A stretch of 33,257 bases of DNA from Candidatus Nitrosopumilus sp. Its GTDB lineage: Archaea; Thermoproteota; Nitrososphaeria; Nitrososphaerales; Nitrosopumilaceae. Of this stretch, positions 1-33,257 are shown in pieces. The stretch is taken from assembly GCA_008080815.1 (NCBI GenBank), contig VMDM01000037.1:1-33257 (forward strand). The letters are read 5' to 3'. The notes beneath the pieces were generated by a model. That model searched no databases. It worked only from the letters and a program-made list of their open reading frames with translations, and was not told the origin of the DNA. A program made the translations under genes and the position numbers. Each line of letters begins with the position of its first letter. Position 1 is the stretch's first letter.

Positions 1-1
1 C

Positions 2-418
2 AAGACTGAAGAACTTCCAGAAGAACCAGAAGAGGAAGCTACTCCAGAACAATTACTTCATTTAGAGAACCTCCAAAAACAAATTGATGAATTAGAAATT
101 TCTATAAAAAATAAAAATTCTACTAATCAATCCAGCGAGTTCAAAACAGAGAAAACTAAAATACAAAAAAGTAATTCTGATAAAATTGATTCATCAATAA
201 AACAACAAAGTAAAAAACTGGATGACATACAAAATAAAATTAATCCAAAAACATCTATTTCATCTTCTGTAGAAGTGGCTTATTGTGTAAAATGTAAAAC
301 AAAACGTGAAATAAAGGAACCCATTGAAACAATGATGAAAAATGGACGATCAGCTGTAAAAGGTAAATGTTCTGTTTGTAGTTGTAATGTCTTCAGGATT
401 GGCAAATTAAAAAAATAA
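2..418 (+). CDS. Zinc-ribbon protein, DUF5679-like C-terminus (5' partial)
   Basis: The reading frame is open from base 2 to the TAA at 416-418, so only the last 138 codons are in the window. The first 85 or so residues are rich in Glu, Lys, Gln and Ser, with heptad-like Leu/Ile spacing (QLLHLENLQKQIDELEISI), which suggests a coiled coil or linker. The last 45 residues hold four cysteines in two pairs (YCVKCK and CSVCSC) and end in FRIGK, the pattern of the small archaeal/bacterial DUF5679 zinc ribbon. Family assignment is from the motif only. The role is unknown; such ribbons usually bind nucleic acid or protein. The gene converges on the next one with only six bases between stops. Confidence 0.75.
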   Translation, partial: KTEELPEEPEEEATPEQLLHLENLQKQIDELEISIKNKNSTNQSSEFKTEKTKIQKSNSDKIDSSIKQQSKKLDDIQNKINPKTSISSSVEVAYCVKCKTKREIKEPIETMMKNGRSAVKGKCSVCSCNVFRIGKLKK

Positions 419-424
419 AATTTT

Positions 425-913
425 TTACATTTTATTTGATTGCCAGGCTTCATTGAATTTTTTTATTGCTTCTTGATATGCAATAATCGAATCATCTCCT
501 GTGGTTTTGAGAAATTTCTCCCATTGTTCGTTGAATTTCTTTATTGATTGAATATTTGTCTCCTTGAAAATATTTTCCATCATTCTACTTTGTTGTCTGA
601 TATATTCTGGACCAATTTCTTCCCATGTGTTTTCCCAACTCGTACTTACCTTTTTCAGTAATTCTGCATCTGATTCAATTGCTTTTTGGCATGCATCATG
701 ATATTTCATTAGAGTGTCGTTAGTTGCCTTTTGCCATTGAGCCAAAGCCTCTTTCCAGCCTGTCAATGCTGAATTGTACTCTTTCCATGCTTTATCAAAG
801 TCTGGTTTTTTTGGAGTTTTAACGGTCTTAGGTGATGATTTTTTTGGATTACTTGTTGTTTGCTTTTTAGGATTTTTTTTAGGCGAATTCTTCTTAGCAG
901 CCATATTTTTCAT
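425..913 (-). CDS. Hypothetical helical protein with Lys/Pro-rich, SPKK-like N-terminal tail
   Basis: 162 residues from ATG at 913; a second ATG at 904 (MAAKKNS) is an equally good start. I do not recognise the function. Residues 1-38 form a strongly basic, low-complexity tail with repeated S/T/N-P-K-K units (SPKK, NPKK, NPKK, SPKT, TPKK), like tails of histone H1 and other AT-rich DNA binders. Residues 39-162 are predicted by eye to be almost all helix, rich in Trp, Lys, Glu and Gln, with recurring W-x(6-8)-W spacing, and resemble phasin-like or coiled-coil proteins only in general character. There is no signal peptide or membrane segment. A perfect 18-base palindrome lies 31-48 bases upstream of the start. 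Confidence 0.7.
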   Translation of the reverse strand: MKNMAAKKNSPKKNPKKQTTSNPKKSSPKTVKTPKKPDFDKAWKEYNSALTGWKEALAQWQKATNDTLMKYHDACQKAIESDAELLKKVSTSWENTWEEIGPEYIRQQSRMMENIFKETNIQSIKKFNEQWEKFLKTTGDDSIIAYQEAIKKFNEAWQSNKM

Positions 914-1198
914 AATAATTGGTAGATGTTAAATCTTTCAGATAAATTTGAATTCAAATTTCTGATGCTTTTTTAAAATTTGTTGAATATTTTGAATTTT
1001 TATTATTGTAAAGTTTCAAGTGAATCTTACAGAGATTTCTTGTCTCTCGAAAACTAATTTTTACGGTTTCTATTGCAGGAGACTTGCATTCTGAAATACT
1101 GCATTTCATTGATTTATTCTTGGTTTATTTGTTAATAAGACTTTGAAATAATGACATTACCCCATCAAATTTTTATCATATTGTGATTTTTTAAAATT
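914..1198. other. Non-coding gap, nothing identified
   Basis: This is the longest stretch without a gene in the window (285 bases). It separates divergent genes and so must hold both promoters. It contains an 18-base palindrome (944-961) and a small possible hairpin AGAGA-loop-TCTCT near 1031-1047. I found no tRNA, no clear C/D box pair and no convincing ORF. An unannotated small RNA cannot be excluded. Confidence 0.5.
944..961. repeat. Perfect 18-bp palindrome, possible operator
   Basis: AAATTTGAA followed by its exact reverse complement TTCAAATTT. It sits 31-48 bases upstream of the ATG at 913 of the Lys/Pro-tailed protein, about where the TATA/BRE element of a short-leader transcript would be. 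A dimeric regulator could bind here, but AT-rich DNA produces such palindromes by chance fairly often. Confidence 0.35.
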
Positions 1199-1408
1199 AT
1201 GAATGATGAAGAAAAAGGTAAACACTTTTTGAAAATGATTGATGAACAGAACAATCTACAATGGAGTATTGTTGCAAAATTAACATCATTAATTGCCTCA
1301 AAATGGCAATCAGAAGATTTAATGAATGATCTAGAAGAACAAGTTAAACAGCATACTACAATTACAAAAGAACTCAATAGTCTTGATGAAAATAACAGTA
1401 TTTTATAA
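1199..1408 (+). CDS. Small hypothetical protein, 69 aa
   Basis: ATG at 1199, TAA at 1406-1408. The product is hydrophilic and charged (MNDEEKGKHFLKMIDEQ at the N-terminus, many Glu/Lys/Gln), most likely two helices, with no Cys pairs and no membrane segment. I do not recognise the family. An AT-rich stretch (TTTTATCATA, 1171-1180) lies 19-28 bases upstream and could be the TATA element of a nearly leaderless transcript. The stop overlaps the stop of the convergent heme O synthase gene by six bases. The plus strand was preferred over the 70-codon minus-strand ORF across it because that product is Cys/Phe/Ser-rich and unlike the other proteins here. Confidence 0.6.
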   Translation: MNDEEKGKHFLKMIDEQNNLQWSIVAKLTSLIASKWQSEDLMNDLEEQVKQHTTITKELNSLDENNSIL

Positions 1409-2332
1409 TGCAGAATCTACCATCAATGCAATAAATAATACCGCAAGATAAGGACTTGAAAATTTAAACAGTGTCCAAGAGGCTTTTTCCATTGGCTTTA
1501 CAATAACCCATATTGATAATGCAATCATTAAAGCTCCCGAAGCTATTGCTGTCCACAAGTATACTCCGCCTACCATTTCTTCTCCTGATTGGTCTAATAT
1601 GAAAAATGGTGCAATTGAAAATAATACCATTACTACCGTTGAGCCTGCAATTGCTCTGGCAGATGTTTTTTCAGATTGAACTGCAGTTAACATTGGAACA
1701 TTTACTTTATTGTAATCCTCTTTGAAATGTAGAGTGAGTGCCCATATGTGCATTGGAATCCAAATGAATACTAAACCAGCCATGGTTAATCCCATTGTCC
1801 ACAAGTCTGACATTGTTACTGCAACCCATCCAATCATTGGTGGTGAACCACCACATAATCCGCCTAGAATGATATTCGTTCTTGAATTTCTTTTGAGTGC
1901 ATATGAGTAAACTAGGATGTTGTTCAGAAGTCCAAATGCGATAAATGCTGTAGCCCATGAACCCTGCTCATATGTGGTAGTAAATGAAATTGCAAATGCT
2001 AAAACTAAAGAGATTCCTGCTAACGCTAAACCAAAGTTTCTAGCCTTTACTGCTGGATAAATTCGCTTAGATGGTAATGGTCTTTCTTTTGTTCTTTCCA
2101 TTATTGCATCGATATCTCTGTCATGATAATTTGTCAGAGTGTTTGCAGCAGCAGAACCTGCAGCTACTGAGAAAAGCATCAAAATCCAAGTTGCGGGTGA
2201 TACCTCAATGTCATAGATGTTTGATGCAGTTAATGTTGCACCAAATGCAGTAAACACTAACAAATACCAAATTTTAGGTTTAGTCAGCTCATAATATACT
2301 GCTATTCTTGATTGAGATTTCTGTTTCTGCAA
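1403..2332 (-). CDS. ctaB: Protoheme IX farnesyltransferase (heme O synthase)
   Basis: Transfers a farnesyl group from farnesyl diphosphate to protoheme IX to make heme O, the precursor of heme A for the terminal heme-copper oxidase; an integral membrane UbiA-family enzyme. The 309-residue length is typical. After YYELTKPKIWYLLVFTA at the N-terminus comes the first Asp-rich prenyl-diphosphate motif NYHDRDID (N68, D71, D75), followed by the RTKERPLP segment, and a second conserved segment EDYNKVNVPML near residue 205. Hydrophobic segments for about eight or nine helices alternate with short loops. ATG at 2332 lies only two bases after the stop of the upstream Lrp-type gene, so the two are probably co-transcribed. 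Aerobic respiration of an ammonia oxidiser fits this enzyme. Confidence 0.95.
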   Translation of the reverse strand: MQKQKSQSRIAVYYELTKPKIWYLLVFTAFGATLTASNIYDIEVSPATWILMLFSVAAGSAAANTLTNYHDRDIDAIMERTKERPLPSKRIYPAVKARNFGLALAGISLVLAFAISFTTTYEQGSWATAFIAFGLLNNILVYSYALKRNSRTNIILGGLCGGSPPMIGWVAVTMSDLWTMGLTMAGLVFIWIPMHIWALTLHFKEDYNKVNVPMLTAVQSEKTSARAIAGSTVVMVLFSIAPFFILDQSGEEMVGGVYLWTAIASGALMIALSIWVIVKPMEKASWTLFKFSSPYLAVLFIALMVDSAL

Positions 2333-2334
2333 TA

Positions 2335-2802
2335 CTAATCAACACTCTTTGATGGCATATATGGCATTGCTTTTGTCCTTGATTTCATCTCTATAAAAGA
2401 CTCTGATGACAAAACACCCTCAATTCTACCTATTTTTTCTGAAACTAATTTGTGCATCTGATCCAAGGTTTTCGCATACATTGTAACTAAAATATCAAAT
2501 CTACCTGTAACTTCCGCAATTTCTCTTACTCCTTCAATCTTGAAAAGTTCTTCGATTATGTGATCCCTTTTTTTTGTATCCATGTTTATTCCAGTTAGAG
2601 CCTTAACCTCATAACCCAATTCTGAATCATTTACTACAATTGTGAATCTCTCAATTAGCTTTCTTTTAATCAGTCTTTTAATTCTGGAGTATACTACTGA
2701 AGAGTTTACATTAATTTTTTTAGATAACAATGGAATTGATATTGATGAATCATTTGAGAGTTCTGATAAAATTTTTAAATCAAGGTCATCGACTTTAACC
2801 AT
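2335..2802 (-). CDS. Lrp/AsnC family transcriptional regulator
   Basis: 155 residues: an N-terminal winged helix-turn-helix (about 5-57; LDLKILSELSNDSS, then SIPLLSKKINVNSSVVYSRIKRL with the recognition helix) and a C-terminal RAM/Lrp ligand-binding domain (about 65-148; VKALTGINMD, IEGVREIAEVTGRFDILVTM). Lrp proteins form dimers to octamers and often sense amino acids or other small effectors. The effector cannot be read from sequence. It lies between asd (69 bases upstream, same strand) and ctaB (two bases downstream), so it may control either the heme step or its own unit. A TTTATAAG element about 35-41 bases upstream of the ATG (near 2836-2843) could be its own promoter. Confidence 0.9.
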   Translation of the reverse strand: MVKVDDLDLKILSELSNDSSISIPLLSKKINVNSSVVYSRIKRLIKRKLIERFTIVVNDSELGYEVKALTGINMDTKKRDHIIEELFKIEGVREIAEVTGRFDILVTMYAKTLDQMHKLVSEKIGRIEGVLSSESFIEMKSRTKAMPYMPSKSVD

Positions 2803-2871
2803 TTAAAACACACTAAATTTCAAAAATTTCTGGAACTTATAAATTATTATTGAAAAAATTTCAAAAAAAGC

Positions 2872-3948
2872 TTAGATCTTGCCTTTTTTGTATAACATCT
2901 CGCCTAGAAGAACTGCGCCTTTTGCAGAACCCATTTTTTTGTTATGAGAGAATAACATGTACTTTAATCCCTTGTCGAATAATTCTTCTTTTTCGACTCT
3001 ACCGATTGTAGTTGTCATTCCATCTCCTACAGCTCTCTCCATTCTTGGTTGCGGTCTAGTGGGATCATCATGAAATGCATAGTAATCCTTTGGAGCAGAT
3101 GGTAAACCTACAACAGAAATTTGTTTATTGTATTCTCCATAAAGCTCTTTAGCTTTTTGCGGATCAATATCTTCAGATGTTTCAACAAAAACTGATTCAG
3201 TATGACCGTCAATTACGGGAACTCTTGTACAAGTACAACTTACTTTGATATCTGCATCAATAATTTTTCCATCTTGTAATTTTCCCAAGATTTTTTTAGT
3301 TTCTAATCTTACTTTTCCTTCTTCTTTTGGAATATATGGAATAATATTGTCTGTAATTCCCATTGCAGAAACGCCAGATTTTCCTCCTCCAGAAATGGCT
3401 TGCATAGATGTCATCATAACTTTTTTTGCACCATATTTTTCTAGAAGTGGTTTCAATGTAATTGCTAATCCTGTTGTCGTACAATTTGGTAATGGGGCAA
3501 CCCAACCTTTCCAATTTCGATTTTTCTTTTGAGTCTCAAGTAGCTCTGCTTGATCATCATTAATTCCTGGAATTAAAATTGGTACATCTTCTTCATATCT
3601 GTAGGCAGAACTAGTAGAAATTACTGGTAAATCTGCTGCAAATTTAGTTTCAATATCTCTAGCAGCTACTGATTCAACTGCTGAAAAAATCAAGTCTAAC
3701 TGTGATGTATCTATGTCTTCAACTTTTCTAACTGTCATTGATTTAACATATTCTGGTATTTCTCCACCTACATCCCATGCAATTATTCCGCTTGCATCTT
3801 TTATTGCATCAAGATAATTTTTTCCAGCTGATCTTTCTGAAGCAGCGATCTGAGTAACCTCGAACCAAGGGTGATTATTTAATGATTGAATAAATTCTTG
3901 ACCAACTGAACCTGTAGCACCAATAATTGCAACTCTTTTTTTGTCCAC
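2872..3948 (-). CDS. asd: Aspartate-semialdehyde dehydrogenase
   Basis: Reduces aspartyl-4-phosphate to aspartate semialdehyde with NADPH, the branch point to threonine, methionine and lysine. Sequence features, numbered from the GTG start: nucleotide-binding loop GATGSVGQ (10-17), catalytic cysteine in LPNCTTTG (C156), and the archaeal/fungal-type middle and C-terminal domains including SGGGKSGVSAMG and CTRVPVIDGHTESV. I chose the GTG at 3948 (358 aa) rather than the upstream in-frame TTG at 3972, because the protein then begins directly at VDKKRVAIIGATG as in the family and the longer version adds eight unrelated residues. It is divergent from the cobalamin operon across about 80 bases. Confidence 0.93.
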   Translation of the reverse strand: MDKKRVAIIGATGSVGQEFIQSLNNHPWFEVTQIAASERSAGKNYLDAIKDASGIIAWDVGGEIPEYVKSMTVRKVEDIDTSQLDLIFSAVESVAARDIETKFAADLPVISTSSAYRYEEDVPILIPGINDDQAELLETQKKNRNWKGWVAPLPNCTTTGLAITLKPLLEKYGAKKVMMTSMQAISGGGKSGVSAMGITDNIIPYIPKEEGKVRLETKKILGKLQDGKIIDADIKVSCTCTRVPVIDGHTESVFVETSEDIDPQKAKELYGEYNKQISVVGLPSAPKDYYAFHDDPTRPQPRMERAVGDGMTTTIGRVEKEELFDKGLKYMLFSHNKKMGSAKGAVLLGEMLYKKGKI

Positions 3949-4029
3949 GATTAAAGAATAGATCTCTTTCAATTAATAATCGTTATTCATTACCAAAAGA
4001 TACTAAATCACGTATTTTTATAAGGAATT

Positions 4030-5109
4030 GTGAAATTAAGCACAAAAAATTCTATAAAAAATCATATCCCAATTGAACATGGTGGTAAATTTTCTTTCTC
4101 ATCATCTAATTCAATTTTAATAGATTTCAGTACCAATGTCAATCCACTTGGAATATCTCCAAAATTGTCAAAATTTTTTAAAAGAAATCTTGATAAAATC
4201 TCAGATTATCCTGATGTAAATTCTACCAAACTCTTGGAAGAATTACAAAATCATCTAAAAATACCTAAAAAAAATATTTTGATTGGAAATGGGGCCATAG
4301 AAATTATCTATAACTTTTGTTCTACTTTTCTTTCAAAGAAAAAAGTACTAATTTCAATTCCTACATTTGGAGAATATGAAATTGCAACAAATCTATCTGA
4401 ATCAAAACAAGAATTTTTTGAAACATTAGATTTATCTAAAGATTATAAAAACTTCTTAAAAAAAATCCCATCAAATGGTTGTATTTTCATTTGTAATCCA
4501 AATAATCCCACTGGAACAATTGTGCCAAAAAAGCAAATGCTGGAAATTATCAAGTATGCAAAAAATAAATCATCTCTAGTATTTGTTGATGAATGTTTTA
4601 TCGAGCTTGTACCAAATGGAGATGAATCTATTATCAAATATACTAAAAAATTTGATAATTTACTAGTTTTACGCTCATTTACAAAATCTTTTGGATTGGC
4701 AGGAATTCGAGTTGGATATGCAGTATCCTCAAAGCAAATAATTGATATTTTAAAAAAACTGCAAATTCCATGGAGTGTTAACGCTATTGCTCAAGATGCA
4801 GCTCTAATATCTCTAAAAGATAAAACATTTCTCAAAAAAACTAATTCTTTGATTAAAAATGAAATTAAATTTCTAGAAAAATCCATCAATAAACTTCCAT
4901 ATCTAAGTTGTCAAAAAACAAGTACTAATTTTATTTTAATTAAAACAAATATCAATTCTACACTTTTACAAAAAAAATTATTAGAAAAAAAAATTCTTGT
5001 TAGAGATTGCAAAAATTTTCGAGGACTTGATAATCGTTTTATTAGAATTGCCGTTAAGACCCATAAAGAAAATGTAAAATTAATTTCAACATTGGAGAAT
5101 TTAAGATGA
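4030..5109 (+). CDS. Threonine-phosphate decarboxylase, CobD/CobC type (PLP enzyme)
   Basis: Likely converts L-threonine phosphate to (R)-1-amino-2-propanol phosphate, the linker of the cobalamin nucleotide loop. 359 residues of fold-type I aminotransferase: IEHGGK and DFSTNVNPLG (16-41) are typical of this family's N-terminus, followed by NPNNPTG (156-162), the PLP-contacting Asp in VFVDECF (D187), and the Schiff-base lysine in SFTKSFGLAGIRVGY (K219). It is related to HisC (a true HisC is at 29752), but context and the N-terminal HGG motif favour the cobalamin role. The start is GTG at 4030; its TATA element is unclear, as TTTTTATAAG at 4015-4024 is too close. The stop overlaps cobQ by four bases (ATGA). 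Confidence 0.85.
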   Translation: MKLSTKNSIKNHIPIEHGGKFSFSSSNSILIDFSTNVNPLGISPKLSKFFKRNLDKISDYPDVNSTKLLEELQNHLKIPKKNILIGNGAIEIIYNFCSTFLSKKKVLISIPTFGEYEIATNLSESKQEFFETLDLSKDYKNFLKKIPSNGCIFICNPNNPTGTIVPKKQMLEIIKYAKNKSSLVFVDECFIELVPNGDESIIKYTKKFDNLLVLRSFTKSFGLAGIRVGYAVSSKQIIDILKKLQIPWSVNAIAQDAALISLKDKTFLKKTNSLIKNEIKFLEKSINKLPYLSCQKTSTNFILIKTNINSTLLQKKLLEKKILVRDCKNFRGLDNRFIRIAVKTHKENVKLISTLENLR

Positions 5110-5945
5110 ATTCTATTATGATTCAGGGAACATCCTCTGGTGCAGGTAAGTCCACACTAGTAACCTGTATTTGTAGAATTTTATCTAATCGTGGATTCAA
5201 AGTGGCTCCATTCAAATCTCAAAATATGTCAAATTTTGCTTATGTGGAAAAAAATTTTCAGATTTCAAGAGCGCAAGCTATTCAAGCAATTGGCGCACGA
5301 TGTCAAATCACTCCAGAACTAAATCCAATTATGTTGAAACCTTTAGGAAATTATTTTTCATCAGTATATGTTAACGGAAAATTTTTCAAAAAAATGCATG
5401 CAAAAGATTACTATTCAAAATTTGTAAATCATGATGGAATTAAAATTGTCAAAAATTCTCTCTCTAAATTAAGAAAACAATATGACTTTTTGATAATTGA
5501 GGGTGCAGGTTCTCCTGCAGAAATAAATCTTAAAAGATTTGATATAGCAAACATGAAAATTGCTGAAATTACAAATTCATCAGTAATTTTAGTCACTGAC
5601 ATCGATAAAGGAGGGTCATTTGCAAGTATTGTTGGTACTATGAATCTGTTAGATATGAAACATCAAAAATTAGTCAAGGGTTTTATTTTTAATAAATTTC
5701 GAGGAGATATCCAAGTTTTAAAACCAGGTTTCTCAAAAATTAAAAAAATTACAAAGGTTCCTGTATTGGGAACAATTCCCATGTTGAAAATTGATCTACC
5801 TGAAGAGGATTCTCTTAACGTAAATGCAAAACAATTCAAATGGTCAAAACATAATTTAGAAAAAGTAGATTCAGAAATTAACCGTCTATCAAAAATTATT
5901 GAAAAATCTATTAACCTAAAATCAATTGAGAGAATGATAATATGA
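5106..5945 (+). CDS. cobQ: Cobyric acid synthase lacking the glutamine amidotransferase domain
   Basis: CobQ amidates the b, d, e and g side chains of adenosylcobyrinic acid a,c-diamide. This copy has only 279 residues; the family is usually about 480-500. The ATPase domain is complete: P-loop GTSSGAGKST (8-17), SQNMSNFA, RAQAIQAIGA (55-64), NPIMLKP, IEGAGSPAEINL (131-142), DIDKGGSFASIVGT (165-178), KGFIFNKFRGD (191-201) and LPEEDSL (231-237). About a dozen residues later the protein ends in EINRLSKIIEKSINLKSIE, which resembles the helical segment that normally follows the amidotransferase domain. So roughly 200 internal residues, including the glutaminase Cys and His, seem absent. The gene overlaps both neighbours by four bases, so no remnant lies downstream. 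Free ammonia may be the nitrogen donor (inference). Confidence 0.85.
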   Translation: MNSIMIQGTSSGAGKSTLVTCICRILSNRGFKVAPFKSQNMSNFAYVEKNFQISRAQAIQAIGARCQITPELNPIMLKPLGNYFSSVYVNGKFFKKMHAKDYYSKFVNHDGIKIVKNSLSKLRKQYDFLIIEGAGSPAEINLKRFDIANMKIAEITNSSVILVTDIDKGGSFASIVGTMNLLDMKHQKLVKGFIFNKFRGDIQVLKPGFSKIKKITKVPVLGTIPMLKIDLPEEDSLNVNAKQFKWSKHNLEKVDSEINRLSKIIEKSINLKSIERMII

Positions 5946-6913
5946 TATTTGAATCAATAATTGTTGTTGGATTAGCATTATTAATTGATCTTAAATTTGG
6001 AGATCCTAAAAATAAATTCCATCCAACTGCTTGGATAGGAAATTTAATTGCAAAATTAACCCCACTATGTAAAAATCAAAAAGATTCTATTGAAAAAATA
6101 AATGGAATTATTTTAGTTTCAATAATTACATCTGTTACACTATCCTTGATAATATTATTTGAACTAACTATCTATCAAATTTCAATTGATTGGATTCAAA
6201 TCGTTATTTTTGTTACATTGAGTTCTTTACTCTTGAAATCAACTTTTGCAATTAAAGGAATGGAAAAATATGCTTTGTCAGTTATTGACTCTTTAAAAAA
6301 TAATGATATAGTTAACGCAAGAAATAATCTTTCAAAAATTGTAAAAAGAGACACAAAAAATTTAGATCAAAATCATATAATCTCAGGTGTTTTAGAAAGT
6401 ATTAGTGAAAATACTGTAGATGGGATAACAGGTCCATTATTCTATTATTCATTATTTGGATTACCTGGAGCATTTTTGCATAGAGTTGTTAATACGTGCG
6501 ATTCAATGTTGGGATATAAAACAAAATTATTCAGAAATTTAGGCTGGTTTAGTGCCAAATCTGATTCTGTTTTGAATTTTATTCCATCACGTCTTACAGG
6601 AATTTTGATGATTATTTCTGCAGCTATCTTGAAAAATAATTGGAAGAAATCATATGAGGTAATGTTTAGAGATGCAAAAAATACTGAAAGCCTCAATGCT
6701 GGATATCCAATGGCAGCTTTGGCAGGTGCATTAGATACAAGATTTGAGAAACTTAGTCACTATGCATTAGGTGATGGTGATGTAATGTTAAATGAAAACC
6801 ATGTCCATTCTGCAATATCCATAATGAAACTAACTTCTTTTCTTTTCTTTTGTATAGTTACAATTCCTATAATTACAATTTTGAATTTGATTGGTTGGTG
6901 GCTACATGTTTAA
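5942..6913 (+). CDS. cbiB: Adenosylcobinamide-phosphate synthase (CbiB/CobD)
   Basis: Joins adenosylcobyric acid to aminopropanol phosphate; an integral membrane enzyme and the step directly after CobQ and the threonine-phosphate decarboxylase. 323 residues. Family marks are DLKFGDPKNKFHPTAWIG near the N-terminus, SENTVDGITGPLFYY, the HRVVNTCDSMLGYK segment and NAGYPMAALAGAL. Hydrophobic segments occur at the N-terminus, around 55-95, in the middle near the FYYSLFGLPGAF segment, around 215-230 and at the very C-terminus. The ATG overlaps the cobQ stop (ATGA). It continues into cobS with an eight-base overlap if cobS starts at 6906. Confidence 0.95.
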   Translation: MIFESIIVVGLALLIDLKFGDPKNKFHPTAWIGNLIAKLTPLCKNQKDSIEKINGIILVSIITSVTLSLIILFELTIYQISIDWIQIVIFVTLSSLLLKSTFAIKGMEKYALSVIDSLKNNDIVNARNNLSKIVKRDTKNLDQNHIISGVLESISENTVDGITGPLFYYSLFGLPGAFLHRVVNTCDSMLGYKTKLFRNLGWFSAKSDSVLNFIPSRLTGILMIISAAILKNNWKKSYEVMFRDAKNTESLNAGYPMAALAGALDTRFEKLSHYALGDGDVMLNENHVHSAISIMKLTSFLFFCIVTIPIITILNLIGWWLHV

Positions 6914-7631
6914 AGAACTTAGTTCTGCATTTTCATTTTTGACTATTTTGCCATTTCCTGGAACTTCTCTAGAAAAAACTGCAAAGTACATGTTTCTTTT
7001 TCCTTTAGTTGGAATTGCAATTGGACTTTTAGTTGGTGGATTTGGTTGGGGTCTCTCTGAATTTCTAGAACCATTAATTGTCAGTTTGCTTGTTGTAACT
7101 GGTTTAGCTATTCTTACTGGAATTCATCACACTGATGGATTAGCAGATTTTTCTGATGGTTTGATGGTTAAAGGAACTAAAGAAAAAAAATTACAAGCCA
7201 TGAAAGATGTATCAACTGGTTCTGCAGGAATCACTGCACTAGTTCTATATTTCATTGGAATGGTAATCACTATCTCTCTCACAACTGGTTTTGAATTATT
7301 CAAAGCCATATTGATTAGTGAAATACTGGCAAAATTTTCTATGGTTTTAATTTCATCAGTAGGTAACTCTGCCTCAACTGGGTCAAATTCTACTTTTCTT
7401 CAAGAGATGAAGGACAAACGCAAATTACTAATTGCATTTCTAATAATGATAATTCCAATAATTTTGATTGGCGAAATGGTCGGATTTTTCATGCTCATAG
7501 CCACTGTTTTAATCACTTTTTTCGTTCTATTCCTTTCAAAGAGGAGTTTTGGAGGAATAACTGGAGATGTAATAGGTACATCTAATGAATTATCTAGATT
7601 AGCATCACTAATGGTTTTTGTTTCAATATGA
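6906..7631 (+). CDS. cobS: Adenosylcobinamide-GDP ribazoletransferase (cobalamin synthase)
   Basis: Condenses adenosylcobinamide-GDP with alpha-ribazole (or its phosphate) to give cobalamin (phosphate); an integral membrane enzyme. The typical N-terminus FSFLTILPFPG is at residues 9-19, followed by the GIHHTDGLADFSDGL metal-binding segment with DGLMVKG and KLQAMKDVSTGSAG, and long hydrophobic helices to the end. I chose ATG at 6906 (241 aa) over an in-frame TTG at 6891, because MFKELSSAFSFLT matches the family start and GGTGG lies a few bases upstream as a possible ribosome-binding site. The start lies inside cbiB; the stop overlaps cobY by four bases. Confidence 0.94.
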   Translation: MFKELSSAFSFLTILPFPGTSLEKTAKYMFLFPLVGIAIGLLVGGFGWGLSEFLEPLIVSLLVVTGLAILTGIHHTDGLADFSDGLMVKGTKEKKLQAMKDVSTGSAGITALVLYFIGMVITISLTTGFELFKAILISEILAKFSMVLISSVGNSASTGSNSTFLQEMKDKRKLLIAFLIMIIPIILIGEMVGFFMLIATVLITFFVLFLSKRSFGGITGDVIGTSNELSRLASLMVFVSI

Positions 7632-8212
7632 TTGGTATTGTAATGGCTGGTGGTAAAGGAACCAGAATGAAAATGTCTACAGAGAAATTGTTGTTAAATG
7701 ATAAAAAACCAATCATTCAACAAGTAATGGAGGCTTTGATTAATTCTGATTGTTTTTCTAAAACTATTGCTATAACAAGTCCAAATTCACCTAAAACACA
7801 AAATTTTCTTGTTTCTAATAATTTCCAAATTATTGATTCTTCAGGATTGGGATATGTGGAAGATCTTAATTCTGTTCTCAGTCAGTTTGATGATTTGATT
7901 TTTGTTTGTTCCGGTGACATGCCTCTTTTAGATGAAGAAATTATAAAAAAAATTATTTCTTTACATGATGATAAATTTTCTTGGCATAGTTTTTTAGTTA
8001 CTCAGGACTTTTGCAATTCTCTGGGTTTGAATTCAGAATACTCTATCATACATAATGGAAAAAAATGTTTTTTCACTGGAATCTCAATTGTTAATTCTTC
8101 ACAAATTTCAAATCTAGAAAATATTGACGAGCATTTTTCAATATTAGATGATAAAAGATTGGCAATGAATCTAAATTCGAAAAGTGATTATGATTTACTC
8201 AGCGCTTCCTGA
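7628..8212 (+). CDS. cobY: Adenosylcobinamide-phosphate guanylyltransferase, archaeal CobY type
   Basis: Transfers GMP from GTP to adenosylcobinamide phosphate, making the CobS substrate; archaea use CobY in place of bacterial CobU. 194 residues of nucleotidyltransferase fold: MAGGKGTRM (6-14) and TEKLLL form the GTP-binding signature, and CSGDMPLLDEE near residue 100 holds the metal-binding Asp. The same fold occurs in MobA-like molybdenum cofactor enzymes, but its place as the last gene of a cobalamin operon, overlapping cobS by four bases, supports CobY. Its 3' end overlaps the convergent rps27e gene by 18 bases. Confidence 0.85.
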   Translation: MIGIVMAGGKGTRMKMSTEKLLLNDKKPIIQQVMEALINSDCFSKTIAITSPNSPKTQNFLVSNNFQIIDSSGLGYVEDLNSVLSQFDDLIFVCSGDMPLLDEEIIKKIISLHDDKFSWHSFLVTQDFCNSLGLNSEYSIIHNGKKCFFTGISIVNSSQISNLENIDEHFSILDDKRLAMNLNSKSDYDLLSAS

Positions 8213-8392
8213 AATCTTTCCATTGATTTTTGCTTTTGAACCTGTTGGTTCTGCAATTGTATTTCCACATGAATTACAGGAAATTGAAGTTGAAACATGT
8301 GAATAAACTACCTGTAGTTCACCACATTCATTACAATTGACTTTTTGAAACTTACTACTTGGTTTTGGAATTTCAATATGATCTTTCTTCAT
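8195..8392 (-). CDS. rps27e: 30S ribosomal protein S27e
   Basis: 65 residues, the normal archaeal length. The C4 zinc finger is CNEC (C20, C23) and CNSC (C39, C42), with KFQKVNC before it and the conserved hydrophobic strand between the pairs. It is a small-subunit protein shared by archaea and eukaryotes. The ATG overlaps the rpl44e stop (ATGA), so the pair is translated from one message. The last 18 bases overlap the end of cobY on the opposite strand. Confidence 0.95.
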   Translation of the reverse strand: MKKDHIEIPKPSSKFQKVNCNECGELQVVYSHVSTSISCNSCGNTIAEPTGSKAKINGKISGSAE

Positions 8393-8670
8393 GCTGCTAC
8401 CAACTCAAATTTCTTGATTCTAACACCTAATTTGTTATATTTTTTCTTGCAAACAGTACATTGCATAATTGGAGTTACTTTCTTGGTAACTTTTGCTGGT
8501 TTTGCAAGTTTTGGGAATTTTTGTCCACCATACCCTCGTTTTCTTTCTGCGTGTCTGCGCTCTCCTCTGGCTGAACCCCTTCTTTTACCTGCCTTGTAAA
8601 TTGATACCTTTTGTTCAGTGTGAGTCTTACATTTGGCGCAATATTTTCGAATCACTTTAGGTATGTTCAT
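8389..8670 (-). CDS. rpl44e: 50S ribosomal protein L44e
   Basis: 93 residues with the family zinc site: CAKC (C11, C14) and CTVC (C71, C74), separated by a very basic, Gly/Arg/Lys-rich segment (KAGKRRGSARGERRH, KRGYGGQKFP). It is an archaeal/eukaryotic large-subunit protein near the E site. It is the first gene of a two-gene unit with rps27e. TTAAATTACG on the minus strand (8691-8700) lies 21-30 bases upstream of the ATG and fits a core promoter for a leaderless or nearly leaderless transcript. Confidence 0.96.
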   Translation of the reverse strand: MNIPKVIRKYCAKCKTHTEQKVSIYKAGKRRGSARGERRHAERKRGYGGQKFPKLAKPAKVTKKVTPIMQCTVCKKKYNKLGVRIKKFELVAA

Positions 8671-8690
8671 ATCAACAAAACCTTTCCATC

Positions 8691-8700
8691 CGTAATTTAA
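8691..8700 (-). promoter_or_regulatory. Probable TATA-like element for rpl44e-rps27e
   Basis: TTAAATTACG read on the minus strand, 21-30 bases from the ATG at 8670. The spacing matches archaeal core promoters when transcription starts at or next to the start codon. Called from position and AT content only. Confidence 0.4.
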
Positions 8701-8710
8701 GCATTGAATC

Positions 8711-8718
8711 TATAATAG
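8711..8718 (+). promoter_or_regulatory. Probable TATA element for the ade-like gene
   Basis: TATAATAG on the plus strand, 22-29 bases before the GTG at 8740. It supports the GTG as a leaderless start and argues against the TTG at 8734. Confidence 0.45.
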
Positions 8719-8739
8719 GCACAAAAATCAAATTTGTTT

Positions 8740-10506
8740 GTGACAATACGACTAGATCATGTAATTGAGCAACTAAATTCTGTTGCAATGGGTGACAGAA
8801 AAGCAGATCTTGTTTTAAAAAATTGTCAATTAGTCTCTGTTTATACCAGAGAGATCATTAGCAAATCTGAAATCTCAGTTATTGGTGAACGAATTGCTTA
8901 TGTTGGTCATGATGCATCACATACAATTGGACCAAAAACTGAGATCATTGATTTAAAAAATTCCTATGTTTGTCCAGGCTTTGCTGATCCACATTTGCAT
9001 ATTGATCAATTTGTTTTACCATCTGAATTTGCAAAAAAATCTTTACTCTGTGGTGTTACAAGCCTTTTCTCTGATCCAATTGATGTTGTCAGTGTTGGTG
9101 GAAATAATGGTTTCATGGAATTTTTGAAACTTGGCACTGATATACCTCAAAGAATTTTTCAAGTGGTTCCAGGTGGATTACCTGTAGATGGAAAATTTAG
9201 TAATTGTAACACAATGTCTATCTCTCAACAGAAAAAAGCTGTAAAACATCCTAATGTACTTGGAATGGGTGAAGTTTTTTCATGGACAAAAGTAACTCTG
9301 CGTGAACCCCAAACAATGAAATCACTTTCTGCGATGCTAGAATGTGATTGCATAATTAATGGACATACTGCTGGAGCTAGTGACAAAAAACTTAATGCGT
9401 ACGTTAGTTCAGGTATTCTTTCTTGTCATGAGCCCATCAATTTTGATCAAGTACTTGAGAGATTAAGACTTGGCATGTGGATTATGATTAGAGAGGGTTC
9501 TATTAGAAGAGATTTAAAAGAAATTATTCCAAGGGTGATGACTCATGGTACTTACATTGATAGACTAATGTTTTGCTCAGATGGTCTTGATCCAACTGAT
9601 TTGATAAAATTTGGTCATATTGATCACTGCATTAGAGAATCTGTAAAATTGGGAATGAATCCAATTGATGCTATTACTATTGCATCAAAAAATAACTTTG
9701 ATTACTACAATATGGGAAAAGACCTTGGTGGAATTGCACCAGGAAAATTAGCAGATATCTTGGTACTAACAGATTTAAAATCATTTATTCCAAAAATGGT
9801 TTTTGTTGGAGGGAAACTAGTTGTTTCAAATGGAAAACTAGTTTCAAAAATTAAGAAAAAATCAATTTCAAATTGGGCTAAAACTTCTATAAAATTAAAA
9901 AAATTCTCTGAAAAAGATTTTCAAATAAAATCTAAAAAGTCTTTAGAATCTGTAAATACAATTTTCATGCAGACAGAAATAATCACAAAATTAAACAATG
10001 CCGAACTTCAAACAAGCGGTGGACAAATTGATGCTTCAATAGATAAAGATATTTGGAAAGTTGCCGCTTTTGATAGAACTTTTGGAAAAAATACATCTGC
10101 AATTGGATTTTTAGAAAATTTTGGACCAGAAATAGGGGCATTTGCTTCCACCTGGAGTTTTCATGAGAATGATTTGATAGTAATTGGTTCTAATGACTCT
10201 GATATGACAACTGCATGTAATCACTTGATAAAAAATCAAGGTGGTTTATGTGTTGTAAAATCTGGAAAAATTATTGCATCATTACCACTACAATTTGCTG
10301 GAATTGTGTCTACTGATTCTTTTGAAACAGTATCATCAAATTTTGAAAAAATTAATCAATCTATGACTGATAATGGTTGCAAATTCTCTAGACCTCACCT
10401 GATCCCACTGTTTTTGCCATTTCTAGCATTACCATCGATCAGAATTCTTTCCAGTGGAATTGTTGATGTAAAAACTCGAAATTACATCAATCCCATCACT
10501 AAGTAA
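8740..10506 (+). CDS. ade: Adenine deaminase-like amidohydrolase
   Basis: Expected reaction: adenine to hypoxanthine plus ammonia in purine salvage. 588 residues from GTG at 8740, the usual Ade length. The order of segments follows the family: DLVLKN near the N-terminus, metal-binding PHLHID (H85, H87), GMGEVFSW, INGHTAG, LSCHEP, MIREGS, then LGGIAPGKLADILVL and the Ade C-terminal domain (from about 420) ending in ILSSGIVDV. Several normally fixed positions differ: HIESS is HIDQF, the CTDD motif is CSDG, and the C-terminal HDSHN is replaced by FHEND. It may therefore be a divergent paralogue with another substrate. Neighbouring genes do not help; guaA and guaB are elsewhere in the window. Confidence 0.75.
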   Translation: MTIRLDHVIEQLNSVAMGDRKADLVLKNCQLVSVYTREIISKSEISVIGERIAYVGHDASHTIGPKTEIIDLKNSYVCPGFADPHLHIDQFVLPSEFAKKSLLCGVTSLFSDPIDVVSVGGNNGFMEFLKLGTDIPQRIFQVVPGGLPVDGKFSNCNTMSISQQKKAVKHPNVLGMGEVFSWTKVTLREPQTMKSLSAMLECDCIINGHTAGASDKKLNAYVSSGILSCHEPINFDQVLERLRLGMWIMIREGSIRRDLKEIIPRVMTHGTYIDRLMFCSDGLDPTDLIKFGHIDHCIRESVKLGMNPIDAITIASKNNFDYYNMGKDLGGIAPGKLADILVLTDLKSFIPKMVFVGGKLVVSNGKLVSKIKKKSISNWAKTSIKLKKFSEKDFQIKSKKSLESVNTIFMQTEIITKLNNAELQTSGGQIDASIDKDIWKVAAFDRTFGKNTSAIGFLENFGPEIGAFASTWSFHENDLIVIGSNDSDMTTACNHLIKNQGGLCVVKSGKIIASLPLQFAGIVSTDSFETVSSNFEKINQSMTDNGCKFSRPHLIPLFLPFLALPSIRILSSGIVDVKTRNYINPITK

Positions 10507-10545
10507 TATTAAAAAAGGGGATTTCGAGGAATAAAGCTGAACGTT

Positions 10546-12150
10546 ATGGCATCAATTCAACAAGGACCAAATGGACCAGTTTTAGTCCTCAAAGAAAGCG
10601 CTTTACAACAAAAAGGTAAAGATGCACAACAAAACAATATTGCAGCAGCAAAATTGGTTGCTCAATTAGTCAAAAGTAGCCTTGGTCCTAGAGGTTTAGA
10701 CAAGATGCTTGTGGACTCTCTTGGAGATGTAACAATTACTAATGATGGTGCAACAATTCTCAAAGAAATCGACGTTCAACATCCAGCAGCAAAAATGATG
10801 GTCGAAATTTCAAAAACTGTAGATAATGAAGTAGGTGACGGAACTACTTCATCAGTTGTTTTTGGCGGAACTTTACTTGCAAAAGCTGAAGAATTAATCA
10901 AAAAAGATGTTCACTCTTCAGTAATTATTGATGGTTATCAGGCTGCTGCAGAAAAGACTCTTGAAATTTATTCTCAATTAGCAAAAAAGATTCAACCAGA
11001 TGATCGTGAATCATTATTAAAAATCGCCACTACAAGTATGCAATCAAAATTAATTTCTGAAGATAGTAATGTCCTAGCAAAATTAGTTGTTGATTCAATT
11101 CTAAATATTGCAACTAAAAAAGGCGAAACATATTCTGTAGATTTGGAAAATCTTAAAGTTGAAAAGAAATCCGGTGGTTCAATTACAGATACACAAATCA
11201 TTAAAGGAATTGTTCTTGATAAAGAAATTGTTCATAGTGGAATGCCAACTAAAATTGATAAAGCAAATATTGCACTTCTAAATTCTGCACTAGAAATTGA
11301 AAAGACTGAAATGAGTTCTGAAATTAGAATTTCTGATCCAACACAAATGCAAATGTTCCTTGAAGAGGAAAACAGAATGCTAAAGATGATGGTGGAAAAA
11401 TTGCACAGTATTGGTGTTAATGTACTAATCTGTCAAAAAGGAATTGATGATATTGCACAACACTATTTAGCAAAGAATGGAATCATGGCAGTCCGTAGAG
11501 TTAAAGAAAGCGATATGATTAAACTCTCTAAAGCAACTGGAGGTCGTGTAATTAGTAATTTAGATGATTTATCTGAAAAAGATCTTGGATTTGCAAATAT
11601 CGTTCAACAAAAGAAAGTTGAATCTGACAAATGGGTATTCATTGAAGGCTGTAAACACCCACAATCAGTTACTATGTTAATTCGTGGCGGTTCTCAAAGA
11701 GTTATTGATGAAGTAGACCGCTCAATTCATGATTCACTAATGGTTGTTAAAGATGTAATTGAAAAACCAGCTATTGTTGCAGGTGGTGGAGCTCCAGAAT
11801 CATATGCTGCTGCTCAACTAAAAGATTGGGCTGATAGTTTTGATGGTAGAGAACAATTGGCAATTAAAAAATATGCAGAAGCCTTGGAAGTCATTCCATT
11901 AACTATTGCTGAAAATGCTGGAATGGATCCAATTGATACAATGGCTAATTTGCGTGCAAAACAAAATCAAGGAAGAAAATGGACAGGCATTGATGCAAAA
12001 AATACTCAGATTGCAGATATGCTTGCAATTGATGTTGTTGAACCAGTTGCAGTAAAAGAACAAATCATCAAATCCGCAACTGAAGCAGCTTGCATGATTT
12101 TGAGAATCGATGATGTAATTGCAGTCTCTGGTGCACCAGGCGGTCATTAG
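10546..12150 (+). CDS. Thermosome subunit (group II chaperonin, TCP-1/Cpn60)
   Basis: ATP-driven protein-folding chaperonin with a built-in lid, forming a double-ring cytosolic complex. 534 residues. Equatorial ATP-site motifs are LGPRG (46-50), NDGAT (66-70) and GDGTT (97-101); IRGGSQ and AGGGAPE occur in the second half. The C-terminus ends VSGAPGGH, so the long Gly/Met-rich tail of many chaperonins is reduced. An AT-rich run (TAATATTAAAAAA, from about 10505) about 30-40 bases upstream of the ATG may be the promoter. The gene appears to be monocistronic, 39 bases after ade and 42 before the ROK kinase. Thaumarchaeota can have more than one subunit; only one is here. Confidence 0.96.
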
Positions 12151-12192
12151 ATTCACCTAAAAATTTAACAATCCTTTTCCAAACTAAAAATA

Positions 12193-13059
12193 TTGTTTAA
12201 AGTTGGTATAGATTTAGGCGGAACAAAAACTGAAGTAATTTTACTTGATCCTAAGCTAAATGTTCTTCAAAGAAAAAGAGTTCCAACTCCCAATCAAAAT
12301 TATGAAAAAATCATCAAAACAATTTCTGATTTAATTGGTGATGTAACTCAAAATATTTCAAATTTTACTGTTGGAGTTTGTACTCCTGGAGCAATTTCTA
12401 AACAAACTGGTTTAATTAAAAATAGTAACACACAATGTTTGATTGGTAAACCTTTCCAAGATGATTTAAAAAAAATTTTGAAAAAAGATATTCTGATTGA
12501 AAATGATGCAAATTGTTTTACAATGGCTGAATCTCTTTTGGGTTCTGCCAGAGATTTTGATACTGTATTTGGTATAATTATGGGTACTGGTGTTGGGGGT
12601 GGAATTGTTTATCAAAAAAAATTACTAGTCGGTAGAACTAACATTGCTGGAGAATGGGGTCATCACACTCTGATTCGTAATGGAAATCCTTGTTATTGTG
12701 GAAAACATGGATGTGTTGAAACCTATCTAAGTGGTCCTGCGCTTGAATCTTCATGGAAAAAACTTTCAGGATATTCAAAACCAATGCATGAAATTATTCG
12801 TGATTTGGATGGTCCTAGCGCAGAAATATGGAAAAATGATTTTCTAGAAAACTTTGGATATGCTCTTGCAAATGTGATTGATATTTTAGATCCAGATGTG
12901 ATTGTTCTAGGTGGTGGTTTGTCAAACATTGATTTTTTGTATGATGAAGGAAAAAAATCAGTTTATGAAAAAGTTTTTTCAGATATTGTTGATACACCAA
13001 TTATTAAAAATGAATTAGGTGATTCTGCTGGTGTCTTTGGTGCTGCTTTGTTATGGTGA
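12193..13059 (+). CDS. ROK family sugar kinase (glucokinase/fructokinase-like)
   Basis: Probably phosphorylates a hexose with ATP; the exact sugar cannot be read. 288 residues. Motifs: phosphate-binding GIDLGGTKTE (5-14), END with the catalytic Asp (D105), GTGVGGG (131-137), GEWGHH (153-158) and the ROK zinc site CYCGKHGCVE (C167, C169, C174). No DNA-binding domain precedes it, so it is a kinase and not a ROK repressor. The start is TTG at 12193, giving LFKVGIDLGG directly. The AT-rich AAAATTTAAC (about 12162-12171), 22-31 bases upstream, is a plausible promoter. Its TGA abuts the convergent DUF2024 gene with no base between. Confidence 0.88.
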   Translation: MFKVGIDLGGTKTEVILLDPKLNVLQRKRVPTPNQNYEKIIKTISDLIGDVTQNISNFTVGVCTPGAISKQTGLIKNSNTQCLIGKPFQDDLKKILKKDILIENDANCFTMAESLLGSARDFDTVFGIIMGTGVGGGIVYQKKLLVGRTNIAGEWGHHTLIRNGNPCYCGKHGCVETYLSGPALESSWKKLSGYSKPMHEIIRDLDGPSAEIWKNDFLENFGYALANVIDILDPDVIVLGGGLSNIDFLYDEGKKSVYEKVFSDIVDTPIIKNELGDSAGVFGAALLW

Positions 13060-13320
13060 TTACTCTGGACATCCTTCCATTTTTGAAATAAAATAACCAC
13101 TAGTCATTATTTCAATCTCGATATCTTCAGGAACAGATTGTGTATGACAAAATCTACATTCTTCAGAAGTTACTTTACTCTCTTGTTCTCCAATAGTTGC
13201 TAACCACTCTTTTGCATAATTGATTGCTTTTTCCAAATCACTATTGTCAGTAATTACGTCAAAATGCATGGTATGACCATCTTTTGCTTTAACATACGTA
13301 TCAAAAACGTGAAAATCCAT
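13060..13320 (-). CDS. DUF2024 family protein
   Basis: 86 residues. The N-terminus MDFHVFDTYVKAKDGHTMHF matches the DUF2024 pattern (xVHVFDTYVKAKDGxxMHFDV), and the C-terminal half has an EECRFCHTQ motif. The function is unknown. It is the last gene of a minus-strand run beginning upstream of guaA, with 11 bases to the previous gene, so it is likely co-transcribed. The stop touches the end of the convergent ROK kinase gene. Confidence 0.8.
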   Translation of the reverse strand: MDFHVFDTYVKAKDGHTMHFDVITDNSDLEKAINYAKEWLATIGEQESKVTSEECRFCHTQSVPEDIEIEIMTSGYFISKMEGCPE

Positions 13321-13331
13321 GTCTGTAAACT

Positions 13332-13688
13332 TTATTCGGAATATTTATTCCTGATTTCTAAAATCTTATCAATTATTTCATTTAGATTGATTTCTAGCTC
13401 TGTTGTAACTAAGATTAATCCTGCCCCGCCAACAGGAATGGTAATTCGAATAATTTTTTCATATTTTGCTAATGCATAAGCTGCATTACCAATTTTCTCT
13501 GATGTTTTTTTCCTTGTAGACCATCTGTATACAGCCTGCGAAAGAGAAAGCTCTGTCTCTTCTCTTGAGAGATAACTAGTCTTTCCTGGTCTCATTTTAT
13601 CGTGTAATTCCCCATAATCATAAACTCCAACATATCTGATATTCTCGTCACATCCAAGGATTTCGTTACAGATTTCTTCGTAATTCAT
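13332..13688 (-). CDS. Conserved-looking hypothetical protein, 118 aa (roadblock-like?)
   Basis: I do not recognise this with certainty. The layout is an N-terminal helix (MNYEEICNEILG), a strand pair with NIRYVGVYDYGELHDKMRPG, a central helical stretch with ELSLSQAVYRWSTRK, and C-terminal strands IIRITIPVGGAGLILVTTE followed by a helix. This resembles the alpha/beta order of roadblock/LC7-like or thaumarchaeal DUF6659-type proteins, an assignment from memory that a profile search should test. It lies eight bases after guaA and eleven before the DUF2024 gene on the same strand. It has no Cys pair, signal peptide or membrane segment. Confidence 0.7.
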   Translation of the reverse strand: MNYEEICNEILGCDENIRYVGVYDYGELHDKMRPGKTSYLSREETELSLSQAVYRWSTRKKTSEKIGNAAYALAKYEKIIRITIPVGGAGLILVTTELEINLNEIIDKILEIRNKYSE

Positions 13689-13696
13689 TTTTTCAC

Positions 13697-15220
13697 CTAT
13701 TGGGGCTCAATCGTTGCAGGAGGTTTACTAGAAATTGTATATGTCACCCATGTCACATCTTCGATTTCATTAGTAATTCTGTTACTCATTTTTTCGAGTA
13801 TTCCATGTGGTAAACGTGTCCAATCTGCAGTCATTGCATCTATTGAATCTACTACTCTTATCATTACTATATTTCCGTATCTACGCTCATCTCCTACTAC
13901 CCCTACTGCTCTATCATCGCCAACTGCGGCATAAGCTTGCCACACTTTTTCATAAATTCCTCCATTCATCAATTCTTCTTCAACAATTTTACTTGCCTTT
14001 TTTGCTATCATTAATTTTGTATCAGTTACCTCTCCGATTATTCTGACAGATAATCCTGGTCCAGGAAATGGATGTCTCATCAAAAGTTTTTCTGGAACTC
14101 CTAAAATTTTTGCAATTTTTCTTACTTCATCTTTATACAATTCTCTTAAAGGTTCTAAAATTTCTAGATCTAACCATTCAGGTAATCCACCAACATTATG
14201 ATGTGATTTGATAACTGCCGCAGGACCCTTTGATACACCACTTTCAATTACATCAGGATAAAGTGTTCCTTGAGCAAGCCATTTGAATGGACCGTTACTT
14301 TCAGCAAAATTTGTAAAGACTCTAACAAACTCTTCTCCTACGATCTTTCTTTTATCTTCAGGATCTTCTACACCCTTTAATTTAGATAGAAATTCTTGTG
14401 AAGCATCAATCGAATTAAAATTTACTTTGAAATTTTCTTTAAACATCTCTTCGATCTCTTTTTCCTCATTCCATCTAAGCAGTCCATTGTTTACAAAGAC
14501 ACACTTCAATCTATCTCCAATTGCTTTGTGAATTAGTAATGCTGCTACTGTAGAATCAATTCCTCCACTAACACCACATAGTACATTTCCTTCAATTTTG
14601 GAAATTTTTTCCACACTAGAGTCAATAAATCCCTCCATAGTCCACTCTTGTTTTGCTCCACAAACCTTCAAAACAAAATTTTTCAAAATTTCTGTTCCCA
14701 ATTCAGTATGAACTACTTCTGGATGAAATTGAATTCCAAAAACTTTTTTTTCCTCTGATGCTATTGCTGCGGCTTTAGCTCCTTCTGTATGACCAATAAT
14801 TTTGAATCCTGGTGGAATCTCTTCTGCTTCATCACCATGACTCATCCAAGCTCTCAATGATTCTCCTAAATCACTCAAAAGATCTTTATCATTATCTATT
14901 GTTAGAACTGAGGAACCATATTCTTTATTTGCTCTTTTAACTTTTCCACCAAATTTATTTACAATTAATTGGTGTCCATAACAAATTCCTAGTAGTGGTA
15001 AATTCATTTCAAAAATTTTATTCTCTGGATTTGGAGCATCATCTGAATAAACACTTGATGGTCCTCCTGAAAAAATAACACCTTTAGGATTCATTTTTTG
15101 AATCTCTTCATAACTAATATCATATGGAACTAGCTCTGCATATACTGAAAATTCTCTAATTCTTCTACAAATTAGATGACTATATTGTGAACCAAAATCT
15201 AAAACTATAATCTTGTCCAT
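13697..15220 (-). CDS. guaA: GMP synthase (glutamine-hydrolysing)
   Basis: Converts XMP to GMP using ATP and glutamine. 507 residues with both domains fused, unlike the split subunits of many euryarchaea: class I amidotransferase (about 1-190; nucleophile in LGICYGHQ, C80; QFHPEVVHTE with the catalytic His and Glu), ATP-pyrophosphatase with the PP-loop GVSGGIDST (about 217-225), and the C-terminal dimerisation domain with RHPFPGPGLSVRI and ending SSKPPATIEPQ. The ATG at 15220 lies four bases after the upstream hypothetical gene, and two small genes follow closely. The preceding pathway enzyme, GuaB, is encoded 2.3 kb away on the other strand. Confidence 0.97.
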   Translation of the reverse strand: MDKIIVLDFGSQYSHLICRRIREFSVYAELVPYDISYEEIQKMNPKGVIFSGGPSSVYSDDAPNPENKIFEMNLPLLGICYGHQLIVNKFGGKVKRANKEYGSSVLTIDNDKDLLSDLGESLRAWMSHGDEAEEIPPGFKIIGHTEGAKAAAIASEEKKVFGIQFHPEVVHTELGTEILKNFVLKVCGAKQEWTMEGFIDSSVEKISKIEGNVLCGVSGGIDSTVAALLIHKAIGDRLKCVFVNNGLLRWNEEKEIEEMFKENFKVNFNSIDASQEFLSKLKGVEDPEDKRKIVGEEFVRVFTNFAESNGPFKWLAQGTLYPDVIESGVSKGPAAVIKSHHNVGGLPEWLDLEILEPLRELYKDEVRKIAKILGVPEKLLMRHPFPGPGLSVRIIGEVTDTKLMIAKKASKIVEEELMNGGIYEKVWQAYAAVGDDRAVGVVGDERRYGNIVMIRVVDSIDAMTADWTRLPHGILEKMSNRITNEIEDVTWVTYTISSKPPATIEPQ

Positions 15221-15224
15221 TGTT

Positions 15225-15794
15225 TCACTTGCTCACATTCTCTAACATTCTTGTTAATGACCATCCTGCTGTATTGATTAGTTCATTAATTCTCTCTTTT
15301 TGTCTGTAATTTTTAATTATAATTTCTCTAATGTTTGGACCATTTTGATTTATGATGTAATCTATTATCGATTCTTTCTGAATTTTTCCACTTTCTACAT
15401 CTTGCACATCTTTTCTTTTCATTTCTCCAATTATTCTATCTAGGAAAAATGACTTGAATGGTGGGGTATCAATGGTGATTCCAATTGTTTCATCTAACAC
15501 AATTTCCAATTGTTCGGGTGTGACAAACGCGTTTGCAATAATTTTTCCGTCTTTACCCTGTTTAATTGGGATAGAATCCTTACTAGTTTTTGAATCTGAA
15601 ATATTTTCCTCTAATTTTGAGGCTACTTTTCCAATTTCTGATGCCTTTTTAAAACTAGATTCCTTTAACAACCCGTCCAAAATTACTATGTTTTTTTCTA
15701 AAGATTCTAAGGCATCATGATGTCTATCAATCTGCTCGATCAAATTATCTCTCAGTGCAACAATTGCTTTCATTTGCTCCTCAGAGAGTTTCAT
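15225..15794 (-). CDS. Hypothetical coiled-coil protein upstream of guaA, 189 aa
   Basis: I do not recognise the function. Residues 1-75 form a charged helical region with heptad-like hydrophobics (ALRDNLIEQIDRHHDALESL), then a Ser/Lys/Asp-rich linker, and from about 95 a compact domain (KIIANAFVTPEQLEIVLD, PPFKSFFLDRIIGEMKRK, IIDYIINQNGPNIREIII) ending in a helix with WSLTRML. There is no signal peptide or membrane segment. It lies four bases before guaA on the same strand and seems to be the first gene of that unit. ATTTAATA (15817-15824, minus strand) 23-30 bases upstream of the ATG fits a promoter. Confidence 0.75.
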   Translation of the reverse strand: MKLSEEQMKAIVALRDNLIEQIDRHHDALESLEKNIVILDGLLKESSFKKASEIGKVASKLEENISDSKTSKDSIPIKQGKDGKIIANAFVTPEQLEIVLDETIGITIDTPPFKSFFLDRIIGEMKRKDVQDVESGKIQKESIIDYIINQNGPNIREIIIKNYRQKERINELINTAGWSLTRMLENVSK

Positions 15795-15816
15795 AATTCT
15801 ATAAATGAGAAATAGG

Positions 15817-15824
15817 TATTAAAT
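15817..15824 (-). promoter_or_regulatory. Probable TATA-like element for the guaA unit
   Basis: ATTTAATA on the minus strand, 23-30 bases upstream of the ATG at 15794. It would drive the 189-aa gene, guaA, the 118-aa gene and the DUF2024 gene separately from mptE, whose stop is only six bases further upstream. Confidence 0.4.
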
Positions 15825-15829
15825 GCATT

Positions 15830-16564
15830 CTAGGTAATTATGTAATCCAAATCAGAATATCTAACTTTTGTAAAGCCTTTGATTGAATTTGAAGTAGTAA
15901 ATAATTGAGATTTACTAAATGTTGAAAGCCATTGAAGTAATGTTTTTGCTTCTTTTAATTTTTTTAATTTAATTTTCCTTTGTGTTCTTTTTGTATTAGA
16001 GTACTTTCCAATTTTATTTTCTAAATCCATTCCAAACAAAATAATTTTTTTTGCATGAAAATTACTAGCCAAAAAAACACCTCTATCACCATCCGTAAAT
16101 CCACCAAAATTACTTAACTTACCAAATGATTTTGTTTGTGTAGTTCCAATAAAATTTTTGAAATTTTTTACAAACTCTAATTTTTCATAATTATCTGCAT
16201 GTGCATGAACCACAATCATTGATTTCTTGGAAATTTTTTTAAGCGAATCCAAATCCCCATCAAGATCTGTTATTACTATATCTGGAATAATTCTGTTTTC
16301 TAAAATAAATGATAAAGCGCTATCTGCAACAATTTTAATTGGTTTTTTGAATTTTTTTAAAATTGGAATACATTTAGGTAATGATGGTCCTGAACCTATG
16401 ACAAAAATGTCTTTATCTCTAATAATTTCTGAAATTTTTTCTACAGTTGATGAATTTGTAATAAAAGAATTTAATAGAATTGCTGATTTTTTATCTTCAT
16501 TTTCACTATATCCAAAATCTTTACAAATTTTTTCATATTTTTCTTGCCATTTTCTGTATATCAT
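15830..16564 (-). CDS. mptE: 6-hydroxymethyl-7,8-dihydropterin pyrophosphokinase, MptE-like (DUF115)
   Basis: Activates 6-hydroxymethyl-7,8-dihydropterin with ATP, the step before dihydropteroate synthase in archaeal folate/methanopterin synthesis; it replaces bacterial FolK. 244 residues of DUF115: IFVIGSGPSLPKCI (about 52-65), KIVADSALSFILENRIIPDIVITDLDGD in two adjoining motifs (the Asp residues are the likely metal ligands), MIVVHAHADN, GFTDGDRGVFLA, and KIILFGMDLENKIGKYS. The gene is divergent from folP, the next enzyme in the pathway, with only 33 bases between starts, which supports the assignment. A TATA-like stretch AGTTTATGAA on the minus strand, about 22-31 bases upstream, ends just short of the folP start codon. 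Confidence 0.88.
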   Translation of the reverse strand: MIYRKWQEKYEKICKDFGYSENEDKKSAILLNSFITNSSTVEKISEIIRDKDIFVIGSGPSLPKCIPILKKFKKPIKIVADSALSFILENRIIPDIVITDLDGDLDSLKKISKKSMIVVHAHADNYEKLEFVKNFKNFIGTTQTKSFGKLSNFGGFTDGDRGVFLASNFHAKKIILFGMDLENKIGKYSNTKRTQRKIKLKKLKEAKTLLQWLSTFSKSQLFTTSNSIKGFTKVRYSDLDYIIT

Positions 16565-16597
16565 ATGACTAAAATGTATTAGTTTTTCATAAACTAT

Positions 16598-17449
16598 GTG
16601 ACAAAATTAGCAAAAATTAGTGTTGGAGGTAAAAATCCAATCAGAATAATGGGTATTTTGAACACTAGTCCCGAATCCTTTTTCAAAAAATCAATACACC
16701 AATCAAAAAATCAAATTCTTAATTCTGTTAAAGCAATGGAGGCAGATGGTGCAGATTTTATTGATGTTGGAGGTATGTCCACTGCACCTTATTTATCAAC
16801 TAATGTATCTGAAAAAATTGAATCTCAACGAATTCTTAATGCAATCAAAATTATTCAAAATTCAACAAATATTCCAATTTCAATTGATACTGTACATTCT
16901 TCAACTGCAAAACTTGCACTAGAGTGTGGAGTAGAAATCATTAATGATATCTCTGGTCTAAAATATGATCCCCGTATGGCAAGCACCATCTCAAAATATT
17001 CACCATCTGTAATTTTATGTGCATTTAGCAAAAAACCGATTTCAGGAAATCTAATTTCATCTACACAAAAACTACTTGATGAAAGTATCAAAATTGCAAC
17101 TGACTCTAAAATCTCTTTAAAAAAAATTGTATTGGATCCTTCAATAGGATTCTTTAGAAAAACTGGTAAAGGAAAATTTTTTACAAAAATAAATTCTGAT
17201 TGGGTTCAAAGAGATCTTGAAATTATCAAAAATCTCTCAAAAATTAAAAAAGATTTACCTATTTTGATCTCTATTTCTAACAAATCATTTCTTGGGGAAA
17301 TTCTCGAAAAAAAAGATCCATCTGATCGAATTTTTGGATCTATTGCTGCTGAAGCAATATCTGTGATGTATGGCGCTGATATTATTAGAACTCACAATGT
17401 TTCACAAACCAAAGATGCCATAACTATTGCAAAAAAATTAATCAAATGA
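16598..17449 (+). CDS. folP: Dihydropteroate synthase
   Basis: Condenses the pterin pyrophosphate made by MptE with p-aminobenzoate or an archaeal equivalent. 283 residues of TIM barrel: IRIMGILNTSPESFF (pterin and phosphate loop), GADFIDVGGMSTAPY, IPISIDTVHSS, GVEIINDISGL, a Lys-containing LKKIVLDPSIGF segment and ADIIRTHNVSQT near the C-terminus, which is the R-x-H motif of the family. The start is GTG at 16598; the codon is preceded by an AT-rich stretch but no Shine-Dalgarno, consistent with a leaderless message. It is divergent from mptE, and guaB follows 45 bases downstream with its own promoter. Confidence 0.93.
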   Translation: MTKLAKISVGGKNPIRIMGILNTSPESFFKKSIHQSKNQILNSVKAMEADGADFIDVGGMSTAPYLSTNVSEKIESQRILNAIKIIQNSTNIPISIDTVHSSTAKLALECGVEIINDISGLKYDPRMASTISKYSPSVILCAFSKKPISGNLISSTQKLLDESIKIATDSKISLKKIVLDPSIGFFRKTGKGKFFTKINSDWVQRDLEIIKNLSKIKKDLPILISISNKSFLGEILEKKDPSDRIFGSIAAEAISVMYGADIIRTHNVSQTKDAITIAKKLIK

Positions 17450-17457
17450 CACAAAGG

Positions 17458-17467
17458 CTTATAATTA
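17458..17467 (+). promoter_or_regulatory. Probable TATA element for guaB
   Basis: CTTATAATTA, 28-37 bases before the TTG start of guaB at 17495. It is the strongest AT-rich box in the 45-base gap after folP. Confidence 0.45.
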
Positions 17468-17494
17468 ATCTGAATCCTCCTAAACAAGGTTTCA

Positions 17495-18925
17495 TTGGAA
17501 TTTAGAGAAGGCTTAACTTTTGACGATGTATTACTTGTTCCTAAATACTCTGATATTACAAGCAGAAGCCAAACCGATCTAACCACCAAACTTTCAAGAA
17601 ATATTTCAATCAAAATTCCATTTGTAAGCGCAAATATGGATACCGTTACAGAATCATCAATGGCAGTGGCTATGGCTAGAGCTGGAGGAATTGGAATTAT
17701 TCACCGATTTTTAACAATTCAAGAACAGGCAAATGAGGTTCTCAAGGTTAAAAGATCTGGAAGTGTGATGATTGAAAATCCCTACACAATATCTTCAGAA
17801 AAATCAGTTCAAGATGCAATTGATTACGCTGATGAAAAAGAAATCTCTGGTTTACTCGTTGTGGATTCTTCATCAAAATTGGTAGGAATTGTAACTGAAC
17901 GTGATTATCTATTTGCTGACACACAAAGAAAAATTTCAGAAATTATGACAAAAGATGTAATCTCTGCAAAACCTGGAATTTCAATTGATGATGCAAAGAA
18001 AATTTTACATGAAAACAGAATTGAAAAATTACCTCTTGTTGATGATTCCGGAATTATTAAAGGACTGATTACAAGTAAAGACATCACAAATAATACTGAT
18101 TTTCCAAATGCATCAAAAGATAAGAAAGGAAGACCTCTTGTTGGTGCTGCAGTTGGTGTGAAAGGTGACTTTCTTGAGAGAAGTGAATCATTAATTGATG
18201 CGGGAGCTGATGTTTTAGTTGTTGATATTGCACATGGTCATAGTGAAAATGCTATAACTACTGTAAAACATATCAAGAAAGCTTTTCCAGATTGTGAATT
18301 AATTGCAGGAAATATTGCTACTGGAAAAGGTGCAGAAGATTTGATTAAAGCAGGAGTTGATGCAGTCAAAGTTGGTGTAGGTTCAGGTTCAATTTGTATT
18401 ACTAGAGTAATTACTGGTTCAGGTGTTCCACAATTAACAGCTGTAATGGATTGTGCAAAAATTGCCAAAGAATATGATATTCCAATTATCTCTGATGGAG
18501 GAACTAGAACATCTGGTGATGCAACAAAAGCACTTGCTGCAGGAGCTTCTTCTGTAATGGTTGGTAGTATGTTAGGTGGTACTGATGAGTCCCCTGGTAC
18601 TGTTTTAACTAAAAATGGAAAAAGATTCAAACTCTATAGAGGAATGGCATCTCTTGCAGCAAACATTGGAAGAAAATCCAAAGAAACAGGCTCAATTTCA
18701 CTTGAAGATGATCTAAATGATTATGTTGCTGAGGGTGTTGAGGCAATGGTTCCATACAAAGGCTCAGTAAGTGATATTCTCAAACAATTAACGGGGGGAG
18801 TTCGTTCTGGTCTGAGTTACTGTGGTGCTCACACAATTCCTCAAATGCAAACCAATGCTGAATTCATTAAAATGTCAAGAGCTGGATTTGCTGAAAGTCA
18901 ACCTCATGATGTATCTTTAATGTAG
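17495..18925 (+). CDS. guaB: IMP dehydrogenase
   Basis: Oxidises IMP to XMP with NAD+, the committed step to GMP. 476 residues. Order: N-terminal barrel strands (GLTFDDVLLVPKYSDI), two CBS domains (about 95-205; MIENPYTISSEKSVQDA and IMTKDVISAKPGISIDD), then the rest of the barrel with GAAVGVKGDF, the catalytic cysteine loop GSGSICITRVITGSGVP (Cys near 301), ISDGGTRTSGD, GSMLGGTDESPG, YRGMAS and the flap ending GGVRSGLSYCGAH. The start is TTG at 17495, which places LEFREGLTFDDVLL exactly at the family N-terminus. Together with guaA at 13697-15220 it completes IMP to GMP. Confidence 0.97.
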   Translation: MEFREGLTFDDVLLVPKYSDITSRSQTDLTTKLSRNISIKIPFVSANMDTVTESSMAVAMARAGGIGIIHRFLTIQEQANEVLKVKRSGSVMIENPYTISSEKSVQDAIDYADEKEISGLLVVDSSSKLVGIVTERDYLFADTQRKISEIMTKDVISAKPGISIDDAKKILHENRIEKLPLVDDSGIIKGLITSKDITNNTDFPNASKDKKGRPLVGAAVGVKGDFLERSESLIDAGADVLVVDIAHGHSENAITTVKHIKKAFPDCELIAGNIATGKGAEDLIKAGVDAVKVGVGSGSICITRVITGSGVPQLTAVMDCAKIAKEYDIPIISDGGTRTSGDATKALAAGASSVMVGSMLGGTDESPGTVLTKNGKRFKLYRGMASLAANIGRKSKETGSISLEDDLNDYVAEGVEAMVPYKGSVSDILKQLTGGVRSGLSYCGAHTIPQMQTNAEFIKMSRAGFAESQPHDVSLM

Positions 18926-18960
18926 ATAATTTTTTATCCGGTATATGGAATCAAAACATT

Positions 18961-19428
18961 ATGTTATCTAAGAGAACTATCATTGGTTTGGTTGTTGGTA
19001 GCATAATTATTGCAATTGGTGGGCTTTCTCTAATTACTCATATTGGTACAATTACAGTTAATGAAAACTATTTTGTAAATGTAGGTGATTCTACAAGACA
19101 CGAAATTCCTGCACCTGCAAAAACTCCCCAATCTATCACTGTGACTGGTGATTCTTTTGATTTGAAATTACAAAGTCCAGGTGAGGGATTACAAATTCCC
19201 AAAACTTCATACAAAAAAGAAGTTACTCTAGATTGGGTTCACGCTGAAGATGGAACTACAATCATTCAAATTCAAAATACTGGAAATTCTGAGTTAGAGA
19301 TTACTGGAGAATTTGTTCGAAGTTTTGATCCGCTATTGTTCACATATGATCTCATGGTGATTGTATCTGGAATGGTGATTATTGGATTTAGTATGGGTTT
19401 TTCTTTGAGAAAACCAAAGGGATTCTAA
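18961..19428 (+). CDS. Hypothetical membrane protein with extracytoplasmic domain, 155 aa
   Basis: I do not recognise the family. An N-terminal hydrophobic helix (about 6-27; TIIGLVVGSIIIAIGGLSLI) is followed by a polar, beta-rich domain of about 95 residues with Thr/Ser/Val-rich strands and no Cys, then a second helix (about 128-148; LMVIVSGMVIIGFSMGFS) and a short basic end RKPKGF. Predicted topology puts the middle domain outside the cytoplasm. The ATG at 18961 is 35 bases after guaB; TTTTTTATCC just downstream of the guaB stop could be a weak promoter or terminator. The stop overlaps the convergent pheA gene by four bases. Confidence 0.75.
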   Translation: MLSKRTIIGLVVGSIIIAIGGLSLITHIGTITVNENYFVNVGDSTRHEIPAPAKTPQSITVTGDSFDLKLQSPGEGLQIPKTSYKKEVTLDWVHAEDGTTIIQIQNTGNSELEITGEFVRSFDPLLFTYDLMVIVSGMVIIGFSMGFSLRKPKGF

Positions 19429-20237
19429 TTTACTTTTGCAGAAGCATAAGAACCCAATATCTTCAAAAATGTAGTTTCTTCTTTTAGATTTTTGAGCATA
19501 TTTTTAATTTGAGGTTCCTCTCTATGTCCTTCAAAATCTACAAAGAAATTATATTCCCATACGCTCAATTTGGTTGGTCTGGATTCAATTTTTGTAAGGT
19601 TGATTGATTCATTATGAAATTTTTCTATAATTTTGAACAATGAGCCTGGTTCATGCTTTATAGAAAAAATAATTGATGTCTTGTCTTTACCTGAAGGCTC
19701 TGTATTCTTCTCTCCAATTATTAGAAAACGTGTATAATTATTTGGATTATTTGAAATGTTTTCTGCAATTATTGGAATTTCGTGAATTTCTGATGCAGAC
19801 CTACTGGCAATACACGCACAATTTTTTTTATCTAGTTTTTTTATAATCTCTACACTTCCTGCAGTATCATAAGTAGGAATTGTTTTGAAATTATTTTTTT
19901 CAATAAATTTTCTACATTGACCTAATGCTTGAGGATGTGAATAAACTGAATCTATTTCTTCTATTTTTCCTGTTCCAATTAGGCAGTGCTCAATTCGAAA
20001 ATAAGTCTCACCAATGACATTAACTTCTAATGAAAATAATGCATCATAACTTTCACCCACACTACCTTCAATGGAATTTTCAACAGGTATGATTCCATAT
20101 TTTGTTTTATTTTGAGTATTCTCAATTACATTAGAAAATGTTTGACAAGGTATAGTTTCAATCTCTTCTTGAAAATAATTTTTTGCTGCAGCTTCACTGT
20201 AAGCACCTCGTTCTCCTTGGAACGAAACTTGAGTCAT
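19425..20237 (-). CDS. pheA: Prephenate dehydratase
   Basis: Turns prephenate into phenylpyruvate in phenylalanine synthesis. 270 residues, a monofunctional enzyme without a chorismate mutase domain. The catalytic domain opens with VSFQGERGAYSEAAA and contains PVENSIEGSVGES, VYSHPQALGQC and the NYTRFLIIG motif with the catalytic Thr-Arg-Phe. A C-terminal ACT domain (about 185-262; IIFSIKHEPGSLFKIIEKF, then LTKIESRP) suggests feedback by phenylalanine. The ATG at 20237 follows csl4 by three bases, so the two are co-transcribed, although their functions are unrelated. Confidence 0.96.
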   Translation of the reverse strand: MTQVSFQGERGAYSEAAAKNYFQEEIETIPCQTFSNVIENTQNKTKYGIIPVENSIEGSVGESYDALFSLEVNVIGETYFRIEHCLIGTGKIEEIDSVYSHPQALGQCRKFIEKNNFKTIPTYDTAGSVEIIKKLDKKNCACIASRSASEIHEIPIIAENISNNPNNYTRFLIIGEKNTEPSGKDKTSIIFSIKHEPGSLFKIIEKFHNESINLTKIESRPTKLSVWEYNFFVDFEGHREEPQIKNMLKNLKEETTFLKILGSYASAKVN

Positions 20238-20240
20238 TTC

Positions 20241-20792
20241 TTACTCTCTAACTTGCACAAAGTCGCTTTTGCCAAAATCAGAAGAAAGCTTTCTTTCATC
20301 AATCCATGAACATTCTGTACATTTGATTGCGTCTCTCATTGGGACCACTTTTCCTCCACATTTTCTGCATTTTGTAAATAATATTCCTAAATTACTATCA
20401 TCCATATTTGCATGAATTGTTCCATTAATGTGGCTGACAATCTTTAGTTTTGCAATATCATTAACTAGTGCAATATTTTTTCTGCGAATATTTCTAGTTC
20501 CGCAAACACATTCTATTTTTGATGAATTTGGTTTATCATTAATGTAATCTATTGTAACTGCAATCATTGAAGACATTACGGCTGCTACAGTACCAATAAT
20601 AATATCTCCTGGTTTTGGAACTGATAGATTTTTTGGATGCTTTATGTTTGCAATTCTTGAATTTTTATCAATAATTTTCTCACCAATCGTGGCTGCTCTT
20701 ACCATGTCTCCATCATCAAAAGTATTGTATCCTGCTTCATACTCCTCAATTGAAGCAATCTTGTCGCCTGGAAAAGTCATATTATCTGACAT
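20241..20792 (-). CDS. csl4: Exosome complex RNA-binding protein Csl4
   Basis: Cap subunit of the archaeal RNA exosome, which feeds RNA into the Rrp41-Rrp42 ring for 3' degradation or tailing. 183 residues: N-terminal domain TFPGDKIASIEEYEAGYNTFDDGD (two adjoining segments), a central S1 RNA-binding domain (about 62-130, starting PKPGDIIIGTVAAV), and a C-terminal zinc ribbon CRKC...CTEC (about 144-165). A further CVC pair lies in the S1 region. M1 at 20792 was kept over Met5 because a TATA-like AATTATAATC (20813-20822, minus) sits 21-30 bases upstream of it. pheA follows three bases downstream. Confidence 0.93.
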   Translation of the reverse strand: MSDNMTFPGDKIASIEEYEAGYNTFDDGDMVRAATIGEKIIDKNSRIANIKHPKNLSVPKPGDIIIGTVAAVMSSMIAVTIDYINDKPNSSKIECVCGTRNIRRKNIALVNDIAKLKIVSHINGTIHANMDDSNLGILFTKCRKCGGKVVPMRDAIKCTECSWIDERKLSSDFGKSDFVQVRE

Positions 20793-20812
20793 GATGATTT
20801 TTACGATTAAAT

Positions 20813-20822
20813 GATTATAATT
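20813..20822 (-). promoter_or_regulatory. Probable TATA element for csl4-pheA
   Basis: AATTATAATC on the minus strand, 21-30 bases from the ATG at 20792, in the 80-base gap shared with the divergent dehydrogenase gene. Confidence 0.42.
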
Positions 20823-20840
20823 GTTTATGGTGTTTTGACA

Positions 20841-20850
20841 AATAATAAAT
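20841..20850 (+). promoter_or_regulatory. Possible TATA element for the MDR dehydrogenase gene
   Basis: AATAATAAAT on the plus strand, 23-32 bases before the ATG at 20873. It is weaker than the csl4 element on the other strand. Confidence 0.33.
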
Positions 20851-20872
20851 CACCAAAAATCTTCAAAACTGT

Positions 20873-21946
20873 ATGAAAGCGCTTGTTTATGAGAATTATA
20901 CCACTGATGACGATTTTTCAAAAATTTTACAAATTAAAGATATTCCTATCCCTGAACCAAAACCCAATGAGGTCGTATTCAAAGTTGAATCTGCCTCACT
21001 AAACTATGATGATATTTGGGGAATGCGTGGAAAGCCATTAGCAATTCCTTTACCTCACATATCTGGTACTGATGCTGCAGGAGTTGTAACTGCAGTTGGA
21101 CATGATGTAAAAAACATCAAGGTCGGTGACAGAGTTGTTTCGCATGGAAATATGTCATGCAGAGTATGTAAAGCGTGTACATCAGGTAGGGAATATGATT
21201 GTAAAAAACGACGAATATGGGGATTTGAAACTGGTCCACTATGGGGTGGATATTGTGAATTCACCCATTTGCCAGAAGTTAATGTGATCAAAATTCCTGA
21301 TAACGTATCTTTTGATGAAGCCGCAGCTGCATCTATGACCATGCTAACTTCATGGCATATGCTTGTTGGTCGGGCAAAAATTCAGCCAGGACAATTAGTT
21401 TTGGTAATGGGTGGAAGTTCAGGTGTAGGAAATTACGGGATTCAAATTGCAAAACTCTTTGGTTGCACTGTAATTGCAACTGCTAGTCCTGAAAAATTAG
21501 AACAATTAATTGAATTGGGAGCAGATTATGCAATTGATCATAGAAAGGAAGATTGGCACAAAGATGTTAGAAAAATTGCCAAAGAAATTGTAAAACCATT
21601 TGGTGACGTAAGAGGAGTTGATGTGATTTTTGAACATATTGGTGGTTCACACTGGAATAAAGAATTGACTCTACTCAACTATGGTGGAACCATAATCACA
21701 ACTGGTGCTACAACTGGATACAATGCTCCAACTGATTTGAGACATATTTTTTTCAAAGGATTAAACATCTTAGGCTCTACACAAGGAACAAGAGCAGAAC
21801 TGGAACAAGCTTTCTATTGGATGTCTCAAGGAAAAATAAAATCAATAATTGACTCTGTTTTTCCTTTAGAACGTGCAGCAGAAGCACACACCAAGATGTT
21901 AAAGGGAAAAGGATTATTTGGAAAAATCATTCTCAGACCAAGCTGA
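20873..21946 (+). CDS. Medium-chain dehydrogenase/reductase, crotonyl-CoA reductase-like
   Basis: 357-residue NAD(P)-dependent MDR enzyme. N-terminal GroES-like domain (1-150) has NYDDIWGMRG and HISGTDAAGVV and a structural-zinc set CRVCKACTSGREYDC (about 98-112). The Rossmann domain has the nucleotide loop GGSSGVGNYG. The catalytic zinc Cys and the GHE motif of true alcohol dehydrogenases are replaced by NYDD and GTDAAG. FEHIGG and GGTIITTGATTGY followed by DLRHIFFKGLNILGS resemble the crotonyl-CoA carboxylase/reductase branch (FEHPG, GGTIVTCAATSGY). A thioester enoyl reductase is therefore as likely as an alcohol dehydrogenase. Substrate unknown. A TPR gene follows five bases downstream. 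Confidence 0.85.
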   Translation: MKALVYENYTTDDDFSKILQIKDIPIPEPKPNEVVFKVESASLNYDDIWGMRGKPLAIPLPHISGTDAAGVVTAVGHDVKNIKVGDRVVSHGNMSCRVCKACTSGREYDCKKRRIWGFETGPLWGGYCEFTHLPEVNVIKIPDNVSFDEAAAASMTMLTSWHMLVGRAKIQPGQLVLVMGGSSGVGNYGIQIAKLFGCTVIATASPEKLEQLIELGADYAIDHRKEDWHKDVRKIAKEIVKPFGDVRGVDVIFEHIGGSHWNKELTLLNYGGTIITTGATTGYNAPTDLRHIFFKGLNILGSTQGTRAELEQAFYWMSQGKIKSIIDSVFPLERAAEAHTKMLKGKGLFGKIILRPS

Positions 21947-21951
21947 TTCTA

Positions 21952-22551
21952 ATGGATGATCCTAAAACTAACTCAATTTTGGATGAAGGTAATAGATTAT
22001 TTTTGAAAAAAAAGTTCATTGAAGCTATTCAATATTATGATAGAATTTTAACTGAAAATTCTCAAAACCTTAGTGCTTTAAATAACAAAGGCTATGCATT
22101 AAGTAAGCTCAAAGAATATGAAAAAGCAATTGAATGCTATAATACTGCATTAACTTTTTTTCCAGACGATCTTTCAATTCAAGTCAATAAAATTTCTGCA
22201 TTAAGAAAGATGAAACAATTTTCTGAGAGTCTTGATTTATGTAACAAAATCTTACAGAATTTTCCAAATTATAATATTGTACTATATCATAAAGAACGAA
22301 TATTATTTTCTATGAAAAATTTTGATGATTCTATTTTATGTTGTAATCAGATTTTAGATGATTATCCCGATAATGCTGATGTACTTTATGATAAATCATG
22401 TTCCCTAGCTATGCGTGGTGAACTGGAACAATCTTTGGAGATTTTGAGTTTGGCTATCTCAAATAATAGCAAATTCAAAAATAAAGCAAAAAGTTCTACT
22501 TGTTTTGAAATCTTAAAAAATAATCATCTTTTTGAAAAATTAATCTCATAA
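21952..22551 (+). CDS. TPR repeat protein
   Basis: 199 residues made of about four to five tetratricopeptide repeats: ALNNKGYALSKLKEYEKAIE (about 43-62) fits the consensus best, followed by degenerate copies ALRKMKQFSESLDLCNKIL, FSMKNFDDSILCCNQIL and CSLAMRGELEQSLEILS. It is a helical protein-binding scaffold, cytosolic, without signal peptide. The partner is unknown. It starts with ATG at 21952, five bases after the MDR dehydrogenase stop, so the two are probably co-expressed. The last six bases overlap the end of the convergent dph2 gene. Confidence 0.85.
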   Translation: MDDPKTNSILDEGNRLFLKKKFIEAIQYYDRILTENSQNLSALNNKGYALSKLKEYEKAIECYNTALTFFPDDLSIQVNKISALRKMKQFSESLDLCNKILQNFPNYNIVLYHKERILFSMKNFDDSILCCNQILDDYPDNADVLYDKSCSLAMRGELEQSLEILSLAISNNSKFKNKAKSSTCFEILKNNHLFEKLIS

Positions 22552-23541
22552 CCAATGAGGAATTTCAAAATATTCTCCAATATCTTCATTTTTTAGCAAT
22601 TTCATTAATGCATTAGCTTGAGGCGTAGATAAAACAGGCATATCAAATTGATTATCTGTAGAAATTCTTGGACATGCCACTTGAATAAATGCATCAATAC
22701 CTTTTAGATTTCTCAATCTTTCATTTGTAATGTCTGTTAATGCAAATAACTGAACTTCTTTTCCAAATTCTTCTAGTTGTTTTTTCATCTTTAAACCAAA
22801 TACTTTGGATAACTGACCTTCTTTCAAACCAATGATTATTCCAAAAGTTTTGGCTTCAGCAGCCTTGTAAATTGCCAATGTGGATTTTCGTTTTAGCTTT
22901 TGTGCAAATTCTGTAATTTCTCTAACTTCGTTAAAATATGGATCAAGTATGTATGTTGGTAAATTTGTAGATAGTGCAATTCCTGCTGCATGAAAATTAC
23001 TTTGTCCAAGAAAAACATATGCATCTACTTCCTTTTTCAGTTCTGATGTGGGATAAAACTCACAACCAAAAACTTGACCATCATTTAACTGACCTTTTCC
23101 TTTACCAATTTTTACATTAATTGAATTTTGCAAAAATATTTTTTTTACATTATCTACCTGATGCAAATGTTGACTATCTGTTACAAGTGAGATTGTTTTA
23201 CCTTTTAGTAATTCTGTACATTTCTGAGCAACACTATCAAATCCTACATCATCATATGCATCAATTAAAAATACATTTTTTTCATATTCTTCAGTATTGA
23301 TTGTATGTCCTACATTAAATTGGATATCTGCTCCAAGTACTTTAGAACCATTAGAATTCAAATCACAAGTTCCCCAAGTAGTATCAGCTAGAACGTATGC
23401 TGGAATATTGAATTTTTTTGTTATATTTTTTGCAGTTTCTTGAACTTGTGGAAGAATCCCATCAGGACCATTCAGTGAAATTGAGGCAGGATTTCTCTCT
23501 TTAATTATCTCAAAAATTCTTTTTTCATCAATTATTATCAA
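22546..23541 (-). CDS. dph2: Diphthamide synthase subunit Dph2 (radical SAM-like, archaeal)
   Basis: Transfers the 3-amino-3-carboxypropyl group of S-adenosylmethionine to the target histidine of elongation factor 2, the first step to diphthamide, using a [4Fe-4S] cluster. 331 residues. The three cluster cysteines are visible, one per domain: WGTCDL (C59), VFGCEFYP (C160) and VACPRIS (C290). NVGHT (76-80) and LGQSNFHAAGIAL (178-190) are further family segments. No in-frame ATG exists near the N-terminus, so the start is TTG at 23541. It is divergent from tiaS across about 57 bases; both genes act on the translation machinery. Confidence 0.93.
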   Translation of the reverse strand: MIIIDEKRIFEIIKERNPASISLNGPDGILPQVQETAKNITKKFNIPAYVLADTTWGTCDLNSNGSKVLGADIQFNVGHTINTEEYEKNVFLIDAYDDVGFDSVAQKCTELLKGKTISLVTDSQHLHQVDNVKKIFLQNSINVKIGKGKGQLNDGQVFGCEFYPTSELKKEVDAYVFLGQSNFHAAGIALSTNLPTYILDPYFNEVREITEFAQKLKRKSTLAIYKAAEAKTFGIIIGLKEGQLSKVFGLKMKKQLEEFGKEVQLFALTDITNERLRNLKGIDAFIQVACPRISTDNQFDMPVLSTPQANALMKLLKNEDIGEYFEIPHWL

Positions 23542-23598
23542 TTCAGCTTAAAAATCAATTTAATTAATTTAAACCAATTGTACTTAGAACAGATAAAA

Positions 23599-24945
23599 AT
23601 GTCAGATAAAATTTTTAAAAATATGTCTAACAAAACCATACTTCATGTAGGTTTTGATGATACTGATTCTCCAAAAGGCATGTGTACAACCTTTTTGGCA
23701 TTCAAAATGGTGGATTACCTTAAATCACAAGATACTGATTTTGTTGATTTTCCAAAATTAATCAGATTCAATCCCAACGTTCCCTGGAAAACGCGGGGTA
23801 ATGGTGCTGTTTCTTTTAGCATTAAAACAGGCAATCCCGCAAAAATTAAAAATAAAATAAAAAATTTTGTTGAAAAATTTTCAGATGTTGAAAATGGGGC
23901 TAATCCTGGTTTAGTTTTTTTAGAATCTGAAAATATTTCAGAGAATTTCTCAAAATTTAGTGAATTAGCTATGTGGCAATTAGTAAATCGTAATAATGCA
24001 AAAAAGTTTGTTCATGAAAATAATTTGGATTATTTTTTTATGGGAAATGGTCAGGGTTTAGTAGGTGCAATCGGTTCAATTGGATATATGTTCAGTGATC
24101 ATACATTGGAACTAATTTCATATCGTAAAAAAAGAAAATTTGGTACTAAGAGAACTATCTCTTCTCAAAGTGTCAAAGATATGCAAGAAAAAACATTTCC
24201 TAATACTTACAACAATTTTGATGATAAAAAAAATAGAGTGATGATTACTCCTCATGGACCTGATCCTGTTTTTTATGGAATCAGGGGTGAAAATGTTGAA
24301 TCATTGTTAACTGCTAAAAAAATTGTACAAACAAATGAAAAACTTGATGGCTACATGATCTTTAAATCAAATCAGGGAACAAATGATCATCTCAAAAATC
24401 AACTAACTAAAGATAATATCAAAACTTATTCTTCAGGTTGGTTAACTGGAAAAATAGTTTCTAATCCTAAATCTTCCAAGGGAGGTCATATTTTCTTTAA
24501 AATTTCTTCAGATGAATTTGAATTAGATTGTGCAGTATACAAAGAAACAGGACTTGTAAAAATTGCCAGTTCTTTTATTTCTGGAGATAAGGTAATGTTG
24601 GCTGGAGGAATTCGCAAATCATCTAAAAATTTTCCCAAATCTCTCAATGTGGAATTGATAAAAATTCTTGATTTTGCACAAAAGAAAATTCAATCCAATC
24701 CAAAATGCCTAAAATGTAATAAAAATATGAAATCAAAAGGAGCAAATCAAGGATTTGAATGCATAAAATGTGGTAGAAAATCCTCCAAAAAGGAATCAAA
24801 AATACTCCCTAGAAAATTGCAAAAAAAATTGTTCATTCCGCAGATCTCTGCACACCGACATCTAACAAGACCTGAACAAAGAATGGGAATTACTAACAAA
24901 CCAAATCAATTCTCTGAAAAGGTTTCTTGGTTTTTTAGAGAATAA
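23599..24945 (+). CDS. tiaS: tRNA(Ile2) 2-agmatinylcytidine synthetase TiaS
   Basis: Attaches agmatine to C34 of tRNA-Ile2(CAU) so that it reads AUA and not AUG; essential in archaea. Motifs: LHVGFDDTDSPKGMC at the N-terminus (Asp-rich catalytic TCKD region), RFNPNVPWKTRGNGAVS, MGNGQGLVGAIGSIGY, HGPDPVFYGIRGE, an OB-fold region near 280-370, and a C-terminal zinc ribbon CLKCNKNMKSKG...CIKCGRK. I chose ATG at 23599 (448 aa) because TTAATTAATTTAAA lies about 25-35 bases upstream; TTG at 23578 and ATG at 23623 are alternatives. The stop is one base from the 3' end of the convergent initiator tRNA gene, itself a CAT-anticodon tRNA. Confidence 0.94.
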   Translation: MSDKIFKNMSNKTILHVGFDDTDSPKGMCTTFLAFKMVDYLKSQDTDFVDFPKLIRFNPNVPWKTRGNGAVSFSIKTGNPAKIKNKIKNFVEKFSDVENGANPGLVFLESENISENFSKFSELAMWQLVNRNNAKKFVHENNLDYFFMGNGQGLVGAIGSIGYMFSDHTLELISYRKKRKFGTKRTISSQSVKDMQEKTFPNTYNNFDDKKNRVMITPHGPDPVFYGIRGENVESLLTAKKIVQTNEKLDGYMIFKSNQGTNDHLKNQLTKDNIKTYSSGWLTGKIVSNPKSSKGGHIFFKISSDEFELDCAVYKETGLVKIASSFISGDKVMLAGGIRKSSKNFPKSLNVELIKILDFAQKKIQSNPKCLKCNKNMKSKGANQGFECIKCGRKSSKKESKILPRKLQKKLFIPQISAHRHLTRPEQRMGITNKPNQFSEKVSWFFRE

Positions 24946-24946
24946 G

Positions 24947-25036
24947 TAGCGGGGAGTAGATTTGAACTACTGAACTGCGGGTTATGAGCCCGCCGGGATG
25001 ACCTAGCCCTAAATAGTCTGGCTTCCCCACCCCGCT
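24947..25036 (-). tRNA. Initiator tRNA-Met (CAT) with a 15-nt D-loop intron
   Basis: Read on the minus strand from 25036: acceptor AGCGGGG / CCCCGCT with discriminator A (24947), TG, D-stem GGGA / TCCC, anticodon arm GCGGG-CTCATAA-CCCGC (anticodon CAT at 24984-24986), variable AGTTC, T-arm AGTAG-TTCAAAT-CTACT. A1:U72 and three G:C pairs at the bottom of the anticodon stem mark it as the initiator and not elongator Met or Ile2. No 3' CCA is encoded. The D-loop is 15 bases too long; removing 25003-25017 restores AGCCAGGTCA, giving a 75-nt mature tRNA. The 3' end is one base from the tiaS stop. Confidence 0.95.
25003..25017 (-). other. tRNA intron with bulge-helix-bulge splice sites
   Basis: Intron ACTATTTAGGGCTAG between tRNA nucleotides 19 and 35 of the primary transcript (canonical G18 and G19). 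Exon AGCC pairs with intron GGCT as the four-base-pair central helix. The two three-base bulges are AGA and AGG, each cut after the second base. An inner CT/AG helix closes a four-base loop and an outer GA/TC pair joins the D-stem. This is the geometry recognised by archaeal tRNA splicing endonuclease, at a non-canonical position. Confidence 0.88.
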
Positions 25037-25057
25037 GAAGAAAAATAAATCCGAGCG

Positions 25058-25065
25058 GTATATAC
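25058..25065 (-). promoter_or_regulatory. TATA box of the initiator tRNA gene
   Basis: GTATATAC, 22-29 bases upstream of the mature 5' end (25036) on the minus strand. It is self-complementary, so its direction is set by neighbouring bases, but the next plus-strand gene starts 54 bases away, which makes the tRNA the better fit. Confidence 0.55.
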
Positions 25066-25118
25066 GCTTTATTAAATTCGTTATAACCATTAATATGATT
25101 TAGAAAAATCATTACTTT

Positions 25119-26210
25119 ATGGACAAGAAAATTTCCATTGGTGTAATTGCAATCTCTGTCTTGTTTTCAATCTTTGTATTAACATCTCCATCAGACCCAA
25201 TTCCTTTACCTTCTCCAAACCCCGTATCTGAAAATTCATCAGTAAAAATTATTGCTGAAAATCTTGACAAACCTCGTTCTATTGCTATATCGGAAAATAG
25301 AATTTTTGTTACTGAAAAAGATGGAAAAATCAGAGTTATTCAAGATGATGTTTTACTTGATGCACCTTTAGCCGTATTTAGAACTCCAGATGTTTTTGAT
25401 GGTGGCTTGTTAGGAATTACCACACACCCAAATTTCTTAGAAAATCATTTTCTGTATGTATTTTTGACTTATGAAGAAGATGGAGAATTGTGGAATAAAA
25501 TTTTAAAAATTACTGAATTTGAAAATAAACTACAAAATGCAGAAACCATTTTTGATAAAATTCCTGCTTCATCATTTACAAATGGTGGATTTTTGAAATT
25601 TGGTCCTGATGGAAAACTTTATGCAGGTACTGGAACCGTTTCAGATGCCTCACATCTTCCACAAGATTTGAACTCATTTGCTGGAAAAGTTTTAAGACTC
25701 AATGATGATGGTTCAATTCCAAATGATAATCCATTTGAAAACTCGGCAGTCTACACTTATGGACATAGACACCCTCAAGGAATGACTTGGGATTCTGAAG
25801 GAAATATGTACTTGGCAGAATTTGGACCTGAAAAAAATGACGAAATCAATCTAATTGTTGCTGGACAAAATTATGGTTGGCCTGAAAAAGAATGTGGTGG
25901 AAATGAAATCTATACTGGTGCAATTTTATGTTATGATCCTAGTATTGAGCCTGGAGGAATCACTTTCTATAATGGGGAGAAATTAAATTTTGAATTTCCA
26001 TTCATAATGGCTTCAATGCGAGCTACAAATCTCTACCAATTAGATTTTGAAGAGGGTCTTAGTTCTCAAAAATCAATTCTTAGTGGAATCGGAAGAGTCA
26101 GAGATGTAGTCGAAGATACTTCTGGAAATCTCTACGTCATTACCTCAAACACTGATGGAAAAGGTTTTCCAGATGCTAAAGATGATAAACTATTGAGGCT
26201 ATTGAAGTAA
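25119..26210 (+). CDS. PQQ-type sugar dehydrogenase (GSDH family), membrane-anchored
   Basis: Probably oxidises aldose sugars outside the cell with a quinone-type cofactor. 363 residues: an N-terminal hydrophobic segment after MDKK (about 5-23; ISIGVIAISVLFSIFVLTS) acts as signal or membrane anchor, a Pro-rich spacer follows, and residues 45-362 form the six-bladed beta-propeller of the GSDH family. Marks are LDKPRSIAI, GGLLGITTHPNF, NGGFLKFGPDGKLYAGTG, YGHRHPQGMTWD, LAEFGPEKNDEINLI and NYGWPE. PQQ use and the sugar are inferred from the family; some homologues are not sugar dehydrogenases. hmgA starts one base after the stop, so they may share a message. Confidence 0.85.
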   Translation: MDKKISIGVIAISVLFSIFVLTSPSDPIPLPSPNPVSENSSVKIIAENLDKPRSIAISENRIFVTEKDGKIRVIQDDVLLDAPLAVFRTPDVFDGGLLGITTHPNFLENHFLYVFLTYEEDGELWNKILKITEFENKLQNAETIFDKIPASSFTNGGFLKFGPDGKLYAGTGTVSDASHLPQDLNSFAGKVLRLNDDGSIPNDNPFENSAVYTYGHRHPQGMTWDSEGNMYLAEFGPEKNDEINLIVAGQNYGWPEKECGGNEIYTGAILCYDPSIEPGGITFYNGEKLNFEFPFIMASMRATNLYQLDFEEGLSSQKSILSGIGRVRDVVEDTSGNLYVITSNTDGKGFPDAKDDKLLRLLK

Positions 26211-26211
26211 A

Positions 26212-27468
26212 ATGCCCAAGTCATCAATTTCTGGATTCTTTGAAAAAGACAGAAAATCACGTCTAGCTGATGTTGCAAATTTTTCAAATCTTACTCAAGA
26301 TGAATTGGACATTTTACAGAAAACTGATGGCGGAATCACTTTTGAGAAAGCAGACAAGATGGTAGAAAATGCAATAGGTACTTTTTCACTTCCATTGGGA
26401 ATTGCAACTAATTTTCTAATTAATGGCAAAGACTATCTTGTACCAATGGTAATAGAGGAACCTTCAGTTATTGCAGCAGCTTCCAAGGGTGCAAAAATTG
26501 CAAGAATCAAAGGAGGATTCACTGTTACTTCTGATGAATCATACAGTATTGGACAAATCCAAATACTAGATGTAGATATTTCAAATTCCATAAAAAAAAT
26601 TACTCAAAACTCTCAAAAAATTATTGATTTGGCTAATTCAAAAAGTAACACATTATCCAAGATGAACAAGGGTGCAAAAGAGATTCAATGCAAAGAAATC
26701 AAAACTTCTTCTGGAAATATGTTGATTGTTGAACTAGTAATTGATGTTGCAGATGCAATGGGCGCAAATGTAACAAATACAATGTGTGAAGCAGTAGCTC
26801 CACTTTTAGAAGAAATCACTGGAGGAAGAACTCTATTACGAATTCTATCAAATTATTCTACAAAAAGAATGTCAAAAGCTACTGCAGTATTTGAAAAAGA
26901 GGCTGTTGGTGGTGAAAAAGTAGTTGATGATATTATCTTGGCATTTGAATTTGCAGATAATGATGTTTATCGTGCAGTTACTCATAACAAAGGAATCATG
27001 AATGGTACTATTGCAGTAGCTAATGCCCTTGGACAAGATAGTAGAGCAATTGAAGCAGCAGCTAATGCTTTTGCAGCTAATTCCGGACAATATCGTTCAC
27101 TATCTAAATGGAGTAAGGATCCTGAAGGTAATTTGGTAGGTACTCTTGAAATTCCACTTTCTGTAGGAATTGTTGGTGGTGTTGCAAATGTTCATCCAGT
27201 TGCAAAAATTTGTACAAAAATTTTAGGAGTAACTTCTGCTCAAGAATTAGCATCAATTATGACTGCTACAGGGTTGGCGCAAAATTATAGTGCAATTCGT
27301 GCGCTTGCTACAGATGGAATTCAGAAAGGGCATATGCGTCTACATGCGAGAAATCTAGCAGCTGCTGCAGGTGCATTGCCTGAACAAATAGACAAAATTG
27401 TTCAAATCATGGTCAAAGAAAAAACAATTTCACTTGACAGAGCAAAGGAATTACTAAAGCAAATTTAA
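26212..27468 (+). CDS. hmgA: Hydroxymethylglutaryl-CoA reductase, class II type
   Basis: Makes mevalonate for isoprenoid ether lipids. 418 residues. Segments follow the Pseudomonas mevalonii class II enzyme nearly end to end: MVENAIGTFSLPLGIATNF (50-68), LVPMVIEEPSVIAAAS with the catalytic Glu (E82/E83), DAMGANVTNTMCEAVAPL, ITGGRTLLRILSN, VTHNKGIMNG with the catalytic Lys, the QDSRAIEAAANAFAA segment with the Asp, and ALATDGIQKGHMRLHARN with the catalytic His near the end. Most archaea use class I, so this looks like an enzyme of bacterial type. Cofactor preference cannot be told. The ATG is one base after the sugar dehydrogenase stop; hisG follows 38 bases later with its own promoter. Confidence 0.94.
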   Translation: MPKSSISGFFEKDRKSRLADVANFSNLTQDELDILQKTDGGITFEKADKMVENAIGTFSLPLGIATNFLINGKDYLVPMVIEEPSVIAAASKGAKIARIKGGFTVTSDESYSIGQIQILDVDISNSIKKITQNSQKIIDLANSKSNTLSKMNKGAKEIQCKEIKTSSGNMLIVELVIDVADAMGANVTNTMCEAVAPLLEEITGGRTLLRILSNYSTKRMSKATAVFEKEAVGGEKVVDDIILAFEFADNDVYRAVTHNKGIMNGTIAVANALGQDSRAIEAAANAFAANSGQYRSLSKWSKDPEGNLVGTLEIPLSVGIVGGVANVHPVAKICTKILGVTSAQELASIMTATGLAQNYSAIRALATDGIQKGHMRLHARNLAAAAGALPEQIDKIVQIMVKEKTISLDRAKELLKQI

Positions 27469-27474
27469 ACATGG

Positions 27475-27484
27475 TATTATATAC
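27475..27484 (+). promoter_or_regulatory. Probable TATA element of the histidine operon
   Basis: TATTATATAC, 23-32 bases before the hisG ATG at 27507, in the 38-base gap after hmgA. All later his genes overlap or nearly touch, so this is probably the main promoter of the operon. Confidence 0.5.
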
Positions 27485-27506
27485 CCAAAAATGGAGTTAA
27501 ACATAC

Positions 27507-28484
27507 ATGTCTGAAGTAAGATTTGCTATTCCTAAAGGAAGCCTTGAATCTGCCACATTCAAGTTATTGGAAAATTCATGGACCAAAGTTAATCGTAAAG
27601 ACAGAACATATCGTGTATACCTTGATGATCCAAAAATTATTGTCAAAATGCTACGTCCTCAAGAGATTCCCACACTAGTTTCTGAAGGTCTCTATGATGT
27701 TGGAATTACAGGAAAAGATTGGGTTGGAGAAACCAATTCAGATGTAGAACCAATTTTAGATTTAGAATACGGAAAAATTAGACTAGTTATTGCTTTTCCA
27801 GACAAATATAGATACAAAAATCTTGATGAGATGGTAGCAGATTATGCTAAAAAGAAAAAAGTTCTAAGAATTTCTTCAGAATATTTGATTACTGCTTCAA
27901 AATTTATCAAAAATCTCAAATCATACAAGAAAGCTTTTGGTAACAAAGATCCTCTAATTGTAACTCCATGGGTTCGTTTAGGAAATAACAAGAATGTCCA
28001 AATTCATTTATCATTTGGAGCTACTGAAGCAAAACCACCTGAAGATGTAGATGCAATTATGGATGTTACTGAAACTGGAACCACATTAAAACAAAACAAA
28101 TTAAAAATTGTAGATGAGGTTCTTACATCAACTGCACATTTGATTGTAAATAAAAAATCACTTAAAGATCCCACAAAACGTGAAAAAATATTTGATATTG
28201 TTACATTGATGCGTGGTGCAGTTCAGGGAAGAAAATATCTCCACATTTATCTAAATGTTAGAGAAAATAATCTTAAAAAATTACTAGTGCAGATGCCTTC
28301 TCTAAAGAAACCAACAGTTAGTCCTCTAAGTGAAAATGGTTGGTATGGAATAAACACTGTAGTTAGAAAAGATGAATTTTACAAACTTATTCCTAAATTA
28401 CGTAAGATTGCTCAAGGACTAGTTGTTCATGAACCTAGACAAATTCTTGAACTAGAGGAGATCAAGCGTGACGAAGAGAATTGA
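27507..28484 (+). CDS. hisG: ATP phosphoribosyltransferase, long form
   Basis: First step of histidine synthesis: ATP plus PRPP to phosphoribosyl-ATP. 325 residues, so the long homohexameric form with a C-terminal regulatory ACT-like domain (about 235-315; GRKYLHIYLNVRENNLKKLL), which normally binds histidine for feedback; no HisZ is needed. Catalytic half: RFAIPKGSLE at the start, GLYDVGITGKDWVGE (about 65-79), and DAIMDVTETGTTLK as the PRPP-binding loop. It is the first gene of the operon, 38 bases after hmgA. Its TGA overlaps the hisD ATG by one base. Confidence 0.96.
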   Translation: MSEVRFAIPKGSLESATFKLLENSWTKVNRKDRTYRVYLDDPKIIVKMLRPQEIPTLVSEGLYDVGITGKDWVGETNSDVEPILDLEYGKIRLVIAFPDKYRYKNLDEMVADYAKKKKVLRISSEYLITASKFIKNLKSYKKAFGNKDPLIVTPWVRLGNNKNVQIHLSFGATEAKPPEDVDAIMDVTETGTTLKQNKLKIVDEVLTSTAHLIVNKKSLKDPTKREKIFDIVTLMRGAVQGRKYLHIYLNVRENNLKKLLVQMPSLKKPTVSPLSENGWYGINTVVRKDEFYKLIPKLRKIAQGLVVHEPRQILELEEIKRDEEN

Positions 28485-29755
28485 TGAAAGTAATCAAAGT
28501 CAAAAATGTTGAAACATTTGTTGCACAATTAAATTCAAAGAAAACCGATATTGATTCCTCAATTGTGAGTTCAATAATTCGAGATGTCAAGAAAAATGGA
28601 GATCAGGCTGTAAAAAAATATGAAAAAAAATTCTCAAAGGCAGTTATAAAAAATATCAAAATCTCTCAAAGCGAGATAAATTCTGCATTAAAATCACTAT
28701 CCAAAAGTCAATTAGACTCCATTAACGAATCCAAATCAAGATTACTAAAAACAGAATCTGCAATAAAATCCATTTTAAAAAATAAAACAATTACCAATAA
28801 TGGTGTAAAAATTTCCAAAAAATTCATTCCACTAAATAGCGTTGGCTGTTACATTCCAGGTGGCTTGGCAAGATATCCTAGCTCAGTAATCATGTCTGTA
28901 ACACCTGCAAAAATTGCTGGAGTAAAACGAATAGTTGTTGTATCTCCTCCAAACTCTAGTGGAAAAATTGATCCTATGACTATTGCTGCTGCAAAAATTT
29001 GTGGTGCAAATGAAATTTACAAAACTGGTGGAGTTCAATCAATTGCTGCACTAGCTTATGGTACTGAATCTATTCCAAAAGTTGACAAAATTGTTGGACC
29101 AGGCGGTGCATTTGTAACAGAAGCTAAATTTCAAGTAAGTAGAAATGTCTCAATTGATATGTTGGCAGGTCCTACCGAACTAGGAATAATTGTAGATAAC
29201 TCTACAAATCCCACATATGCAGCACTAGACTTGATCTCTCAAGCAGAACATAGTAACGATACATTTTGTTATGTGATTACCACTTCAGAGAAAATTGCAA
29301 AACAAATCAATTCTATTCTTGATAAAATTATTTCTCAGATAGATAGAAAAGATATTGTAAAATCTAGTCTTTCAAAAAATGGCTTTATTGCAATTTGTAA
29401 AAACAACACTGATTTAATCAGTCTTGCAAATCAAATGGCTCCTGAACACTTGCAAATAATGACTAGAAATTCAGAAAAACTAGCCTCAAAAATCACTTCA
29501 CCAGGTTTGATTCTTACTGGAAATGACTCTCCCTCATCAGCAAGTGACTACATTCTAGGCTCAAATCACATTCTTCCAACAAATGGATTTGGAAAAGTAA
29601 GAGGCTCACTTTCAGTTCTTGACTTTATGAAATTAAATACTAAAGTTAGAACCTCTAAAGATGGCTTGAAGAAAATTTCAAAATCTATGGAGATTTTAAC
29701 AAATTCCGAAGGACTTTCAAATCACTTTGAAGCAGTAAGAGGTAGATTGAAATGA
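28484..29755 (+). CDS. hisD: Histidinol dehydrogenase
   Basis: Zinc enzyme that oxidises histidinol to histidine in two NAD+-dependent steps, the last of the pathway. 423 residues from ATG at 28484 (an in-frame TTG one codon upstream is less likely). Family segments: VGCYIPGGLARYPSSV, KICGANEIYKTGGVQSIAALAYG in two adjoining blocks, VGPGGAFVTEAK, DMLAGPTELGI, the zinc-binding DLISQAEHSND (Gln and His), APEHLQIM with the catalytic Glu-His, and NHILPTNGFGKVRGSLSV. It overlaps hisG by one base and hisC by four. Confidence 0.97.
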   Translation: MKVIKVKNVETFVAQLNSKKTDIDSSIVSSIIRDVKKNGDQAVKKYEKKFSKAVIKNIKISQSEINSALKSLSKSQLDSINESKSRLLKTESAIKSILKNKTITNNGVKISKKFIPLNSVGCYIPGGLARYPSSVIMSVTPAKIAGVKRIVVVSPPNSSGKIDPMTIAAAKICGANEIYKTGGVQSIAALAYGTESIPKVDKIVGPGGAFVTEAKFQVSRNVSIDMLAGPTELGIIVDNSTNPTYAALDLISQAEHSNDTFCYVITTSEKIAKQINSILDKIISQIDRKDIVKSSLSKNGFIAICKNNTDLISLANQMAPEHLQIMTRNSEKLASKITSPGLILTGNDSPSSASDYILGSNHILPTNGFGKVRGSLSVLDFMKLNTKVRTSKDGLKKISKSMEILTNSEGLSNHFEAVRGRLK

Positions 29756-30822
29756 AAAAAAACTGGCTAGATGAAAAAATTAAAAGATTCTCATCAATTG
29801 GGGGATATGTAAAACCAGAACTGATTTCAGATTCAATAAAACTGGACTCTAATGAAAATTATGTGATTTCAAAACAACTTCAAAATGATATTATCAATAC
29901 TGCTAAAAAAAATTCTGATGTTAGAGAGTATCCTCTTGGTGGAGTTGAACAATTAATTGAATCTCTTTCAAAATTCCTCAAAGTTCCATCAAATATGATT
30001 GGTGTAGGCAATGGTTCTGATCAAATTCTAGATTTGATTCTCTCCAATTTTGCCTCCAAGAGTACCAAAGTATTAACATCAAATCCTACATTTGGTTTCT
30101 TTGAAGAGCGTTGCAAATTATACTCTATTCCGATGATTCGTATACCTTTTTCAGATGACATGAAACTTGATTTGAATCAATTTCTTAAAGAATCAAAAAA
30201 AGCAGATATTCTTTACTTGGACTCTCCAAATAATCCTACAGGATTTCAATTTACAAAAACTGACATTTTAAAACTAGTAAAATCATTTGACGGACTAATA
30301 ATAATTGATGAAGCCTATGGAGAATTTTCTGATTACTCGTTATCAAAACTTGTAAAAAATTATCCAAATCTTGTAGTGGTTAGAACTGTATCAAAATCAT
30401 TTGGTCTTGCCGGACTACGCTTAGGATACTTTGTAGCAAACAAAGACTTTGCAGATGCATTCATGAAAGTAATTCAATATCCATACCCACTTAGTACAAT
30501 TACTATCCAATCAGGAATAAGTGCTCTTGAGAAACCTGAAATTATGCTGGATTCAGTCAATGTGATTAAATCTGAAAGAAAAAGAATCATTGAAACTCTC
30601 AAAAAATATGATGCATTTGATGTCTTTGATTCAAAGGCAAATTTTGTATTATTTGATGCTCATGGTTCATACAAACGTGTTTTTACTGCACTTTCAGAAC
30701 AGGGAATTTCAATTAGAAAATTAGGTAAGATTGGAAATCATGAAGGTTGTCTTCGAGTCTCAATTGGTACCAAAGAGATGAATTCAAAATTTTTATTGGC
30801 AATTCGTGATTTTCTAGGATGA
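29752..30822 (+). CDS. hisC: Histidinol-phosphate aminotransferase
   Basis: PLP enzyme converting imidazole-acetol phosphate to histidinol phosphate. 356 residues: LDSNENYV near the N-terminus, GVGNGSDQILDLI, DSPNNPTGFQF, IIIDEAYGEF and the Schiff-base lysine in VSKSFGLAGLRLGY, then KANFVLFD and IRKLG at the end. The ATGA overlap with hisD and GAGGTAG six bases upstream of the ATG (29739-29745), a good archaeal Shine-Dalgarno, support the start. It differs from the related enzyme at 4030 by its neighbours and by lacking the HGG motif of the cobalamin enzyme. Confidence 0.96.
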   Translation: MKKNWLDEKIKRFSSIGGYVKPELISDSIKLDSNENYVISKQLQNDIINTAKKNSDVREYPLGGVEQLIESLSKFLKVPSNMIGVGNGSDQILDLILSNFASKSTKVLTSNPTFGFFEERCKLYSIPMIRIPFSDDMKLDLNQFLKESKKADILYLDSPNNPTGFQFTKTDILKLVKSFDGLIIIDEAYGEFSDYSLSKLVKNYPNLVVVRTVSKSFGLAGLRLGYFVANKDFADAFMKVIQYPYPLSTITIQSGISALEKPEIMLDSVNVIKSERKRIIETLKKYDAFDVFDSKANFVLFDAHGSYKRVFTALSEQGISIRKLGKIGNHEGCLRVSIGTKEMNSKFLLAIRDFLG

Positions 30823-31793
30823 CTCTACAAGAAATTTCTAGCGGAATATTTGTCGAGGATTCAAAGATTTCAGAAATCAAAAAAATTGATGGTTTGATAT
30901 TTGATTGTGATGGGGTTTTAGTAGATATTACAGAATCATATGATTCGACAATTATTCAAACAACAAAATACGTTTTAGAAAATATTTTTAACATTATTTC
31001 AAAAACTGATGTATCTTACAAAATAATCGAGGATTTCAAAGCTTCTGGTGGATTTAATGATGAAGTTGATGTAACTTATGCATGTATTATATCATTTTTT
31101 GCTGCAGAAAAATTATCAAAAGATTATCTAAATTTCATTAATCTTGTAATTGAAAATTCTGATTCTACTGGAATCAAATCTGTAGAAAAATTTATTGAAA
31201 AACAAATTGATATTACTCAAATTAAAGAAAAACTTGCATATCCTGGAAATCATGATGAAAATATTTTGTATCAAATTTTTGATCAAATTTTTTATGGTCC
31301 AGAATTATACAAGACAATCTTCAATAAAGAATCCAATTTTTCTGGAACAGGTTTCATAGAAAAAGACAAATTAATTTTATCAGAACAACTCTTGGAAAAA
31401 TTTGAGAAAAAATTCAATAAAAAATTAGCACTTGTAACTGGAAGAGGATTTCAATCTGTAAAATATACATTGAAAAATTTACTTGAAAAATTTGACATAA
31501 AAAATTCAAGATTTTTGGAAGATGAATCAAGAGAACTTGCCAAACCTAATCCTCTACCACTTCAAAACACTATACAAAAAATTCAATCCACTACACCTCT
31601 ATACATTGGAGATTCAATGGAGGATTTGATTATGGCAAAACAATTGAAAAAAGATGGTACTCTAGTATTTTTTTGTGGAATTACTGGTACAAGCAAACAT
31701 CCAAAAGAAAAACATGCTTTATTTGAAAAAAATGAGGCTGATTTAATTTTAAATTCAATTGATGACCTTCCGAAGGTATTAAATTTAGACTAG
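30819..31793 (+). CDS. HAD-superfamily hydrolase in the his operon, candidate histidinol-phosphate phosphatase
   Basis: 324 residues. All four HAD motifs are present: [13 protein letters not shown] with nucleophile and acid (D29, D31), LALVTGRG (Thr), AKPNP (Lys) and [13 protein letters not shown] (Asp pair). A long cap of about 150 residues separates the first two motifs, and about 24 residues precede the first. It resembles the HAD subfamily IA group (TIGR01548-like) seen in archaea and cyanobacteria; this is from memory. The operon otherwise lacks a histidinol-phosphate phosphatase, and this gene overlaps hisC by four bases and precedes hisB, so that role is the simplest inference. No phosphatase activity is shown by sequence alone. 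Confidence 0.85.
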
Positions 31794-31819
31794 TTGAAAT
31801 CTTAATCTCTGTGAATAAA

Positions 31820-32407
31820 ATGAATATTAGAAAAGCCACAATCTCTCGAAATACAAAGGAGACTAGCATCAATGTCTCAGTTAATCTTGATGGTTCTGGA
31901 AACACATCAATTAAAACTGGAATTAATTTCTTGGATCACTTGATTGTTTCCTTTGGAAAACACAGCATGATGGATCTAAAAGTTAATGCAAAATCAAATG
32001 ATGGTATTGAACACCATTTGATTGAAGATACTGCAATTACAATTGGATTGGCAATAGACAAAGCATTGGGAAATCGTTCAGGAATTACTAGATTCAGCTA
32101 TGCTTCAGTTCCTATGGATGAATCACTTTCAGAAGCCTCAATTGATCTTGTAAAAAGACCATTTTGGAAACTAACACTATCCATTAAACGTAACAAGATT
32201 GAAGATATCTCTAAAGAAGATTTGGAACACTTTTTCCAATCATTACTACAGAATCTCAATAGCTGTATTCACCTTACTGTAAAGTATGGGGAAAATGATC
32301 ACCACAAAGTTGAATCTGCAATCAAATCACTAGCTGTAGCTTTTAGAAGTGCATGTTCACAAGACAAAAAACAAAAAGGAATTCCAAGCACTAAAGGTTC
32401 AATGTAA
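31820..32407 (+). CDS. hisB: Imidazoleglycerol-phosphate dehydratase
   Basis: Manganese enzyme dehydrating imidazole-glycerol phosphate to imidazole-acetol phosphate. 195 residues from ATG at 31820; an in-frame GTG at 31811 would add three residues and cannot be excluded. Family motifs: [30 protein letters not shown] with the metal-binding Glu-His-His, and [20 protein letters not shown] with the second His-His-x-x-Glu. It is monofunctional, with no phosphatase domain, as in other archaea. It follows the HAD gene by 26 bases, the only real gap in the operon. The stop overlaps the hisH ATG by one base. Confidence 0.95.
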
Positions 32408-33009
32408 TGGTCAGTGTTGCAATATTTGATTACGGTGCAGGCAATATATTTAGTCTGAAAAATTCTCTTGAAAAAGTTGGTGCAACAGTTTCAGTAATTA
32501 CTGATTTTGACAAACCAAATAATTTTTCAGGAATTTTTTTACCTGGTGTTGGAAACTTTGATCCTGCAATGGTAAGCATTTCAAAATCCACCACTTCCTT
32601 TTTGGATTTTGTCAAAGAAACACCTGTTTTTGGAATTTGTTTAGGCATGGAAATGTTTTTCAAACAAAGTCAAGAGGGAATTGAAAAAGGACTAAACGTT
32701 ATTGATGGTGAAGTAATTTCTCTTCCAAATTCTCTTAAAGTACCTCATATGGGTTGGAATGATTTGCAAATCAAAGAACCAGGTGTAATTTTAAATGGTG
32801 TCAAAAATGGTTCATGGGTTTATTTTGTTCATTCTTTTAGAGCCAAACCAGATTCTGAAAGTGTAATAACTGCTGAATCTGATTATGGAATTAAAGTTCC
32901 AGCAGTAGTTGAAAAAGATAATTTCTATGGAACTCAATTTCACCCAGAAAAATCTGGAGATGTTGGAAAAATCATGCTAAAAAATTTTCTTGATGTGTGT
33001 AAAAAATGA
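32407..33009 (+). CDS. hisH: Imidazole glycerol phosphate synthase, glutaminase subunit
   Basis: Supplies ammonia from glutamine to HisF. 200 residues of class I amidotransferase: IFDYGAGNIFSL at the N-terminus, LPGVGNF, the nucleophile cysteine in FGICLGMEMFF, and the His-Glu dyad in GTQFHPEKSGDVG. HMGWN and VYFVHSF are further HisH marks. It overlaps hisB by one base and hisA by four. Its intact glutaminase contrasts with the missing one in CobQ at 5106. Confidence 0.96.
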   Translation: MVSVAIFDYGAGNIFSLKNSLEKVGATVSVITDFDKPNNFSGIFLPGVGNFDPAMVSISKSTTSFLDFVKETPVFGICLGMEMFFKQSQEGIEKGLNVIDGEVISLPNSLKVPHMGWNDLQIKEPGVILNGVKNGSWVYFVHSFRAKPDSESVITAESDYGIKVPAVVEKDNFYGTQFHPEKSGDVGKIMLKNFLDVCKK

Positions 33010-33257
33010 AAGTAATTCCCGCAATTGATCTAATGAGTGGTCAAGTAGTACGACTATACAAAGGAGATAAAAACCAAAAAACCATTTACAGTGAGGATCC
33101 CGTATCTGTTGCTAAACAATGGGAACAAGACGGTGCTGACATACTTCATCTAGTCGACCTTGATGCAACATTGGGAATAGGCTCAAATATTGAAGTAATT
33201 AAAAAAATTCTAAGCGAAGTAAAAATTCCGGTTGAAGTAGCTGGGGGTCTTAGAGAT
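33006..33257 (+). CDS. hisA: Phosphoribosylformimino-AICAR ribotide isomerase HisA (3' partial)
   Basis: The first 84 codons are present; the gene runs off the window. VIPAIDLMSGQVVRLYKGD with the catalytic Asp (D8), LHLVDLDATLG and VEVAGGLRD are HisA marks; the N-terminus LMSGQVVRL favours HisA over the paralogue HisF. It overlaps hisH (ATGA). hisF and hisI/hisE are expected beyond the end. Confidence 0.93.
   Translation, partial: MKVIPAIDLMSGQVVRLYKGDKNQKTIYSEDPVSVAKQWEQDGADILHLVDLDATLGIGSNIEVIKKILSEVKIPVEVAGGLRD

Follow-up and report, generated by a model that had tools for sequence, protein, structure and literature searches.

A cobyric acid synthase orthologue lacking its glutaminase domain in ammonia-oxidizing archaea

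The genome of a Candidatus Nitrosopumilus species encodes an orthologue of CobQ/CbiP that is devoid of a defining domain of this family and is not a standard glutamine-hydrolysing CobQ. The gene occupies positions 5106..5945 on the forward strand of the window (the whole stretch of DNA that was analysed, 33,257 nucleotides of contig VMDM01000037.1), and its product is 279 amino acids long, compared to ~500 in standard CobQ. The cobyric acid synthase profile NF001989 matches the protein over positions 2-258 of 480 (4e-97; 325.8 bits, above the cut-off of 273), and TIGR00313 matches it over positions 1-258 of 477 (2e-90; 303.9 bits, just below the cut-off of 309.9 because half of the profile remains unmatched), i.e., only the N-terminal half of either profile is found and both stop at position 258. 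A Pfam search detects CbiA/AAA_26 and no GATase_3. The sequence-only reading had described the amidoligase (ATPase) domain as intact up to LPEEDSL and the glutaminase (GATase_3) domain as cleanly missing, and both descriptions stand; its size for the missing block, roughly 200 residues, was too low, since ~220 residues are absent between the complete amidoligase domain and the C-terminal helix.

Conservation of the amidoligase domain was assessed against a reference of 85 full-length CobQ sequences, in which conservation reaches 97% or more at 53 positions of the ATPase and 26 of the GATase domain. The window protein keeps 47 of the 53 amidoligase positions and differs at six. In ammonia-oxidizing archaea (AOA), 45 of the 53 are each retained by 90% or more of the proteins; among them are the P-loop, EGAG with its E139 and N141, D165 and NKFRG. 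In the window protein, the P-loop GTSSGAGKS (residues 8-16; 5127..5153, forward strand, as all features below except one) retains the invariants of full-length CobQ, while EGAGSPAEIN of the amidoligase domain (residues 132-141; 5499..5528) and NKFRGD (residues 196-201; 5691..5708) include residues invariant in full-length CobQ. By alignment, LPEEDSL (residues 231-237; 5796..5816) ends the amidoligase domain directly before the missing one. The structural model of the protein has a mean pLDDT of 85.5, lower in the tail, and a fold search with it ranks dethiobiotin synthetases first, as expected for a CobQ-type ATPase domain.

The helix that comes after the glutaminase in full-length CobQ, here SEINRLSKIIEKSINLKSIE (residues 256-275; 5871..5930), is kept. 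A profile built from 97 full-length CobQ tails was run on the segments following EDSL in 53 AOA proteins and on 2120 shuffled segments; the window segment scores 22.1 bits, compared to 13.4 for the best of the shuffles, and 51 of the 53 AOA segments outscore every shuffle. The identification of this tail as that of CobQ, made earlier from the letters of one gene, is thus upheld. Two C-terminal helices are predicted in the model of the window protein (248-268 and 271-278), and the model of a full-length archaeal CobQ has C-terminal helices at 459-469 and 472-478. An extra C-terminal helix was reported in GatD, CobB and CobQ and is missing from other characterised GATases; in CobB, CobQ and GatD it belongs to the glutaminase side (PMC5871853).

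The gene resides in a late cobalamin cluster with the order threonine-phosphate decarboxylase, cobQ, cbiB, cobS, cobY. The upstream gene (4030..5109) is L-threonine-phosphate decarboxylase-like, of the CobD/CobC type, as judged from synteny and a TIGR01140 match (E=4e-85) just below the cut-off. Downstream are cbiB, coding for adenosylcobinamide-phosphate synthase (5942..6913; TIGR00380, E=7e-80), cobS (6891..7631; TIGR00317, E=1e-50) and a gene for a cobY-like nucleotidyltransferase (7628..8212) that matches TIGR00454 and NF045495, both below their cut-offs. As had been noted before, cobQ shares four bases with each of its neighbours, the upstream gene ending at 5109 and the downstream one starting at 5942. 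Elsewhere in the window there are two intact glutaminase-bearing proteins, a fused GMP synthase (14069-15205, reverse strand; 511-residue open frame) and a HisH-like protein (32422-32991, forward strand; 204-residue open frame).

A short gene in a fragmented assembly (52 contigs, 87% complete) could in principle result from a local deletion, a misassembly or a frameshift. We consider this practically negligible, because proteins of like length with a like tail recur throughout the genus, also in genomes assembled as a single contig, and in 20 genera of the family; assembly error is refuted by this recurrence, and the view of the gene as a stable operon member rather than a fragment is borne out. 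Of the 60 genomes of the genus, 57 give some match and 55 carry a short CobQ, 44-70% identical, one of them cut by a contig edge. Two of the exceptions have only a weak paralogue (G001 and G028) and three have no match (G017, G019 and G029); four of these five genomes are less than 75% complete. In the family, TIGR00313 matches 120 of 121 genomes (G136 and G153 weakly), a short CobQ is present in 118, in two of these as split copies (G125 and G135), and matches uninterrupted by a stop end at positions 235-269 of 477. None of the close relatives carries the full domain at this locus, and a second, full-length CobQ was found nowhere else in the 121 family genomes. In all AOA families examined, the gene is a member of the late cobalamin cluster. 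The order of the cob genes is kept in AOA and in non-AOA relatives; in the non-AOA stretches cobS is displaced and cobY was not seen.

Beyond the family, the class was surveyed through its strongest matches, among which any full-length CobQ would be expected; full length is reached only in the families f5, f6, f7, f8, f9 and f17, and genome G216 of f2 has a partial match. In the phylum sample, full-length CobQ is also present in f35, f37, f50 and f60. The family names are inferred: f1 is Nitrosopumilaceae, f2 Nitrosocaldaceae, f3 Nitrososphaeraceae and f35 Sulfolobaceae. The identity of f5 is direct, since the CobQ of Thaumarchaeota archaeon SAT137 (L149) is identical to that of the f5 genome G525, and SAT137 was placed in Candidatus Nitrosomirales, the sister of Nitrosocaldales (PMC10811736). 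Most sampled genomes of f4, which belongs to the same order as AOA, have no CobQ match at all. In four non-AOA genomes of f6 and f7 (G222, G242, G227 and G230), CobQ is full length and intact, and the GATase_3 scan gave no match to CbiA. The Sulfolobaceae-like CobQ of f35 (L129-L134) is full length, with the Cys and the His of GxSxHG present and GYEIH replaced by GYEIR.

Full length does not mean an intact glutaminase, however. Non-AOA relatives such as L044, L046 and L048 keep all 53 ATPase and all 26 GATase positions, whereas the two full-length CobQ of f5 (495 and 494 residues) keep 50 of the 53 ATPase positions. Their glutaminase has lost 13-14 of its 26 positions, among them the GYEIH motif and the catalytic His (GTYxHG changed to GCxLYG). 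The CobQ of G216, with 448 residues and a shrunken glutaminase domain, keeps 52 ATPase positions and has lost 17 of the GATase ones, including the His and the Cys, the latter replaced by Asp. Changes common to f5 and G216, namely PGTKNT to P[SP]SR in the oxyanion loop and GxCGG to GxxEG at the nucleophile elbow, point to a shared ancestor that was probably already dead. The two f5 proteins are 81% identical in the ATPase and 55% in the GATase domain, compared to 65-73% in the GATase domain of intact pairs with like ATPase identity, so that divergence of the glutaminase is faster in f5. Judging from these sequences, catalytic decay seems to have preceded the excision of the glutaminase. In the CobQ tree, the AOA proteins group in a single clade (100/99) amid thaumarchaeal CobQ of full length; f1 and f3 are joined (95/96) and f5 and f2 weakly so (81/57). 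The gene tree does not reject a single excision (AU p = 0.30); however, since G216 and the excised g21 genomes belong to one family, it is suggested that the domain was excised several times rather than once.

The state of the domain follows amoA. Every genome tested from f1, f2, f3 and f5 carries this gene (G525 was outside the test), and none of those tested from f4, f6-f12 and f17 does. In this order, every tested genome with amoA has a CobQ glutaminase that is gone or degenerate, and the genomes with an intact one are without amoA. In the sample, no genome thus combines amoA with an intact CobQ glutaminase. The amoA-bearing lineages constitute one clade of the CobQ tree (100/99), and therefore this is essentially one evolutionary event and an association only, which cannot establish cause. 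Compared with the sequence-only reading, which concerned a single gene, the change is thus seen to be common to all sampled AOA families, to track the presence of amoA and to have left decayed intermediates that are still extant.

How does the short protein obtain nitrogen? We lean towards the view that it is a functional, amidoligase-only cobyric acid synthase that uses free ammonia and whose glutaminase first decayed and was then deleted. AOA are cobalamin producers in which no further CobQ came to light, and the short CobQ therefore most likely still makes cobyric acid. According to this scheme, ATP would activate each of the four side-chain carboxylates (b, d, e and g) of adenosylcobyrinic acid a,c-diamide, and free ammonia would amidate the activated carboxylates with no hydrolysis of glutamine. 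In the lineage leading to AOA, the fused glutaminase would have lost its catalytic residues first, with the amidoligase still under selection, and the dead domain would have been deleted later, leaving traces of decay in Nitrosomirales and in one f2 genome. Free ammonia is, on comparative grounds, the most likely donor because the dead glutaminase of f5 is still fused, two-domain amidotransferases accept ammonia and single-domain NAD synthetases provide a precedent; these last use ammonia, and two-domain amidotransferases generally accept it in vitro (PMC3376133). The wider proposal is that an ammonia-only cobyric acid synthase operates in all AOA; its glutaminase would have been inactivated at about the time when ammonia oxidation arose, would persist as a dead domain among Nitrosomirales and one f2 lineage and would have been deleted, perhaps repeatedly, from the others. 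We give this proposal an even chance of being right.

Several considerations speak against free ammonia. AOA tolerate very low external ammonia, and internal ammonia may for this reason be limiting in them. Nor do AOA use ammonia freely everywhere, because the other amidotransferases found in them keep the glutaminase; class I amidotransferase matches are of usual length in AOA as in relatives. A general loss of glutaminases in AOA is rejected on these grounds, and the idea of the sequence-only reading, taken in the general form that an ammonia-based lifestyle lets the cell drop glutamine, finds no support. The kept tail helix, a part of the glutaminase side, could also be a sign of a remaining docking partner.

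Such a partner figures in the main rival to free ammonia, a glutaminase that feeds the amidoligase in trans and docks on CobQ as GatD does on MurT; the candidates are an orphan class I GATase, the glutaminase domain of CbiA and a shared enzyme such as PdxT or TrpG. This possibility is real, if clearly the less probable, and the retained helix is in its favour, as is lipid II isoglutaminyl synthase, MurT/GatD, where a GATase_3 domain exists as a separate subunit. Among proteins of solved structure, GatD comes closest to the CobQ glutaminase, and it has the same extra C-terminal helix (PMC5871853), but for AOA CobQ no linked glutaminase was detected and the helix has remained with the ligase. 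A dedicated GATase_3 subunit for CobQ was not found in the window genome, where the three GATase_3 matches are CbiA, PdxT and PurQ, nor in the genome panel, where strong full-length GATase_3 matches are confined to CbiA-sized and CobQ proteins, except that the CbiA of G201 is in two open frames. CbiA, which shares its two-domain ancestry and its pathway with CobQ, has intact catalytic Cys and His motifs in the AOA examined (two listed loci are without a readable CbiA), so that of the pair CobQ alone lost the glutaminase; however, CbiA is equally present in f8 and f9 genomes with an intact CobQ. The orphan candidate is a stand-alone class I GATase of ~180 residues with complete Cys-His-Glu motifs, which scores strongly in most AOA genomes scanned and is weakly GuaA-like (L258-L266 and L268). 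Promising by co-occurrence, it was then weakened and is now a weak candidate, because it lies directly downstream of a gene for a UPF0182 membrane protein in all four loci examined, not beside cob genes, and also scores strongly in G242, where CobQ is full length and intact, and in G245, where there is no CobQ. Finally, the face where a glutaminase acting in trans is expected to dock is still filled by the dead domain in f5, which would be easier to reconcile with free ammonia. Sequence does not decide between the two donors, both of which had been considered earlier; the dead-domain intermediates appear to fit free ammonia better.

It is also conceivable, though improbable, that the short protein has another role and that cobyric acid comes from CbiA or an unknown enzyme, or that corrinoids are scavenged. 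The six changed invariants of the window protein and the loss of Q88 in nearly all AOA CobQ would agree with this, and a CobQ-named protein, AhCobQ, is reported to be a lysine deacetylase (PMC11856932). The 45 invariants kept across AOA and the constant place of the gene in the late cobalamin cluster argue against another role, as does cobalamin itself, which is released by N. maritimus cultures (PMC8281238) and is said to be produced by all known thaumarchaeal cultures (PMC6908642). Q88 was also considered as a residue coupled to the glutaminase, and rejected, as it differs as well in Sulfolobaceae-like CobQ that keep the Cys and the His.

AOA are considered to be major marine producers of vitamin B12, and CobQ completes the corrin amidations. 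Should the short CobQ be driven by ammonia, the amount of B12 made would depend on the ammonia inside the cell. The proposed history, if true, would document how a fused glutaminase died before it was deleted, with the intermediates still extant, and the short protein would offer studies of structure and mechanism a naturally single-domain CobQ. Annotation masks the loss, the short protein passing NF001989 and being named cobyric acid synthase. An AOA cobalamin paper lists cobQ without comment on its length (PMC9530722), TIGR00313 was used as a marker in AOA cobalamin work (PMC4303638), and no earlier report of the loss was found in the open-access literature searched.

With respect to known systems, the window protein resembles CobQ/CbiP (TIGR00313, NF001989) in its amidoligase domain, C-terminal helix and cluster position and departs from it in length and in the entire absence of the glutaminase. 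It is like ammonia-dependent NAD synthetase (NadE), which consists of one domain in AOA and most of the relatives tested, in being an ATP-dependent amidoligase with no glutaminase, the use of ammonia being proposed in the case of CobQ. NadE belongs to a different enzyme family, and its single-domain form is thought to be ancestral (PMC3376133), whereas that of CobQ is derived by loss. Four CobQ-like proteins of 304-317 amino acids from other Thermoproteota (L138, L139, L140 and L141, from G510, G391, G391 and G431, respectively) are likewise devoid of a glutaminase, the tail helix following immediately on a CobQ-type ATPase. Unlike the AOA proteins, they have a very divergent ATPase, with 19-22 of the 53 invariants lost and ~109-130 bits to TIGR00313; they probably represent a separate loss of the glutaminase and perhaps have a different function.
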